Under the pieces are notes generated by a model. That model ran no database searches. It was not told the origin of the DNA and was given only the letters and a program-made list of their open reading frames with translations. 64,000 bases of DNA, taken from assembly GCF_011022235.1 (NCBI RefSeq), contig NZ_JAAIYP010000039.1, positions 310,001 through 374,000 of the forward strand. Direction: 5' to 3'. Made by a program: the position numbers and the translations under genes. The DNA is from Magnetospirillum aberrantis SpK (GTDB lineage Bacteria > Pseudomonadota > Alphaproteobacteria > Rhodospirillales > Magnetospirillaceae). Shown piece after piece: positions 1 to 64,000 of this stretch (position 1 is its first letter; each line of letters opens with the position of its first letter).

Positions 1-148
1 ACGCACCATCGGCCGCTCGCTGGGCAGTCCGGCCCCGTCGTTCCGCACCACGCCTTGCGCGCCGGCACCGGTCTGCGCACCGTTGCCGCCGCCCAGCCGA
101 GCCCGCAGCGCCTGATTTTCCCTTTTCCGCAGAAAGGCTGACGGCGGA
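1..148. other. Window edge, unresolved
   Basis: This stretch lies downstream of topA and holds no complete gene. One minus-strand frame stays open from about 147 to the window edge and reads like protein (it includes a stretch FLRKRENQALRARLGG). I see no ATG with a convincing ribosome binding site apart from an in-frame ATG at 9-7. A plus-strand frame is open to a stop at 139-141 but looks less protein-like. It may be the first codons of a minus-strand gene following topA. Confidence 0.2.
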
Positions 149-2818
149 TCAGTCCACCGCCGCCTTTTTTGCCGCGGGCTTCTTCGCTGCGGTTTTCTTG
201 GCCGGGGCTTTCTTGGTGGCCGGCTTCTTGGGTGTTTCGCCTTCCGCCTTCTTGGCCGGGGCTTTCTTCGCCGGAGCCTTCTTGGCCGCTGCCTTGCGCG
301 CCGGCTTGGCCGGGGCCTTGGCCGCCTTGGCGTCGATCAGACTGATCGCCTCTTCCAGCGTCACCGTATTGGGGTCGGCATCCTTGGGCAGGGTGGCGTG
401 GATGCCGTCCGACGACACATAGGGGCCATAACGCCCCTCGTGCACGGTTACCGGCTTTCCCGCGCGCTCGCCCAGGGTGCGCAAGGGCTCGGCGCCTTTC
501 TTGACGCGAGCCTGGGCCAACAGCTCGACCGCACGGTTCATGCCGATGCTGAGCACGTCGTCATCCTTGCCCAACGACTTGAAACCGCCGTCATGCTTGA
601 GGTAGGGACCGAAACGGCCGACACCGGCCTCGATCTTCTTTTGGGTTTCCGGGTGGATTCCCACCTCGCGCGGCAATTCCAGCAGCTTGACGGCGATCTC
701 CAGCGTGACGTCGGCCGGGGCAAGCCCCTTATACAGCGATACCCGCTTGGGCTTGGCTCCCTCGCCCAGTTGTACGTACCAGCCATAGGGCCCCTTGCGC
801 AGGGTCACCATCTCGCCGCCAGTGGGATGAGCACCCAATTCCTTGGGGCCCTCGGCGCCGTCCGCCGGCGCGTCGCCACCTTCGCCGGCCATGCCCAAGG
901 GCCGGGTGAAGCGGCATTCGGGATAGTTGGAACAGCCGATGAAGGCGCCGAACTTGCCCAGCTTCAGCGACAGCCGGCCGGCATTGCAGGTGGGGCACAG
1001 CCGGGGATCGTGCCCGGAACCGTCGTCGGGAAAGAAGTGGGCGCCCAGCTCGGCATCCAACGCCTCGATCACGTCCGAGATGCGCAATTCCTTGGTGCCC
1101 TCGACCGAGGCCGAGAACGCCTTCCAGAAATCCTCGAGCACCTTGCGCCAGTCGATGCGCCCGCCCGAAATGTCGTCGAGCTGGTTTTCCAGGTCGGCGG
1201 TGAAATTGTATTCGACGTAGCGTCCGAAGAACTGCTCGAGAAACGCCGTGACCAGACGGCCACGGTCTTCGGGAATGAAGCGGCGTTGGTCGAGACGCAC
1301 GTAATTGCGTTCCTGCAACACCGACAGGATCGAGGCATAGGTGGATGGCCGGCCAATGCCCAGTTCTTCCATGCGCTTGACCAGACTGGCTTCGGAATAA
1401 CGCGGCGGCGGCTGGGTGAAATGCTGTTCGGGACGCACGCCCTGGCGGGCCATGTCGTCACCTTCGGCCACGTCGGGCAACAGCCGCTCGGCCTCGTCGT
1501 CGGCGGCACCGTGCGCCGGCGCGTCGTCGCGGTCTTCACGATAGACCTTGAGGAAACCGTCGAACACCACCACCGAACCGGTGGCGCGCAAGGTGACGGC
1601 GCGGTCATCGGAGGTGATGTCCACCGCCACCTGATCCAGTTCGGCCGCCGCCATCTGGCTGGCCACCGTGCGCTTCCAGATCAGCTCGTAAAGGCGCAGT
1701 TGGTCGCGGTCCAGATAGCGCGCCACCTGATCGGGGCGGCGGAACATGTCGGTGGGGCGGATGCACTCGTGCGCTTCCTGGGCGTTCTTGGCCTTGGTCT
1801 TGTAAAGACGCGGCGCGTCGGGAACGTACCCCTTGCCGAAATCCTTGCCGATCAGATCGCGGGCGGCGGCAATGGCCTCGGCGGCCATCTGCACGCCGTC
1901 GGTACGCATGTAGGTGATCAGACCCACCGTCTCGCCGCCGATGTCGACGCCTTCGTACAGGCGTTGGGCCAATTGCATGGTCTGCTTGGCCGACATATGC
2001 AGCTTGCGGCTGGCTTCCTGTTGCAAGGTCGAGGTGGTGAAAGGGGCATAGGGGTTACGCCGCGCCTTCTTGCGTTCGACGCTGCCCACATGGAAGCGCC
2101 GCGCCTCGATCGCCGCCTTGGCGGCCATGGCCTCGGCCTCGTCGGGAATGTCGAACTTGTCGAGCTTCTTGCCGCCCATATGGGTCAGCGCCGCGGTGAT
2201 CATCTGGCCGCGCGGGGTCAGGAAGTCGGTGGCGACAGTCCAATATTCCCGGCTCTTGAATTCCTCGATCTCGGTTTCGCGCTCGCAGATCAGCCGTAGC
2301 GCCACCGATTGCACGCGACCGGCCGACTTGGCCCCCGGCAGCTTGCGCCACAGCACCGGCGACAAGGTGAACCCCACCAGATAGTCAAGCGCGCGGCGTG
2401 CCAGATAGGCGTCCACCAGATCCTGGTGGATGTCCCGCGGATTGCGCATGGCCTCGGTGACCGCGCTCTTGGTGATCTCGTTGAACACCACGCGCTTGAC
2501 GTCCTTGCCCTTGAGCGCGCCGCGTTCCTCGAGCACCTTCTTGACGTGCCAGGAAATAGCCTCTCCCTCGCGATCCGGGTCGGTGGCGAGGAACAGTTTG
2601 TCGGCCTTCTTGACAGCACTGGCGATTTCCCGGATCTGGCGCTCGGATTTGGCGTCCGCCTCCCAGTCCATGGCGAAGCCCTCGTCGGGCTTGACGCTGC
2701 CGTCCTTGGCCGGCAGGTCGCGAATATGGCCGTAAGACGCGATGACCTGGAAATCCGATCCCAGGTATTTGTTGATGGTCTTGGCCTTGGCGGGAGACTC
2801 GACGACGACGACCTTCAT
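149..2818 (-). CDS. topA: DNA topoisomerase I
   Basis: Type IA topoisomerase of 889 aa that relaxes negative supercoils by transient single-strand cleavage. The TOPRIM domain starts at the N-terminus ([12 protein letters not shown], residues 4-15) and carries the acidic ATDPDREGE motif at 78-86. The active-site tyrosine is Tyr303 in the motif ITYMRTDG. A zinc-ribbon-like CPTC...CSNYPEC segment and further topoisomerase C-terminal repeats follow. The last 60 residues or so form an Ala/Lys/Pro-rich histone H1-like tail (repeats of KKAPA), common in alphaproteobacterial TopA and probably DNA-binding. It lies 45 bp downstream of dprA on the same strand, the usual dprA-topA order. The ATG start gives the conserved family N-terminus. 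Confidence 0.98.
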
Positions 2819-2863
2819 CCGAACCTGACGGGTACGAGGAAACCAGGGTGTGGGACCCGAAGC

Positions 2864-3994
2864 CTACAGGAACGTCAGCAAGGAAACCTGATTGCCGGGA
2901 TGACGTTCCAGGCGGCCGGCCAACTCGAGCTCGAGCAGGACCAGGGACACCACGGAAGCAGACAATTGGCATTCGCGGATGACGGAGTCAACCGTCACAG
3001 GCGCAGGGCCGAGGCTTTCCACCACCCGCGACCGCGCCGCCGACAGTTCGGAATCGGACGGCAAGGCCGGTGCGGCACCATCGAAACCATCGCCGCTGCC
3101 TTCGGCCAGCGGCCGTCGCAACAGGTCGCCCAGCACCGCCAGAACATCGTCGGCGCGTTCCGTCAGGGTGGCGCCGTGACGGATCAGGTCGTTGGGGCCG
3201 GCGGCTCGCGGATCGGCGGGATGACCGGGCACGGCGAACACCTCGCGCCCCTGGTCGGCGGCCATGCGGGCGGTGATCAGCGAGCCCGACTTCAGGCTGG
3301 CCTCCAGCACCACCACTCCCAGGCTGAGGCCTGAAATGATCCGGTTGCGGCGGGGGAAATGGCTGGCCTGGGGCTGGGTTCCCGGCGGCATCTCGGCGAC
3401 GGCGCAGCCCATGGCGAGAACGTCGTCGTAAAGCTTTTGGTTCTCGGGCGGGTAAACCACATCGACGCCGCCGGCCAGCACCGCCACGGTCCCCGATGCC
3501 AGCGATCCTTCATGCGCGGCGGTGTCGATGCCACGCGCCAGCCCCGACGCCACCACCATGCCCGCCCGCCCCAGATCGGCGGCCAGCCGCCGAGCCAGAT
3601 TGCGGCCGTTGATCGAGGCGTTGCGGGCACCGACCATGGCCACCATGGGCTTGGTCAGCATCGACACGTTGCCCCGCGCATAAAGCACCGGCGGCGCGTC
3701 GTCGGTAGCGGCCAAAAAGGCGGGATAAGCCGACTCGCCCCAGCACAGCGCCACCGCGTCCAACCGCTCGGCGGCGGCCAGCTCAGCCTCGGCCACCCCT
3801 CTTGCGCAGACCTTGATCGGGCGTTTGCCGCCACCACGCGCCGCCAGTTCCGGCAACGCCGCCAACGCCGCCGCCGCCGTGCCGAAGCGTTCCAGCAACC
3901 GGCGGAAAGTCCGCGGCCCGACGTTCTCGCTGCGGATCAGACGCAGACGGTCCAGTCTCTCGGTGGGTGAAATCTTGCGTGTCGGCTCATCCAT
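2864..3994 (-). CDS. dprA: DNA-processing protein DprA/Smf
   Basis: Rossmann-like DprA of 376 aa. In transformation it binds incoming single-stranded DNA and loads RecA. The ATG at 3994 was chosen because MDEPTRKISPTERLDRLRL opens the conserved N-terminal helical region; the frame is open another 60 codons upstream, but that part looks non-coding. Visible family motifs are MVGARNAS, VVASGLARGIDTAAHEG and FPRRNRIISGLS, followed by VVLEASLKSGSLITA. A C-terminal winged-helix-like domain (about residues 310-376) matches the DprA DML1-like domain. It is followed by topA. In many alphaproteobacteria plsY precedes dprA; here a tartrate dehydratase-like gene sits upstream, ending 52 bp before the start. 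Confidence 0.95.
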   Translation of the reverse strand: MDEPTRKISPTERLDRLRLIRSENVGPRTFRRLLERFGTAAAALAALPELAARGGGKRPIKVCARGVAEAELAAAERLDAVALCWGESAYPAFLAATDDAPPVLYARGNVSMLTKPMVAMVGARNASINGRNLARRLAADLGRAGMVVASGLARGIDTAAHEGSLASGTVAVLAGGVDVVYPPENQKLYDDVLAMGCAVAEMPPGTQPQASHFPRRNRIISGLSLGVVVLEASLKSGSLITARMAADQGREVFAVPGHPADPRAAGPNDLIRHGATLTERADDVLAVLGDLLRRPLAEGSGDGFDGAAPALPSDSELSAARSRVVESLGPAPVTVDSVIRECQLSASVVSLVLLELELAGRLERHPGNQVSLLTFL

Positions 3995-4046
3995 GGCGGG
4001 CAGGGTGGGTGATTGCACGCAAGGCGTCAAGTGCGCCGGGAAAGGA

Positions 4047-5198
4047 TCAGGCAGACAGGTCGGACAACAGCGACCGAATTGCCTTGTCGGCCTCGAAACC
4101 GATCCCGTCCGTTTCCGGCACCACCACGGCACCCTCAACCATCTCGCAACCACCCAGACCCCGGAACGGCGCAAAGGCCTCGGGAGTCACCTCGACGCCC
4201 CCCAGACCAAGGGCCGAGGCAACGTGGACCGCGAAGCGATGGCCGCCATGGGGCCAGAATGCCCGCCGAGGCCAACCCCGAGCCGTCAGATCGGCTACGA
4301 TCCGCAGATAGCCCGGAAAGCCGTAGCAATGAACCGGATCGAAGACCAGGACATCACGATCGCTCCGCAGGCCACCATGCTCCGCCAACAGACGCGCCTC
4401 GGTGACATGGAACAGCGCCTCACCGGCCGCCACGGCACCGCCATAGGCGGTGATGGCCCGTCGATGGGTATCGAAATCCAAGGGATCGCAAATGTCCTCG
4501 AACCACCACAGACCCAAGGGAGCCAAAGCCTGGGCCGCCGCCTCCGCCGTTTCCGGCCCGAAGGCGTTCATGGCGTCCACCGCCAGCAAGCCCGCCCCTC
4601 CCATCTCACCCGAGGCGACCTCGACCCGCCGCAGATCCCCGGCCATTCCGCCGACGCCGCCCAACTTGATCTTCGCTCGAAGGAACCCGGCGTCGCGGAA
4701 TCGGCGAATTTCATCGCGCAGACGGCACAGGTCGTCATGGGAATAGGGATAACCGCCACCGGCATAGACCGCCACCGTCGCGCTCCCGTCACGCCCCAGC
4801 CGCCGGGACAGCAGGCGGTGAAGCGGCTCTTGGGCGATCTTGGCTGCGGCGTCCCACAGCGCCATGTCCAAGGTCCCCACCGCCACGCACCGCTCGCCAT
4901 GCCCGCCGGTTTTCTCGCCGGCCATCATCGCGTCCCAGGCACGGAACGGGTCCAGGCCGCCATCCTCGGCACGCAGATCAGGCATCGCCAACAGACGCGG
5001 GGCGAAACGTTCGCGGATCAGCCCGCCCTGGGCATAGCGCCCCACCGAGCCGTAACCATAGCCGACCACCGGCCGCCCGCCCCGCATGACGTCGGTGACC
5101 ACCGCCACCACGCTGGTCGTCAAGCCGCCGGAAGATGCCGGAACGTCACCGTACCGGGACAACGGCAACGTCATCTCTCGGACAGAAGTGACCCGCAT
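4047..5198 (-). CDS. Enolase-superfamily dehydratase, D(-)-tartrate dehydratase-like
   Basis: A 383-aa protein of the mandelate racemase/enolase superfamily. It resembles Bradyrhizobium D(-)-tartrate dehydratase, which converts D-tartrate to oxaloacetate, closely along its length (GYGYGSVGRYAQGGLIRERF, EKTGGHGERCVAVGTLDMA). Catalytic elements appear in order. The Lys-x-Lys motif is AKIKLGG (Lys176, Lys178). The metal ligands are Asp208 (VDAMNAF), Glu234 (WFEDICDP) and Glu260 (AGEALFH). The general acid/base His is in PHGGH (317-320). All expected residues are present, so it is probably active; the exact substrate is inferred from similarity. It starts 13 bp downstream of the patatin gene, so the two may be cotranscribed. 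Confidence 0.82.
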   Translation of the reverse strand: MRVTSVREMTLPLSRYGDVPASSGGLTTSVVAVVTDVMRGGRPVVGYGYGSVGRYAQGGLIRERFAPRLLAMPDLRAEDGGLDPFRAWDAMMAGEKTGGHGERCVAVGTLDMALWDAAAKIAQEPLHRLLSRRLGRDGSATVAVYAGGGYPYSHDDLCRLRDEIRRFRDAGFLRAKIKLGGVGGMAGDLRRVEVASGEMGGAGLLAVDAMNAFGPETAEAAAQALAPLGLWWFEDICDPLDFDTHRRAITAYGGAVAAGEALFHVTEARLLAEHGGLRSDRDVLVFDPVHCYGFPGYLRIVADLTARGWPRRAFWPHGGHRFAVHVASALGLGGVEVTPEAFAPFRGLGGCEMVEGAVVVPETDGIGFEADKAIRSLLSDLSA

Positions 5199-5211
5199 CC
5201 GTCCCCGAGCC

Positions 5212-6318
5212 TCAGCGCAGTCCCTGTCTCGCGATCATCTGATCGCACAAGGCCCGGGTATCCCAGGACGAGGTCTTGCCCAACGCCGCCTCGACCTCGG
5301 GCCACAGACGCTTGAACGCCTCTTGCCCCACTTCGCGCAGATGCCTGAGGAAATCCCATGATGGCGCATCCTTGGAATAGACGCCCAGTTTGGTCATCTC
5401 CTCGTCGGCGTGGATGCGATGCAGGTTGACACGGCGGTATCCCGCCTCGGGCCTGATCTGGTCCGCGTCGATCAGGCGGTTGATGGTCTCGATGGCGTTG
5501 ACCTCGTGCACCAGACTGGCCGAGAAGGTAATCTCGGACAGCCGGTCCATGACCTGACGCGCCCCTCGCGGCACCCCCTCGCGGTGCAGCGGCGTCACCG
5601 TCACCAGCACGATGTCGTCGCAATCGCCGCCGCGCAGACAATCCACCAGCGGCGTCAGCGGCGGGTTGCCCATGTAACCGCCATCCCAATAGGTGCCGCC
5701 GGCGATGGTCACCGGCTGGAAGGTGTTGGGCAGACAAACCGAGGCCTTGAGCGCCTCGGGCGACACGGCACCGTCCACGAACAGTTGGCGCCGGCATTCC
5801 TCGATGTCGGTGGCGGCCACCAGGACCGACGGCACCCCCGGCTCGGGCATCGCCAGGATGGCCGGAAGCTCGGGCAAAACCTGGCTCAGCACGGTGTTCA
5901 GATAGGTGCCGATGCCGGCATCGGAAACGCCGCCGGCGACGGCCATGTCGGCCCAGCGCGCCGCCGGGCTGTCATCGATGTTCCAGCCCGGCGACAGGCC
6001 GATGGCGGCAACGAACGGATTGCCGCCCCAGAACGCGGCGCGGGCGACGTTTTCCCACAATTCCTGAAGCTTGCTCCGCGCCGCTTCGGCCATGCGCTTG
6101 GAACGGGCTGCCGCCGGTCCCGGCAATGCCGTTCCCTGGCGCAGCCCATAGGCCAGCGCGGTGGCGTTCAGCGCTCCCGCCGAGGCGCCGCTGGCCGCCG
6201 CCAGTTCGATGCCCCCCGACGCCACATGATCCAACAGCCCTTCCAGCACCCCCCAGGTGAAGGCGCCGTGGGCGCCGCCGCCCTGAAGTGCCAGGGCGAT
6301 CCGCCGCGCTTTGGCCAT
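5212..6318 (-). CDS. Patatin-like phospholipase
   Basis: Lipid acyl hydrolase of 368 aa with a Ser-Asp dyad. The oxyanion-hole loop is LQGGGAHGAF (11-20), the nucleophile elbow is GASAG with Ser46, and the catalytic Asp212 is in the DGG motif of YWDGGYMGNPP. There is no signal peptide, so it is probably cytoplasmic or peripheral to the inner membrane. In this family such proteins act on membrane lipids or on polyhydroxyalkanoate; the substrate here is unknown. It is transcribed divergently from the cNMP-binding gene and is followed closely by the tartrate dehydratase-like gene. Confidence 0.9.
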   Translation of the reverse strand: MAKARRIALALQGGGAHGAFTWGVLEGLLDHVASGGIELAAASGASAGALNATALAYGLRQGTALPGPAAARSKRMAEAARSKLQELWENVARAAFWGGNPFVAAIGLSPGWNIDDSPAARWADMAVAGGVSDAGIGTYLNTVLSQVLPELPAILAMPEPGVPSVLVAATDIEECRRQLFVDGAVSPEALKASVCLPNTFQPVTIAGGTYWDGGYMGNPPLTPLVDCLRGGDCDDIVLVTVTPLHREGVPRGARQVMDRLSEITFSASLVHEVNAIETINRLIDADQIRPEAGYRRVNLHRIHADEEMTKLGVYSKDAPSWDFLRHLREVGQEAFKRLWPEVEAALGKTSSWDTRALCDQMIARQGLR

Positions 6319-6459
6319 CGCTGCCTCCCTTCGGATTATTTATCAAGAGACTACACTGAATACGTGTGAGTGACAACGTCACCCGACGGCGGCCGATGGA
6401 CAAAGTGCGAGGGTGCGCTAAGCTGTGGTCGCCAGGACTATCACAGGGGATCCAAGAAC

Positions 6460-6852
6460 ATGAGCGGCAATCCCGAACGGCGCACCTTCACCAAGGGCAG
6501 CGTGATCTTCCGCGAAGGCGACAGCGGGTCCGAGGCGTATCTGGTGCAGAAAGGCTCGGTCCGCATCTTCAAGACCGTGCATGGCCGCCGCGTCACCTTG
6601 GGCGTGTGCAAGCCGTTCCAGGTGTTCGGCGAACTGGCGCTGTTGGACGACGGCCCGCGCATGGCCGCCGCCGAGGCCAGCGAGGACACCACCGTCCTGG
6701 TGCTGTCGAAAGCCCGCGTCCGCGACATGATGGACAGCGCGGCGCCGGGGCTTGCCACCTTGATTCAGTCGTTGATCGGCACCATGCGCTCGATGGGCGA
6801 CGAACTGGCGGCCGCGCGGGCGCAACTGGCGGAAAACGGCATCGAAAGCTGA
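6460..6852 (+). CDS. Cyclic nucleotide-binding domain protein, no DNA-binding domain
   Basis: A 130-aa protein consisting almost only of a cNMP-binding beta-roll: FTKGSVIFREGDSGSEAYLVQKG, then FGELALLDDGPRMAAAEA, which resembles the phosphate-binding cassette. A short C-terminal helix of about 30 residues follows, with no helix-turn-helix. The ATG at 6460 follows an AGGGGA site at 6445-6450 with good spacing. It may be a small sensor or effector subunit; its partner is not evident. It converges on the small ORF at 6856-7083, leaving only 3 bp between the stop codons. Confidence 0.85.
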   Translation: MSGNPERRTFTKGSVIFREGDSGSEAYLVQKGSVRIFKTVHGRRVTLGVCKPFQVFGELALLDDGPRMAAAEASEDTTVLVLSKARVRDMMDSAAPGLATLIQSLIGTMRSMGDELAAARAQLAENGIES

Positions 6853-6855
6853 AGC

Positions 6856-7083
6856 TTACTCCGCCGTCTTCTTGCGGGTGGTGGTACCGTCGAACGGCGT
6901 TTCCGACAGCGGCGCGGCCTCGTCCTCGACCTTCAGGGTCTTGGCGTATTGCTCGCGCCATTCGCGGTCGGTCTGGCCGGACTTCTTGCGCGCCTGCGCC
7001 TTCTTGACGCATTCGGCGATCATCTTGTCCATGGGGGACTGTTTCTTCGGCGGCGCGGGCTTCTTCGGCTTCGACTTTGCCAT
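6856..7083 (-). CDS. Small basic hypothetical protein
   Basis: A 75-aa, strongly Lys-rich protein: MAKSKPKKPAPPKKQSP at the N-terminus, then a short helix (MIAECVKKAQARKKSG) and an REWREQYAKTLKVEDEAAPL segment. I do not recognise the family. It is transcribed divergently from rnr with 110 bp between them. The basic N-terminus suggests nucleic-acid or ribosome contact, but that is only inference. Confidence 0.7.
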   Translation of the reverse strand: MAKSKPKKPAPPKKQSPMDKMIAECVKKAQARKKSGQTDREWREQYAKTLKVEDEAAPLSETPFDGTTTRKKTAE

Positions 7084-7193
7084 GACGGGTCTCCGGTGGC
7101 GGCGCGCCCAGCATGGGCCTGTGTTTCCGTCCTGTCAAAACCTTCACCGTGCACGCCCTTGTGGCGCCAAGCCCCTGGGGATAGGCTGAGAAC

Positions 7194-9446
7194 ATGACCA
7201 AGCCCAAACGCCCCAAGATCACCCCCATGCCCTCCAAACAGGAGGTGCTGGACTTCATCCGCTCGCAGACCGGCCGCGTCGGCAAGCGCGAGGTGGCCCG
7301 CGCCTTCAACCTCAAGGGCGCCGACAAGATCGGCCTCAAGGCCATCCTCAAGGAATTGGAGGGCACGGGCTCCATCGAACGCGGCCAGCATCGCCGCTTC
7401 GCCCGCCCCGGCGCCTTGCCCGAGGTGGCGGTGGTTGAGATGGTCGGTACCGACACCGACGGTGAACTGATCGGCCGCCCGGTCGGGTGGGAAGGCGAAG
7501 GCCGGCCGCCGCGCGTGGTCATGGCGCCCTGGCGCAAGGGCGACGTGGTGGCGGGCGTCGGCGACCGCGTGCTGAGCAAGCTGCGCCGCATCAAGGACGA
7601 CCTGTACGAAGGGCGCGCCATCCGTCTGGTGGGCGAGGCCCGAGCCCGCGTGCTGGGGGTGTTCGAGCCCATGCCCGACGGTTCCGGCCGGATCAGGCCG
7701 ACCTCGCGCAAGGAAAAGGCCGAATACAACGTGCCGCGCGGCGAAACCGGCGGCGCCGAAGCCGGCGAACTGGTGATGTGCGACCTGCTGCCCGGCCGCG
7801 TCTACGGTCTGCGCCAGGTGGCGGTCAAGGAACGGCTGGGCCGCATGGGCGCCCCCAAATCGGTGTCCTTGGTCGCCATCCATGCCAATGACATTCCCTT
7901 CGTCTTTCCCGACGGCGTGCTGGCCCAGGCCGAGGCGGCGGGGCCGGCATCCATGGACCACCGCCTGGACCTGCGCCCGGTGCCCCTGGTCACCATCGAC
8001 GGCGAGGACGCGCGCGACTTCGACGACGCGGTGTGGGCCCAGCAACAGGAAGACGGCGGCTGGCATTGCATCGTCGCCATCGCCGACGTGTCGTGGTACG
8101 TGCGCCCCGGCGACGCCCTGGACAAGGAAGCGTACAAGCGCGGCAACTCGGTCTATTTCCCCGACCGGGTGGTGCCCATGCTGCCGGAACAGCTTTCCAA
8201 CGGCTGGTGCAGCTTACGCCCAAACGAGGACCGCGGCTGTCTCGCCGTGCATTTCTGGCTGGACAAGGACGGTAACAAGACCAAGCACAAATTCGTGCGC
8301 GCCATGATGCGCTCGGCGGCACGGCTGACCTATACCCAGGTGCAGGACGCCCAGGACGGACGCCCGGACGAGTTGACCGGGCCGTTGCTGGAGCCGGTGA
8401 TCAAGCCGCTCTATGGCGCGTGGAAGGCCCTGTTCGCGGCGCGCGAACGGCGCGGCGTGCTCGAGCTCGACATCCCCGAACGCAAGGTGGACATCAGCCC
8501 CGAAGGGGTGGTGCTGGGCATCAAGCCGCGCCCGCGCTTCGACAGCCATCGTCTGGTCGAGGACTTCATGATCCAGGCCAACGTCTGCGCCGCCGAGGAA
8601 CTGGAGCGGGTGAGAAAGCCTTGCATGTACCGCGTCCATGACCAGCCCAGCGTGGAAAAGCTCGACGGCCTGCGCGAATTCCTGTCGTCCATGGACCTCA
8701 GCCTGCCGAAAGGTCAGGCGTTGCGGCCCGGCCAGTTCAACCAGATCCTGGAAAAGGTCAAGGGAACCGCCAACGAGACCCTGGTCAACGAAGTGGTGTT
8801 GCGCAGTCAGGCCCAGGCTTGCTACAGCCCGGAAAACATCGGCCATTTCGGCCTGAACCTGGCGCGCTACGCCCACTTCACCTCGCCCATCCGCCGCTAT
8901 GCCGACTTGCTGGTGCATCGCGCGCTGGTGTCGGGCCTCAAGCTGGGCGATGGCGGCCTACCCCCCGATTGCCTGGCCGAGTTCGTCGAATGGGGCGAGC
9001 ACATTTCGACCACCGAACGCCGTGCCGCCACCGCCGAGCGCGAAGCGGTCGACCGCTACGTCACCGCCTTCCTGGCCGACCGCGTGGGCGCCGGCTTCGT
9101 CGCCAAGGTGTCGGGCGTCACCCGTTTCGGCCTGTTCGTCACCTTGCTGGAAACCGGCGCCGACGGTCTGGTCCCGGTCAGCACCCTGCCCGAGGATTTC
9201 TACGACCACGACGAAACGCATCATGCCTTGGTCGGGCGCCGCACGCGCCGCCAGTTCCAACTGGGCCAGACGCTCGACGTGGTGCTGCATGAAGCCAACA
9301 CCTTGACCGGTTCCATGCTGTTCCGGCTGGCCGAGACGGAACCGACCACGTCCGATGGCGACCGGCGGCCGCCACGAACGCGGTCCCGCCTGGCCAAACC
9401 GGAAAGGAAAGGCGCCAAGGCGGCATTCAAACGCGGCCGCAGATAG
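7194..9446 (+). CDS. rnr: Ribonuclease R
   Basis: RNase II/RNB-family 3'-5' exoribonuclease of 750 aa that degrades structured RNA and takes part in rRNA and tmRNA quality control. An N-terminal winged-helix region (about 12-65) is followed by cold-shock-like domains. The RNB domain carries the active-site acidic cluster in IDGEDARDFDDAVWA (about 267-281). A C-terminal S1 domain follows (FVAKVSGVTRFGLFVTLLETGADGLV), then a basic tail rich in Arg and Lys. The ATG at 7194 fits the family N-terminus. In many relatives rnr directly follows topA; here it is a few kb away on the other strand. Confidence 0.97.
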   Translation: MTKPKRPKITPMPSKQEVLDFIRSQTGRVGKREVARAFNLKGADKIGLKAILKELEGTGSIERGQHRRFARPGALPEVAVVEMVGTDTDGELIGRPVGWEGEGRPPRVVMAPWRKGDVVAGVGDRVLSKLRRIKDDLYEGRAIRLVGEARARVLGVFEPMPDGSGRIRPTSRKEKAEYNVPRGETGGAEAGELVMCDLLPGRVYGLRQVAVKERLGRMGAPKSVSLVAIHANDIPFVFPDGVLAQAEAAGPASMDHRLDLRPVPLVTIDGEDARDFDDAVWAQQQEDGGWHCIVAIADVSWYVRPGDALDKEAYKRGNSVYFPDRVVPMLPEQLSNGWCSLRPNEDRGCLAVHFWLDKDGNKTKHKFVRAMMRSAARLTYTQVQDAQDGRPDELTGPLLEPVIKPLYGAWKALFAARERRGVLELDIPERKVDISPEGVVLGIKPRPRFDSHRLVEDFMIQANVCAAEELERVRKPCMYRVHDQPSVEKLDGLREFLSSMDLSLPKGQALRPGQFNQILEKVKGTANETLVNEVVLRSQAQACYSPENIGHFGLNLARYAHFTSPIRRYADLLVHRALVSGLKLGDGGLPPDCLAEFVEWGEHISTTERRAATAEREAVDRYVTAFLADRVGAGFVAKVSGVTRFGLFVTLLETGADGLVPVSTLPEDFYDHDETHHALVGRRTRRQFQLGQTLDVVLHEANTLTGSMLFRLAETEPTTSDGDRRPPRTRSRLAKPERKGAKAAFKRGRR

Positions 9447-9461
9447 GACCCCGCCCCAATA

Positions 9462-9525
9462 TTAACATCCTGTTAATAGGAACCGCTCCCATACCTGTTC
9501 CTGGTGAGCTTTTCCTATTAACAGG
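9462..9525. repeat. Overlapping inverted repeats after rnr
   Basis: AT-rich stretch in an otherwise GC-rich region. TTAACA-TCC-TGTTAA at 9462-9476 is one perfect dyad. In addition CCTGTTAATAGGAA at 9469-9482 has an exact 14-bp inverted copy, TTCCTATTAACAGG, at 9512-9525, with a 29-nt loop. The two hairpins are mutually exclusive. T-rich DNA follows (9529-9570), so it may act as a terminator for rnr, or as an operator or attenuator for the protease gene downstream. Confidence 0.6.
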
Positions 9526-9642
9526 CATTGTTTTCCTTGCTTTTAATTTACTTTTCATCAGCAAGGGGCTAAGAAAAATGACGGTTTTCCGGCCTTCGTC
9601 GGAGCATTTCGCCCCACGTGCCGCGTCGGAACCGCGTTCCGG

Positions 9643-11265
9643 GTGCCCGATTTGAAACGTAACGCCACCGCTCGCTGGATTGTTGCCGCCTCGTTGTTGA
9701 TCGCCGGCTCGTGCGCCCCGGTCAGCCAGAAGCTGCATGCCATGCCCGAGGCCCCCTACGACACCGGCGAGGCCGAGCGGACCATCCATTACGCCTACAC
9801 CTCGATCGTCGAACGCCACCTCGAACGCGCCACCGCCGCCGACGTGGCGCTGGAGGGCATGCGGGGACTGGCCGCCATCGACCCGGAAATCGTCGTGTCC
9901 CGCCTGGACGGCAAGATATTGCTGAGCGCGTCGGATCATCTGGCCGCCGAATATCCCGCGCCCGAGGCCGACGACGTGCGCGGCTGGTCCCGCCTGACCG
10001 TCACGGTCGCGTTGGAAGCGCGAGGGTTGTCGGCCCGCATGCGCGAAGCCGACGTCGAAGCCGTGTACCAGGCGGTGTTCGACGCCACGCTTTCCAAAAT
10101 GGACCTGTTCTCGCGCTATGCCGGCGCCAAGGAGGCGCGCGAACACCGCGCCAGCCGCAACGGTTTTGGCGGCATCGGCATCAAGTTCGACCTGACCGAC
10201 GGCGAATCGCGCATCAGCGAAGTCATGGAGGACACCCCGGCGGCCGAGGCCGGTCTTCAGGCCGGCGACATCATCACCCACATCGAGGGTGAATCGCTGT
10301 CCCAACTCAGCAAGGACGAGATTTCCAAGCGCCTGCGCGGGCCGGTGTCGTCCAGCCTGGCGATGACCGTGCGCCGTGGTTTCAAGCCCATCGAGGTCAA
10401 CCTCAGGCGCGGATTGATCGTCCCCCCCACCGTCAGCGCCCATCTCAGGAACGGCATCGCCGAAATCCAGATTTCCAGCTTCAACCAGCGCACCACCCAA
10501 AGCCTGCGCCAAAGCCTGGAGCACCTGCGCGACCTGAACGGCGGCAACCTGGCCGGCGCCATCTTGGACATGCGCGGCAATCCCGGCGGCCTGTTGGATC
10601 AGGCGGTCGGCGTTTCCGACCTTTTCATGCGCGACGGCACCATCGTCTCGACCCGAGGCCGCTCGCCGCTGGCCAGCCAGTCCTATGACGCCCATGACGG
10701 CGACATCGGCGAGACCCTGCCACTTGCCGTGCTGGTGGACAGCAAGTCGGCCTCGGCCGCCGAAATCGTCGCCGCCGCCCTTCAGGATTCCGGCCGCGCC
10801 GTGGTGATCGGCACCAACTCCTACGGCAAAGGCACCGTCCAGACGGTGATCCGGCTGCCCAACGATGGCGAGATGACCCTGACCTGGTCCCGCTTCCACA
10901 CACCGTCGGGCTACGCCCTGCATGGGCTGGGCGTGCTGCCGACATTGTGCACCGCCGACACGGCCGCCACCGTGGACGGATTGACCGCCGGACTGGCGCA
11001 AGAGACGGCGCCGACCGCGACCACCGTCAACCTCGGCCTGTGGCGCCACACCCGGCTTGACGAAACCGGCCTGCGCCGGCAATTGCGTGACACCTGTCCG
11101 GGCGCCGCCCATGGTGACGCCCGCCTGGAAACCGATCTGGCCGAGCGGCTGTTGCTTCAACCCGAACTCCACATGCGGGCGCTGGCGCTGTCGGCACCGG
11201 CCGAAACACCGGCGGCTGCCGAACTGCGGGATCCCCTCCAAAGCACGGGACAGCATTCCCGTTAG
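9643..11265 (+). CDS. S41-family C-terminal processing peptidase with PDZ domain
   Basis: A 540-aa periplasmic serine protease of the CtpA/Prc type. The N-terminus (ATARWIVAASLLIAGSC) is a signal peptide with a lipobox-like AGSC at Cys24, so it may be a lipoprotein, although position -3 is not ideal. A PDZ domain follows at about 175-255 (GGIGIKFDL, TPAAEAGLQAGDIITHIEG), then the S41 core. The catalytic Ser371 (SKSASAAEIV) and Lys396 (NSYGKGTVQ) have the typical 25-residue spacing. The start is GTG at 9643; TTG at 9652 is an alternative. The N-terminal 160 residues are unlike the standard CtpA N-terminus and may be a substrate- or partner-binding region. Confidence 0.9.
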   Translation: MPDLKRNATARWIVAASLLIAGSCAPVSQKLHAMPEAPYDTGEAERTIHYAYTSIVERHLERATAADVALEGMRGLAAIDPEIVVSRLDGKILLSASDHLAAEYPAPEADDVRGWSRLTVTVALEARGLSARMREADVEAVYQAVFDATLSKMDLFSRYAGAKEAREHRASRNGFGGIGIKFDLTDGESRISEVMEDTPAAEAGLQAGDIITHIEGESLSQLSKDEISKRLRGPVSSSLAMTVRRGFKPIEVNLRRGLIVPPTVSAHLRNGIAEIQISSFNQRTTQSLRQSLEHLRDLNGGNLAGAILDMRGNPGGLLDQAVGVSDLFMRDGTIVSTRGRSPLASQSYDAHDGDIGETLPLAVLVDSKSASAAEIVAAALQDSGRAVVIGTNSYGKGTVQTVIRLPNDGEMTLTWSRFHTPSGYALHGLGVLPTLCTADTAATVDGLTAGLAQETAPTATTVNLGLWRHTRLDETGLRRQLRDTCPGAAHGDARLETDLAERLLLQPELHMRALALSAPAETPAAAELRDPLQSTGQHSR

Positions 11266-11383
11266 GGTCTTTCCCCCACTTGCAGTTGACGCCTCCACAG
11301 GATTTGAGGCAGAGTCCGCGCCGCCCGCGTGCTGACCGCCACGGGTCTGGGGGAACGGCGCCAAGCCGTGCGAAAGCGGGCGG

Positions 11384-12412
11384 ATGTCAGAAAACCACGT
11401 CACACTGGAAAGCGTCCTGCAATCGGTGGTCCGCATCACCGAGCAGCGCAGCCGTGAGAACCTGGAACAGTGTCTGGTTTCGACCCTGGCCGAACTGAGC
11501 GGCATCCGCGCCGCCACCATCGCCCGTCCCCTGCGCCGCAGCAACGGCACGGTCATCGAGATCCTGGCCCGCGCCGAATTGGGCACGGGCAAGGACGCCG
11601 ACCCGTTGTGCCGCCCCTTGGACGACCATCCGCTGATGGCTCGCAGCCTGACCACCGCCTCGGAAATCCGCGAACCATCCGTGGAAGGGGGCGAACATTG
11701 CTGCCTGCCGGTGCTGGACGGCGACGAGGTGGTGGCCTTCCTGGTGGTGGAAAGCTCGGACGGCATGGCCGGTTCGGAAACGCTGATCCGGGGGTTCCTG
11801 GCGGTCTACCGCAACTTCCTGGCGGTGCTCAAGGATTCCGAACGCGACACCCTGACCGGCCTCAAGAACCGCAAGACCTTCGACGACAACATCAGCCGCG
11901 CCATCGCCCAGACCCGCGCGGCCCGGACCTGGGACGACGACCGCCGTCACCACGACGACGACGACCATCATTGGCTGGGCATCGTCGACATCGACCATTT
12001 CAAGCGTATCAACGACACCTATGGTCATGCCTTCGGCGACGAGGTGCTGTTGCTGTTCGCCGCCCTGATGCGCAAGGTGTTCCGCACCGAGGACCTGTTG
12101 TTCCGTTTCGGCGGCGAGGAATTCGTGGTGGTCCTGGCCCCCACCGAAGCCGAACGCGCACGCCAGGCCTTCGAACGCCTGCGCGAAACCGTCGAGAGCT
12201 TCCATTTTCCCCAGGTGGGACAGGTCACGGCCTCGGTCGGCTTCGTGCGCATCGACCCAGATGACATCCCCGCCACCGTGGTCGGCCAGGCCGACGAGGC
12301 GCTGTATTGGGCCAAGCGGCACGGCCGCAACCGGGTCTGCTGGTACGACGATCTGGTCGCCGCCGGAGAGCTGAAACCCCACGCCACGGAGGGCGGCGTC
12401 GAACTGTTCTAA
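11384..12412 (+). CDS. Diguanylate cyclase (GGDEF) with GAF-like sensor region
   Basis: Predicted c-di-GMP synthase of 342 aa. The N-terminal 150 residues resemble a GAF-like sensory domain. The GGDEF domain starts at DTLTGLKNR (155-163), has the metal/substrate segment GIVDIDHFKRINDTYGH, and the active-site motif GGEEF at 243-247. An inhibitory RxxD site (RTED, 234-237) lies five residues before it, so product inhibition is likely. A low-complexity Asp/His insert (DDDRRHHDDDDHH, 184-196) sits just before the first core strand and is unusual. There are no membrane segments. It lies 119 bp after the protease gene on the same strand. Confidence 0.93.
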   Translation: MSENHVTLESVLQSVVRITEQRSRENLEQCLVSTLAELSGIRAATIARPLRRSNGTVIEILARAELGTGKDADPLCRPLDDHPLMARSLTTASEIREPSVEGGEHCCLPVLDGDEVVAFLVVESSDGMAGSETLIRGFLAVYRNFLAVLKDSERDTLTGLKNRKTFDDNISRAIAQTRAARTWDDDRRHHDDDDHHWLGIVDIDHFKRINDTYGHAFGDEVLLLFAALMRKVFRTEDLLFRFGGEEFVVVLAPTEAERARQAFERLRETVESFHFPQVGQVTASVGFVRIDPDDIPATVVGQADEALYWAKRHGRNRVCWYDDLVAAGELKPHATEGGVELF

Positions 12413-12431
12413 GGCAAGCCGTAAGAACCCC

Positions 12432-12459
12432 TTGACTCCTGGCGCCAGATCAGTATTTT
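12432..12459 (+). promoter_or_regulatory. Sigma-70-type promoter for rpmG
   Basis: TTGACT at 12432-12437 and TATTTT at 12454-12459 are separated by 16 bp, about 50 bp upstream of the rpmG ATG. The match to the consensus is good for a GC-rich genome. The assignment is by eye. Confidence 0.5.
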
Positions 12460-12507
12460 TCGCCCCCTACGTTTCGTACCAGAACCAACGATTTCGGGAT
12501 TTTCGTC

Positions 12508-12675
12508 ATGGCCAAGCCTGCCACCATCCTCATCAAGCTGCTTAGCTCCGCGGGTACGGGCTACTTCTACGTGGCGAAGAAGAACCCCCGCAAGACCACC
12601 GAGAAGCTGAAGTTCCGCAAGTATGACCCCGTCGTGCGCAAGCACGTCGAGTTCAACGAAGCCAAGATCAAGTAA
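12508..12675 (+). CDS. rpmG: 50S ribosomal protein L33
   Basis: A 55-aa L33, the usual family length: [20 protein letters not shown], then [21 protein letters not shown]. It is a large-subunit protein near the tRNA exit site. It has no cysteines, so it is the zinc-independent (C-minus) form. It is monocistronic, with its own promoter upstream and a hairpin terminator downstream. Confidence 0.97.
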
Positions 12676-12704
12676 GGCTCCTTCGGACCTTCGATGACGC
12701 TTCG

Positions 12705-12742
12705 CGCCCGCCCGGGCCATGCCTGGGCGGGCGTTCGCTTTT
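12705..12742 (+). terminator. Rho-independent terminator of rpmG
   Basis: A 13-bp stem (CGCCCGCCCGGGC at 12705-12717 with GCCTGGGCGGGCG at 12721-12733, one mismatch) with a 3-nt loop is followed by TTCGCTTTT. Confidence 0.7.
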
Positions 12743-12765
12743 GCGCACGGCACTCGCGACAGAAG

Positions 12766-12788
12766 AAAGGCCCCGAATGGGGCCTTTT
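12766..12788. terminator. Bidirectional terminator between rpmG and divK
   Basis: AAAGGCCCC-GAAT-GGGGCCTTTT has a GC stem flanked by A and T runs on either side, so it can terminate in both directions. It lies between the convergent rpmG and divK genes. Confidence 0.75.
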
Positions 12789-12811
12789 CACGTTTCGTAT
12801 GGAATGGTGCC

Positions 12812-13177
12812 TCAGTTCAGGAACTTGGCGACGGTCTGAAGAAAGCCGGCGACCGAGATCGGCTTGGCGATATAGCCTTCGCAACCGCCTTCCCGAATCT
12901 TTTCCTCGTCCCCCTTCATGGCGAAGGCGGTGACGGCGATCACCGGAATGACCTTCAACTCGGCATCGTCCTTGAGCATCTTGGTGATCTCAAGGCCCGA
13001 AATCTCCGGCAACTGAATATCCATCAAGATCAAGTCAGGACGATGCGCGCGGGCAATGTCCAACGCCTCGCGCCCGTCCTTGGTCTGCAAGGTGTTGTAA
13101 CCGTTGGCCTGAAGCAGATCGTTGAACAACTTCATATTCAGGTCGTTGTCTTCGACGATCAGTACGGTTTTCGGCAT
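12812..13177 (-). CDS. divK: Single-domain response regulator DivK
   Basis: A 121-aa stand-alone receiver domain. It matches Caulobacter DivK nearly throughout: [18 protein letters not shown], the phosphoacceptor Asp in [15 protein letters not shown], and [11 protein letters not shown] and AKPISV with the conserved Lys. DivK controls cell-cycle kinases such as DivJ/PleC and, through DivL, CckA; cckA is also in this window. The ATG at 13177 gives the family length; an in-frame start seven codons upstream is less likely. It carries its own terminator, shared with rpmG. No pleD follows it, unlike the usual divK-pleD arrangement. Confidence 0.93.
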
Positions 13178-13299
13178 GACATCCCCTGAAATCGACAAGA
13201 AAACACCCCTACCCCGTCTATTTCCCCCACAGGATACGGCGCATCAAGACAGCGACATCATGGGCAATTTGCGAACACAAGTCAAACCAAGGTGCCTCT

Positions 13300-13674
13300 T
13301 TAGGAACGCCGCCGAGCCGCAAACGCCCCGGACACCGCCAGCACCAGCCAGCCCGCCATGAAGGACACGCCGCCAGCCGGCGTCACCATCGGGACCGGCA
13401 ATTGCCCCCCGGTCAGCGCCCGCCAATACAGCGAGCCACAGAACAAAACCAACCCGGCCAGGAACAGCGCCGCCGCGCCATGGGCCAGACGCCGTCCGTC
13501 TACCGCCAGCCGGTCGGCGGCCAACAGCGCCAGCGCATGCAGCAACTGATATTGCGAGGCACGCTCGCCCAGGCTTTGAAGATAGGGGTCGGCCCCCAGT
13601 CCATGGGCGGCATAGGCCCCCATCCCCACCGCCACCACCCCGTTCAGCCCGGCCAGCACCACCCACGCCCGCAT
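13300..13674 (-). CDS. DUF423 membrane protein
   Basis: A 124-aa protein with four predicted membrane helices and the DUF423 (YgdD-like) pattern: GLNGVVAVGMGAYAAHGL, QYQLLHALALL, LFCGSLYWRALTG, TPAGGVSFMAGWLVL. The function of the family is unknown. The start at 13674 was chosen because AAGGAGAAGGTA lies directly before the ATG; a longer frame from 13701 lacks a site. It is divergent from the FecR-domain gene. Confidence 0.88.
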   Translation of the reverse strand: MRAWVVLAGLNGVVAVGMGAYAAHGLGADPYLQSLGERASQYQLLHALALLAADRLAVDGRRLAHGAAALFLAGLVLFCGSLYWRALTGGQLPVPMVTPAGGVSFMAGWLVLAVSGAFAARRRS

Positions 13675-13740
13675 TACCTTCTCCTTGACAGGCCATGACA
13701 TTCCGCAGCCAATCTAACGCAAGCCAAAGGGAGGCACAGC

Positions 13741-14340
13741 ATGCGTTTCGGAAAATGGCTGATCGCGGTGTTGTTTGCCTGGCCATGGGCGGTCCTGGCC
13801 GAACCGGTGGGGACGGTGCAGCGCGTGGCCGGCGACGCCCGCGCGGACGGGGTGGCGTTGGCATCGGGCACCGCCTTCGAAAGTGGAGCCGAGCTGACCA
13901 CCGGCGACAACTCCCGCCTGGAAATCGCCTTCGTGGATGGCGGCCGGCTGGTCTTAGGCGAACATGCCCGCCTGAAAGTGGAGCGTTATCTTTACGACCC
14001 GGCCGCCAACAGCGGCGAAGCTCGTCTGAAGGTGACCGACGGCGCCTTCCTGATCACCAGCGGTGCCGTCGCCAAGCTGCCGGGGCGACCGTTGTCGGTG
14101 GCGACACCGGTGGCGGTGATCGGCGTGCGCGGCACCCGGTTCTGGGGCGGCCCCTTGGGCAATCCGTTGGATGTGCTGGTTCTGGAGGGCGCGGTGACGG
14201 TGACCAACAACGCCGGCCACGTCGATCTGGACGCCGGCCAGGGAACCGGCGTCGCCGCTGTCGACCAAGCGCCGGGCGCCCCGGTCAAATGGGGAGAGGC
14301 AAAAATCCGCCGTGCCCTGGACAGCGTGGAATTCCGCTGA
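13741..14340 (+). CDS. Exported FecR-domain protein
   Basis: A 199-aa protein with a Sec signal peptide (MRFGKWLIAVLFAWPWAVLA, cleavage after Ala20) and a FecR-type beta domain: GTVQRVAGDARADG, GAELTTGDNSRLEIAFVDGGRLVLGE, VATPVAVIGVRGTRFWGG. Here the domain occurs alone, with no anti-sigma helix and no membrane anchor. It is therefore probably a soluble periplasmic protein rather than a FecR signal transducer. The start is an ATG after AAAGGGAGG. Its 3' end faces the small secreted protein on the other strand. Confidence 0.85.
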   Translation: MRFGKWLIAVLFAWPWAVLAEPVGTVQRVAGDARADGVALASGTAFESGAELTTGDNSRLEIAFVDGGRLVLGEHARLKVERYLYDPAANSGEARLKVTDGAFLITSGAVAKLPGRPLSVATPVAVIGVRGTRFWGGPLGNPLDVLVLEGAVTVTNNAGHVDLDAGQGTGVAAVDQAPGAPVKWGEAKIRRALDSVEFR

Positions 14341-14358
14341 TCCGTCGTGAAACGGGGA

Positions 14359-14982
14359 TCAGTTCGGACCCAAGGAGCCGAAACGGCGATCATAGGTGTC
14401 GGACGAACCGCCCAGCCGGATGGCCTGGTCCACGGTGGCGGTGGCGGCAATCCGGCTGACCAGCGGTTCGGGCGGCGGCACCACACGGACGGCAACCGGA
14501 ACCACCGGCTTGGCAACCGCTTCCGGCGCCGGAGCACCGGCTTGCTGCACCGGCTTGGACAGGGAGTGGGCAACCGCCTCGGGCGCGACCGGAACCGGGC
14601 CAGCGGCAGCCGTGACGGCAACGGTGACGGGGGCCGGGACATCCGACGTAATGTCGGGAACCGGCGCGACGGCGACATCGGCATCCGTGTCGGCTTCATC
14701 CTCGGCCACGCCCTTGACCTCGATCTCGGCCTCGTCACGGGAAGGGGCCGCACTGGCCTCGGTCGCGTTCTCGCGTTCGGACAAGTCCCGCAAATAGGCT
14801 TCGCGCGCCCGCTCTTCCTGGCGGCGAATGTCTTCGACGGTGCGGGCCGGGCCCAGGCCGGCCATGACGAAATCACCGACCACGCCCAACCAGTCGGCGT
14901 TCGTTTCTTCTTCGGCGGCGGCCGGCACGGTCATGGCGACCAGGGCCAGCAGCGGCGCTCCCATGCGTAAAGCTCGCGACAT
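14359..14982 (-). CDS. Exported Ala/Pro/Val-rich hypothetical protein
   Basis: A 207-aa protein with a signal peptide (MRMGAPLLALVAMTVPAAA) followed by ADWLGVVGDFVMAGLGPART and a charged helical segment (EDIRRQEERAREAYLRDLSE). A long low-complexity Pro/Ala/Val stretch (about 95-170) precedes a short C-terminus (VDQAIRLGGSSDTYDRRFGS). I do not recognise a family. It may be a periplasmic tether or linker protein. It ends 18 bp from the stop of the convergent FecR-domain gene. Confidence 0.72.
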   Translation of the reverse strand: MSRALRMGAPLLALVAMTVPAAAEEETNADWLGVVGDFVMAGLGPARTVEDIRRQEERAREAYLRDLSERENATEASAAPSRDEAEIEVKGVAEDEADTDADVAVAPVPDITSDVPAPVTVAVTAAAGPVPVAPEAVAHSLSKPVQQAGAPAPEAVAKPVVPVAVRVVPPPEPLVSRIAATATVDQAIRLGGSSDTYDRRFGSLGPN

Positions 14983-15005
14983 AGCCGGACTTTATCAGAA
15001 CCGTC

Positions 15006-15866
15006 TTATTTGAACACTACGGTTTTCGAACCGTTCAGCAAAACCCGGTGTTCCACATGCCAGCGCACCGCACGGCCCAACACCAAATTCTCGATGTCGC
15101 GGCCGATACCCACCAGATCGTCAGGGGTGTGGGTGTGATCCACACGCTCCACCGATTGTTCGATGATCGGGCCTTCGTCCAGGTCCGGGGTGACGTAATG
15201 GGCGGTGGCGCCGATGATCTTGACGCCGCGGGTATGCGCCTGGTGATAAGGCTTGGCGCCCTTGAAGCTGGGCAGGAAGGAATGGTGGATGTTGATGGCG
15301 CGGCCCTGAAGGCGCGTGCACATGTCCGAGGACAAAATCTGCATATAGCGGGCAAGGACAGTCAAATCGGCGCCGACACGATCGATGACCTCCATCACGC
15401 GGGCTTCCTGGCCGGCCTTGTCGTGCTTGTCCACGGCGAAATAATGGTACGGGATGCCGTGCCATTCGACGATGGAACGCATCTCGGGATGGTTCGAGAT
15501 CACCGCCGGAATCTCGATGTTGAGCTGTCCGGTGTGATAACGGTGCAGCAAATCCACCAGACAATGGCCGAATTTCGAGACCAGGATCACCACGCGCGGC
15601 TTTTTCGTCAGGTCGTGCAACGTCCAGATCATCTGGAAGCGTTCGGCGACGATGGCGAACATCTTTTCGAACTCGGTCCGGGTCGGGGTCAGCGCGCCGG
15701 CGGCGAACACGATGCGGCAGAAAAAACGCCGCGACAGCGGGTCGCCGTATTGCGCCGCCTCGGTGATGAAGCAGTCGTGCTGGGTCAGGAAACCGGACAC
15801 GGCGGCGACGATGCCCACCGTGTCGGGACAGGTGATGGTCAGCACGAAAGTATTCTTGTCGGACAT
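15006..15866 (-). CDS. purU: Formyltetrahydrofolate deformylase
   Basis: A 286-aa enzyme that hydrolyses 10-formyl-THF to formate and THF, balancing one-carbon pools. An N-terminal ACT domain (FVLTITCPDTVGIVAAVSGF) is followed by the formyl-transferase fold with the catalytic Asn-His-Asp elements in INIHHSFLPSF and GATAHYVTPDLDEGPIIEQ. The ATG at 15866 gives the usual PurU length. The frame extends upstream, but that part resembles the antisense of the next gene. No folate genes adjoin it. Confidence 0.95.
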   Translation of the reverse strand: MSDKNTFVLTITCPDTVGIVAAVSGFLTQHDCFITEAAQYGDPLSRRFFCRIVFAAGALTPTRTEFEKMFAIVAERFQMIWTLHDLTKKPRVVILVSKFGHCLVDLLHRYHTGQLNIEIPAVISNHPEMRSIVEWHGIPYHYFAVDKHDKAGQEARVMEVIDRVGADLTVLARYMQILSSDMCTRLQGRAINIHHSFLPSFKGAKPYHQAHTRGVKIIGATAHYVTPDLDEGPIIEQSVERVDHTHTPDDLVGIGRDIENLVLGRAVRWHVEHRVLLNGSKTVVFK

Positions 15867-16016
15867 GCCCGTACTCCTTGTCGCCCCCGCTTGATAGCCG
15901 AGGCGGACGCTATCGCCAAGCCGCAAACCGCCGCTTGCCTTTTTTCCCGTTATCGCCCATGGTCCGCGGGTCTTTTGGGCCCCTGCGCCCCATACCGTCC
16001 TGACCGAGGTATCGCG

Positions 16017-16358
16017 ATGATCACCGTCTACTACAAGTCTGGAAGCGCCCAGTGGAAATACGAGCTGGACGAAGCAGAACACGACTACATCATCAAGAAC
16101 CTGCTTGAGGACAAGCCCGACATCGAAGAGATGTTCGACGACTCGCTGGAAATCCTGCGCGACGTCGCCGACCTCGACGAAGACGAGATGGACGAGGACG
16201 ACCAGATCGACCAGACCATCGCCGTCGCCTTCCTGTGGCATTATTTCAACCACATGGCCAAGCCGGAAGAGCGCATCCAGGGCGACATCGCCCTGATCGA
16301 GGAAGACGACGGCGCCGGCGTCACGGTGTTGCCCGCCGCCGACATCGTCGAGGAATGA
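16017..16358 (+). CDS. Acidic hypothetical protein
   Basis: A 113-aa protein, very acidic in the middle (VADLDEDEMDEDDQIDQT) with an N-terminal ITVYYKSGSAQWKYELDEAEHDYI segment. I do not recognise a family. The start at 16017 follows GACCGAGGT. A strong terminator follows at once, so it is a single-gene unit convergent with the hemerythrin operon. Confidence 0.72.
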   Translation: MITVYYKSGSAQWKYELDEAEHDYIIKNLLEDKPDIEEMFDDSLEILRDVADLDEDEMDEDDQIDQTIAVAFLWHYFNHMAKPEERIQGDIALIEEDDGAGVTVLPAADIVEE

Positions 16359-16361
16359 GCG

Positions 16362-16384
16362 AAGGCCCCGTCAGGGGCCTTTTT
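16362..16384 (+). terminator. Rho-independent terminator
   Basis: AAGGCCCC-GTCA-GGGGCCTT is followed by a T run, starting 3 bp after the stop of the acidic small protein. Confidence 0.8.
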
Positions 16385-16388
16385 CATG

Positions 16389-16889
16389 TCACCCCACCGT
16401 CTCGCGGTAGACCTGCGCCAGACGGACGTCGGTGTCGCCGTCCACCAGCGCCGAAATGGCGGCCAGAAGCCCCATCTCTTCTTTCTGGATGTGAAAGATC
16501 TCGCGCTCGACCAACTCGACGCCGGCATCCTTGAAATCCCGCCAGTCCTGTTCGCCGAAGGCGCCGGCCGCCACCGCCGCGTCGGCCAGATCGGCGACCC
16601 TGAGCGCCAGCGGCAGGATGGTGCGGTGTTCCATGGTCAGCATCATGACGATGCCGGTTTCGCCGCGCCGGGTGAATTCCGGGAACAGGTGGTTTTCCTC
16701 GAAGCCGAAATGCTTTTCCACTTCTTGACGAAGGGTGCCGCCAAGCGCCGCCAGGAACGCCTTCACCGTCTCGTCCAAGACCGGTGCTCCGCGTTGGCGG
16801 CCCAGGAATTCCTCGAGGTTTTGCAGGCTTTCGATGGTGGCCATGTGGTCCTGGTGCAACAGGGAACCGGTCTGGGTCTGCATCAACAT
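16389..16889 (-). CDS. Hemerythrin-domain protein
   Basis: A 166-aa four-helix protein with the hemerythrin ligand pattern: HQDH near the N-terminus, HFGFEENHLFPEF in helix 2/3, MEHRTILPL, and EREIFHIQKEEMG near the end. It would bind a non-haem di-iron centre. Relatives handle oxygen, NO or iron-centre repair (YtfE/DnrN-like or simple hemerythrins). It is the last gene of a three-gene unit with the NnrS-like membrane protein (12 bp upstream) and the DUF2249 protein. This setting favours a role in NO or low-oxygen physiology. Confidence 0.85.
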   Translation of the reverse strand: MLMQTQTGSLLHQDHMATIESLQNLEEFLGRQRGAPVLDETVKAFLAALGGTLRQEVEKHFGFEENHLFPEFTRRGETGIVMMLTMEHRTILPLALRVADLADAAVAAGAFGEQDWRDFKDAGVELVEREIFHIQKEEMGLLAAISALVDGDTDVRLAQVYRETVG

Positions 16890-16901
16890 TTGGCGAAATC
16901 C

Positions 16902-18191
16902 TCAGGCTTTTGAAGGTTGGGCCGCCCGCTCTTGGGCGATCAGGCGCGACAGGACTAGGAAGGCGGAAAGGGCGAAGGCCAAGGCCCCGACCAGTCCCAG
17001 GGCGGCAGCGGCCCGGATCACCGGCACAGATCCCGCCATCAGGCCAACGACGCCAAGCGCCAGCGCCGCGCCATGGCATACGGCATGAACGGCCAGCGGC
17101 CGTTCCGCCACCAATTTGGACATCAGCACCGGCCGGCCGCTGGCGCCGCCCGAATGCATGGACGCCAGAAACGGCATGATGCGCTGCAAGATGCCGGTGA
17201 CGAAGGTCAGCAGCCAGCCGAACACCAGAAGCCATCCCCACAGCGGCGCCGACAATTCGGGCGCGCCGCCCACGGCCACCGCCATTCCCAGAACCACGCT
17301 GACCGGCAACAAGATCCACGCCAGCCGCACCAGCCGAAAGAATGGCTCCAGGCGTTTGCGCATGCGACTTTCCAATACCGCCAGAAGCGCGCGCAGATGC
17401 AATCCGATGGCGACCAGTCCGACCACGCCGCCAGCCACGGCCACCATGCCCTGTCCCAGCACCAGCCCCGCCACCGCCAGAACCAACGCCACGGCGGACA
17501 ACGTCGCGCTTTGCCGGCCGACGGCGTCGGGCACCCCTTGGGACAGCACGAACATCGGCACCAGCACGTAGGAAAAGCCCAAGGCCAGATTGCCCATGAA
17601 GCCATACCCGGCCAGCACCGCATGGGCGGCGGCGACGGCGCCGCGACGGTCCAGGAACCCCACGCCCACATCCGACACCAGCAACAGGCCAAGCACGGCA
17701 AGACCAAGCAGGGACGCCAGGGCGATCCAGGCGTGGCGCGTAACGCCGGGCAGGTCGGATACCTGGAGCAGGTTGCGCCCCACCAGCACCCCGAACAGCG
17801 ACAGCCCCGCCACGGTCAGCCACCCGCCGGCATGCATGGCGCCCACATGTTCGGCTCCCATGCCCAGGCTCAGCACCACGACACCGGGCGTATAAAGCCA
17901 CCACGTCAGCCGGCACGCCCACAGCGGCCCCAATTGGCGCCGGGTCGCCACCGGCAACATCTGGAAGGCGGCCCCCATGGCGGTCATGCCGAGAACGCCC
18001 AGCGTGATCAGGTGCAGCCCGGCCAAAGCCGGCCCCAACCCGCCCTGGAACCCAGGCAGCGTGTCGGCGCCAAGCAGCACCGCGCCCCAGCCGGCAACAT
18101 GCAGGACCACCGCCGAGGCGAAGAAACGAAAGGGCACCGACGGCGGCAGCAACCGGTCCTTGGCCCCCATCATCAGCATGCCGGGAACCAT
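16902..18191 (-). CDS. NnrS-like haem/copper-type membrane protein
   Basis: A 429-aa polytopic membrane protein with about 12 helices. HLITLGVLGMTAMGAAFQML, AHAVLAGYGFMGNLALGFSY and the following helices carry His residues spaced as in NnrS / cytochrome oxidase subunit I-like proteins. NnrS relatives limit nitrosative stress during denitrification. It starts 4 bp after the DUF2249 gene and ends 12 bp before the hemerythrin gene. The FNR/NNR-type palindrome upstream of the operon supports the same theme. The exact start is uncertain because several Met codons lie within the first eight residues. Confidence 0.78.
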   Translation of the reverse strand: MVPGMLMMGAKDRLLPPSVPFRFFASAVVLHVAGWGAVLLGADTLPGFQGGLGPALAGLHLITLGVLGMTAMGAAFQMLPVATRRQLGPLWACRLTWWLYTPGVVVLSLGMGAEHVGAMHAGGWLTVAGLSLFGVLVGRNLLQVSDLPGVTRHAWIALASLLGLAVLGLLLVSDVGVGFLDRRGAVAAAHAVLAGYGFMGNLALGFSYVLVPMFVLSQGVPDAVGRQSATLSAVALVLAVAGLVLGQGMVAVAGGVVGLVAIGLHLRALLAVLESRMRKRLEPFFRLVRLAWILLPVSVVLGMAVAVGGAPELSAPLWGWLLVFGWLLTFVTGILQRIMPFLASMHSGGASGRPVLMSKLVAERPLAVHAVCHGAALALGVVGLMAGSVPVIRAAAALGLVGALAFALSAFLVLSRLIAQERAAQPSKA

Positions 18192-18195
18192 GGCC

Positions 18196-18807
18196 TCAGC
18201 CCTCGCGCATCAGCCACAGGCGGACATTGGCGAATTCCTCGGCCATGCGTTCCACCCGCCAGCCGCGCTCGGCCAATTCCGGGAACAGGAATTGCGGCAC
18301 GCGTTCGTGATGCACCACCACCGTCTCGGTCGCGGCGACGGCGTCAAGCAGGCGCAGCACCGCCAGCATGGGCTGCGGCGGCTTGAGCTTGCGCACGTCG
18401 ATATGCAAACCGTCGTCTTCGCGCCAGGTCATGGCTCCTTCCGGCCCGACCTCGACGTCGGCGTCGCGCTCCCAGTCCTGGCCGCCGTTCAGCACGAAGA
18501 ACACCCGCCAATGGCCCGGCCCCAGGTTACGCCCGTACGAAGAGAAACCGCGTGCCGCCAGGATGCGGCGCAGCGGCGACGGGTTGAAGGGAGCGTCGAT
18601 CACCAGGGCACCGCCGAATTCGATGCCGTCGGCGGCTTCCATGATCAGCCCCAAAGGGTCCTCGCCGGTGGCCAGGGCCGGACGCACGTCCAGCGGTTCG
18701 ATATCCAGCGCCAACGCCAGCCATTCCGGCGGCCCCGGTTGCCGTTCCGCCGTCGAATCCTTGTCTGTCAAGCCCTTGGCCGTCGCGCCCGTTGTCCGGT
18801 CGTTCAT
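18196..18807 (-). CDS. Tandem DUF2249 protein
   Basis: A 203-aa protein with two copies of the DUF2249 fold (TusA-like superfamily). The first runs at about 37-92 (PLDVRPALATGEDPLGLIMEA, PLRRILAARGF). The second runs at about 133-190 (HIDVRKLKPPQPMLAVLRLL, VVHHERVPQFLFPELAERGW). Families of this type cluster with hemerythrin, NnrS and denitrification genes and are thought to act in sulfur or metal handling; the biochemical function is unproven. It is the first gene of the operon. Its ATG at 18807 follows a GGGAG site. Confidence 0.82.
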   Translation of the reverse strand: MNDRTTGATAKGLTDKDSTAERQPGPPEWLALALDIEPLDVRPALATGEDPLGLIMEAADGIEFGGALVIDAPFNPSPLRRILAARGFSSYGRNLGPGHWRVFFVLNGGQDWERDADVEVGPEGAMTWREDDGLHIDVRKLKPPQPMLAVLRLLDAVAATETVVVHHERVPQFLFPELAERGWRVERMAEEFANVRLWLMREG

Positions 18808-18853
18808 GGCAAACTCCCTGCTTTGTCGCCAACCCTACACCGGGTGTGGTCGA

Positions 18854-18877
18854 TTCCCTTGACGTTCGACAAGGGAA
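18854..18877 (-). promoter_or_regulatory. FNR/NNR-type palindromic operator
   Basis: The 24-bp dyad reads TTCCCTTGAC-GTTC-GACAAGGGAA: 8-bp perfect outer arms TTCCCTTG / CAAGGGAA around a core close to TTGAC-N4-GTCAA (one position off). It is centred 59 bp upstream of the DUF2249 start codon. A TAGGGT hexamer at 18837-18832 lies about 31 bp from the dyad centre, where the -10 of a class II FNR-type promoter would lie. The sequence after the dyad is not T-rich, so it is unlikely to be a murI terminator. Confidence 0.6.
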
Positions 18878-18901
18878 GCAAGAAGCGGGCCGGGCCGGCC
18901 T

Positions 18902-19768
18902 TCAGCCGATGTCCACCAACTCCACCTGGGCGGCGGCGATGCCCCAGGGCACGAACACCCCGGCCACGCGGGCGAAGCGATCGGGAGCGTCGGTGACCAT
19001 GTAACGCACCTCGCCCGCCGTCGCCGTGGTCGCCAGACGGCGGTGGGACAGCAGATCCTCGACCGCGCTGGCGGTGGTCGTGGCGGAATCGACGATGGCC
19101 ACCTCGGGCCCCAGCAGCCGGCGCAACAACGGTTCCAGCGCCGGGAAGTGGGTGCAGCCCAGCAACAGGCAGTCGGCGCGCCCGTCGGGCGGCGGGTCCA
19201 GGAACAACGGCGCCAGATAATGCCGGGCGATCATCTCGGCGATGGCGTCGTCGACCATGCCTTCCTCGACCATCGACACGAACAACGGACAGGCCCGCGA
19301 CGTCACCCGCGCGCCGGGCCGCGAATGCAGGATGGCGCGGGGATAGGTGCCGGCCTGGACCGTGCTTTCGGTGGCGATGACCGCGATGCGGCCTTCGGCG
19401 CTGGCGTGGCCGGCGGCGGTGGCGCCCGGTTCCACCACCCCGATCACCGGCAGGCCGGGGAAGGCGGCCCGCAAAGGTTCCAGCGCATGGGCCGACGAGG
19501 TGTTGTCGGCCACCACCAGCGCCTTGATGCCGGTGGCGACCAGGGCGCGGGCGGCCTGAACCGCGTAATGGCTGACCGCCTCGGCACTCTTGGTGCCATA
19601 GGGCAGACGCGCCGTGTCCCCCAGATAGACCAGCGACTCGCGAGGCAGGCGCTCACGCAGGGCCTTGAGCACGGTCAGCCCGCCCACGCCGGAATCGAAC
19701 ACTCCGATAGGCAGGTCGCGTTTCTTCTGAGGCACGGTTCTGGCATCCTTGGCGGCGGAAGCCGGCAT
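18902..19768 (-). CDS. murI: Glutamate racemase family protein, first catalytic Cys replaced
   Basis: A 288-aa protein of the Asp/Glu racemase family; MurI makes D-glutamate for peptidoglycan. Family motifs are clear: IGVFDSGVGGLTVLK (21-35), YLGDTARLPYGTK (48-60), the second catalytic cysteine Cys205 in LLLGCTHFPALEPLL, and TTTASAVEDLL. The first catalytic motif, normally ACNTAS/T, reads ADNTSS, placing Asp88 where the catalytic Cys is expected; the codon is GAC. The enzyme may be altered or inactive as a racemase, or use Asp as base. The ATG at 19768 was chosen; GTG at codon 12 (VPQKKRDLP) is possible. Confidence 0.85.
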   Translation of the reverse strand: MPASAAKDARTVPQKKRDLPIGVFDSGVGGLTVLKALRERLPRESLVYLGDTARLPYGTKSAEAVSHYAVQAARALVATGIKALVVADNTSSAHALEPLRAAFPGLPVIGVVEPGATAAGHASAEGRIAVIATESTVQAGTYPRAILHSRPGARVTSRACPLFVSMVEEGMVDDAIAEMIARHYLAPLFLDPPPDGRADCLLLGCTHFPALEPLLRRLLGPEVAIVDSATTTASAVEDLLSHRRLATTATAGEVRYMVTDAPDRFARVAGVFVPWGIAAAQVELVDIG

Positions 19769-19873
19769 CCTTGGTCCGTCGGCATGGAAAAGCAAGCGCC
19801 GAGCGCGGGCATCAGCCTCTTGGCGACGCCCGGACATTGGTCTAGGGTCTAACCGGCATCCAGGGAGCCTATT

Positions 19874-20575
19874 ATGCCCGATACCGCGCCGGACAAGAGC
19901 GTCCTGCTGCAACTGCAATTCACTCCGCTGTTCTCGGGCCTGCTCGAAGCGGACATCCGTGCGCTGATCGAGGGCGCGCGCCTGATGTCCCTTGCCCACG
20001 AACACGCGCTTTACGACCAGGGCGACCTTGTGGCCGACTTCTACGTGGTCCTTGACGGCCATGTTGAATTGTCCGTGGACAGCGGCGGCCGTCGTTCGGT
20101 GGTCGAGGTGGTGCGCAAGGGCACCGTGCTGGGCGACGCCGCCATGTTCGGCGATGGCCGCTTCCTGATGAGCGCGCGGGTGCTGACCGGCGCCACCGTC
20201 CTGGCGGTGCCGGCGGCGTCGTTCCTGGACAAGCTGGAAACCCGCTTCGACATCATCACCCACATGCTGTCCACCATGTCGTTCCGGCTGCGCATGCTGG
20301 TGCGCCAGATCGCCGAACTGAAGCTCAAGACCACCGCCCAGCGGCTGGGCAGCTTCCTGCTGTCCCAGGCCGAAGCCGAGGAAGGCCGCGTCACCCTGCG
20401 CTTCCCTTACGACAAGCGGCTGGTGGCCGACGAATTGGGCATGAAGCCGGAAAGCCTGTCGCGGGCGCTGGCCAAACTCGGCAAACTGGGGGTCGAATCA
20501 CGGCCCGACAACAGCGTGGTCATCGCCGACATCGAACGGCTGCGCGAATTCTGCGTCGAAGACGACATGGGGTAA
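19874..20575 (+). CDS. Crp/FNR-family transcription regulator (first of a tandem pair)
   Basis: A 233-aa protein with an N-terminal beta-roll sensor (about 15-130), a long dimer helix, and a C-terminal winged helix. The recognition helix PESLSRALAKLGKLGVE has the E-x-x-S-R pattern used by FNR/DNR-type proteins to read TTGAT/C half-sites. It lacks the N-terminal iron-sulfur cysteines of FNR, so it belongs nearer to the DNR/NNR type. Its paralogue follows 5 bp later. It could control the DUF2249/NnrS/hemerythrin operon 1 kb away, whose promoter has a matching palindrome; this is inference. Confidence 0.88.
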   Translation: MPDTAPDKSVLLQLQFTPLFSGLLEADIRALIEGARLMSLAHEHALYDQGDLVADFYVVLDGHVELSVDSGGRRSVVEVVRKGTVLGDAAMFGDGRFLMSARVLTGATVLAVPAASFLDKLETRFDIITHMLSTMSFRLRMLVRQIAELKLKTTAQRLGSFLLSQAEAEEGRVTLRFPYDKRLVADELGMKPESLSRALAKLGKLGVESRPDNSVVIADIERLREFCVEDDMG

Positions 20576-20580
20576 GGAAG

Positions 20581-21288
20581 ATGGCCGGGTTACCCGCCGC
20601 GGATCTTGAACTTTGCGCCCAGGCACCGCTGTTCGCGGCACTGGACAGAACCGACCTTTGCGCCCTGCTGGAACAGGCCCAGGCGGTGTCCTATGGCGAA
20701 ACCGGCCTGTTGTTCAGCCAGGGCGACACCGCCGACCGCTTCTTCGTGGTGCTGGCCGGCCGCGTCAACCTGTTCGCGCTGACGGAAACCGGCGACCAAT
20801 CCATCATCGAGGTGTTCGACGCCGTCGCCACCTTCGCCGAGGCCGCCATGTTCTCGTCGGGCAAGTTTCCGCTTAATTGCGAGGTTCTGGCGGGGTCCCG
20901 GCTGGTGCACGTGCCGGCGGGGCCGTTTCTCAAGCGGCTGAGCGAAAACCGCAAGACGGCGTTTCACCTGATGTCGGGTCTGTCGCGCTGGCAGATGCGC
21001 ATGATCCACGAGATCACCGAGTTGAAAAGCAAGTCGCCGGGCCAACGTCTGGCGTCGTTCCTGTTGGCGCTGGCCAGGAAACAGGAAGGCGACGCGGAAG
21101 GCGGCGGCACCCAGGTCCGTTTGCCGATCACCAAGGCGGTGCTGGCCAGCCGTATCGGCATCGCCCCGGAATCGCTGTCGCGGGCCTTGGGCCGGCTCAA
21201 GGCGGTGGGCGTCGAAAGCCATGGCCGCGAAGTGGTGCTGACCGACCTCGACGCCCTGCGCCGGCTGGTGCGCGAAGGGGAAGAATAG
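20581..21288 (+). CDS. Crp/FNR-family transcription regulator (second of a tandem pair)
   Basis: A 235-aa paralogue of the preceding gene with the same layout: sensor beta-roll, dimer helix (SRWQMRMIHEITELKSKSPGQ) and winged helix with PESLSRALGRLKAVGVE. The recognition residues match its neighbour, so both probably bind the same class of site. The sensor halves differ strongly, suggesting different signals. The start ATG is 5 bp after the upstream stop with GGAAG in between, so the two are cotranscribed. It has no FNR-type cysteine cluster. Confidence 0.88.
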   Translation: MAGLPAADLELCAQAPLFAALDRTDLCALLEQAQAVSYGETGLLFSQGDTADRFFVVLAGRVNLFALTETGDQSIIEVFDAVATFAEAAMFSSGKFPLNCEVLAGSRLVHVPAGPFLKRLSENRKTAFHLMSGLSRWQMRMIHEITELKSKSPGQRLASFLLALARKQEGDAEGGGTQVRLPITKAVLASRIGIAPESLSRALGRLKAVGVESHGREVVLTDLDALRRLVREGEE

Positions 21289-21294
21289 GGTTCT

Positions 21295-21489
21295 CTAACC
21301 GGCCGCCTTCAACTGCTCGCGCGCGGCGGCCAGACGGGAATGCAGATCATAGCATTTCTGCGCCACCTCGGGGATTTTCTGCCAATCGGTGGGCAGTTCC
21401 TCGGACAGGTCGTGCAAATCCATCTTGGCCTGGGTGGCCTGGGTCGACAGCTTCTTGATCTCGGCTTTCAGGGTATCGACGTCGCTCAT
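21295..21489 (-). CDS. DUF683 / CCE_0567-type small metalloprotein
   Basis: A 64-aa helical-hairpin protein: LKAEIKKLSTQATQAKMDLH, DLSEELPTDWQKIPEVAQ, KCYDLHSRLAAAREQLK. This matches the small Rop-like DUF683 proteins usually found beside nifX and nifEN in nitrogen fixers; one cyanobacterial member binds metal through His residues. Here it stands alone, with no nif gene in the window. It converges on the second Crp/FNR gene with 6 bp between stops. Confidence 0.8.
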   Translation of the reverse strand: MSDVDTLKAEIKKLSTQATQAKMDLHDLSEELPTDWQKIPEVAQKCYDLHSRLAAAREQLKAAG

Positions 21490-21573
21490 GTCTTGGTCCC
21501 GGCTGTGGCTTGGCGGAAGCGCACGACCCGAGTTTAGACCTATTTTTAGGCATATTCCAATATTGCTTATTTT

Positions 21574-24252
21574 TCAGGCGCGCCGTTCCACGTGAGCGGC
21601 CGTGCCGTCATCCAACCTGGCTTTCCAGCGATCGAGCAGCGTCCCCAGTTTGGTCCGGTCGATCGGCTTGGCGATGTAGTCGTCCATGCCGGCGGCCAGA
21701 CAGATTTCGCGGTCTCCGCTCATGGCGTTGGCGGTCATGGCGATGATCGGCACCGAACGCGCCGCCCCGTCCAGCGCCCGGATCGCCCGCGTCGCGTCCA
21801 GGCCGCTCATGCCCGGCATCTGCATGTCCATCAAAACCAGATCGAAATCGCCGGACCGGACCTGTTCCACCGCCGCCACACCGTCGTCGGCGACCTCGGC
21901 GTGGTGACCGAACTTCTCCAGCAACCCCACCGCAACCTGTTGATTGATGACATTGTCCTCGGCCACCAGGATACGCAGTCCCCCACGCCGATGCCCCGGA
22001 GCCGGCGCACACACCGGCGAAGGCATGTCGGCGGCGACGCCGAACACCTGGGCCAGGGTCTCGACCAGGGCCGCGCCGTCCAACGGACGGGACAACAGAT
22101 GGGTCACCCCCACCGCCGCCAGATTGGCGCCGTCGTCCCGTCGCAGCAATTCGTCGCCCACCAGGACCGCCGCCACCCCTTTCAGGGTCGGATCGGCACG
22201 GGTCAGCAACACGAGGTCAAGCGCGGTGACCCCACTCAGCCTGTCGTCGAGCAGCATCACCGTCGGCGGACAACCGGCGGCGGCGGCCTGACGCAGCATG
22301 GCCAGCGCCTGGATGGCGTCCAGGGCCAACGTCACCTCGAGCCCCAGGCGGTCGAAAACCGGCTCGACCTCGGCCAACATGCCCGCATCCTCGGTCACCG
22401 CCAGCATCCGCGACCCTGGCGGCAACACGATGTCGCGCACGACCGCGCTCCGGTTCTCGGCGCGGGTCAGCGGCACGCGGAACCAAAAGGTGCTGCCGTG
22501 GCCGGGCTCGCTGAGGAAACCGATCTCGCCGCCCATCTGTTCGACGATGCGCTTCGAGATGACCAGCCCCAGACCGGTGCCGCCGAAACGGCGCGCGGTC
22601 GAGGAATCGGCCTGGGTGAACATGGTGAACAGGCGCGCCTGCGCCTCTTCGGGAATGCCGATGCCGGTATCGACCACCGCGACCCGCAACCATTCCCGTT
22701 CACCCTCGGCGGCAACCGAGGCGACGACGTCCACACGGCCGCGCTCGGTGAACTTGAGCGCGTTACCGGCCAAATTCAGCAACACCTGACGCAAGCGGCC
22801 GGAATCGCCGACGAACACCCCCTCGCACCGGCCATCCAGCCGCCAATCCAGAACCACCTGGCGTTCGCGGCCGCGCGGAACCAACAGGTCCACCACACCG
22901 GCCACCACGGACTTTATTTCAAAGGCGCTTTCCTCGAAGCTCAACTTTCCGGCCTCCATCTTCGAGAAGTCCAGGATGTCGTTGATGATGGTCAGCAACG
23001 AATCCGCCGACACCCGAACCGTGTTGGCGAAATGGCGTTGTTGTGGATCCAGCGGCGTGTCCAGCAACAATCCGGTCATGCCGATGATGCCGTTCATGGG
23101 GGTACGGATTTCGTGGCTCATGGTGGCCAGGAACGCCGCCTTGGCCTCGGCCGCCGCCTCGGCCGCGTCCTTGGCCGACAACAATTGCTGGGCGAACATG
23201 CGCGAGGCGGTGGCATCGACGAAGGTCCACAGCCGCCCTCCCGTCTCTCCGCCGCCCAGAACCGGGAACGAACGGTGGGTGACGATGCGGCCGTTGCCCA
23301 TTTCGATGTCGCCGCCGCCGCCGGCCGTCACCTGTTCGGGCAACACCGCCGTCACCGACTTTCCCGCCGGCTCCTCCTCGCAGTTCCAGATGCCGCAGAA
23401 CGCCGGATTGGCGTAGACGATCTGGCCGTCGCCATCGGCGAACAGCACACCGAATTCCATGGCCGACAACAGGGACAACAAGCGGGCGCGTTCCTGGTCC
23501 AAGGCGCCGGCCAGCCGCGACTGCTGGTGCAAGGTCTGGTTCAGGTCGCCCAGCCGTTCGTCCACCGCGCGAGCCATGGCGTTGAAGGCGGCCCCCAGAC
23601 GGCCGACGTCGTCATCGCCTTCGGCCACCCGCACATGGGCGTAGTCGCCGGCCGCCACCTGGGCGCTGGCGCGGGTCAACTGGCCCAGATGGCGGGTCAG
23701 CCACCAGCCCACCAAGGTCAGCAACAAGGCGGTCATGACCACCTCGCCCACCGCGATGGCCACGCCTTGGACCACCAGGGCGCGACGGGCGGCGACGATG
23801 TGGTCGAGACCCAGGCCGAAATGCAGGGTCCCCAGCTTCTGCCCGGCCGACACCACCGGCACCACCACGTCATAGCGGGCGCCGCCATCCTTGTCGGCCA
23901 GGGAAAAGCCGGAATCAGCCGATGGCAAGGGACGGTCCTCGTCCCATCCGGCCCGCGCCATGACCTTGCCGCGCGAATCGGCCACCGCCAGATAGGACAG
24001 ACCATCGGCCATCTGGCTTTCCCGCAGGATGGCCTGAAGGGTGACGGTGTCGCGCTGAGCCAGCGGCGCCACCAGGGCAGCGTTGAGGACGGGGGAAATC
24101 TGTTCGGCATGCAGCCGGGCCTGTTCCGCCAGGCTGGAATAAAGCAGGCGGACGGAATTGCCCACCAGCGCCGACAGCATCACCGCCTCGACGCACAACG
24201 CGGCCACCAAAAGCCGCGCCCGCACCGTTCGGAAACGAGGCAGGAACCTCAT
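21574..24252 (-). CDS. Hybrid sensor histidine kinase with two receivers
   Basis: An 892-aa membrane kinase. A first membrane helix (about 10-32), a periplasmic or extracytoplasmic domain to about 165, a second helix and HAMP ([16 protein letters not shown]) lead into a PAS domain (about 265-345). HisKA follows ([21 protein letters not shown]), then an HATPase domain with the N, G1 and G2 boxes. The first receiver is degenerate: its TED acidic pocket and SRP in place of the KP motif suggest it cannot work normally. The second receiver is canonical ([22 protein letters not shown]). The start overlaps the stop of the PhnD-like gene by 4 bp, pointing to one signalling unit. Confidence 0.92.
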
Positions 24253-25088
24253 GGCGTGTCGCCCCCGAGGTTTCGCCGCACCTCGTCGGCATAGGGGGCC
24301 ATGGCCTGAAGTTCGTCCTCCGTGATGTCGCGGTATCCTTCGAGCTTGTTCTCGGCGAAGTAACGCTGGCCTTCGGCGGTGGCGGCAAAGGATCGCAACG
24401 CCGACAGCACCAGATCACGGCGGGCCGCATGACGGCCGTTCAGCATGTATACCCGGCCGGCCAACGGCGCGCTTTGTTCCTGAATCCGCAAGCCGGCCTG
24501 AACGTCGGCCGGCAGTTTCTGGAAATTGGCCAGCGAGATGAAACCGGCGGCGGCATCGCCGGCCAGAATCAGTTGGGCGACGCTGTCGGCGGCGCTGACA
24601 TAGCGGGTCTGACGCGGTTTGACGCCCTTGCCGTCCAGCCAGTGCAGTCCCCACAAGGTCACCAGCGACGACGGGTTCAGCCCCAAGACCACCTTTCCCG
24701 CCAAATCGGCGGCGGAGCCGATCGGCGAGTCGCGCCCGACCACCATCACCGCGCGGAAACTGGCGGCATAGGTCAGCAACGGCACGTAGCCGGAATCGGC
24801 CCGCAGCAACTCGGCCTGATGGCCGGTGGTCACGGCGATGTCGTATTGTCCGGCCACCGCACGGCGGGCGAATTCGGTGAAGTCGGGCGCGGTGATGATC
24901 TCGACCGGTTGGCCGAGGGCGGCGGCAAGAGCCGCCCGCACCGGCTGGTACTGTTCGATGATCACACGGGCCGAGGTATGGGGCGCGACCGCCACCACGA
25001 ACGACGGTTCCGCCGGAGTCTGGGCGCGAACGGGCACGGACATCATGCCAATGCACAACGCAGCCACGATTCCCATCAGGCGCATCAC
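24249..25088 (-). CDS. PhnD-like periplasmic binding protein
   Basis: A 279-aa exported protein with a signal peptide ([21 protein letters not shown]) and a phosphate/phosphonate-type solute-binding fold: [71 protein letters not shown]. No ABC permease or ATPase lies beside it. It overlaps the hybrid kinase gene by ATGA. It is therefore more likely the ligand-sensing partner of that kinase than a transport component. The ligand is unknown. Confidence 0.87.
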
Positions 25089-25215
25089 ATCACCCCCCGA
25101 AAACAGACACCAGCCAATGGTAATACAGTCAATTGTAGGGGCGAACTATGAACAGCCGTGCGGCCTCGCTTTAACAATCCTCCAATCGACGTTCAAATTT
25201 TGTGAATGCACGCGA

Positions 25216-25947
25216 TCAAAGAAAAAACCGGCTGAGCAGACTTTGCGACGCGTGCGGCACCAGCACGCCGGCCCTCAGCTTCGCCGCGGCCAGTTCGACC
25301 AGCAGCGCCTCCATCAACGCCACCGTCACCGCCGCCTTGAGGTGACCGTTGGGACGTTCGTTGATCGGCTGGTCGTGCATCAAGACGATAGCTCCCTTGA
25401 TGGCGGCGGACGAGACCACGCGGCGGGCCTCGACGCGGCACGCCGCCTCCACCTCGGCGGCCGAGGCGCAACGGGGAGATATCAGGTGGTCCTCGGTGGA
25501 CAGACGCCAATGGGCGATCTGGCTGCCGGGCATCCAACGGCGAATGGCGCGATGAACCGCTATCTTGCGGTAGCCACCGTTATAGGGCATGCGCACCAGA
25601 TAGGCGGAAGGGGTCGGCCGGTACTTGGCCAACAGGGTCTCGCAGCGGTCGAAATCGGCGATCAGCCGCTCGGGTTTCTCCCGATCCAGCCGCACATGTT
25701 CCCAGCCGTGGCCATAGACGGCGTGTCCACGGCGCACCGTTTCCTGCACCAGTTCCTCGGCCAGTATCGCACGGCACCCGGACATGAAGAACGTCGCCTT
25801 GGCGTTGTGGCGGTCAAGCACATCCAGCATGGCCGGAAGGGAATCGGGCATGGGCGCGTCGTCGATGGTGATCGCCACCGCATCGTTGCCCGGCGGCTGC
25901 GTGCGCAGCACCGGCAACCACATTCCCGGCGAAACGCTGACCTGCAT
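25216..25947 (-). CDS. NodB-type polysaccharide deacetylase
   Basis: A 243-aa carbohydrate esterase 4 family protein. Catalytic features are the acidic pair in AITIDDAPMPDSLPAMLDVL (TFDDGP in the classic family), the zinc-binding His pair in GHGWEH, and the arm MPYNGGYRKIA. Near the C-terminus is IVLMHDQP, where the His fits the last motif. There is no signal peptide, which is unusual for enzymes acting on cell-wall or exopolysaccharide. ATG 25947 was chosen because GGGAGG precedes it; a longer frame starts at 25971. The 127 bp upstream of its 3' neighbour (25088-25216) are AT-rich with no gene visible. Confidence 0.82.
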   Translation of the reverse strand: MQVSVSPGMWLPVLRTQPPGNDAVAITIDDAPMPDSLPAMLDVLDRHNAKATFFMSGCRAILAEELVQETVRRGHAVYGHGWEHVRLDREKPERLIADFDRCETLLAKYRPTPSAYLVRMPYNGGYRKIAVHRAIRRWMPGSQIAHWRLSTEDHLISPRCASAAEVEAACRVEARRVVSSAAIKGAIVLMHDQPINERPNGHLKAAVTVALMEALLVELAAAKLRAGVLVPHASQSLLSRFFL

Positions 25948-26179
25948 CCTGACATTCCTCCCAACAGCCAACAGGCCGGACTCGCGGCGCCGGCATCAAG
26001 GCCGAGTACCGTACGAAGGGGGGCAAACACAGTCAAGGAAGGTCTCGGGGCGCCCCTACCCCTTCACCGCGTGGCACGGCACGCATTGACGCCTTGCCGG
26101 GCAACCGCCACATTTAGCGCGCGCGGCCCATCCTGCCACGGACACCAGGGCCCGCCACTTCAGCTTGTCGAGACACCTC

Positions 26180-26629
26180 ATGCTTGCCAGCAAAGCCAAG
26201 TACGGATTGAAGGCCATGGTCTACCTGGCCCGCCGCGAGAACGAGGGGCCGTCGCTGATCATCGACATCGCAACGGCCGAGCACATTCCGCGCAAGTTCC
26301 TGGACACCATCTTGCTGGAACTCAAGACCCACGGCTTCCTGAGCAGCAAGAAGGGCAAGGGAGGCGGCTACCAGTTGGCGGTGCCCGCCGCGCACATCCG
26401 CGTCGGCGACGTCATCCGGGTCCTGGACGGACCGTTGGCTCCGGTCCCGTGCGTGTCACGCCGGTCCTATCGGCCGTGCACCGATTGCGCCGACGAAGCC
26501 GCCTGCGCGGTACGGGCGGTGATGCAGGACGTGCGCGACGCCATCGCCGGCATCCTCGACAATACCACCCTGGCCGACATGGCACGGCGCACCGTCAAGG
26601 TGGAACCCGTGCTGATGTACGACATCTAG
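26180..26629 (+). CDS. Rrf2-family transcription regulator
   Basis: A 149-aa winged-helix regulator: LASKAKYGLKAMVYLARREN, DIATAEHIPRKFLDTILLELK, KKGKGGGYQLAVPA. A cysteine-rich segment follows (PCVSRRSYRPCTDCADEAAC). The C-x8-C-x2-C-x5-C spacing differs from IscR but could carry an iron-sulfur cluster or sense redox or cysteine status; the signal is unknown. ATG 26180 opens the conserved N-terminus. It is monocistronic and ends before a strong hairpin. Confidence 0.88.
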   Translation: MLASKAKYGLKAMVYLARRENEGPSLIIDIATAEHIPRKFLDTILLELKTHGFLSSKKGKGGGYQLAVPAAHIRVGDVIRVLDGPLAPVPCVSRRSYRPCTDCADEAACAVRAVMQDVRDAIAGILDNTTLADMARRTVKVEPVLMYDI

Positions 26630-26653
26630 TAATCCATCGCGCCATGGAAATGA

Positions 26654-26687
26654 AAAGCCCGCCAAGTCCGAAGACTTGGCGGGCTTT
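26654..26687. terminator. Strong bidirectional terminator
   Basis: A perfect 15-bp stem AAAGCCCGCCAAGTC (26654-26668) / GACTTGGCGGGCTTT (26673-26687) with loop CGAA lies between the Rrf2 gene (plus) and tRNA-Pro (minus). It can end both transcripts. Confidence 0.85.
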
Positions 26688-26691
26688 CATA

Positions 26692-26768
26692 TGGTCGGAG
26701 TGAGAGGATTCGAACCTCCGGCCCCTGCCTCCCGAAGACAGTGCTCTACCAGGCTGAGCTACACTCCG
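26692..26768 (-). tRNA. tRNA-Pro (anticodon CGG)
   Basis: A 77-nt cloverleaf with encoded CCA. The acceptor stem CGGAGTG pairs with CACTCCG. The D arm is AGCTCAGCCTGGTAGAGC. The anticodon loop TTCGGGA (anticodon CGG, codon CCG) closes a CTGTC/GGCAG stem. The T arm contains GGTTCGAATCC. The anticodon assigns proline. CCG is a major Pro codon in this GC-rich DNA. Confidence 0.95.
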
Positions 26769-26910
26769 GTCGCCTGCGAGGCGCTTCTTATAGCGCCAAC
26801 CCCGGCGCCGTGCAAAGGGAATTTGCGACTTTTTTCACGACCTTGCCAAGCTTATCCCACAACGCGGATTCTTGTGGAATATCAACACCCACTGCCGCAC
26901 CATCGCCGAC

Positions 26911-27009
26911 ATGCGCATTTGTTTCCTGGGCGACAGCTTCTTCAACGGCACCAACGCCCCCACCTGTCTGGGCTGGACCGGGCGGGTCTGCGCCCTGGCG
27001 CGGCGACGC
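26911..27009 (+). pseudogene. N-terminal remnant of an SGNH/GDSL hydrolase
   Basis: The first 32 codons from ATG 26911 read MRICFLGDSFFNGTNAPTCLGWTGRVCALARR. This is the start of a GDSL-type esterase, with block I GDS (Gly-Asp-Ser) and the usual GWTGRV follow-on. The similarity stops abruptly at about 27009. The frame runs on for about 20 codons through a hairpin and stops at 27070-27072 without blocks III or V. No other part of the hydrolase is nearby, so this is a truncated gene remnant beside a tRNA. Confidence 0.65.
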
Positions 27010-27013
27010 CTAA

Positions 27014-27047
27014 GCAAAAGGCCGCGCAACCATGGCTGCGCGGCCTT
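27014..27047 (-). terminator. Terminator of icd
   Basis: An 11-bp perfect stem AAGGCCGCGCA (27018-27028) / TGCGCGGCCTT (27037-27047) with an 8-nt loop is followed on the minus strand by TTTTGCTTA. It lies about 95 bp past the icd stop. Confidence 0.75.
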
Positions 27048-27142
27048 CGCCGATATTTCCCCGGAACCCTAGTTTCCCCCACCTTAGGTGGATGGCTAGG
27101 GGGCGGACCTAACGGGGCTTCCTTTCGAGACAGTAGCCGGTA

Positions 27143-28357
27143 TCAGACGCCCATCTTCTTCTTCAGGTTCTCGTCCAGCTTGTCCAGGAACTGCTGGGTG
27201 GTCAGCCACGATTGGCCGGGGCCGATCAGGATGGCCAGATCCTTGGTCATGAAGCCCGATTCCACGGTTTCCACGCACACTTCCTCGAGCGCCAGGGCGA
27301 ACTTCTCGACCTCGGGGGTGTTGTCGAACTGGGCGCGGTAATAAAGGGCGCGGGTCCAGGCGAAGATCGAGGCGATCGGGTTGGTCGAGGTTTCCTTGCC
27401 CTTCTGGTGCTCGCGATAGTGCCGGGTCACCGTGCCGTGCGCCGCCTCGGCCTCGACCACCTTGCCGTCGGGGCTCATCAGCACCGAGGTCATCAGGCCC
27501 AGCGAACCAAAACCCTGGGCCACGGTGTCGGACTGGACGTCGCCGTCGTAGTTCTTGCACGCCCAGACGAAGCCGCCCGACCACTTGAGCGCCGAGGCGA
27601 CCATGTCGTCGATCAGACGGTGTTCGTAGGTCATGCCGTGCTTTTCGAACTCGGCCTTGAACTCGGTCTCGTAGACTTCCTGGAAGATGTCCTTGAAACG
27701 GCCGTCATAGGCCTTGAGGATGGTGTTCTTGGTCGAGAGATAGACCGGCCACTTCTTGAGCAAGCCGTAATTCATGCAGGCGCGGGCGAAACCACGGATG
27801 GATTCGTCCACGTTGTACATGCCCATGGCGACGCCGGCACCGGGGAACTGGAACACCTCGTGCTCGATGACCTCGCCGTCCTCGCCCTCGAACTTGATGG
27901 TCAGGCGGCCGGCGCCCGGCACCTTGAAGTCGGTGGCCTTGTACTGGTCGCCAAAGGCATGGCGGCCGATGACGATGGGCTGGGTCCAGCCCGGCACCAG
28001 GCGCGGCACGTTCTTGCAGATGATCGGCTCACGGAACACGGTCCCGTCAAGGATGTTGCGGATGGTGCCGTTGGGCGACTTCCACATCTTCTTGAGGTTG
28101 AATTCCTTGACGCGCGCCTCGTCGGGGGTGATGGTCGCGCACTTGACGCCGACGCCGTATTTCCTGATGGCTTCGGCCGATTCCACGGTCACCTGGTCCT
28201 CGGTGGCGTCGCGGTGTTCGACACTGAGGTCGTAGTACTTCAGGTCGACATCAAGGTACGGCAGGATCAGCTTGTCCTTGATGAACTTCCAGATGATGCG
28301 GGTCATCTCGTCGCCGTCGAGTTCCACGACCGGGTTGGCGACCTTGATCTTCTTCAT
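27143..28357 (-). CDS. icd: NADP-dependent isocitrate dehydrogenase, dimeric type
   Basis: A 404-aa TCA-cycle enzyme that decarboxylates isocitrate to 2-oxoglutarate with NADP. It belongs to the homodimeric, eukaryote-like subfamily [16 protein letters not shown] at the N-terminus, the substrate segment [20 protein letters not shown], the metal site [20 protein letters not shown], and [20 protein letters not shown] 28357 follows a GAGG site and matches the family start. A second, unrelated NADP-dependent isocitrate dehydrogenase gene lies directly upstream on the same strand, ending 61 bp before this start. Confidence 0.97.
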
Positions 28358-28418
28358 TCTCACATCCTCGCTGAAAAACTGCGGCGGGGGCTTTTGGCCC
28401 CCGCCGTGCTTGTTCGTG

Positions 28419-30818
<2,400 letters not shown>

Positions 30819-30821
30819 CTA

Positions 30822-31490
30822 CTATCCCTTGAGCAGCAACAGCCCGCCCCACACCACGGCACAGGCCAGCACCGCCACCGCCACCGCCAGCAACGGCGAG
30901 GCGAAGCGGATGCCGTCCACGCCCTCGGGCACCCGTTTGGTGCCGGTGATCATGGCGCGGATCATGTCGTCCTTCTTGACCAGGGTATAGAACGCCACCG
31001 CCGACAGGTGGACGAACACCAAGAACAGCACCAGCTTGCCGCCCAGGCGATGCAGCGACGACAACGTCGCCGCCACCTTGGACGACACCAGATGGGTCAG
31101 CGGGCCGTTGGTGAAGATGTCGTCGGTGGTGAACAGGCCGGTGGCCGCCTGGGCCGTCAACAACCCCAGAAGCCCCAGCACGCTGAGCGCCCCCAGGGGA
31201 TTGTGCCCGACCGAACGCACCGCGCCCGAACGCGCCGCCCGGACATAGGCCAGGATCGCCCCCGGACCGCGGACGAAATGGGAAAACCGCGCCGTGGGAC
31301 TGCCGGCGAAGCCCCAGATCAGGCGGAACACCAGCAAGGCCAGAACCCACACCCCCAGAACCATGTGCAGGTCCAGGTGACCGAATTCGCCGCTGAACCA
31401 CAAGGTCGCCACCCCCACCACCAACACCCAGTGGAACAGGCGGACAGCATGGTCCCATACCTTGACTTCGGTGGTTGCGTCGTCGTGCAT
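30822..31490 (-). CDS. Cytochrome b561-type di-haem membrane protein
   Basis: A 222-aa inner-membrane cytochrome b with four or more helices. Candidate haem ligands are His in VWDHAVRLFHWVLV, HLDLHMVLG, SSLHRLGGKLVLFL and VFVHLSAVAFYTL. These proteins shuttle electrons between quinol and periplasmic partners, often a cytochrome c. No obvious partner is adjacent. ATG 31490 follows GGAGGG with good spacing; a longer frame lacks a site. Confidence 0.88.
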   Translation of the reverse strand: MHDDATTEVKVWDHAVRLFHWVLVVGVATLWFSGEFGHLDLHMVLGVWVLALLVFRLIWGFAGSPTARFSHFVRGPGAILAYVRAARSGAVRSVGHNPLGALSVLGLLGLLTAQAATGLFTTDDIFTNGPLTHLVSSKVAATLSSLHRLGGKLVLFLVFVHLSAVAFYTLVKKDDMIRAMITGTKRVPEGVDGIRFASPLLAVAVAVLACAVVWGGLLLLKG

Positions 31491-31651
31491 GGAATCCCTC
31501 CGTGGCGGTGTTTCAACCGATACTTTTCCAAGCGCGAAGCCCGTGGTCAACATGCACTGACATCGGGTCAGACGCGCGGCGGTTGCCGGGAGCGCCACAA
31601 GGCGCTAGGGTTAGGCTCGTTTTCTCGTAGATTGCCGCGAGTCGGACCATC

Positions 31652-32572
31652 TTGTCCCGTGCCGTTCTGATCGCCATCCTCGGTTTTGTCGCCGCCCTTG
31701 CCGCCTTGGCCCTGACGTGGTCCTTGGACCGCGAGGCCGAACGCGGCGAGCCCACCGCGACCGCCCCGGCCACACCGGTAGCGGCGATTTCCGCTCCCGT
31801 GCCGACCGCGCCCAGCTTCGACGTGGTCCGGGTCAGCGAAAAAGGCGACATGGTCATCGCCGGCCGCGCCGTGCCACGGGCCGAAGTCATCGTGCGGGAC
31901 GGCGAGACCGAGTTGGGCCGGGTCCAGGCCGACGAACGCGGCGAATGGGTGCTGGTCCCCAGCCTGCCGCTCAAGCCGGGCGGGCGCGAACTCAGCCTTG
32001 AGGCGCACCACCCCGACGGCACCGTGACCCGCTCGGCCGACCCGGTGATCCTGGTGGTGCCGGAAGACGGCGGCCAGCCGGTCCTGGCGGTGATTCCGCA
32101 AGGCGCGGGCGCGGCCCGGCTGATGCAGGGACCGGGCGGCGACGGCGGCGCCTTGACCATCGACCTTGCCGACCGCAAGGACGACGGCACCCTGTTCCTG
32201 GGTGGCCGCGCTCCGGCCGGGGCGCTTTTGCATCTGTACCTGGACAACCGTTTCCTGGGCCGTGCCCTGACCGACGCCGAAGGCAACTGGCACCTGAGCC
32301 TCCGCCAAGCCCCAGCCACCGGCCAGTTGCGGGCCGACATCGTGGACGAACGCGGCCGCGTGATCGCCCGCATCGAAGCGCCGCTGGCCCCGCCATCGGC
32401 CGAAACCGTCACCACGGTAGTCGTGGAACCGGGCAATTCGCTGTGGCGCATCGCCCGCCGCACCTATGGCGACGGCTTGGCCTACACCATCATCTATGGC
32501 GCCAACCGCGACCGCATCCGCGACCCCGACCTGATCTATCCCGGCCAGGTCGTGCAATTGCCGAAGAAATAA
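31652..32572 (+). CDS. LysM-domain envelope protein
   Basis: A 306-aa protein with an N-terminal membrane anchor or uncleaved signal (SRAVLIAILGFVAALAALAL), an Ala/Pro-rich linker, and two Ig/bacterial-adhesion-like repeats (VVRVSEKGDMVIAGRAVP and FLGGRAPAGALLHLYLDN). A C-terminal LysM domain follows (VVVEPGNSLWRIARRTYGDG, DLIYPGQVVQLP). LysM binds peptidoglycan, so it is probably an envelope-anchored protein. The start is TTG at 31652. Its stop lies 3 bp from the stop of the convergent kinase. Confidence 0.88.
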   Translation: MSRAVLIAILGFVAALAALALTWSLDREAERGEPTATAPATPVAAISAPVPTAPSFDVVRVSEKGDMVIAGRAVPRAEVIVRDGETELGRVQADERGEWVLVPSLPLKPGGRELSLEAHHPDGTVTRSADPVILVVPEDGGQPVLAVIPQGAGAARLMQGPGGDGGALTIDLADRKDDGTLFLGGRAPAGALLHLYLDNRFLGRALTDAEGNWHLSLRQAPATGQLRADIVDERGRVIARIEAPLAPPSAETVTTVVVEPGNSLWRIARRTYGDGLAYTIIYGANRDRIRDPDLIYPGQVVQLPKK

Positions 32573-32575
32573 CGC

Positions 32576-34363
32576 CTACTCTTCCGCCGCCGGCAGGGTG
32601 AAGACGATGACCGTTCCGCCATCGGGACCAGCCTCGGCACGGATGGTGCCGCCATGGCGATCGACGATGCGCTTCACCACCGCCAAGCCAATGCCGTCGC
32701 CGTCATACATGTCGCGCCGCACCTGACGGTGGAACAGCAGGAAGATACGATCACGCCCTTCCTCATCCACGCCGATGCCATTGTCGGCCACGACCACCTC
32801 CCACATCGTTCCCAGCCGACGGGCGGTGACGCGGATCACCGGCGGGACGTCGGGACGGCGGAACTTGATGGAATTGGCCAACAGGTTCAGAAACAGACGC
32901 GCCATCTGTTCGGGATCGGCACGAACCACCGGAAGAGGCCCGGCCCGTTCGACCACGGCACCGCTTTCCGTCATGGCGGCCTGTAGATCCTCTTCCGCCT
33001 TGTCCAACGGCCCGTCCAACGCCACCGGACAAAGCGGCTCGCCTTGGGTTTCAATGCGGGAAAAGGCCAATACCCCGTCCAGCATGCGGCTCATGCGCTC
33101 GGCGCCTTCGGTCACGAAGCGGACGAACTCCCGGCCCTCGTCATCGACCACCGGGGCATAACGGCGCGCCAGCAATTGGGCGAAGCCCGACACCGAACGC
33201 AGCGGTTCGCGCAAGTCATGCGAGACCATGTAGGCGAAATGCTGGAGGTCGCGGTTGCTTTGCTCCAGCGTCTCGGCCTGGGCGCGGATGCGGGCCTGGG
33301 TCCGTGCCACCTCGGCCACCATCTCGTTGAAACCGCCATACAGACGCCGCATCTCGACGGTAACGGCGTCGTCCTCGCACGCGCGCCACCCGAGATCGCC
33401 GCCGTGCACGATCCGCATGCCCTCGGCCAGGGCACGCAACGGCCGCAGCACCAGCCGACGCATGGTCTGCACCAGCAGCAACACCGTCAGCACCAAAACC
33501 CCCAGCACCGCCACATTGGCATGCAGGCGGAAATCCTCGATGGCTCCCAACAGCACCGAACGCGGCCGCGACACCACCACCGAAATGGACGACAAGGCGC
33601 CGTCCCCCAACGGCGCATAAGCATGCACCGCGTCGTCGAGGATCAAGGTGCCGCTGGCATGTTCACGCCGGGCATCAAGGACTTGCGGAACGGCGAAGGG
33701 CTCGCCGCCATCGACGGAGCCATGGGGAAACGACGCCAGCGTCACCCCCGCGCCGTCCACCAGGAACGCCCGCGTGTCGGCCGGAAGACGCAGACGGTCG
33801 GCCACCGCCTGGAACCAGTCAAGCCGCTTGCTGACGATCAGGACGAAGGCGACATCGCCAAAGGGGGTCAGCACCGCCGAGGCGGTGGGCAACACGGTCT
33901 GACGACTGACCCGGCCCCGCACGTATTCGCCGACAGCGAAAGATCCGGTCTCGATGGCCCGGCGGACATAGCCGCGGTCGCGGAAGTCGGTGCCCGGCGC
34001 CTGTTCGGTCGAACCGCACAGGGCGACCCCCTCGGGCGAGACCACCACGAAGGCGGCATAGCCCTGGCTGCTGGACAGGGCCGCCGTCAACAGCGTCTGA
34101 CATTCGCCAGGACGGAACCCGGTTCGCGGCAACACGGTCCCCAAGGTGGCGGCCAACGCACGGGTTTCGTCCACCCACTGGCTGTGAGCAAACGCGACCA
34201 GCCGGGCGGTTTCCGCCAGCGAGGCCCGCGCGTCCTGGGACAACCGGCCATAGGCATGTTCGATGATCGTGGCGGCCACCAGCCAGAAAGCCATCATGGT
34301 CAACGCCACCACGCCGGCAACGACGAAACGGATACTCAGCCGAGCTCTGGTATAGACGCTCAC
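32576..34363 (-). CDS. Membrane sensor histidine kinase
   Basis: A 595-aa kinase. A helix at about 10-35 and another at about 285-305 flank a periplasmic Cache-like sensor (YAAFVVVSPEGVALCGSTEQ, DFRDRGYVRRAIETGSFAVGEY). HAMP (RPLRALAEGMRIVHGGDLGW) leads to a phytochrome-type HisKA (LQHFAYMVSHDLREPLRSVSGF) and HATPase (NLLANSIKF, VADNGIGV, GDGIGLAVVKRI). No response regulator is adjacent, so it is an orphan. The start is probably GTG 34363, since GGGGAGCCAT lies before it; a longer frame begins at 34429. Confidence 0.9.
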   Translation of the reverse strand: MSVYTRARLSIRFVVAGVVALTMMAFWLVAATIIEHAYGRLSQDARASLAETARLVAFAHSQWVDETRALAATLGTVLPRTGFRPGECQTLLTAALSSSQGYAAFVVVSPEGVALCGSTEQAPGTDFRDRGYVRRAIETGSFAVGEYVRGRVSRQTVLPTASAVLTPFGDVAFVLIVSKRLDWFQAVADRLRLPADTRAFLVDGAGVTLASFPHGSVDGGEPFAVPQVLDARREHASGTLILDDAVHAYAPLGDGALSSISVVVSRPRSVLLGAIEDFRLHANVAVLGVLVLTVLLLVQTMRRLVLRPLRALAEGMRIVHGGDLGWRACEDDAVTVEMRRLYGGFNEMVAEVARTQARIRAQAETLEQSNRDLQHFAYMVSHDLREPLRSVSGFAQLLARRYAPVVDDEGREFVRFVTEGAERMSRMLDGVLAFSRIETQGEPLCPVALDGPLDKAEEDLQAAMTESGAVVERAGPLPVVRADPEQMARLFLNLLANSIKFRRPDVPPVIRVTARRLGTMWEVVVADNGIGVDEEGRDRIFLLFHRQVRRDMYDGDGIGLAVVKRIVDRHGGTIRAEAGPDGGTVIVFTLPAAEE

Positions 34364-34429
34364 ATGGCTCCCCTTTCCGTTTCCACGCCCCTTCCATCCA
34401 ATATAAGCAGCAAAGCCCACATAGACCAA

Positions 34430-34452
34430 GGGCGGGGGAAAATCCCCCGCCC
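34430..34452. terminator. Hairpin downstream of argG
   Basis: A 10-bp stem GGGCGGGGGA (34430-34439) / TCCCCCGCCC (34443-34452) with a 3-nt loop lies between argG and the kinase. No T run follows on the minus strand, so terminator function is uncertain. Confidence 0.4.
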
Positions 34453-34480
34453 CACGAACTCTTTCAGTTGAATTCGTCGA

Positions 34481-35695
34481 TTATCCGCGCGCCATCTTGG
34501 CCAAACGCATGCGCAACGCATTGAGCTTGATGAAGCCCTGGGCGTCGCGCTGGTCATAGACGCTGTCTTCCTCGAAGGTGACGTAGTCCATGCGATAGAG
34601 CGACTTCTCGGACTTGCGGCCGACCACGGTGACGTTGCCCTTGTACAGCTTGAGGCGAACCACGCCGCAGACGTTCTGGCTGATGTGGTCGATCATTTGC
34701 TGCAACGCGATGCGTTCCGGGCTGAACCAGAAGCCGTTGTAGATCAGCTCGGCATAGCGCGGCATGATGTCGTCCTTGAGGTGCGCCTCGCCACGGTCAA
34801 GCGTCAGGCTTTCCATGGCGCGGTGGGCGACGATCAGGACGGAGCCGCCGGGGGTCTCGTAGACGCCGCGCGACTTCATGCCGACGAAGCGGTTTTCCAC
34901 CAGATCCAGGCGGCCGATGCCGTTGGCGCCACCCAGTTCGTTCAGCTTGGTCAACAACTGCGCCGGGGTCATGCGCTCACCGTCGATGGCGACCGCGTCA
35001 CCCTTCTCGAACTGGATTTCCACGTAGGTCGGCTTGTCCGGGGCCTTTTCCGGGCTGACCGAACGGGTGAACATGTCCTCGTCGGGCTCGACGAAGGGGT
35101 CTTCCAGCGCCTTGCCCTCGTACGAGATGTGCAACAGGTTGGCGTCGGTGGAATAAGGCGCCTCGCCACGCTTGTCCTTGGCGATCGGAATCTGGTGCCT
35201 TTCGGCGAAGTCCAACAGCTTGGTGCGGCTGGTCAGGTCCCAGATGCGCCAGGGCGCGATCACCTTGATGTCGGGCTTGAGCGCGTAATAGCCCAACTCG
35301 AAACGCACCTGATCATTGCCCTTGCCGGTGGCGCCATGGGACACGGCGTCGGCGCCGACCTGGTTGGCGATCTCGATCTGGCGCTTGGAAATCAGCGGCC
35401 GGGCAATCGAGGTGCCGAGCAGGTACACGCCCTCGTACTGGGCGTTGGCACGGAACATCGGGAAGACGAAATCACGGACGAATTCCTCGCGCAGGTCGTC
35501 GATGAAGATGTTCTCGTCCTTGATGCCCATCAGTTGGGCCTTCTTGCGCGCCGGCTCCAGTTCCTCGCCCTGGCCGAGGTCGGCGGTGAAGGTGACCACC
35601 TCGCACTGGTACTGGTCCTGCAACCAACGCAGGATGATGGAGGTGTCGAGACCACCGGAATAGGCCAGCACGACCTTCTTAACTTCGCCCTTCAT
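34481..35695 (-). CDS. argG: Argininosuccinate synthase
   Basis: A 404-aa ATP-dependent enzyme that joins citrulline and aspartate in arginine synthesis. The P-loop-like PPi motif is [15 protein letters not shown] near residue 8. [35 protein letters not shown] and [24 protein letters not shown] are family signatures. The length is typical. No other arg gene is nearby, as is common for argG. The ATG at 35695 gives [13 protein letters not shown] codons further upstream are absent. Confidence 0.97.
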
Positions 35696-35838
35696 GGGAA
35701 AACGCCCTTGGAAATGGGAAAACGTGAGGCCCGAAGTATAGGCTTTGCGGCGACAGGAGCAAGGGCCAGCACATGCGCGGAGATGCGCCGCACCGCGTCC
35801 CCCTTCTCGCGCCAGGGTTTTTGCCCCATACTTCAGTC

Positions 35839-36552
35839 ATGACCAATCCCCGCGACACCGCCCCCGACAAGACCCCGGACAGAGCCGAGGAATCCGAGCT
35901 GGCCCGTGCCTTCAGTCTTACCGAAAAGCTGATGGGCGGCGGAGTGGCCGAAGCCGAGGCGCGGGCGGAACCAGCCCTCAAGCAGGCGGGAAAGACGCTG
36001 CGCTATTGGCTGTGGCGCGCCGGCGGCCGGCGGCGCCCCGGAGGCGACCCCGCCCAAGTGGCGGAGAACTACGAACGCGAACTGGCCCGCCTGACCGAAG
36101 TATTGCGCGACCAAGGCGAAAAGGCTGTGGCGCACAAGGACAAGCTTTTGGCGAAAGAGCAGGCGCGGGTGGCCGAACTGGAACAATTGACCTCCCAGTT
36201 GCAACAGGCGTGCGAAAGCGAACTGGCGAAACTGCGTGCGCAACTGGCCCAACGCCAGGAACGCCTCCCCGCCCCCGGCGAGGTCGCACGCCTGAGCGCG
36301 CGTCTGAGCGAGACCGAGGAACGGGCCCGGCTGGCCGAAAACAAGGTGGAAATGCTGAAGGAAGCGCTGGAGATCACCCGTGCCCGCGCCGCGCCCACGG
36401 GAACCATCCCCGAGGATGGCCGCTTCCGCGAGGCCAAACGCGCCTTCGCCCGCACGTTCCACCCCGACCAAGGCGGACGCGGCGACATCGACCGTCAACG
36501 CGCCTTCTTGGAATTCTGGCCGGTGCTGGAACGTATCGAACGCGGCGAATAA
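35839..36552 (+). CDS. Coiled-coil protein with truncated J-domain-like C-terminus
   Basis: A 237-aa protein. Its N-terminus is charged, and its middle is a long predicted coiled coil (about 75-195; ERELARLTEVLRDQ, KLLAKEQARVAELEQL, RLSETEERARLAENKVEMLK). The last 35 residues or so (REAKRAFARTFHPDQGGRGD, then a helix) contain HPD as in helix II-III of DnaJ, but the first J-domain helix is missing. It might engage DnaK or another Hsp70. ATG 35839 was chosen from the end of the non-coding-looking prefix. Function unknown. Confidence 0.75.
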   Translation: MTNPRDTAPDKTPDRAEESELARAFSLTEKLMGGGVAEAEARAEPALKQAGKTLRYWLWRAGGRRRPGGDPAQVAENYERELARLTEVLRDQGEKAVAHKDKLLAKEQARVAELEQLTSQLQQACESELAKLRAQLAQRQERLPAPGEVARLSARLSETEERARLAENKVEMLKEALEITRARAAPTGTIPEDGRFREAKRAFARTFHPDQGGRGDIDRQRAFLEFWPVLERIERGE

Positions 36553-36689
36553 GTCCTGTCCTGAAAGCCATAGAGAGGAATATCACCCCTGCCGACTCCA
36601 CCAATGAGGGAAATAGTGGCAACATCCCATCACCTTTGGCGAGCGCCTCCCATGCCGTCGAAGCTCACCCCAACGTGGAGGGAAAGAAC

Positions 36690-37076
36690 ATGGCCGTTGG
36701 TACCTTTCTGGTCTCGTATGAAAGCGTCAACGTGCTGGCCGGGGGCTATTGCCTGACGCTGGACCTGGTGGTCGACGTGGTCAACAACAAGGCGGCGGGC
36801 ATGTCCGGCGTCACCCAGGCGACCAACCCGCCGCTGGACGTCAAATTGCCGGTGCACGGCACCGTCACCGACATGACGGTGATGCCCAAGAGCACCCACC
36901 ATCTGGTGGCGTTGCAAAGCTCGGACAAGATGCTGGGCCGTCACATCGAGGTGCGTCTGGTGACCACCGACGACTGGCAAAGCGGCACCGCGAACGTCAC
37001 CTTGTTCCTCGACACGCCGGACGGTCTCCGGCAGTTCACCACCGAGGTCAAGGCGGTCAAGGCCGAGCAGAAATAG
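36690..37076 (+). CDS. DUF1842-domain protein
   Basis: A 128-aa protein with the pattern of DUF1842: LTLDLVVDVVNNKAAGMSGV, TQATNPPLDVKLPVHGTVTD, MTVMPKSTHHLVAL, TDDWQSGTANVTLFLD. The function of the family is unknown. ATG 36690 follows GGAGGG with ideal spacing. It ends 38 bp from the stop of the convergent chemoreceptor. The 137 bp before it hold no gene. Confidence 0.78.
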   Translation: MAVGTFLVSYESVNVLAGGYCLTLDLVVDVVNNKAAGMSGVTQATNPPLDVKLPVHGTVTDMTVMPKSTHHLVALQSSDKMLGRHIEVRLVTTDDWQSGTANVTLFLDTPDGLRQFTTEVKAVKAEQK

Positions 37077-37114
37077 CCCGACCCTCATGCCGGCCGCCTT
37101 TTGGAAGAATCCGT

Positions 37115-38806
37115 TCAGGCGGCGTTGTCCAGGCGGATGCGCTCGATCATCTGGCGTACCGACTGATTCATCTGGCCGGCGGCCTCGCCCAGCGCCTGGG
37201 CGGCCTTGGCCACTTCGGCGGCGGCGGAACGAGTGTCCGCCGCCCCGTTGGAGACTTCCTCCATGTAGCCGCTGATGTCGCCGGTGCCGGTCGCCGCTTG
37301 TCGCACGTTGTCGGAAATATCGCCCAAAGTGGCGTTTTGCTGATGGATGGCGGTGGCGATGGAACCGGCGCTGGCGCGCACCGTGGCGATGATCGCGGCA
37401 AAAGCGTCGACCGAGGTCGCGGTGTCCGCGCATTCCTTTTGAATAGTGGTCACTTGCGCGCCGATTTCCTCGGTGGCCTTGGCCGTCTGGTTGGCCAGTT
37501 GCTTGACCTCGGCCGCCACCACGGCGAAGCCCTTTCCCGCCTCGCCGGCGCGGGCCGCCTCGATGGTGGCGTTCAAGGCCAAGAGATTGGTTTGTGAGGC
37601 GATGGCCGTAATCATTTCCACCACTTGGCCGATGCGCTTGGCGGCCTCGACCAATGCGCCGATCTGGTTTCCCACCTGCTCGGTCCGGCCACTGGCTTCG
37701 GCCGCCACCGCCGAGGATTGTTCGGCCTGACGGCCGATCTCGCCGCTGGCGCCGCTCAATTGTTCGGTCGCCAAGGCCACGCCCCGCACGTTGGCGGTGG
37801 CGGTCTGCGACGCCGCCGCCACCGTGGCCGCGCGCTCGCTGGTGGCCCCGGCGCTGCGCAACAAGCTCTCGGCCGTGCGCCCCAGTCCTTCCACCTGCTG
37901 GCCGATGGCCGCGATGGCGCCGTGAATTCCCGCCTCGATGCTGTCGGCCAGGGCGATCATGTCGCGCCGCCGGTTCGCCACCGCGGCACGTTCATGCTCC
38001 TCTTGCTCGGCTCGCGCCCGTTCCGCCGCGCGCATGGCCGTGCCGAAAGAGCCGATGGCGCGGGCCAGCGCTCCGAATTCGTCACCGCGCCCGACATGGG
38101 GCACGTTGTCGGGATAGTCGCCATGGGTGGCGCGATCCATCATGCGGGTCAACGGCGCGAAGGGGCTGAGCATGCGCCGCAATCCCAGGAAAGCCAGCAC
38201 CGACAGCCCCAAAGCCGCGCCAACCCCGATCGCCAAGGCGATTTCCGCCACCAAACGGCTCATGGCCAGGAACTCATCAACCTTTACGCCCACGAACAAG
38301 ATGCCGATGGGGTTGCCGGTGTCGTCATCGGCGATGGGATCGTAAACCGCCATGTAGCGTTCACCCAAAATCTCGGCGGGGCCGGTGTAGCGATAACCGT
38401 CCTTCAGCACGGTGTCGTATACCTCCCCAGGCGCCAAATGGGTGCCGAGCGCCCGCTGGGTTCCCATCATTACCGTCGTGGCAACCCGTTCATCACCACG
38501 AAAAATGGTGGCGACTCCGCCAACCGCTCCCACCACCACATCAAGAACGCCGTTGTCGCCATCCAGGACGCGCTCGCCCAGCAACAATTTCCCATCACGG
38601 ATATGGAATGATTCCTGCGCGGGATTGAGCACCGCAAAAAGAACGGAGAGGTTCTGTTCCAGCCGTTCCGCCGCCATGCGATCCAAGGCCTGCCCCACAT
38701 AAGTGCTGAGGGCGATCGAGATCACCGTACCCAGCAACACCATCATGGCGACCATCACACCGGTAATCTTGGAAGCGACACTCAGGGAGCGGAAACGACG
38801 AAACAT
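37115..38806 (-). CDS. Methyl-accepting chemotaxis protein (Cache sensor)
   Basis: A 563-aa chemoreceptor. A helix at about 12-35, a periplasmic Cache-like sensor (about 36-180, with [19 protein letters not shown] and [25 protein letters not shown]), a second helix, HAMP ([21 protein letters not shown]) and the signalling domain with the hairpin tip [20 protein letters not shown]. It has no C-terminal methyltransferase-docking pentapeptide. ATG 38806 opens the first helix. A perfect FNR-type box upstream suggests induction at low oxygen. Confidence 0.93.
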
Positions 38807-38921
38807 GATCTCACATCCACGTTCAAGGCCGCCCATCGGCCACATATTCCCCATACCCGGACGACTACCATAGCGCACAGGCCACAAGCAACAGTAATAC
38901 AGACAAGAAAGATGCGGTTGT

Positions 38922-38935
38922 TTGATCATGATCAA
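38922..38935 (-). promoter_or_regulatory. Perfect FNR box upstream of the chemoreceptor
   Basis: TTGATCATGATCAA matches the FNR consensus TTGAT-N4-ATCAA exactly. It is centred about 122 bp upstream of the chemoreceptor ATG. A TATTAC hexamer at 38899-38894 lies 32 bp downstream on the minus strand, which fits a class II activated promoter with a start near 38887. The surrounding 38935-39000 stretch is AT-rich and holds no gene. Confidence 0.65.
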
Positions 38936-39010
38936 CCAAGACTTAGTTCTCAGTTGATCTATTTAGATTAAATTTTTAAAACCTGTTTACTATGGACACA
39001 TCCCATACAC

Positions 39011-39043
39011 AAAAGCCGCCACCTGCGATGCAGGTGACGGCTT
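39011..39043 (-). terminator. Terminator of rlmN
   Basis: AAGCCGCCACCTGC-GAT-GCAGGTGACGGCTT forms a 14-bp stem with one mismatch. On the minus strand it is followed by TTTTGTGT, 35 bp past the rlmN stop. Confidence 0.75.
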
Positions 39044-39076
39044 CTTCCATCATCCCGAACAGGGAAGAGACAGGAC

Positions 39077-40216
39077 TTAACTCGGGAAAACGTGGTGTTC
39101 GTCGGCGATGCCGGCCTTGAGCCGCTCGGCCAGACGCGAACACTTCTGACGCTGGCTTTCCGAGCGCAATTGCCCGCATGCGGCCAGGATGTCGGCGCCG
39201 CGCGACTTGCGGATCGGCGCCGAATAGCCAGCGTCCTGAAGGATGTCGGAAAACGCCTTGACGTGCTTCATGTCCGAACACTCGAACTCGGAGCCCGGCC
39301 AGGGGTTGAACGGGATCAGGTTGAACTTGGCCGGCAAGCCCTTGATCAGCCGCAACAATTGACGTGCGTCGGCGGCCGAATCGTTGACGCCTTTCAACAT
39401 GATGTACTCGAAGGTGATGCGGCGGGCGTTGGAGGCGCCGGGATACTCGGCACAGGCCTTCATCAGTTCCTTCAACGGATATTTCTTGTTGATGGGCATG
39501 ATGCGGTCGCGCACGTCGTCGGTCACGGCATGCAGGGAAATGGCCAGATTGACCCCCAGTTCCTCGCCGCAGCGCTTCATCATCGGCACCACGCCCGAGG
39601 TGGACAGGGTGATGCGGCGCTTGGACAGGGCGATGCCCTCGCCGTCCATGACGATCTTGAGCGCGGTGGCGACGTTGTCGAAATTGTAGAGCGGCTCGCC
39701 CATCCCCATCATGACGATGTTGGAAAGCTTGCGTGCTTGGTCATCGGGAGTCGGCCACTCGCCATAGGCGTCGCGCGCCACCATGAACTGGCCGACGATC
39801 TCGGCCGGCGTCAGGTTGCGCACCAGCAACTGGGTGCCGGTGTGGCAGAACTTGCAGGTCAGCGTGCAGCCCACCTGGCTGCTGATGCACACCGCGCCGC
39901 GCACCTCGTCCTCGTCGGGAATGTAGACGGTTTCGGCCTCGTTGCCGTCGGCGAACTTCAGCAACCACTTGCGGGTGGTATCCACCGAGATCAGGTCGCG
40001 CTCCACCTCGGGCCGCGCCACCACGTAATGCTCGGCCAGCCGTGCCTGCATGACCTTGGAAATCGAGGTCATCTTGGCGAAATCGGTCTCGCCGCGATTG
40101 TACAGCCAATGCCACAATTGCTTGGCGCGAAACGGCTTCTCGCCGATCATCGCCATCTCGGCGGCCAGTTGCTCACGCGACAGGCCGATCAGGTTCTTCA
40201 AGGTGCCGGTATCCAT
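39077..40216 (-). CDS. rlmN: Dual-specificity 23S rRNA/tRNA methyltransferase RlmN
   Basis: A 379-aa radical SAM enzyme that methylates C2 of adenosine in 23S rRNA (A2503) and in tRNA. The CxxxCxxC cluster motif is in [32 protein letters not shown] is the GGEP-like SAM segment. The second conserved cysteine is in [11 protein letters not shown] near the C-terminus. The ATG at 40216 gives [17 protein letters not shown], the family N-terminus; the frame extends into the neighbouring gene's antisense and was not used. It starts 50 bp after the MFS gene. Confidence 0.96.
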
Positions 40217-40266
40217 GATGGCAACACATAGGGATTGCCGCGGGGAAAGGCAATCTTTCTGCATCG

Positions 40267-41415
40267 CTATCGCCACCAACGCCACGCCAGCAGGAACCCG
40301 CCCAACCCGACCACCATGACCATGACCACCACGCCGGGCCAGGCGAAGGCGTGCCAAGCCGGTGCCGGAGCCACCGCACCCAACGAACCGCCCACGTAGT
40401 AAAGCGTGACATACATGCCCATGGCCGCCGAACGCGAGGTCTTGGCGGTGGCGCTGATCATGCTGATGGAGGCGGTCTGGCAGATGAAGATACCGCACAC
40501 CATGATTCCCAGGCCGGCGACGATCACCGGAAGCGCCGGCGCCAGGGCCACCGCCAGGCCCAGCCACACCAGCCCCACCGCCATGGCCAGCCCCCGCACC
40601 GGACCGATACGGGCGATCACCTTGCCCCCCACCGGTGCCGCCACAGATCCCAACAGATAGACCAGGAACACCAGACCCTGACCGGTGGTGGACAACGAAT
40701 AGGGCCAGCCGGCCAGATGGAAGGTGCCATAAGTGAAGGTGGCCACCAGCGAGAACAGAATGGTGAAGCCGATGCCGAAGGTCGCCACCAGTCGCGGATT
40801 GCGCCAATGACCCACCGCCGCCCGCAGCGTTTCCAGCAACGATCCCGACGGATGCCAGCCCCTCGCCGCCGGCAGCAACCCCCAGATCAGCAGGCCGGCG
40901 GCCAGGTTGACCCCGCCCAGCACGATAAAGGCGTCACGCCAGCCCAAGGCATCGGCGGCGGCGGCGGTGACCAGCCGTCCCGACACCCCGCCCAGCGCCG
41001 TGCCGGCGGTGTAGAGGCTCACCACCTCGGGCACTTCGGCGGCGGGCCATTCCTCGCCCACATAGGCCATGGTGACAGTGAAGATGGCCGGCATGCACAG
41101 CCCTTGAAGGAAACGCAAGACCAGGATCGCCGGCAGGCTGTCGACCCAGGCGATGGCCAGGGTGGGCAGCACCAGCGCCAAGGCACCGGCGACGATCAGC
41201 CGCTTGCGCCCCCACATGTCGGCCAACGCCCCGATCAACGGCGCCACCAGGGCGGTGGCCAAAGTCGACATGGTCACCGTCAGGCCGACCTGGGCCGGGC
41301 TGGCGTGGAAATGCAGCGCCAGGTCGGGCAACAGGGCTTGGGTGCAATACATGTCGAGAAAAGCGCTGGCACCGGCGATGAACACGGCGATGCGGCGACG
41401 GTCGAGGGCGATCAT
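40267..41415 (-). CDS. MFS transporter
   Basis: A 382-aa major facilitator protein with 12 predicted helices. It has the loop 2-3 motif [14 protein letters not shown], and [19 protein letters not shown] between helices 4-6. It resembles the YnfM-like drug/metabolite exporters. ATG 41415 follows GGAG with good spacing; GTG 41421 is an alternative. It is divergent from a LysR regulator, a classic arrangement in which the regulator controls the transporter. Confidence 0.88.
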
Positions 41416-41507
41416 GGACACTCCGAAAACGGCGAGCCCGATGCTAGTGGTCGATTGCCCACATATCCAATATATTACACAGTCGTCAGTGATATTTGGA
41501 ATGTATC

Positions 41508-42392
41508 ATGGAGCTACGCCACCTGCGCTATTTCGTCGCCGTCGCCGAGGAACTGCATTTCGGCCGCGCCGCCCTCAGGCTGCGCATGGCCCAGCCGCCG
41601 CTGAGCCAGCAGATCCAGGCGCTGGAGGAAGAATTGGGAGCCCGCCTGTTCGACCGCAACCGCCGCAAGGTGGAGCTGACCGCCGCCGGAGAAGCTCTGT
41701 TGCCCGAGGCGCGCGACATCCTGACCCGTGCCGGCGACCTGGGCCGGCTGGCCCGCGCGGCAGCCGGCGGCGAGGCCGGGCGACTGGATATCGCCTTTAC
41801 CGGATCGGTGCCGTTCACCGAGATCATGCCCCGCATCCTGCGGGCCTTTCGTCACCGCTTCCCCGACGTCCGGGTATCCTTGCGCGAGATGTCCACCGGC
41901 AGCCAGATCGAAGCGATGGCCGAAGGCCGCCTGGACATCGGCTTCGCCCGGCCATCGGCCAGCAACCTGCCCCCCGGCGTGAGCTCTCGCCTGATCCTGC
42001 GCGAGCCGTTGGTGCTGGCGCTGCCGTCCGACCATCCCTTGGCCGGGCGCGCGGCGGTGACCATGGCCGAAGTGGCGGGCCAGGGACTGGTGATGAACCC
42101 CCGCCACATCGGCACCGGCCTTTACGACAAGATCAGCCAATTATGCGCCGCCGCCGGCTTTGCCCCACGCATCGCGGTCGAGGCGCATCAGATGTCGACC
42201 ATGATCCGTCTGGTGGGCGCCGGTCTGGGATTGGCCATCGTTCCCCAGACCATGTGCCGGGTGGGATTCGACGGTATCGCCTATGCCGGCATCGACACGC
42301 CCGAAGCGTTTATCGACTTGCTGTTGATCCACCGGGACGGGATTACCCCGGTGACACGAAATTTCCTGGAAACCGTCGAAACCGTAATGTGA
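41508..42392 (+). CDS. LysR-family transcription regulator
   Basis: A 294-aa regulator. The N-terminal HTH is MELRHLRYFVAVAEELHFGR, AQPPLSQQIQALEEELGARLF. The substrate-binding domain follows from about residue 90 (RLDIAFTGSVPFTEIMPRILR). It resembles the BenM/CatM-like subgroup in sequence style. The 92-bp gap to the MFS gene contains an imperfect AT-rich dyad (ATATCCAATAT at 41463-41473 against ATATTTGGAAT at 41492-41502), a plausible LysR site. ATG 41508 fits the family. Confidence 0.9.
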   Translation: MELRHLRYFVAVAEELHFGRAALRLRMAQPPLSQQIQALEEELGARLFDRNRRKVELTAAGEALLPEARDILTRAGDLGRLARAAAGGEAGRLDIAFTGSVPFTEIMPRILRAFRHRFPDVRVSLREMSTGSQIEAMAEGRLDIGFARPSASNLPPGVSSRLILREPLVLALPSDHPLAGRAAVTMAEVAGQGLVMNPRHIGTGLYDKISQLCAAAGFAPRIAVEAHQMSTMIRLVGAGLGLAIVPQTMCRVGFDGIAYAGIDTPEAFIDLLLIHRDGITPVTRNFLETVETVM

Positions 42393-42503
42393 CGCTTTTT
42401 CGATACTTGCGCACAACCATTTCCTGCAACGCCCTTGCCCTGGAACGTCGTTTCAGCATATCGGATATCCACAATAAGATTGAACCGTGGAGGGGGCGCC
42501 GTC

Positions 42504-44963
42504 ATGCGCGTGAACGAACCGATCACCGACCGTGAAGTCGAGATGCCGGATGGCCAATTGCTGGTCAGCCGGACCGATCCGGCCGGTCGCATCACCTTCG
42601 TCAACCGCGCCTTCGTCACCATCAGCGGCTACGCCGAGGAAGAACTGCTCGGCCAGCCCCACAACCTGATCCGCCATCCCCACATGCCGCCCCAGGCCTT
42701 CGCCGACCTGTGGACCACGGTCAAAGGCGGCCGGCCGTGGGAAGGACTGGTCAAGAACCGCACCAAGAGCGGCGACTTCTATTGGGTCCGGGCCAACGTC
42801 ACCCCGGTCATGGAGAACGGGCAGCTTACCGGCTACATCTCGATCCGCTCCAAGCCGTCGCGCGCTCAAATCCGGGCCGCCGACAACGCTTACACTGCGA
42901 TCCGCTCGGGCAGTTCCGCCCTCAGGGTCGAGGAGGGAGACGCCGTTCCCGCCGGCCTGTCGCACCGCCTTTCCACTTTCGCGGCCTCCATTTCCGGCCG
43001 GCTCTACGTGCTGTTCGGCGGCTTGATCGCCCTGATGATCCTGGTCGGCGGCCTTGGTCTGTCCGGCATGGGCGACACCAACGAGGCGCTGCGCTCGGCC
43101 ATCCAGGAACGCACCGTCCCCACCGGCCAGATCGGCGACATCGTCGACCGCATGCGCGACAACCTGCAACAGACCACCCTTTTGGTCATCGACCTGCGCG
43201 ACGGCAGCGACGACAGCATCGTCGCCGGCCGTATCAAACGCATCGAGGACAACATCGCCCGCATCACCGAATTGTGGGCTTCCTTCGTCGCGCGCCCCAT
43301 GGGCGAACACGAGAAGGAACTGGCCGACCGCTTCACCAGCCAGCGCACGGCCTTCGTCCAGCAAGGCCTGTTGCCGGCCATCCAGGCGGCACGCGATTCC
43401 AACCCGTTGCAGATCGAATCCTTGTTCGCCAAACAGATCACCCCGCTGTTCGAGGCGGCGCACGAAACCAACCGTCAGCTGCTGCAATTGCAGATCGAGC
43501 TCGCCAACCAGGATCTTGCCGCCGCCAAGGCGGATTTCCGCTTCAAGCTGATGCAGATGGCGGCTCTGGTGGCGGTGGCGGTGGCGGTTACCGCCTTGGG
43601 CGGCCGGCTGCTGCTGTCGGCGGTGCGCCGCCCGCTGACCCGGTTCGAAACCCATTTCGACGCCATCGCCCGCAGCGACTTCGCCCACGAGATCGAAACC
43701 CCGCCGGCACACGAGTTCCGCCGCCTGACCGTCCTGTTGCGGGCGATGAAGGCCAAACTGGCCTATGGCGCCCAGGAACGGGCCGAACACGAACGCCGCG
43801 CCGCCGAGGAACGGGCCAAGGCGCTGGAGGAAATGGCCGACACCGTCGAACGCGAAGCCGGCGAGGCGGTGGAACGGGTGGCCGGACGCACCGCCCAGAT
43901 GGCCCAGGACGCAGAAACCATGGCCCGTTCCGCCGAACGGGTCAGCGAACACAGCCAAGGCGTCGCCGCCGCCGCCGAGGAAGCCCTGGCCAACGCCCAG
44001 GCGGTGGCCGGCGCCGCCGAGGAAATGGCCGCCTCGATCCAGGAGATCGCCGCTCAGGTCACCTATGCCGGCGAAGTGACCCGCGCTTCGGTCGCCGATG
44101 GCGAACGCACCCAGGAAACCATCGCCTCCTTGGCCGCCGAAGTGGCCAAGATCGGCGAAATCGCCGTGCTGATCGGCGACATCGCCTCGCAAACCAACCT
44201 GTTAGCGCTGAACGCCACCATCGAGGCGGCGCGGGCCGGAGAAGCCGGCAAGGGCTTCGCCGTGGTCGCCGGCGAGGTCAAGAACCTGGCCACCCAAACC
44301 ACCCGCTCGACCGAGGAAATCTCGACCCAGATCAACAAAATTCAATCGCTGACCCACCAGGTGGTCGACGCGGTCGGCGCCATCAACAGCTCGGTCCGCC
44401 GGGTGGACGAAGTGTCGGCCTCGATCGCCGCCGCCATGGAGGAGCAAAGCGCCGCCACCGCCGAGATCAGCCGCAACGTCATCGAGACCAGTTCGGCGGC
44501 GCAAGAGGTTTCCACCCTGATCGCCTCGGTCTCGGCCGATGCCGCCGAGACCGGCGGTCAGGCCGGCGACGTGCGCGTCGCCTCCACTGACGTCGCCCAT
44601 TCCATCCACGAACTGCGCCAGGTGCTGGTCCGCGTGGTGCGCACCAGCACCAAGGAAGCCGACCGCCGCATCTGCCCGCGCGTCGCGGTCTCCACTCCTT
44701 GTACCGTCACCCTGGGCGGTCAGACGTTCGAGGGCCGGCTGGTGGACATTTCCGGTGGTGGCGCCGCTGTCGAAGGCATCGAGGAGTGCCGCCCCGGCCT
44801 TCAGGGCCGGCTGGCCGTGGCCGGCGGCGGCATCGCCGTCGAGGTCCGCAAATGGGAGGATGGATCCTTGCATCTGGTGTTCACCGAAGGGCCGGAACGG
44901 GGTCAGGCGCTGGTCAAGGCGGTTTCCGGCCAGGAGGCCCCCTGTCAGGCTCACATCGCCTGA
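42504..44963 (+). CDS. PAS-containing chemoreceptor with C-terminal PilZ domain
   Basis: An 819-aa chemoreceptor. An Aer-like PAS domain lies at about 15-120 ([53 protein letters not shown]). A helix (about 170-190), a periplasmic four-helix region, a second helix (about 350-370) and HAMP precede the signalling domain ([31 protein letters not shown]). From about 718 a PilZ domain follows: RxxxR in [10 protein letters not shown] and [11 protein letters not shown], the c-di-GMP contacts. It would couple a redox or energy signal to both chemotaxis and c-di-GMP. ATG 42504 follows GGAGGGGG. Confidence 0.92.
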
Positions 44964-44992
44964 GGCGCGCAACCGCCCCAATGAATTTATTG

Positions 44993-45057
44993 TGCAGTGC
45001 AAAAAACCTCTTGCCTCGGCCGATGGAATCCGTATCCTAGCCTCATGTTGCAGTGCA
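44993..45057 (+). promoter_or_regulatory. Phasin promoter bracketed by two PhaR-type operators
   Basis: TGCAGTGCA occurs at 44993-45001 and again at 45049-45057. The flanks extend each into near-mirror copies (TTGTGCAGTGCAA and TTGCAGTGCACAA). They fit the TGC-N3-GCA core bound by PhaR at phasin promoters. Between them lie TTGCCT (45011-45016) and TATCCT (45033-45038), 16 bp apart. The first box is just upstream of the -35 and the second falls near the transcription start, a layout suited to repression. Confidence 0.6.
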
Positions 45058-45107
45058 CAACGACCTTTCCCCGGAACGGTCGTCGGCTAGACAAAGGAAT
45101 GAAGGCC

Positions 45108-45467
45108 ATGACCATGAAGATCGAAGGTTTCGAGAAGTTCGTCGCCCTGGGCAAGGAAAACGCCGAAGCCGTGGTGAAGTCGTCCACCCTCGCCGCCAAG
45201 GGCTTCGAGGAACTGGCCAAGGCTTCGCAGGCTTACCTGACCGTTTCGGCCGAAAAGGCCGACGCCGCCGTCAAGGCGCTGTTCGCCGTCAAGACCCCGG
45301 CCGAGTTCGCCGACCTTCAGGGCAAGCTGGCCCGTGAGTCGGTGGAAAGCGCCATCGCCGAGGGCCGCAAGTTCGCCGAGCTGTCGCAGAGCGTGCTCAC
45401 CGCCGCTCTCGAGCCGCTGAACGCCCGCGTCGCCGCGTTCCAGTCGCTGATCAAGACCGCCGCCTAA
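45108..45467 (+). CDS. phaP: Phasin
   Basis: A 119-aa amphipathic helical protein of the Phasin_2 type: IEGFEKFVALGKENAEAVVK, STLAAKGFEELAKASQAYL, TPAEFADLQGKLARESVESA. Phasins coat polyhydroxyalkanoate granules. It is Ala/Lys/Glu-rich and has no cysteine. ATG 45108 has AAGGA nine bases upstream; ATG 45099 or 45114 are alternatives. The promoter carries twin TGCAGTGCA sites and a terminator follows the gene, so it is a single transcription unit. Confidence 0.88.
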   Translation: MTMKIEGFEKFVALGKENAEAVVKSSTLAAKGFEELAKASQAYLTVSAEKADAAVKALFAVKTPAEFADLQGKLARESVESAIAEGRKFAELSQSVLTAALEPLNARVAAFQSLIKTAA

Positions 45468-45545
45468 TCAGCGCCCGGTTGAGTGCGTTCGCGGGGACGG
45501 GTTCCTCCTCCCATCCGTTTCCCATCAGGTGACGCACTCCCTAAG

Positions 45546-45580
45546 ACGCCCGCCCCATACCATGGGGGCGGGCGTTTTTT
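45546..45580 (+). terminator. Terminator of the phasin gene
   Basis: ACGCCCGCCCC (45546-45556) pairs with GGGGCGGGCGT (45565-45575), followed by a run of T. Confidence 0.85.
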
Positions 45581-45658
45581 TCACGTTCGGCGTAAGTTTT
45601 TGTCTCTCGACGCTGGGCCTCCCCCTCCTCTACCCTTTGCCGAGGAGGATCAACGCCC

Positions 45659-46501
45659 ATGCGCTTCGCCGGCACCGACAGCTACATCGCTACCGACGAC
45701 CTGATGGTCGCGGTCAACGCAGCCGCCACCTTGGAACGCCCGCTTCTGGTCAAGGGCGAGCCCGGCACCGGCAAGACCGTGCTGGCCCAGGAAGTGGCCC
45801 GAGCCTTGGGCCGCGACCTGATCGCGTGGCACATCAAATCCACCACCAAGGCACAGCAAGGCCTTTACGAATATGACGCGGTGGCGCGTCTTAGGGATTC
45901 GCAACTGGGCGACGGCCGGGTACACGACATCGCCAACTACATCGTCAAGGGCAAGCTGTGGCAGGCGTTCGAGGCCGAGGTCGCGCCGGTCCTGCTGATC
46001 GACGAGATCGACAAGGCGGACATCGAGTTCCCCAACGACCTGTTGCTGGAACTGGACCGCATGGAGTTCCACGTCTACGAAACCCGCCAGGTGGTCAAAG
46101 CCCGCCAGCGGCCCTTGGTCATCATCACCTCGAACAACGAGAAGGAACTGCCCGACGCCTTCCTGCGCCGCTGTTTCTTCCATTACATCCGCTTCCCCGA
46201 CCGCGACACCATGGCCCGCATCGCCGAAGTGCATTTCCCCGGTATCAAGCCGGCGTTGCTGCGCGAGGCGTTGACGGTGTTCTTCGAGGTACGCGAGGTT
46301 CCGGGACTGAAGAAGAAACCCTCGACCTCGGAACTCCTCGACTGGCTCAAGCTGCTGCTGGCCGAGGATCTGTCGCCCGATGACCTGCGTGCCAAGGAAA
46401 CCCGCTCGCTGATCCCCCGACTGCACGGCGCGTTGTTGAAGAACGAACAGGACGTGCACCTGTTCGAACGGCTGGCTTTTGCCGCGCGCGGCCAGCGTTA
46501 G
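45659..46501 (+). CDS. MoxR-type AAA+ ATPase
   Basis: A 280-aa ATPase. Walker A is in KGEPGTGKTVLAQEVA, Walker B is VLLIDEIDKAD, sensor 1 is ITSNNEKELPDAFLRRCFF, and the sensor 2 region lies further on. MoxR ATPases act as chaperones for maturing enzymes or complexes, usually with a VWA-domain partner. That partner is the next gene, 10 bp downstream. This matches the CoxD/CoxE-like arrangement; the client complex is not in the window. Confidence 0.92.
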   Translation: MRFAGTDSYIATDDLMVAVNAAATLERPLLVKGEPGTGKTVLAQEVARALGRDLIAWHIKSTTKAQQGLYEYDAVARLRDSQLGDGRVHDIANYIVKGKLWQAFEAEVAPVLLIDEIDKADIEFPNDLLLELDRMEFHVYETRQVVKARQRPLVIITSNNEKELPDAFLRRCFFHYIRFPDRDTMARIAEVHFPGIKPALLREALTVFFEVREVPGLKKKPSTSELLDWLKLLLAEDLSPDDLRAKETRSLIPRLHGALLKNEQDVHLFERLAFAARGQR

Positions 46502-46511
46502 GACACGACGG

Positions 46512-47738
46512 GTGTTCCTCGCCCTTTTCTTCGCCCTGCGCGACGCCAAGGTTCCGGTGTCCTTGCGCGAATACCTGACGCTTCTGGAGGCGGTGGCCAA
46601 GGGCGTGGCCGGGTTTTCCGCCGAGAATTTCTATTATCTGGCCCGCACGACCCTGGTGAAGGACGAACGCCACCTGGACAAGTTCGACCGGGTGTTCGCC
46701 GCCACGTTCGACGGCGTGCTGACGGCCAATCCCGATTCCGGGGCGGAAGAGATGTTGTTGGCGTTGCCCCGCGACTGGTTGCGGGCGCTGGCGGAAAAGC
46801 TGTTGAGTCCCGAGGAACTAGCGGAGATCGAGACTATGGGCGGCTTCGACCAGTTGATGAAGACCCTGCGCCAGCGGTTGGCCGAACAGAAAGGCCGACA
46901 CGAAGGCGGCAACAAATGGATCGGCACCGCCGGCACCTCCCCTTACGGCGCCTATGGCGCCAACCCGGCCGGAGTGCGGATCGGCCAGGAAAGAAACCGC
47001 CACAACCGCGCGGTCAAGGTGTGGGACAAACGCGAATTCCGCAACCTGGACGACGGCCAGGAACTGGGCACCCGCAATTTCCGGCTGGCGTTGCGTCGGC
47101 TGCGCCGCTTCGCCCGCGAGGGCGCGGCCACCGAACTGGACCTGGACGGCACCATCGCCGACACCGCGCGGGCGGGCGGCATGCTGGACATCCGTTTCCG
47201 CCCGGAACGGCACAACCGCATCAAGGTGCTGTTGCTGCTCGACGTCGGCGGCTCCATGGACGAACACGTCGCCACCTGCGAGGAACTGTTCTCGGCGGCG
47301 CGATCCGAATTCAAACACCTTGAGCATTACTATTTCCACAATTGCCCCTACGGCACGCTGTGGAAGGACAACCGCCGGCGCCATTCCGCCCGGATTTCCA
47401 CCCATGAGGTGCTGCGCACCTTTCCCCACGACTGGAAACTGGTGATCGTCGGCGACGCCGCCATGAGTCCATGGGAAATCATGACCCCCGGCGCGGCTGT
47501 CGAGGAATGGAACGAGGAAGCGGGCGCGGTGTGGATGGAGCGGCTGTTGACCGCATGGCCGTCGGCGGTGTGGCTGAACCCGGCGCCGATCCGCATGTGG
47601 GAGTGGACCCAGTCCACCCAAATCCTGCGCCGGCTCATGGGCGAACGCATGTACCCCCTGACCCTGGACGGATTGGATCAGGCCATGCGCAGCCTTAACC
47701 GGGGGACGGCCCTGGTTCCGCCCTTTTCACCCGACTGA
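46512..47738 (+). CDS. VWA-domain protein, CoxE-like
   Basis: A 408-aa protein paired with the upstream MoxR ATPase. The C-terminal VWA domain carries the MIDAS-like motif as DVGGSMD (from Asp244) instead of DxSxS; this form is seen in the CoxE-type group. The N-terminal half (VSLREYLTLLEAVAKGV, FYYLARTTLVKDERHLDKFD) matches that family. The likely start is GTG 46512. The pair presumably matures or inserts a metal into an unseen enzyme. Confidence 0.87.
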   Translation: MFLALFFALRDAKVPVSLREYLTLLEAVAKGVAGFSAENFYYLARTTLVKDERHLDKFDRVFAATFDGVLTANPDSGAEEMLLALPRDWLRALAEKLLSPEELAEIETMGGFDQLMKTLRQRLAEQKGRHEGGNKWIGTAGTSPYGAYGANPAGVRIGQERNRHNRAVKVWDKREFRNLDDGQELGTRNFRLALRRLRRFAREGAATELDLDGTIADTARAGGMLDIRFRPERHNRIKVLLLLDVGGSMDEHVATCEELFSAARSEFKHLEHYYFHNCPYGTLWKDNRRRHSARISTHEVLRTFPHDWKLVIVGDAAMSPWEIMTPGAAVEEWNEEAGAVWMERLLTAWPSAVWLNPAPIRMWEWTQSTQILRRLMGERMYPLTLDGLDQAMRSLNRGTALVPPFSPD

Positions 47739-47819
47739 AGGCTGCCCCCTGGAAAACGCTTATGGGCCATGACAATCCGCAACCTTATAATGTTTCCTGG
47801 GATTGGGGGGAGAATGGCC

Positions 47820-49502
47820 ATGACGCTCAGCCGGCTTACCATCGCGCAAAAAGTATTCGTCATCGTCGTCGTGTTCGCCGCCGCCCTGGTTGCCGTGGGC
47901 GGCGGTGCGTGGAAGATGGCTGACAGCCTGGGCAACGACATCGTCAATATCGATTCCGATGGCAAGGCGGTGGTCTTGGCGGCACGGATGAACACCAACA
48001 TCCAGGTCATGAACGCCCTGCAATTTCAGTTGCAGGCCGATCCATCGGCGGAAAACCTGGCGACGATCCGCAAGGGACTGGCTCGCGAACAGGAATTGTT
48101 CACCGCCCGCGCCGCCGAGATCGCCCGCCTGTTGGACCGCGAGTTGGACCACGCCGCACTGACCCCGGTGCACGAGGGTTTCGCCAATTACCGCCAAGCC
48201 CTCGACCACCTGTTGACCACGGCGCAAACCGGCGACGCCGCCGCCCTGGCCATCGCGGCCAAGAACAACAGCCAACAGGCCGCCGCCTTGCGCGAGGCGG
48301 TGCGTGCCTTCTTCAAGCTTTCCGAAAACCATGCCAACCAGGAACTGGAAGCCGCGGAACAGAGCATCCGCCAAAGCCGGTCGCTGATCGTCGCGGCCAC
48401 CCTGGCGACGTTGCTGATCGGCTGTGCCATCGCCTTGGCGGTGGTCCGCGTGGGCATTTCCCGACCGCTGGAACAATCGGTCCGGGCGTTGGGCGAAATG
48501 AGCGACGGGCGGCTCGAGACCGACATCCCCGGCGCCGGACGAAAGGACGAAATCGGCGCGGTCGCCCGCGCCATGGTGGTGTTCAGGGAAAAACTGTTGG
48601 CCGAGCGGATCTTGGAACAACAGGCCGACGAACGTCGCCAAGCGGATTTGGCTCGGGCCAAGACCATCGCGGCCTTGACCAGCCAGTTCGACGCCGAAGT
48701 GCGTCAGGTTCTCGGCGCCGTCGGCGGCGAGGTGCACGAGTTGGAAGACAATTCCTCGACCATGACCTCTGCCGCCCGCGATGCCAGCGACCGGGCGCAG
48801 ACAGCGGCCAGCGCCGCCATCCAGGCCGCGGGCAATGTCCAGACGGTCGCCGCCGCCGCCGAGGAATTGGCCGCGTCGATCGACGAAATCGGCCGTCAGG
48901 TGGCCCATGCCAACACCATTTCGCAACAGGCCAGCGAACGCGCCGCCGACACCACCGATCTGGTCCGCTCGCTGGCGGAAACCGCCGCGCGCATCGGCAC
49001 CGTGGTTCAGACCATCACCGACATCGCGTCCCAGACCAACCTGTTGGCCCTGAACGCCACCATCGAAGCGGCCCGCGCCGGCGAGGCCGGAAAGGGCTTC
49101 GCCGTGGTGGCCGGCGAGGTCAAGGCGCTGGCCACCCAAACCGCCCGCGCCACCGACGAAGTTTCCACCCAGGTCGCCGAGGTCCGCGACCGGGTGTCCA
49201 AGGCGGTTACCGCCATCAATCAGATCGTCGCCATCATCTCGGAAATCGGCCAATCCTCGTCGGGCATCGCCAGCGCGGTCGAGGAACAGGCCGCGGCCAC
49301 GGCGGAAATCGCCCGCAACGTCGAACAGGCCGCCATCGGCACCGATCAGGTGTCGGCCAACATGACCGGCGTGCAAAACGCCGCCGAAACAACCGGCACG
49401 GCGGCCCAATCGGTCCTGCACATCGCCCATGGCGTGGCCGGGGATGCCCAGACCCTGCGCACCCTGGTCGAAAAGTTCCTGGCAAACGTCCGCACGGCCT
49501 GA
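47820..49502 (+). CDS. Methyl-accepting chemotaxis protein (4-helix sensor)
   Basis: A 560-aa receptor. It has a first helix ([20 protein letters not shown]), a periplasmic helical sensor (about 35-190), a second helix ([21 protein letters not shown]), HAMP, and a signalling domain with [20 protein letters not shown]. It has no docking pentapeptide. ATG 47820 was chosen because GGGGGGAGA lies eight bases upstream; ATG 47814 is too close to it. A perfect TATAAT at 47786-47791 may be a -10, but no -35 is convincing. Confidence 0.92.
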
Positions 49503-49503
49503 A

Positions 49504-50472
49504 TCATACCGTCAGCACCACCTTGCCCGTCGCCGCCCGCCCCTTCAACAGGGCCAGGGCGTCGGCGGCCTGGTCGAGCGGCAGGGTGCGCGACACCAGC
49601 GGCTTCAGCTTGCCCTCGGCCCACCATTGCACGCATTCAACCAGGGAGTGCTGGACCAGCGCCGGATTGAGCTTGCGGTACGCCCCCCACCAATAGCCGA
49701 TCACCGTGACGTTCTTGACCAGCAAGATGTTGGCGGGGATCTGCGGCACCGTGCCCGAGGCGAAACCGATCACCAGGATGCGGCCGTCGGGCGCGACCGA
49801 GCGCAAGCTGGCGTCGAACACCGCGCCGCCAACCGGATCATAGATCACGTCGGCGCCGCGCCCACCGGTCAAAGCCTTGACCCGTTCGCGAATGTCCTCG
49901 GATTTGTAGTCGATGCCATGATGGGCGCCATGGTCCAGCGCCACCTTGACCTTGTCGGGACCGCCGGCGGTGGCGATCACCGTGGCCCCCATGGCCACCC
50001 CCACTTCCACCGCCGTCAACCCGACGCCGCCGGCCGCGCCGTGCACCACCAGCACCTCGCCGGATTTCAGCCCGGCCTTGCCCTTGAGCCCCAGATGCGA
50101 GGTGCCATAGGCCACGGGGAACCCGGCGGCGGTGACGAAATCCAGCGTCTCGGGCAACATCACGACGTCGGTGTATTCGGCCACCGCTTCCTCGGCGAAG
50201 GCGCCGCCGGTGACCGCCGCCATCACCCGATCCCCCACCGACAGGCCAAAGACCGCCGCGCCCAGTTCCGTCACCGTGCCGGCCAGTTCCATGCCGGGGA
50301 CCAGCGGGGGCTCGACCTTTTCCTGGTATTTGCCGTTGACGAACAAGGTGTCGGCAAAGTTCACCCCGGCGGCCGCCACCCGGATTCGCACCTGGGTCGG
50401 CCCCAGGGGCGACGGATCGATCTCGCGCAGTTCGAGAGCGGCGCCAAAGGCGGGGCAGACGACGGCACGCAT
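49504..50472 (-). CDS. NADPH:quinone oxidoreductase, zinc-less MDR family
   Basis: A 322-aa medium-chain reductase. The N-terminal catalytic fold includes AAGVNFADTLFVNGKYQ and PGMELAGTVTELG. The Rossmann NADPH site is VVHGAAGGVGLTAVEVGVAMGA. Zinc-binding cysteines are absent, as in QOR proteins. It reduces quinones or enoyl-type substrates with NADPH; the physiological substrate is unknown. Its stop almost touches that of the convergent chemoreceptor (1 bp between). Confidence 0.92.
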   Translation of the reverse strand: MRAVVCPAFGAALELREIDPSPLGPTQVRIRVAAAGVNFADTLFVNGKYQEKVEPPLVPGMELAGTVTELGAAVFGLSVGDRVMAAVTGGAFAEEAVAEYTDVVMLPETLDFVTAAGFPVAYGTSHLGLKGKAGLKSGEVLVVHGAAGGVGLTAVEVGVAMGATVIATAGGPDKVKVALDHGAHHGIDYKSEDIRERVKALTGGRGADVIYDPVGGAVFDASLRSVAPDGRILVIGFASGTVPQIPANILLVKNVTVIGYWWGAYRKLNPALVQHSLVECVQWWAEGKLKPLVSRTLPLDQAADALALLKGRAATGKVVLTV

Positions 50473-50498
50473 GGGAAACACCTTCTCAGCGGTGGGAT

Positions 50499-51326
50499 TT
50501 ACGACGCCTTGGCCAGCGGCGTCCGGCGCTGGGCGGCCCAGGCCCGTTTCAGGGTGGTGAACAGCATGATCTCGGTCAGCTGGTCACGGTCCATGATCCC
50601 CGCCACCTCTTGGTGGGCATAGCGGATCAACTCAGGCGCGACCCGGTCGGATGCCAAAAGATTGGTAAGCAGTTCCTTGCGCACCAGCGGCGGGTACTTG
50701 CACACCTCGCGCAGCAAGGCGACCTTGACCAGGACGGGAATGCGCGCGGCGATGAACAGACGATCGACGCACAGCGCGTAGATGCCGAAATCCAGCTTGC
50801 CGGCAACCGTGCGGGTGAAATCCAGGAACTCGTCCAGGAACAGGCTTTCGCTGATCTTCTTGGCGGTCAACAGCTTGACCACGTCCAGAAAGGCGCGATA
50901 GCGCTGGCGTGCCGGTCCCACCGTGCCGCCCAACTCGGCGGCGATTTCCTTGATCTGGCTTTCGCGGAACCGCGCGGCGATCAGCGATTCCGCCGATTCG
51001 CGCACGCTTTCGTCAAAGGCCGTTTCCTCGATCAGCGCGAACAGACGCTCGTACTTCTCGCGATCCTTGGCGGCGACCTTGCTGGCCACCATGCCCAGCG
51101 GCAGCACCGCCGCCTTGGCCACCTGGGAATCGCGGGCGACGATGGCCGCCATGGAGATCGCCGCCAGATCGGCCACCCGGCCGTTCAACAGGTCGTCGGT
51201 GATCACCATGCGATCGCCCGGCGCCAACGTCAGATTGGTGTTGAGCGCCCCGCATTCCATGAAATGCGCCGCCAGATCGGCCGCCGGCGGCGTGATGCGC
51301 GAGGAAGGGGCGGTGGACATCATCAT
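50499..51326 (-). CDS. Hypothetical alpha-helical protein
   Basis: A 275-aa, mostly helical, soluble protein: LNGRVADLAAISMAAIVARD, KVAAKDREKYERLFALIEET, ESLFLDEFLDFTRTVAGKLDFG, LIRYAHQEVAGIMDRDQLTE. The pattern suggests helical repeats (HEAT-like), but I do not recognise a family. The likely start is one of three consecutive ATG codons at 51326-51318. It ends 26 bp before the quinone oxidoreductase gene on the same strand, so the two may be cotranscribed. Confidence 0.7.
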   Translation of the reverse strand: MMMSTAPSSRITPPAADLAAHFMECGALNTNLTLAPGDRMVITDDLLNGRVADLAAISMAAIVARDSQVAKAAVLPLGMVASKVAAKDREKYERLFALIEETAFDESVRESAESLIAARFRESQIKEIAAELGGTVGPARQRYRAFLDVVKLLTAKKISESLFLDEFLDFTRTVAGKLDFGIYALCVDRLFIAARIPVLVKVALLREVCKYPPLVRKELLTNLLASDRVAPELIRYAHQEVAGIMDRDQLTEIMLFTTLKRAWAAQRRTPLAKAS

Positions 51327-51350
51327 GGCCCCATTTAGCCCGAGACGCGA

Positions 51351-51396
51351 GTCGAGGGCAAGGACAACCACTGTTGTCGAGGGCAAGGACAACCAC
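51351..51396. repeat. 21-bp direct repeat with 25-bp period
   Basis: GTCGAGGGCAAGGACAACCAC occurs at 51351-51371 and again at 51376-51396, exactly, with a 4-bp spacer. It lies in the 145-bp gap between two divergent genes. Confidence 0.8.
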
Positions 51397-51471
51397 CATT
51401 CCTGGCACCTTGTTCTCAACCGTGTTAAGGTATGGCTTCGGAAGTGTCCTTGGGGTTCGGATTTCAAGACA

Positions 51472-51735
51472 ATGGCGGACAACCAGACCCGCATCGGATC
51501 GTCGCTGCCCACAACGGGTATGGATTTGCTGCGCCAGATTTCCGGCGTCGGTTCCGTCTCTCCGACCACGGGAGGGGGCGGCGGCGGTGCCGTGGCCGCC
51601 ACCGGCGGCGGCAGTGGCGGCGGTCAGGCCGGCGCCTTCGGTCCGCGCGGCAGCCGTGTGCTGCCGGCCGATTATCCCATGGACCAGTTGGACCGCAGCG
51701 CCGCCCGCGGCACCTATCTCGACATCCTGGTCTGA
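51472..51735 (+). CDS. Small Gly-rich hypothetical protein
   Basis: An 87-aa protein: MADNQTRIGSSLPTTGMDLL, then a Gly/Ala-rich linker (residues 33-55) and a C-terminus GSRVLPADYPMDQLDRSAAR. I do not recognise the family. The start at 51472 is an ATG; the upstream frame is open but not protein-like. It precedes the Nudix gene by 68 bp on the same strand. Confidence 0.6.
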   Translation: MADNQTRIGSSLPTTGMDLLRQISGVGSVSPTTGGGGGGAVAATGGGSGGGQAGAFGPRGSRVLPADYPMDQLDRSAARGTYLDILV

Positions 51736-51803
51736 AAACGCCGAATGGCGAATCAGGCGGGTAAAGCCTTGCCCTGACGGCGCGGGTTGTTCACACTGGC
51801 GCC

Positions 51804-52322
51804 ATGAGCCCGCAAGGACCCGTCATCCGCAGCATCCCCGAAGGTGACGACCGCGAACGTCTGGTTTGCGGCGATTGCGGCTTCGTCCTTTACGAAAACC
51901 CCAAGGTCATCGTCGGCGCCGTCTGCACCTGGGACGGCAAGTACCTGTTGTGCCGGCGCGCCATCGAACCGCGCCTGGGCTATTGGACCATGCCCGTCGG
52001 CTACATGGAACTGAACGAGACCACCGAACAGGGCGCGCTGCGCGAGGTGTGGGAGGAAGCCCAGGCCCGCGCCAGGATCGACGCCTTGCTGGCCATCTAT
52101 TCCATTCCCGAAATCAGCCAGGTCCACATGATCTACCGGGCGCCGATGACCGGCCCGGACTTCGCCGCCGGCCCGGAAAGCCTTGAGGTCGCCCTGTTCG
52201 CCTGGGAGGACATTCCCTGGGACGATCTGGCCTATCCCAACGTGCGCTGGTCCTTGGAATACGAACGCGAGATGCGCGGCAAAAGCGGCTTCGCCCCACG
52301 CGGCCGCCCCGACCGGGAATAA
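51804..52322 (+). CDS. Nudix hydrolase
   Basis: A 172-aa pyrophosphohydrolase. The Nudix box is [20 protein letters not shown] plus the next residues (G-x5-E-x7-R-E-U-x-E-E). A short N-terminal half zinc ribbon [13 protein letters not shown] resembles that of the NudC-like or ADP-ribose-type subgroup. The substrate (NADH, ADP-ribose or other) cannot be told from sequence alone. Confidence 0.9.
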
Positions 52323-52416
52323 CACCCGGTTGCCATCCGTTGTTGACAAGCCGGACGCCACGGGCGTTTAACCCAACCGTTCCCTTTCATCGTCGAAACC
52401 ACTGGAAGCCATCGCC

Positions 52417-52923
52417 ATGGAACTTCGCCGCATTGCCTTGACCGCCGCATTGCTGACTTCGTTCGGCCCCGTCACCGTTTGGGCCGCCGACGCCAAAAAG
52501 CTGGCAAGTGTCGGCAATTGGGAGGCCTATGCCTATTCCGAGGGGGGCGACAAGGTTTGCTATGCGGCGGCACGCGCCGACTCGCCGCGCGACAAGGGCC
52601 GCGCCGGCACCGCCGTCGCCGTCACCCACCGCCCGAAAAGCCCGGGCGAGATCAGCCTGATCGCCTCTTACGGCTTCAAAAAGGATTCCGAGGCCGAAAT
52701 CCAGATCGGCGGCATGAAGCACACCTTCTTTACCCGTGGCGGATCGGCCTGGGCCAAGGACACCAAGGCGGACGCCGCCATCATCGCCGCCATGGTCAAG
52801 GGCCGCGACCTGGTGGTGAAGGCACAGCCGTCCAAGGGCGCGGCCATCACCGACACCATCTCGCTCAAGGGCTTCGGCGAAGCCCTGGCCGCCATCGACA
52901 AGGCTTGCGGCGTCAAGCGTTGA
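52417..52923 (+). CDS. IalB-like exported protein
   Basis: A 168-aa protein with a signal peptide (RRIALTAALLTSFGPVTVWA) and the invasion-associated locus B family fold: VGNWEAYAYSEGGDKVCYAA, SLIASYGFKKDSEAEIQIGG, DAAIIAAMVKGRDLVVKAQ. A cysteine near the start of the domain and one near the C-terminus (KACGVK) may pair. In free-living relatives its role is unknown; the name comes from Bartonella. Confidence 0.85.
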   Translation: MELRRIALTAALLTSFGPVTVWAADAKKLASVGNWEAYAYSEGGDKVCYAAARADSPRDKGRAGTAVAVTHRPKSPGEISLIASYGFKKDSEAEIQIGGMKHTFFTRGGSAWAKDTKADAAIIAAMVKGRDLVVKAQPSKGAAITDTISLKGFGEALAAIDKACGVKR

Positions 52924-52946
52924 GGCAAGGCACCTGGGCCGATTTA

Positions 52947-52984
52947 CCAGACAGAAGGTTCATGTCCATGAACCCTCTGTCTGG
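52947..52984. repeat. Near-perfect 18-bp hairpin
   Basis: CCAGACAGAAGGTTCATG (52947-52964) pairs with CATGAACCCTCTGTCTGG (52967-52984) with one mismatch. It is 24 bp after the IalB-like stop and could be a terminator, though no T run follows on the plus strand. Confidence 0.7.
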
Positions 52985-52993
52985 ATCGGACCA

Positions 52994-53033
52994 CTAGACC
53001 ATCGCGCGTCAAATATGGCGCACGATGGTCTAG
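52994..53033. terminator. Second hairpin with trailing T-rich DNA
   Basis: CTAGACCATCGCGCG (52994-53008) pairs with CGCACGATGGTCTAG (53019-53033), one mismatch, 10-nt loop. CTTTATGTTTA follows on the plus strand, so it may terminate the IalB-like transcript. The 100 bp to the CBS gene stop hold nothing else I recognise. Confidence 0.55.
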
Positions 53034-53132
53034 CTTTATGTTTAGCCCTCGCCGGGCGCGGGCATCCGCCCGCTTGGCCGCGGCCGCAATGGCCGCTGAT
53101 CGTGGCGTGCGTCAGGTTTGACGCTCGCCGCT

Positions 53133-53564
53133 CTAGCGGGCGACGGCGAAATCGCGCAGCACCGCTTTTTCCATCTCGGACTGGGTCAGACGATAGTTGA
53201 CCGCGTCGCCGATGGAAACGATGCCCAGGATATCCTCGCCGTCCACCACCGGCAGGTGGCGGATGCGACGCTTGGTCATGATCTCGAGAATCGATTTGAC
53301 CGCGTCGGCGGGCGAACAGGTCACCACCGGGCTGGACATGATGTTGCGGACCGGCATGTCCAGCAGACCTTTGCCGTACTGGGTGATGCCGGTGACGATG
53401 TCGCGTTCGGAAATGACGCCCTGAAGGCGCCCCTTGGCGTCGCACACCATGGCGACACCCACCTTTTTCGCCGCCATCAGGGCGGCGGCATCCGTTACCG
53501 AATGCTCGGGACGAATGGTGAAAACGTTGCTGCCTTTGGTCTTGAGAATAGCCTCGACGGACAT
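53133..53564 (-). CDS. CBS-domain pair protein
   Basis: A 143-aa protein made of two CBS domains: SVTDAAALMAAKKVGVAMV, GRLQGVISERDIVTGITQYG in the first, and VKSILEIMTKRRIRHLPVV, ILGIVSIGDAVNYRL in the second. Such stand-alone pairs bind adenine nucleotides and sense energy charge. ATG 53564 follows GGGGGA; the longer upstream frame does not look coding. The gap to hsp20 holds only a terminator. Confidence 0.9.
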   Translation of the reverse strand: MSVEAILKTKGSNVFTIRPEHSVTDAAALMAAKKVGVAMVCDAKGRLQGVISERDIVTGITQYGKGLLDMPVRNIMSSPVVTCSPADAVKSILEIMTKRRIRHLPVVDGEDILGIVSIGDAVNYRLTQSEMEKAVLRDFAVAR

Positions 53565-53662
53565 TGAATCCCCCGTTGTTTGCTGTTGCGGCCCCCTTGT
53601 TGGCGAAGGCCTTGGCAAGAGGATGGGGATTAGTCCGACGGATTGCAACGAGCCATAAGAAA

Positions 53663-53696
53663 GCCCCCTCCCCCACCCGAAGGTGGAGAAGGGGGC
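53663..53696 (-). terminator. Terminator of the Hsp20 gene
   Basis: GCCCCCT...CCACC-CGAA-GGTGG...AGGGGGC forms an interrupted stem. On the minus strand it is followed by TTTCTTA, about 90 bp after the Hsp20 stop. Confidence 0.55.
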
Positions 53697-53786
53697 GCCG
53701 GAACGGCAGCGGTCGCAAGAGGGGGGGAGCAAACCGCCCGCCGCCCGGCTGATCGGGGACACCCAGGAAGACACGGGGAGGGGTCT

Positions 53787-54293
53787 TCAGTGGGTGGTGA
53801 CCTCGATCTTTCGCGCGGCCTTGTCGGCCGGCCGCCTGGGCAGGGTGACCGTCAGCACGCCCTTGGCGAAATCCGCGCGGATGGCGTCGCAATCGACGTC
53901 GTCGGGCAGGCGCAGGCTGCGCGCGAACGCCCCCTCGACCCGCTCGGACAGATGCAGGGCGGCATCGGCCCGTTCGACCTTCTTTTCACCGGAAATGGTC
54001 AGCATGTCGCCTTGCACCCCGACCGACACGTCGGCCAGATCCATGCCGGGCAGTTCGACGCTGACGTCGTAGCGTTCGGCGCTTTCGGCCACGTTCATGC
54101 GCGGGGCGATGTCGCCGGCCAAACGCGGCCAAGCGCCAAGGCCAAACGCCGTCCGTGCGAAGGCGGCGGGAAAGAAAGCGTCGAACAGCCGGTCGACCTC
54201 GTCACGCAAGGTCAACGGGCGCGTCGCCATGTCCGGCGGCGCCGACGACAGGGTCGCGTCCTTGTCTGTGCGAATGGTGGTCTTGTCGGCCAT
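53787..54293 (-). CDS. Small heat-shock protein Hsp20
   Basis: A 168-aa small chaperone with an alpha-crystallin domain (about 65-160): NVAESAERYDVSVELPGMDL, DMLTISGEKKVE, LRLPDDVDCDAIRADFAKGV, LTVTLPRRP. It holds unfolding proteins in an ATP-independent way. ATG 54293 follows GGAGGGA. It is monocistronic. Confidence 0.95.
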   Translation of the reverse strand: MADKTTIRTDKDATLSSAPPDMATRPLTLRDEVDRLFDAFFPAAFARTAFGLGAWPRLAGDIAPRMNVAESAERYDVSVELPGMDLADVSVGVQGDMLTISGEKKVERADAALHLSERVEGAFARSLRLPDDVDCDAIRADFAKGVLTVTLPRRPADKAARKIEVTTH

Positions 54294-54400
54294 GGCTTCC
54301 CTCCTTGCGTCCGGTTGCCGCTGGTCCGTATTCCAGCCCTGAGGGAATTATAGCACAACCGCCGGCCGAAAGGGGCGCCGAGATCGGATCGGAAATGAAT

Positions 54401-55171
54401 TCATCCGGGGCCGAAGCTTTGCACCAGCGAACCGACCACCATGTACCAGCCGTCCACCAGCACGAAGAAAATCAGCTTGAACGGCAACGCGATCTGGGTG
54501 GGCGGGATCATCATCATGCCCATGCTCATCAGCACCGAGGCGACCACCATGTCGATGATGATGAACGGCAGGAAGATCAGGAAGCCGATCTCGAAGGCGC
54601 GGCGCAGTTCCGAGATCATGAAGGCCGGCACCATGACCTTGAGCGGCACCTGCTCCAGCTTCTCCACCTGCTTGCTGTGCGACAGGTCCATGAACAACTG
54701 CACGTCCTGGGGACGCGCGTGCCGGCTCATGAAGGCATGGAGCGGCTGGACGGTGCGGTCGAACGCCTCCATCTCCTCGAGGCTGCCGTCCATGTAGGGC
54801 TCGACACCTTGTTTCCACGATTGTTCCAAGGTGGGCGCCATGATGAACATGGTCAGGAACATCGCCAGCGACACCATCACCATGTTGGGCGGGCTTTGCA
54901 TGGTGCCCAACCCCTGGCGCAGGAAGGACAGCACCACGACGATACGGGTGAAGCTGGTGACCATCACCAGGATCGACGGCGCCACCGACAAGATGGTGGT
55001 CAGGGCGATCAACTGGATGATGCGCAAGGTGGTGCTGTTGGGGTTGCCCGAACCGCCGCCGGCACCGAAATCGAAGGTCACCTGTTGCGCGGCCGCGGGC
55101 CAGGCCCACACCAGCGCCGCGGTTCCGGCCACCAGCGCCAGCGCCAGCACTCCCAGCCATTTCCGCCTCAT
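54401..55171 (-). CDS. fliP: Flagellar export gate protein FliP
   Basis: A 256-aa integral membrane protein of the FliPQR export gate. It has a signal peptide-like N-terminus (WLGVLALALVAGTAALVWAW), FTRIVVVLSFLRQGLGT, the FliP signature around VMVPAFMISELRRAFEIGF, and VVASVLMSMGMMMIPP. ATG 55171 overlaps the fliO stop by ATGA. Confidence 0.97.
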   Translation of the reverse strand: MRRKWLGVLALALVAGTAALVWAWPAAAQQVTFDFGAGGGSGNPNSTTLRIIQLIALTTILSVAPSILVMVTSFTRIVVVLSFLRQGLGTMQSPPNMVMVSLAMFLTMFIMAPTLEQSWKQGVEPYMDGSLEEMEAFDRTVQPLHAFMSRHARPQDVQLFMDLSHSKQVEKLEQVPLKVMVPAFMISELRRAFEIGFLIFLPFIIIDMVVASVLMSMGMMMIPPTQIALPFKLIFFVLVDGWYMVVGSLVQSFGPG

Positions 55172-55461
55172 CGCGCGCTCTCCTTCTCGGCTTCGGACGG
55201 CGACACGACGCCGGCTTCCACCACGACGTCGTTGCCGCCACCGATCAGCAACAGATGTTCGACCCCGTCGCGCCGCACCAGCACCAGCCGGCGTCGGCTG
55301 TCCAGGTTGGCCGTCTCGACCACCGCCAGGCGGCGACGCGGATTGGGCCGCGCGACCATGCCGCCGATCTGGAACCGGCGCAAGGCCCACAAGGTCGCCA
55401 GCATCAGCCCGACCACCACGGCCAGGGCCAGGACCACACGCAGATAGGATGTCCATTCCAC
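55168..55461 (-). CDS. fliO: Flagellar biosynthesis protein FliO
   Basis: A 97-aa protein with one membrane helix (LRVVLALAVVVGLMLATLWAL) and a soluble domain (RRRLAVVETANLDSRRRLVLVRRDGVEHLLLIG), the FliO pattern. It helps FliP assemble. It overlaps fliP by 4 bp, and its start lies 5 bp downstream of the stop of the next gene upstream. Confidence 0.9.
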   Translation of the reverse strand: MEWTSYLRVVLALAVVVGLMLATLWALRRFQIGGMVARPNPRRRLAVVETANLDSRRRLVLVRRDGVEHLLLIGGGNDVVVEAGVVSPSEAEKESAR

Positions 55462-55466
55462 GGCGC

Positions 55467-55745
55467 CTACCCCCGCACCAGCGGATCGACCCGCTCGTGA
55501 ATGGCGGTTTCCAGACGGTCAAGGTCGCCGATCAGCGCTTCCAGCGCCGGCACCAGCGGCCGCCCGTCCTCGCGCGTCATGGCCGCCACCCGATCACAGA
55601 TGGTCCGCACCTTGTTCTCAAGCGCCGACAGGTCGACGGTGGTGCCGGTGGCAAGCAGACGCCGCGCGGTCAGCACCAGGGACGCCGCCTTGTCCAACTC
55701 CTCGCGCACGCCGGCGACGGCGTCCGCGGCTCCGCTGGCGGTCAT
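55467..55745 (-). CDS. Small flagellar-cluster protein of unknown function
   Basis: A 92-aa, mostly helical protein: AGVREELDKAASLVLTARRL, LSALENKVRTICDRVAAM, LEALIGDLDRLETAIHERVD. The pattern suggests a helical bundle or coiled coil. Its start overlaps the FlhB-like gene by ATGA and it ends 5 bp before fliO, so it belongs to the same operon. It could be a chaperone-like export protein, but I recognise no family. Confidence 0.7.
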   Translation of the reverse strand: MTASGAADAVAGVREELDKAASLVLTARRLLATGTTVDLSALENKVRTICDRVAAMTREDGRPLVPALEALIGDLDRLETAIHERVDPLVRG

Positions 55746-56110
55746 GCCGAGGCCTCCGCCTGGGGGGGGACCGGAACGGCACGGTTATTGGCGCGGTAGA
55801 CATAGGCCAGGATCTCGGCCACCGCGGCGAAGGCCTCGATGGGGATCACCGTGTCCACCTCGACCGCGGCCAACACCTGGGCCAGATCGGGATCTGTGCG
55901 GACCTTGACGCCATTGGCGAAGGCGAGATTGAGAATTTGTTCAGCCAGCGCCCCCTTGCCCGAAGCGGTGACGGTCGGAGCATCGGCGCGGTCGGGATCG
56001 TATTGCAGCGCCACCGCCACCGGGCGTTTGGCGCGCGAACGCACCTCGGCCTCCGCCTGCCCGGCGGCCTGCTCGGCCCGCTCGTCCCACAGGTCATGGC
56101 CTGAGCCCAT
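55742..56110 (-). CDS. FlhB C-terminal-like protein (FlhX-type)
   Basis: A 122-aa protein similar to the cytoplasmic domain of FlhB only: VAVALQYDPDRADAPTVTAS, LAEQILNLAFANGVKV, FAAVAEILAYVYRANNRA. These align with the FlhB of this window at residues 275 onward (YAVALKYDQETMNAPTLVAK). It lacks membrane helices and the NPTH autocleavage site. Such partial FlhB homologues can substitute for the FlhB C-terminal fragment in some bacteria. It heads the minus-strand operon with fliO and fliP. Confidence 0.85.
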   Translation of the reverse strand: MGSGHDLWDERAEQAAGQAEAEVRSRAKRPVAVALQYDPDRADAPTVTASGKGALAEQILNLAFANGVKVRTDPDLAQVLAAVEVDTVIPIEAFAAVAEILAYVYRANNRAVPVPPQAEASA

Positions 56111-56285
56111 GTCCCTTATCGTCCCGTCCCAGAGATGGCGCCCCGCTGGCGTCCTGGCTCGACTTTCGGCGTGTGCGCTTAAAGAACGGTTAAACGCCCG
56201 TTCAAGGCGGATTCACCGTTTCTTAAAAGCCACCCCGCATACTGGGCGTGATGAGGATCGTCTTCGGGAAAAGGGCCTAAGGCCG

Positions 56286-56684
56286 ATGTTCGACAAACTC
56301 AGCGTGGTCGCCCTGGCCAAGAACCGCATGGATTGGGTCGCCAAGCGCCAAGAGGTGCTGGCCGAGAACATCGCCAACGCCAACACCCCGAAATTCGTCC
56401 CCAGCGATCTCAAGTCCTTCGACTTCAAGTCGGTGCTGAACGACAGCAACCCCACCGTCCAGGTCAAGGTGACCAGCCCCATGCACGTCCAGCCAGTGAT
56501 GACCGATCCTCAGACGGTGATCAAGGACCGCAAGGATTTCGAATCCTCGGCCGACGGCAACGCGGTGATCCTCGAGGAACAGATGGCCAAGGTGGGCGAG
56601 GCGAAAAGCGCCTATGACACCGCGGCGTCCCTGTTCCAGAAACAATTCAAGATGCTGAGAACAGCGCTTGGCAAGGGCATTTAG
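56286..56684 (+). CDS. flgB: Flagellar basal-body rod protein FlgB
   Basis: A 132-aa proximal rod protein. The N-terminal signature is WVAKRQEVLAENIANANTPK, and the C-terminal helix contains KVGEAKSAYDTAASLFQKQF. ATG 56286 heads the operon flgB-flgC-fliE-fliQ-fliR-flhB-cckA. A GAACGG-N8-CCGTTC dyad lies about 100 bp upstream, in the region shared with the divergent FlhX-like gene. Confidence 0.97.
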   Translation: MFDKLSVVALAKNRMDWVAKRQEVLAENIANANTPKFVPSDLKSFDFKSVLNDSNPTVQVKVTSPMHVQPVMTDPQTVIKDRKDFESSADGNAVILEEQMAKVGEAKSAYDTAASLFQKQFKMLRTALGKGI

Positions 56685-56696
56685 GGACCATAGACC

Positions 56697-57107
56697 ATGG
56701 ACGAGCTGAAAAACACGCAAGCCATCGCGTTGTCGGGCATGAAGGCCCAATCCGAACGGCTGCGCGTCATTTCCCAGAACCTCGCCAACGTCGATTCCGC
56801 GGCCCAAACCCCGGACAGCGAGCCCTATCGCCGCAAGACGGTGTCGTTCAAGACCGAACTGGACAAGACCACCGGCGCCGCCAAGGTCAAGGTGGACAAG
56901 GTCCGCACCGACAAGTCCGAGTTCCAGCGTCGCTACGACCCCAAGCATCCGGCGGCCGACAAGGACGGCTATGTGCTGATGCCCAACGTCAATCCGCTGA
57001 TCGAAATGATGGACATGCGCGAGGCGCAGCGTTCATATGAAGCTAATCTGGCGGTGGTCAGCTCCAGCAAGCAATTGCTGTCGCGCACCGTCGAGATGCT
57101 GAAATAG
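56697..57107 (+). CDS. flgC: Flagellar basal-body rod protein FlgC
   Basis: A 136-aa proximal rod protein: LSGMKAQSERLRVISQNLAN, VDSAAQTPDSEPYRRKTVSF, MMDMREAQRSYEANLAVVSS. It starts 12 bp after flgB. Confidence 0.97.
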   Translation: MDELKNTQAIALSGMKAQSERLRVISQNLANVDSAAQTPDSEPYRRKTVSFKTELDKTTGAAKVKVDKVRTDKSEFQRRYDPKHPAADKDGYVLMPNVNPLIEMMDMREAQRSYEANLAVVSSSKQLLSRTVEMLK

Positions 57108-57141
57108 TTCCGTCGCGCGTCCGGCCTAGGGAAAGCCTGCC

Positions 57142-57462
57142 ATGACCACCATCAACAACGCCATCAACGCCTATTCCTCGCTCGCCAAGGCCGTCAGCGG
57201 CGGCGACGGCATGGAGGCGCGCGACACTCCCGCCCCGGTTCCCGGCACCGATTTCGCCGCCGTGCTGAAAGACGCCGCCAAGGTGGCGGTGGGGACCATG
57301 AAGGAGGCGGAAACCCAATCCGCCGCCGCCATCGCCGGCAAGGCCGACATCCGCGATGTGGTCGCCGCCGTGACCAACGCCGAGATGACCCTGGAAACCG
57401 TGGTGACGGTGCGCGACAAGGTGATCAACGCCTACAACGAAATCATGCGCATGCCGATCTGA
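57142..57462 (+). CDS. fliE: Flagellar hook-basal body protein FliE
   Basis: A 106-aa MS ring-rod junction protein: KVAVGTMKEAETQSAAAIAG, RDVVAAVTNAEMTLETVVTV, RDKVINAYNEIMRMPI (the conserved C-terminus). It lies between flgC and fliQ. Confidence 0.95.
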   Translation: MTTINNAINAYSSLAKAVSGGDGMEARDTPAPVPGTDFAAVLKDAAKVAVGTMKEAETQSAAAIAGKADIRDVVAAVTNAEMTLETVVTVRDKVINAYNEIMRMPI

Positions 57463-57483
57463 CCCCCGACGGGGATTGTTGCC

Positions 57484-57753
57484 ATGACCGAGGCCGAACT
57501 GATCGACATCGCCCGCGAAGGCATCCTGACCATGATCGTGGTGGCGGCGCCGCCGCTTCTGACCGGTCTTGCCGTCGGTCTGGTGGTGTCGATCCTTCAG
57601 ACCGTCACCCAGATTCAGGAAATGACCCTGACCTTCGTGCCCAAGGTCCTGTTGGTTTTCGGCTCGTTGATCCTGTTCTTGCCGTTCATGCTCGGCACAC
57701 TCAACGATTTCTGGAAATCCATGCTGGATCGCGCGGTCGCCGGCGGCGGATAA
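57484..57753 (+). CDS. fliQ: Flagellar export gate protein FliQ
   Basis: An 89-aa protein with two membrane helices: TMIVVAAPPLLTGLAVGLVV, SILQTVTQIQEMTLTFVPKV, FLPFMLGTLNDFWKSM. It is part of the FliPQR gate and starts 21 bp after fliE. Confidence 0.97.
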   Translation: MTEAELIDIAREGILTMIVVAAPPLLTGLAVGLVVSILQTVTQIQEMTLTFVPKVLLVFGSLILFLPFMLGTLNDFWKSMLDRAVAGGG

Positions 57754-57763
57754 ACGGCCGGCC

Positions 57764-58522
57764 GTGCTCAACGAAATCCTCACCCTCGACATCTATCGCT
57801 TTTTCATGATCGTCGCCCGCGTCGGTGCGGCGATGATGCTGTTGCCGGGGTTTTCCGGGCAATTGGTGTCGACGCGGATTCGCCTGCTGCTGGCTTTGGT
57901 GGTCAGCCTGGTGTTGTTGCCGGTGGTCGGCGCGCTTTACCCGCCGCTTCCACGTCATGTGGGGGCATTGCTGCTGTTGATCATGGGCGAGATACTGGTG
58001 GGAATCTATCTCGGCGTCCTGACCCAGGCACTGATGGCCGCGCTCAACATCGCCGGCACCATCATCGGGTTCCAATCGGGCCTGACCAACGCCTTTTCCT
58101 TCGACGCGGTGGCCGAGCAGCAAGGTTCGACCCTGACCGCATTCTTGTCCACCACCGCGCTGGTCGCCATCTTCGCCACCGACCTGCACCACCTGATGCT
58201 GCGGGCCCTGGCCGATTCCTACGCCACCTTCGTCCCCGGCCAGCCCTTGCCGCTGGACGATTTCGCCTCGACCCTGGCGCACACCCTCAGCGGCAGTTTC
58301 GGGGTGGGCGTGCGGCTGGCCTCGCCCGTCCTGGCGTTCGGCCTGATCTTCTATGCCGGCCTGGGGCTGTTGTCGCGACTGGCCCCGCAAATCCAGGTGT
58401 TCTTCGTCGCCCTGCCCTTGCAGGTGATCGCCGGCTTGTCCATGCTGATGATCGCGCTGCCGCTGATCATCATGATCTTCCTGCGCTGGTTCGAAGCCGG
58501 TCTGATCCCGTTCCTGCGCTGA
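57764..58522 (+). CDS. fliR: Flagellar export gate protein FliR
   Basis: A 252-aa polytopic protein with about six helices: GAAMMLLPGFSGQLVSTRIR, GEILVGIYLGVLTQALMAAL, IQVFFVALPLQVIAGLSMLM. The start is GTG 57764, 10 bp after the fliQ stop. Confidence 0.95.
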   Translation: MLNEILTLDIYRFFMIVARVGAAMMLLPGFSGQLVSTRIRLLLALVVSLVLLPVVGALYPPLPRHVGALLLLIMGEILVGIYLGVLTQALMAALNIAGTIIGFQSGLTNAFSFDAVAEQQGSTLTAFLSTTALVAIFATDLHHLMLRALADSYATFVPGQPLPLDDFASTLAHTLSGSFGVGVRLASPVLAFGLIFYAGLGLLSRLAPQIQVFFVALPLQVIAGLSMLMIALPLIIMIFLRWFEAGLIPFLR

Positions 58523-58529
58523 GGCAAGC

Positions 58530-59603
58530 ATGGCCGACGAATCGTCCGAAGACAAATCAGAGGAACCGACAAGCAAACGTCTGGACGACGCCCGCAAGGA
58601 AGGCAACATCGCCCAGACCATGGAGGTCCGGGCGCTGGCGTCGCTGGTCGCCGGCCTGATCCTGGTGGGCTTGCTGCTGCCGATAATGGCCCGCGATCTC
58701 AAGACGTTGCTGCTGCCGTTCATCGAGCGCCCCCATACCATCATGGTCGATCCGGGCGGTTTACGGCAGTTGAGCATCGAACTGGCCCTGGCTTCGGCCC
58801 GCATCATGGCCTGGCCTTTGGCCCTTGTGGTGGTGTTCGGCCTGGGCATGTCGCTCATACAGAGCAAGGGCTTCATGTGGGTGCCGAAAAAGATCATGCC
58901 CAGCCTGGACAAGATCAGCCCGCTCAAGGGATTGCAGCGCCTGTTCTCACCCACCCAATTGGTCGAATTGGCCAAGGCGCTGCTCAAGGTGATGCTGATC
59001 GGCGGCCTGCTGTTCTGGGTCAGTTGGCGCCACCGCGCCGAATTCCAGAACCTGGCCACGCTGGAGATCGAGGACCTTCTCGGGTATTTGCGCGACCACG
59101 TCTACTTCCTGGTGCTGGTGACCTTGCTGTCGGTCACCGCCATCGCCATCGCCGACTATCTGTTCCAGCACCATCGCTGGAAGGAAAAGATGAAGATGAG
59201 CAAGCAGGAGGTGAAGGACGAGCACAAGCAGTCCGAGGGCGACCCCCAGGTCAAAGCCCGCATCCGTTCGCTGCGCATGTCCCGCGCCCGCAAGCGCATG
59301 ATGTCGGCGGTGCCGTCCGCCGACGTGGTGGTGACCAACCCGACCCATTACGCGGTGGCGCTGAAATACGACCAGGAAACCATGAACGCGCCGACCCTGG
59401 TGGCCAAGGGCGCCGACCTGATCGCCAAGCGCATCCGCGACCTGGCCACCGAGAACGAGGTTCCCATCGTCGAGAACCCGCCCTTGGCCCGTGCCCTTTA
59501 CGCCACCGTCGAACTTGACCAGGAAGTGCCGCCCGACCACTACAAGGCGGTCGCGGAAGTCATCGGCTACGTCATGCGTCTGAAAGGAAACCGTGCGCGC
59601 TGA
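58530..59603 (+). CDS. flhB: Flagellar export switch protein FlhB
   Basis: A 357-aa protein with four membrane helices and a cytoplasmic domain that self-cleaves within NPTHY (N270-P271-T272-H273) to switch substrate specificity. The N-terminus (DKSEEPTSKRLDDARKEGNI) is typical. It starts 7 bp after fliR and overlaps cckA by 11 bp. Confidence 0.97.
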   Translation: MADESSEDKSEEPTSKRLDDARKEGNIAQTMEVRALASLVAGLILVGLLLPIMARDLKTLLLPFIERPHTIMVDPGGLRQLSIELALASARIMAWPLALVVVFGLGMSLIQSKGFMWVPKKIMPSLDKISPLKGLQRLFSPTQLVELAKALLKVMLIGGLLFWVSWRHRAEFQNLATLEIEDLLGYLRDHVYFLVLVTLLSVTAIAIADYLFQHHRWKEKMKMSKQEVKDEHKQSEGDPQVKARIRSLRMSRARKRMMSAVPSADVVVTNPTHYAVALKYDQETMNAPTLVAKGADLIAKRIRDLATENEVPIVENPPLARALYATVELDQEVPPDHYKAVAEVIGYVMRLKGNRAR

Positions 59604-61986
59604 TTGGTGGACATCGCCGATACCATGGGGGCTGGGCGGTTCGGTGGCCGCGCTGGCGGCGGTGGCGTTCGCCCAGGGCGGCGCGCTGACCTTGCCGGCG
59701 CTGGCGGCCACCGCCGGCGCCATGACCGCCGGCAGCGTTCTCGCCCATCGCTGGGGCCAGGCCCGCCGGGCCGCGGCCAAGGCGCCGTTGCTGGCGGCGG
59801 CGTTGGAATCGGAAACCCGCGCCTGTCTGATCGCCACCGAGGATGGCCTGGAAATCCTGCGCAACGCCGGCGGACGCCGGTTGTTGGGCCCGGCCGCCGC
59901 CCCGTTGGCGCCGCTGATGACCCGCGCCGGTGCCGACGACCGCACCTTGGGCGAGTTGGAGCGGTTGCAGGCGGCGGCGCTGGTCCGGGCGCCGCGCCGC
60001 ACTGAGGTCGCCCTGCCAGCCGAGGGAGGCGGCCGCGAATGGCTGGCGCTTGAGGTTCGCCCCGCCGGCAAGACCGCCCTGGCATGGTTCGCCGAGGACG
60101 TCACCGCGCGGCGCGCCATCGAGGAAACGCTGCGGCGCGAGAACGAATGGTTGGCCGATTTCGTCGATTTCCTGCCGGTGGGATGTTATTCGGCCGATTC
60201 CGACGGCATCATCCGCTCGGTCAACCACCGGCTGGCGGAATGGCTGGGCCGGCCACCATCCGAACTGGTCGGCCAAAGCCTGCTCGACATCCTGGGATGC
60301 GTTCCCGACCCCGAGGCGGAACGCACCGAATTGCGGCTGCTCGGCCGCGGCGGCGAGGTGTTCCAGGCGTTGCTGGCCCATTCGGTGTTCGACGACGGCG
60401 GCGAAATCCGCACCCGCTCGGTGGTGGTGCGCGACATGGTCCCGGAACATCAGTGGGAACGCGCCTTGCGCACCGCCGAACGGCGGTTCCGCTGGCTGTT
60501 CGACGACGCCCCCGTGGGCATCGCCCTGATCGAGCTGGATGGCACGGTCGGCACCTGCAACCTGGCCCTGCAATCCATCATGGGTATCGACCACGACGGC
60601 TTGGTCGGCTGTCCGCTCACCGAATACATCGCCGAGGAACAACGCCCGCTCGCCTTTGAACAACTGAGCAAGGTGCTGGCGGGATCGTTGCCGGGAACCC
60701 ATCTCGAAGTGCGGCTGCGCGGACGGCGCGACGTCATCGCCCAGTTGTTCGTCAGCCCGACCCACGAGGACGGCGACATTTCCGGCCTGATCGTCCATTT
60801 CATCGACGCCACCGAACAGCGCAACCTGGAAGTCCAGTTCGCACAAAGCCAGAAGATGCAGGCCATGGGCCAGTTGGCCGGCGGCGTGGCCCATGATTTC
60901 AACAACCTGTTGACCGCCATGATCGGCTTTTGCGACCTGTTGCTGCAACGGCACGGGCCGGGCGACCCCAGCTTCGCCGACATCATGCAGATCAAGCAGA
61001 ACGCCAACCGCGCGGCATCGCTGGTGCGTCAGTTGCTGGCCTTCTCACGCCGTCAGGCGTTACAGCCGAAACTGCTGAATGTCACCGACGCCCTGGCCGA
61101 CCTCAACAACCTGTTGCGCCGGCTGTTGGGCGAAACCATCGAGCTCAAGGTGGTGCACGGCCGCCAGACCGGGTCGGTCCGCGTCGATCCCGGCCAGTTC
61201 GATCAGGTCATCATCAATCTGGCGGTCAACGCCCGCGACGCCATGCCCGGCGGCGGCACGCTGACCATCCGCACCGGCGCGGTCAAGGTGGAACAGCCGG
61301 TCCAGCGCGGACCCGAGCTGATGCCGGCCGGCGACTACGTCCTGATCGAGGTGTCCGACACCGGCACCGGCATCGCCAAGGAAAACCTGGCCCGCATCTT
61401 CGAACCGTTCTTTTCCACCAAGGAAGTGGGGGCCGGAACCGGACTGGGCCTGTCCACCGTCTACGGCATCGTGCGCCAGACCGACGGGTTCGTGCTGGTG
61501 GAAAGCGAACTGGGCCAGGGCGCCAGCTTCTCCATCTATCTGCCGCGCATCGAGGCCGAGCCGGAAGTCGAGACGAAACGCCCCATCCCCCCCCCCGAAA
61601 TGGCCCCCGACCTGACCGGCAGCGGCACCATCTTGCTGGTCGAGGACGAGGACGCGGTCCGGCTGTTCGCCGGACGTGCCCTCAGGAACAAGGGATACCG
61701 GGTGATCGAGGCCCGTTCGGGCGAACAGGCCCTGGACGTGCTGCGTGGCGACGAAGCCATCGACGTGCTGATTTCCGACGTGGTGATGCCGGGCATGGAC
61801 GGCGTCACCCTGGCCCGGCTGGTGCGCATGGAACGCCCCGCCATCCGCGTCATCCTGATTTCCGGTTATTCCGAAGACGTGGCACGCAACGGCATCGACC
61901 CCGACGCCGGCATCCACTTCCTGCCCAAGCCGTTCTCGTTGAAACAACTGGCCGGAGCGGTCAAACAGGTGATGACGCGGGACTAG
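59593..61986 (+). CDS. cckA: Cell-cycle hybrid histidine kinase CckA
   Basis: A 797-aa kinase that drives the CtrA phosphorelay. Two N-terminal membrane helices (about 13-55) are followed by PAS-like domains (about 180-290 and 298-410). HisKA has the phosphoacceptor His434 in GGVAHDFNNLL. HATPase motifs are NLAVNARDAM, SDTGTGI and GTGLGLSTVYGIV. A C-terminal receiver has Asp729 in LISDVVMPGMDG. The match to Caulobacter CckA is close (DIMQIKQNANRAASLVRQLL). The start is GTG 59593, overlapping flhB, so flagellar and cell-cycle genes share a transcript. It can act on CtrA via ChpT; neither gene is in the window. Confidence 0.93.
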   Translation: MRADWWTSPIPWGLGGSVAALAAVAFAQGGALTLPALAATAGAMTAGSVLAHRWGQARRAAAKAPLLAAALESETRACLIATEDGLEILRNAGGRRLLGPAAAPLAPLMTRAGADDRTLGELERLQAAALVRAPRRTEVALPAEGGGREWLALEVRPAGKTALAWFAEDVTARRAIEETLRRENEWLADFVDFLPVGCYSADSDGIIRSVNHRLAEWLGRPPSELVGQSLLDILGCVPDPEAERTELRLLGRGGEVFQALLAHSVFDDGGEIRTRSVVVRDMVPEHQWERALRTAERRFRWLFDDAPVGIALIELDGTVGTCNLALQSIMGIDHDGLVGCPLTEYIAEEQRPLAFEQLSKVLAGSLPGTHLEVRLRGRRDVIAQLFVSPTHEDGDISGLIVHFIDATEQRNLEVQFAQSQKMQAMGQLAGGVAHDFNNLLTAMIGFCDLLLQRHGPGDPSFADIMQIKQNANRAASLVRQLLAFSRRQALQPKLLNVTDALADLNNLLRRLLGETIELKVVHGRQTGSVRVDPGQFDQVIINLAVNARDAMPGGGTLTIRTGAVKVEQPVQRGPELMPAGDYVLIEVSDTGTGIAKENLARIFEPFFSTKEVGAGTGLGLSTVYGIVRQTDGFVLVESELGQGASFSIYLPRIEAEPEVETKRPIPPPEMAPDLTGSGTILLVEDEDAVRLFAGRALRNKGYRVIEARSGEQALDVLRGDEAIDVLISDVVMPGMDGVTLARLVRMERPAIRVILISGYSEDVARNGIDPDAGIHFLPKPFSLKQLAGAVKQVMTRD

Positions 61987-62057
61987 GCCTGCCCCCCGGC
62001 TTGCCCCCCTGCGCCGCCCAAGGTAGCTTTCGGAACACGTCAAGGGGGGACGACATC

Positions 62058-62189
62058 ATGAACAAGGTAGCTTCGACGGTGGCCGGGATCGCGTTTGCCT
62101 CGGCCGCCGCTATCGGGGTGCTGGTGGGACTCAACATGCCCCAGGCGCTGGCGCGGGCCGCCGGCTTGCGCGTCGTCGCCAATCCTTGA
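62058..62189 (+). CDS. 43-residue hydrophobic small protein
   Basis: MNKVASTVAGIAFASAAAIG continues with VLVGLNMPQALARAAGLRVVANP. It has one hydrophobic stretch, either a short membrane helix or a signal peptide. AAGGGGGG lies 8 bp upstream of the ATG, which supports translation. It sits between cckA and a terminator, with its own spacing of 71 bp from cckA. The family is not recognised. Confidence 0.6.
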   Translation: MNKVASTVAGIAFASAAAIGVLVGLNMPQALARAAGLRVVANP

Positions 62190-62197
62190 GAACGGGA

Positions 62198-62230
62198 AAA
62201 GGGCCCGTCCGCGTCGCGAACGAGCCCTTT
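62198..62230. terminator. Hairpin terminator between small ORF and ugd
   Basis: AAAGGGC (62198-62204) pairs with GCCCTTT (62224-62230), with a partial inner stem between. Flanking A and T runs allow termination from both sides, ending the small ORF and the convergent ugd. Confidence 0.65.
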
Positions 62231-62253
62231 CCTTTCCGTGACCTTGCCCCGAA

Positions 62254-63558
62254 TCAGGGCCGGCCGATGCTGATATAGGTGAAACCGGAATCGCGCATTT
62301 CCGCCGGGTCCCAGACGTTGCGCAAATCCACCACCACCGGGTTGGTCAACAGCGACTTCATGCGGCCGATGTCCAGCGCGCGGAACTCGTTCCACTCGGT
62401 GATGATCACCGCGCAATCGGCCCCGGCCAAGGTGGCGTAGGCATCATCGCAATAGGTGATGGTCGGCAACAGCTTCTTGGCCTCTTCCATGCCTTCGGGG
62501 TCGAAGGCGCGGACGTCGGCCCCAGCCTCGACTAAGGCGGGAACGATATCCAGCGACGGGCTGTCGCGCATGTCGTCGGTATTGGGCTTGAAGGTCAGGC
62601 CCAGCACGGCCACCGTCTTGCCCTTGACCGAACCGCCACAGGCGGCGACCACCTTTTCCGCCATGGCCTTCTTGCGGGCGTCGTTCACCGCGACCACGGT
62701 TTCGACGATCTTGAGCGGCGCGTCATAGTCACGCGCGGTCTTGACCAGGGCCAGGGTGTCCTTGGGGAAGCACGACCCGCCATAGCCGGGACCGGCATGC
62801 AGGAACTTCTTGCCAATGCGGCCATCCAGGCCGATGCCCCTGGCCACGTCGTGGACGTTGGCCCCCACCTTTTCGCACAAATCGGCGATTTCGTTGATGA
62901 AGGTGATCTTGGTCGCCAGGAAGGTGTTGCCAGCGTACTTGATCAGTTCGGAGGTGCGGCGCGAGGTGAAGACGATCGGCGTCTCGATCAGGTACAGCAC
63001 GCGATAGAGCTGCTTCATCACCGCCCGTGCACGGTCGCAATCGGTGCCGATCACCACGCGGTCGGGACGCATGAAGTCGTTGATGGCCGAGCCTTCGCGC
63101 AGGAACTCGGGATTGGAGACCACGTCGAATTCGGCATCCGGCCGACGCTTGCGGATGATCGCCTCGACCTCGTCGCCGGTGCCCACCGGCACGGTGGACT
63201 TGGTCACCACCACGGTATAGCCGTCCATGGCGTCGGCGATTTCCTCGGCGGCCGCGTAGACGTAGGACAGGTCGGCATGGCCGTCGCCACGACGCGACGG
63301 AGTGCCCACCGCGATGAACACCGCGTCGGCATCACGCACCGCCGCCTTGAGGTCGGTGGTGAAGGACAGGCGCCCCGCCTTGACGTTGTCGGCGACCAGT
63401 TGGTCCAGACCGGGCTCGTAGATGGGCATGACGTTCTGATGCAACAGATCGATCTTGCGGGCGTCCTTGTCGACGCATACCACTTCGATGCCGAATTCAG
63501 AGAAACAGGTTCCCGACACCAGACCCACATAGCCGGTGCCGATCATGGCGATGCGCAT
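62254..63558 (-). CDS. ugd: UDP-glucose 6-dehydrogenase
   Basis: A 434-aa enzyme that oxidises UDP-glucose to UDP-glucuronate with two NAD. The N-terminal Rossmann fold is RIAMIGTGYVGLVSGTCFSEFG. STVPVGTGDEVEAII, the Lys in NTFLATKITFINEIADLCE, and the catalytic Cys in GPGYGGSCFPKDTLAL are present. The C-terminal domain contains VAVLGLTFKPNTDDMRDSPS. It follows galU by 21 bp, so the two steps that make UDP-glucuronate for surface polysaccharide are linked. Confidence 0.97.
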   Translation of the reverse strand: MRIAMIGTGYVGLVSGTCFSEFGIEVVCVDKDARKIDLLHQNVMPIYEPGLDQLVADNVKAGRLSFTTDLKAAVRDADAVFIAVGTPSRRGDGHADLSYVYAAAEEIADAMDGYTVVVTKSTVPVGTGDEVEAIIRKRRPDAEFDVVSNPEFLREGSAINDFMRPDRVVIGTDCDRARAVMKQLYRVLYLIETPIVFTSRRTSELIKYAGNTFLATKITFINEIADLCEKVGANVHDVARGIGLDGRIGKKFLHAGPGYGGSCFPKDTLALVKTARDYDAPLKIVETVVAVNDARKKAMAEKVVAACGGSVKGKTVAVLGLTFKPNTDDMRDSPSLDIVPALVEAGADVRAFDPEGMEEAKKLLPTITYCDDAYATLAGADCAVIITEWNEFRALDIGRMKSLLTNPVVVDLRNVWDPAEMRDSGFTYISIGRP

Positions 63559-63579
63559 GACGCTGCTATCCTTTTAAGA

Positions 63580-64000
63580 TCAAATCTTGAATTTCTTGAG
63601 GACTTCGCGAGCCGATTCGCCGATGTCCTCGCGCTCCAGCGCGAAGGCGACGTTGGCTTCGAGCCAGCCCACCTTGTCGCCGCAATCGTAGCGGTTTCCT
63701 TCGAAGCGCAGACCGTGGAACGGCACCATGCCGATGGTCTGGGCAATGGCGTCGGTCAGCTGAATTTCGCCGCCGGCGCCCTTTTCCTTCTTGTCCAGAA
63801 CCTCGAACACCGCCGGATGCAGGATATAGCGGCCAATGATGGACAAGGTCGACGGCGCCACCTCGGGATCGGGCTTTTCCACCAGCCCCTTGGCCTTGGC
63901 GATGCGGCCGTTGTCGAATTCCACGTCCAGGATGCCGTAACGCTTGGTGTGTTCGCGCGGCACGTCGGACACGGCGACCACATGGCCGCCCACCTCGGTA
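63580..64000 (-). CDS. galU: UTP-glucose-1-phosphate uridylyltransferase, 3' part
   Basis: The C-terminal 139 codons or so of GalU, which makes UDP-glucose. The start lies beyond the window. Visible features are YGILDVEFDNGRIAKAKGLV, EKPDPEVAPSTLSIIGRYIL, GGEIQLTDAIAQTIG and FEGNRYDCGDKVGWLEAN. It is transcribed with ugd. Confidence 0.95.
   Translation of the reverse strand, partial: TEVGGHVVAVSDVPREHTKRYGILDVEFDNGRIAKAKGLVEKPDPEVAPSTLSIIGRYILHPAVFEVLDKKEKGAGGEIQLTDAIAQTIGMVPFHGLRFEGNRYDCGDKVGWLEANVAFALEREDIGESAREVLKKFKI

Follow-up and report, generated by a model that had tools for sequence, protein, structure and literature searches.

Gene content of the locus

The window examined here, the whole 64,000-nucleotide stretch of Magnetospirillum aberrantis SpK DNA, contains a three-gene operon on the minus strand that encodes a tandem DUF2249 protein, a 429-aa membrane protein and a hemerythrin-domain protein, in that order, and the coordinates bear out the intergenic gaps of 4 and 12 bp given in an earlier note on this DNA. 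The same gene order on one strand is found in 72 of 80 named loci, 8 of which have more than 400 bp ahead of the hemerythrin match; these loci partly overlap with the other genome set that we examined, and their rows are related, so that the counts are not independent.

A MurI-like racemase gene (18902..19846, minus strand; assigned from PF01177 and gene order in relatives, start codon uncertain) lies between the operon and two CRP/FNR-family regulator genes on the plus strand, CRP1 (19874..20575) and CRP2 (20581..21288), the first and second of a tandem pair, each with PF00027 and PF13545. Two such tandem genes sit just upstream of the operon in 27 of 40 regions, and, compared with the gene order in relatives, the racemase gene in the window has been inverted along with the pair. 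The earlier note was silent on the two adjoining regulator genes. Autoregulation of CRP1 was considered and rejected, with no consistent site found upstream of CRP1 in 27 loci.

The three products

The first gene (18196..18807, minus strand) encodes a 203-aa protein with two TusA-like domains, PF10006 being matched over two stretches; its match to the TusA family itself (PF01206, E 0.003) falls below the cut-off of that family. The AlphaFold2 model (pLDDT 87.2) superposes on TusA (3lvj_C) with an rmsd of 2.1 over 71 columns, a TMt of 0.74, a probability of 1.00 and a Foldseek E of 7.7e-3; no Foldseek match of the model was found below 0.001, and the single sequence gave no meaningful PDB sequence match. 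The active-site cysteine of TusA lies in a CPxP motif. The window protein has PPxP, and no invariant cysteine was found in an alignment of 20 sequences, so that, as modeled, the protein is a TusA-like fold without the TusA cysteine. According to the accessible part of PMC6282519, DUF2249 proteins are also found in nitrate-respiration clusters of Thermus thermophilus as DrpA and DrpB, of which DrpB likewise carries two DUF2249 domains but also a DUF1858, with neighbors and regulation that differ from those of the operon here.

The second gene (16902..18191, minus strand) encodes the 429-aa membrane protein, whose 12-helix model (pLDDT 91.7) has the fold of heme-copper-oxidase subunit I and superposes on CcoN (8smr_E; Z 34.5, rmsd 3.0 over 389 residues) and on NorB (4xyd_A; Z 31.9). 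At the sequence level, the window protein has no Pfam match, its single sequence gave no meaningful PDB sequence match, its profile found no PDB sequence, and profile comparisons with CcoN/NorB and with four NnrS proteins were not significant. A search of its own genome with the COX1 profile (PF00115) returned only two ccoN-like genes and norB, and a search of genome G000 with the NnrS profile (PF05940) returned three other NnrS genes, the 429-aa protein being in neither set; among 27 alignment members, 2 match PF00115 weakly (best E 4.9e-4) and 6 match PF05940 at E <= 1 (best 1.3e-4). Kinship to the oxidases is visible, on the model, in the fold only. The earlier description of this protein as NnrS-like or haem-copper-type holds for the heme-copper-oxidase fold, but not for NnrS above the Pfam cut-off.

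Subunit I of heme-copper oxidases has six conserved metal or heme histidines, including an HH in helix VII and an HxH in helix X. Across 75 sequences (that of the window and those of the 74 of 80 loci whose match reads without a stop), His60, His190 and His373 are invariant, in model helices II, VI and XI, while H369 (helix XI) is present in 68 and H346 (far end of helix X) in 66. No conserved histidine in helix VII and no HxH was found in these 75 sequences, the comparison being made column by column in the sequences rather than on superposed ligands of the structures. An account by Pei from 2014 reportedly describes heme-copper-oxidase homology proteins, NnrS among them, with 12 helices, the oxidase subunit I fold and few histidines; the 429-aa protein resembles this description in all three features. 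The accessible text of PMC11218638 cites Pei 2014 for a link between DUF2249 and the heme-copper-oxidase superfamily.

The third gene (16389..16889, minus strand) encodes the hemerythrin-domain protein of 166 aa. YtfE/RIC proteins carry an N-terminal ScdA_N-type domain, which was not found here, PF01814 being the only match over the 166 aa. Hemerythrins that carry oxygen have an HxxxH in the third helix; here only H88 is invariant in that helix. The single sequence gave no meaningful PDB sequence match, and for a profile of 18 sequences the nearest two entries are level, YtfE (7bha_A, E 5.7e-6) and PF0695 (3cax_A, E 6e-6), the latter uncharacterised. The protein thus resembles the iron-sulphur repair proteins YtfE/RIC/DnrN in its hemerythrin domain and in aligned His and Glu positions, but differs from them in the lack of the N-terminal domain and in length (219-220 aa in the PDB entries). 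Hemerythrin genes are named as induced in the accessible part of PMC9549626, a study that also called transcription start sites, and an orthologue of the gene in this operon may or may not be among them.

A conserved box and its putative promoter

The 24-bp dyad described earlier upstream of the operon is indeed present (18854..18877), with arms complementary at 9 of 10 positions and a 4-nt spacer. The palindrome by itself is weak evidence: the window holds 12 dyads with two 10-nt arms, at least 9 matches and a 4-nt loop, compared with 3-9 in 15 first-order simulations, and the genome has 38 occurrences of CCTTG-N8-CAAGG, compared with 9 of the reversed pattern. The dyad is more than chance because a 17-bp box within it (18857..18873, minus strand), which reads CTTGTCGAACGTCAAGG in the window and has the consensus CTTRNCNAANRTCAAGG, is conserved in relatives. 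In a footprint over 30 of 41 sequences (27 loci with the pair upstream, loci L057 and L061, and the window), the fixed columns carry 1.7-2.3 bits and the diverged flanking columns mostly less than 0.4, in an alignment whose anchor, the best weight-matrix match, favors the box. Of the 27 pair loci, 14 had a site at p <= 0.01 in a first matrix run, with 22 columns and regions taken from after the CRP2 stop, and all 27 had one in a second, with 17 columns and regions begun 25 bp earlier; in 6 of them the box shares bases with the CRP2 stop codon (site-stop -5).

The stricter pattern TTRACNAANRTYAA fits 16 of the 30 boxes, and the window's own box (TTGTC) is one base off it. Absence of the dyad from relatives had been proposed as a refuting result, but the relatives do have the box, though as an asymmetric one in which the plain TTG-N8-CAA core is kept in only 11 of 30 sequences. 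Near-perfect dyad symmetry is a feature of this genome.

At class II CRP/FNR promoters, the regulator site is centered near -41.5. A -10-like hexamer, TAGGGT (18832..18837, minus strand), begins at offset 36, counted from the first base of the box, and would put the box center near -40.5, so that the claim of a plausible -10 at class II distance was sound. A -10-like YANNNT occurs at offset 36-38 in 24 of the 30 box sequences, and also in 13 of 14 norC upstream regions that have TTRACNAANRTYAA, a spacing that is independent of the alignment anchor. A scan of 16200-21600 for the sigma-70 consensus found none.

Denitrification genes, the regulator pair and competing readings

Genome-wide, TTRACNAANRTYAA has only 4 matches in the relative G007, at this operon, nirS/nirT, norC and napF, against 0 and 2 in the backward controls. 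G000 has 5 matches (backward controls 0 and 1): three are at nirS/nirT, norC and napF, and one each is at a small cytochrome c gene and at an rnf/SQR-like gene. Since the strict pattern is shared with nirS/nirT, norC and napF, the denitrification regulon probably includes the operon, and this likeness to boxes before genes of nitrate, nitrite and nitric oxide respiration suggests an NO-related role, in which the operon may help the cell live with nitric oxide. The looser pattern CTTRNCNNNNRTCAAG occurs at 10 and 9 places (controls 3 and 2), with open reading frames read at 5 of the 19: L094 lies upstream of a true NnrS gene and is without the central AA; L091, AA-centered, falls in the final stretch of a cytochrome c gene that follows a nosZ-like tail; and no denitrification gene was found among the frames read at L092, L095 (AA-centered) and L100. 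Sites at norC are without the central AA, despite a pair in the genome, at L124 (G019), L126 (G014), L128 (G059), L129 (G049), L132/L137 (G030/G020), L133 (G033), L136 (G025), L139 (G010) and L123 (G001), and no site was found in the norC upstream region L125 (G034). Among 61 genomes, the cassette co-occurs with norC (23/11/5/22, Fisher p 2e-4) and with the Cytochrom_D1 family (28/6/10/17, p 5e-4), in cross-tables that ignore kinship and whose sets were compiled by hand with weak matches left out.

COG4309, which we take to be the DUF2249 family, is known from comparable settings. The accessible part of Rodionov 2005 (PMC1274295) places COG4309 genes in NnrR and NsrR regulons, often with norB, and thus puts a DUF2249-family gene under predicted NO-responsive control. 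Those systems have nor genes and NnrR or NsrR sites, whereas here a heme-copper-oxidase homologue and a hemerythrin accompany a different box: the NnrR box given in that part of the paper is ctTTGcgnnnncgCAAag, and it does not agree with the consensus found here. Magnetospirillum has no occurrence in the same text.

For both regulators, the third-best PDB match is DNR (3dkw; E 2.7e-16 for CRP1 and 3.2e-23 for CRP2), behind 3h3z (E 7.9e-28 for CRP2) and 3fx3, which are described as 'cyclic nucleotide-binding protein' only. The cysteines of an FNR-type N-terminal cluster are absent, no Cys being conserved at 95% in 28 CRP1 or 28 CRP2 proteins (the short fragment L159_o1 is omitted from the CRP tree, and both it and L159_o3 from the split). 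DNR of P. aeruginosa is likewise a CRP/FNR-family member with an FNR-like box, the DNR/FNR box being TTGATnnnnATCAA in the accessible part of PMC1274295; unlike DNR, the regulators here are two tandem paralogues, and the box is asymmetric with a conserved central AA. Across 79 of the 80 loci (L235, with no DUF2249 match, was omitted), a TTR-N8-YAA site is present in 30 of the 31 with a CRP pair and is AA-centered in 26, compared with 15 of the 48 without a pair beside the operon, where 1 is AA-centered. Similar tandem pairs adjoin nirS (G000, G007), norC (G039, G057) and NnrS (G059), and a tandem pair lies 3.2 kb from norC in G015.

We consider it reasonably likely that the operon forms part of the denitrification regulon, with a CRP/FNR dimer on the box, likely CRP1/CRP2 answering NO, and with products that act as an NO-handling module. 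The main rival to the linked pair is the oxygen sensor MgFnr, and a reading in which MgFnr reads the box, so that the operon answers oxygen, not NO, and the tandem pair controls something else, seems doubtful to us. Li 2014 attributes to MgFnr the sites that lie at denitrification operons, expression is altered in an Fnr mutant of gryphiswaldense, and the napF box TTGACCAAAATCAA fits the MgFnr site pattern, as do 8 of 30 norC upstream regions. However, TTGAN6TCAA fits 0 of the 30 cassette boxes, and the AA-centered site tracks the tandem pair (26 of 30 site loci with the pair, 1 of 15 without). The regulator of the operon is probably CRP1/CRP2.

It is unlikely that the operon provides upkeep of a general kind, iron-sulphur or respiratory, at low oxygen and is linked to NO only through denitrification taking place under such conditions: the box and promoter geometry are common with norC, and the pattern with nirS/nirT and napF. 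This upkeep would nevertheless suit a hemerythrin nearest to the repair protein YtfE, and a cassette found without an adjoining CRP pair in 48 of the 79 loci; in Ruegeria marisrubri it sits after 4-hydroxybenzoyl-CoA reductase genes, and the module is thus not tied to denitrification everywhere. We regard as very unlikely the idea that the box simply reflects descent and the CRP2 3' end and has no regulatory function. The overlap with the CRP2 stop and the anchoring of the alignment speak for it, but the flanks diverge where the box does not, the -10 at fixed spacing lay outside the anchor, and the box persists without the pair upstream in L057, L061 and the window, where the CRP-containing block has been inverted and the box has remained with the operon.

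On the preferred reading, that of an NO-responsive member of the denitrification regulon, a CRP/FNR-family dimer would bind the 17-bp box centered about 41 bp upstream of the transcription start and, going by the spacing, would activate as at a class II promoter. The regulator would most likely be the DNR-like tandem pair, sensing NO from nitrite reduction, and the products would handle NO at and beneath the membrane. The heme-copper-oxidase-fold protein, with few histidines kept, would probably bind heme and be neither an oxidase nor an NO reductase; the YtfE-like di-iron protein may repair nitrosylated iron or draw it off, and the TusA-like DUF2249 protein could be a carrier or assembly partner. 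The module reading offered earlier, for NO or microoxic stress, stands in so far as the operon is compact, its FNR/DNR-type site is conserved and the box is alike at nap, nir and nor.

This places an operon of DUF2249, heme-copper-oxidase-homologue and hemerythrin genes, for which we found no assigned role in the literature, in the likely NO reductase regulon. As reported in the accessible part of Pang et al. 2024, an NO donor raised the expression of denitrification genes of M. gryphiswaldense about 100-fold in the absence of NsrR, through a sensor that the authors did not name. The box and the tandem pair provide a named candidate for that missing sensor, CRP1/CRP2. A limited literature search found no paper on CRP/FNR heterodimers with denitrification. 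We think it quite unlikely, as a conjunction, that CRP1 and CRP2 form an obligate heterodimer on the asymmetric AA-centered box, are the NO sensor of the nap/nir/nor regulon of magnetospirilla, and drive an NO-binding, non-reducing membrane hemoprotein of heme-copper-oxidase fold.

The operon and its surroundings

The three-gene operon proposed in the earlier note is real: on the minus strand, 18807-18196 encodes a tandem DUF2249 protein, 18191-16902 a 429-aa membrane protein, and 16889-16389 a hemerythrin, with intergenic gaps of 4 and 12 bp. The DUF2249 protein is predicted to adopt a TusA-like fold lacking the TusA cysteine, and the hemerythrin profile matches YtfE and PF0695 at equal strength. 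Sequence profiles barely detect a heme-copper oxidase kinship of the membrane protein; its AlphaFold2 model (pLDDT 91.7) has the fold of heme-copper oxidase subunit I, with Z scores of 34.5 to CcoN and 31.9 to NorB. Its only invariant histidines are H60, H190, and H373 (75, 75, and 74 sequences), with H369 kept in 68/75 and H346 in 66/75; neither a conserved HH in helix VII nor an HxH in helix X was found, which indicates that the metal site of oxidases and NO reductases is not kept. The protein agrees with the description that Pei reportedly gave in 2014 of proteins with heme-copper oxidase (HCO) homology.

The DUF2249 protein was detected at E <= 0.001 in 39 of 61 genomes, the window's own included. 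In 27 of 40 regions from relatives, two CRP/FNR-family genes (CRP1-CRP2) lie directly upstream on the same strand, followed by the promoter box described below, DUF2249, and the membrane protein. The hemerythrin is also present in 25 of these 27; of the two exceptions, L075 stops at a contig end and L070 lacks it. In the window, the block of the racemase-like MurI, CRP1, and CRP2 (18902-21288) is inverted compared with its arrangement in many relatives: the pair lies on the plus strand at 19874-21288, and MurI sits between it and the operon. This inversion could be a misassembly; the box stayed on the operon side despite it, and the box is still present where the pair sits elsewhere on the same contig (L057, genome G014) or on a different contig (L061, genome G021). 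The window's genome (G000; 4.15 Mb, 48 contigs) appears to belong with Magnetospirillum.

Many Rhodobacterales and Hyphomicrobiales loci without the pair match the second DUF2249 domain only, and thus perhaps only some Alphaproteobacteria have the tandem form. In Ruegeria marisrubri (L218), the operon lies downstream of genes for the alpha and beta subunits of 4-hydroxybenzoyl-CoA reductase.

A conserved box at probable class II distance

As a plain palindrome, the 24-bp dyad (18854-18877) is hardly special, given that dyads of such quality number 12 in the window versus 3-9 in simulations. Inside it lies a conserved 17-bp box (18857-18873, minus strand). A leave-one-out weight matrix with 500 shuffles placed a site at p <= 0.01 in 27/27 loci with the pair upstream and in 8/13 without; this is support rather than proof, because the matrix was seeded with 14 hand-picked sites, the rows are related, and an earlier run on regions beginning after the CRP2 stop found the site in 14/27.

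An alignment of 30 sequences anchored on the site gave a sharp consensus footprint, CTTRNCNAANRTCAAGG, with C0, T2, T11, C12, A13, A14, and G16 invariant (30/30), both central A in 29/30, and flanking columns mostly below 0.4 bit. Strong selection appears to act on it. The expectation that the dyad would recur upstream of orthologs was borne out for the box but not for its symmetry: CTTAAC frequently makes up the left half, the central AA has polarity, and TTG-N8-CAA is kept in only 11/30. A second conserved island stands outside the anchor at columns 37-42, where YANNNT occurs at offset 36-38 in 24/30 sequences (other three-wide windows: mean 1.3, maximum 11). This would put the box center at -40.5 to -42.5, in a putative class II geometry, as had been suggested from the plausible -10 in the window.

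The tandem pair as candidate regulator

CRP1 and CRP2 share 38% identity over 221 positions and carry ESLSR in the recognition helix (27/28 and 28/28). No conserved cysteine was found in either, which sets them apart from cluster proteins of the FNR type; their closest solved structures are the CRP-like 3h3z and 3fx3, then DNR (3dkw). In a tree of 96 such proteins, all CRP1 from the operon loci form a single clade (support 0.99) and all CRP2 another (0.88), and seven other pairs contribute their first genes to the one or their second genes to the other; one branch splits all 95 first and second genes, but its support is only 0.19. Similar pairs adjoin nirS (G000, G007), norC (G039, G057), and NnrS (G059), or lie 3.2 kb from norC (G015); the one in G000, a second tandem pair in that genome, directly adjoins nirS (L142, G000:C32:47445-48880), and pairs are likewise near nirS in G007, G010, G013, and G034.

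Which regulator the box belongs to can be weighed across 79 named loci. Of those with a pair, 30/31 had a TTR-N8-YAA site, 26 of them AA-centered, as did 15/48 without, where the promoter may lie further upstream; a single one of these is AA-centered (L165), and it probably corresponds to G021, whose pair is on another contig. Based on this 26 versus 1, the box is tied to the tandem pair better than to FNR, although norC sites without the central AA in about ten genomes having a pair count against the tie.

A pattern shared with denitrification genes

In box type and apparent promoter geometry the operon resembles norC, and it has its box pattern in common with nirS/nirT and napF. In G000, CTTGACCAATGTTAAAG lies upstream of an NO reductase operon (norC, norB, and norQ-like by our reading). 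The strict pattern TTRACNAANRTYAA occurs in 14/30 norC upstream regions, 13 of these 14 with YANNNT at equal offset, and fits 16/30 boxes of the operon, the window's being outside these. Its four matches in G007 (4.37 Mb, one contig), with genes named from translations and PF02239 places, fall at this operon, between nirS and nirT, at norC, and ahead of napF/napD. Its five in G000 fall at nirS/nirT, norC, and napF, and at genes for a small cytochrome c and an rnf/SQR-like protein; the backward control gave 0 and 1 in G000, and 0 and 2 in G007. At nirS, the AA polarity, read by eye, is opposite to transcription, and is therefore not set by the polymerase.

COG4309 has already been linked with NO regulons and norB (Rodionov 2005, PMC1274295), DUF2249 genes are upregulated when haloarchaea denitrify (PMC11218638) and occur in nitrate-respiration clusters of Thermus (PMC6282519), an NO sensor besides NsrR was left open (Pang 2024), sites have been ascribed to MgFnr (Li 2014), and Mg2046 (DnrA) is another regulator of the CRP/FNR type. 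In the passages covered, no published description of the tandem pair or of the box was found. We suggest that the operon may handle NO, with the tandem pair as a candidate NO sensor.

Translations place two of the G000 matches before a small c-type cytochrome gene (L242, G000:C2:11545) and in the gap that separates rnfE/rnfH-like genes from one for an SQR-like flavoprotein (L245, G000:C39:57744). An FNR/DNR-type site without the central AA, CTTGACACCCATCAAG, stands just upstream of a true NnrS gene (L094, G000:C11:80411), and a hemerythrin-like open frame, by its translation, immediately precedes norC on that gene's strand (L111:3421-3972).
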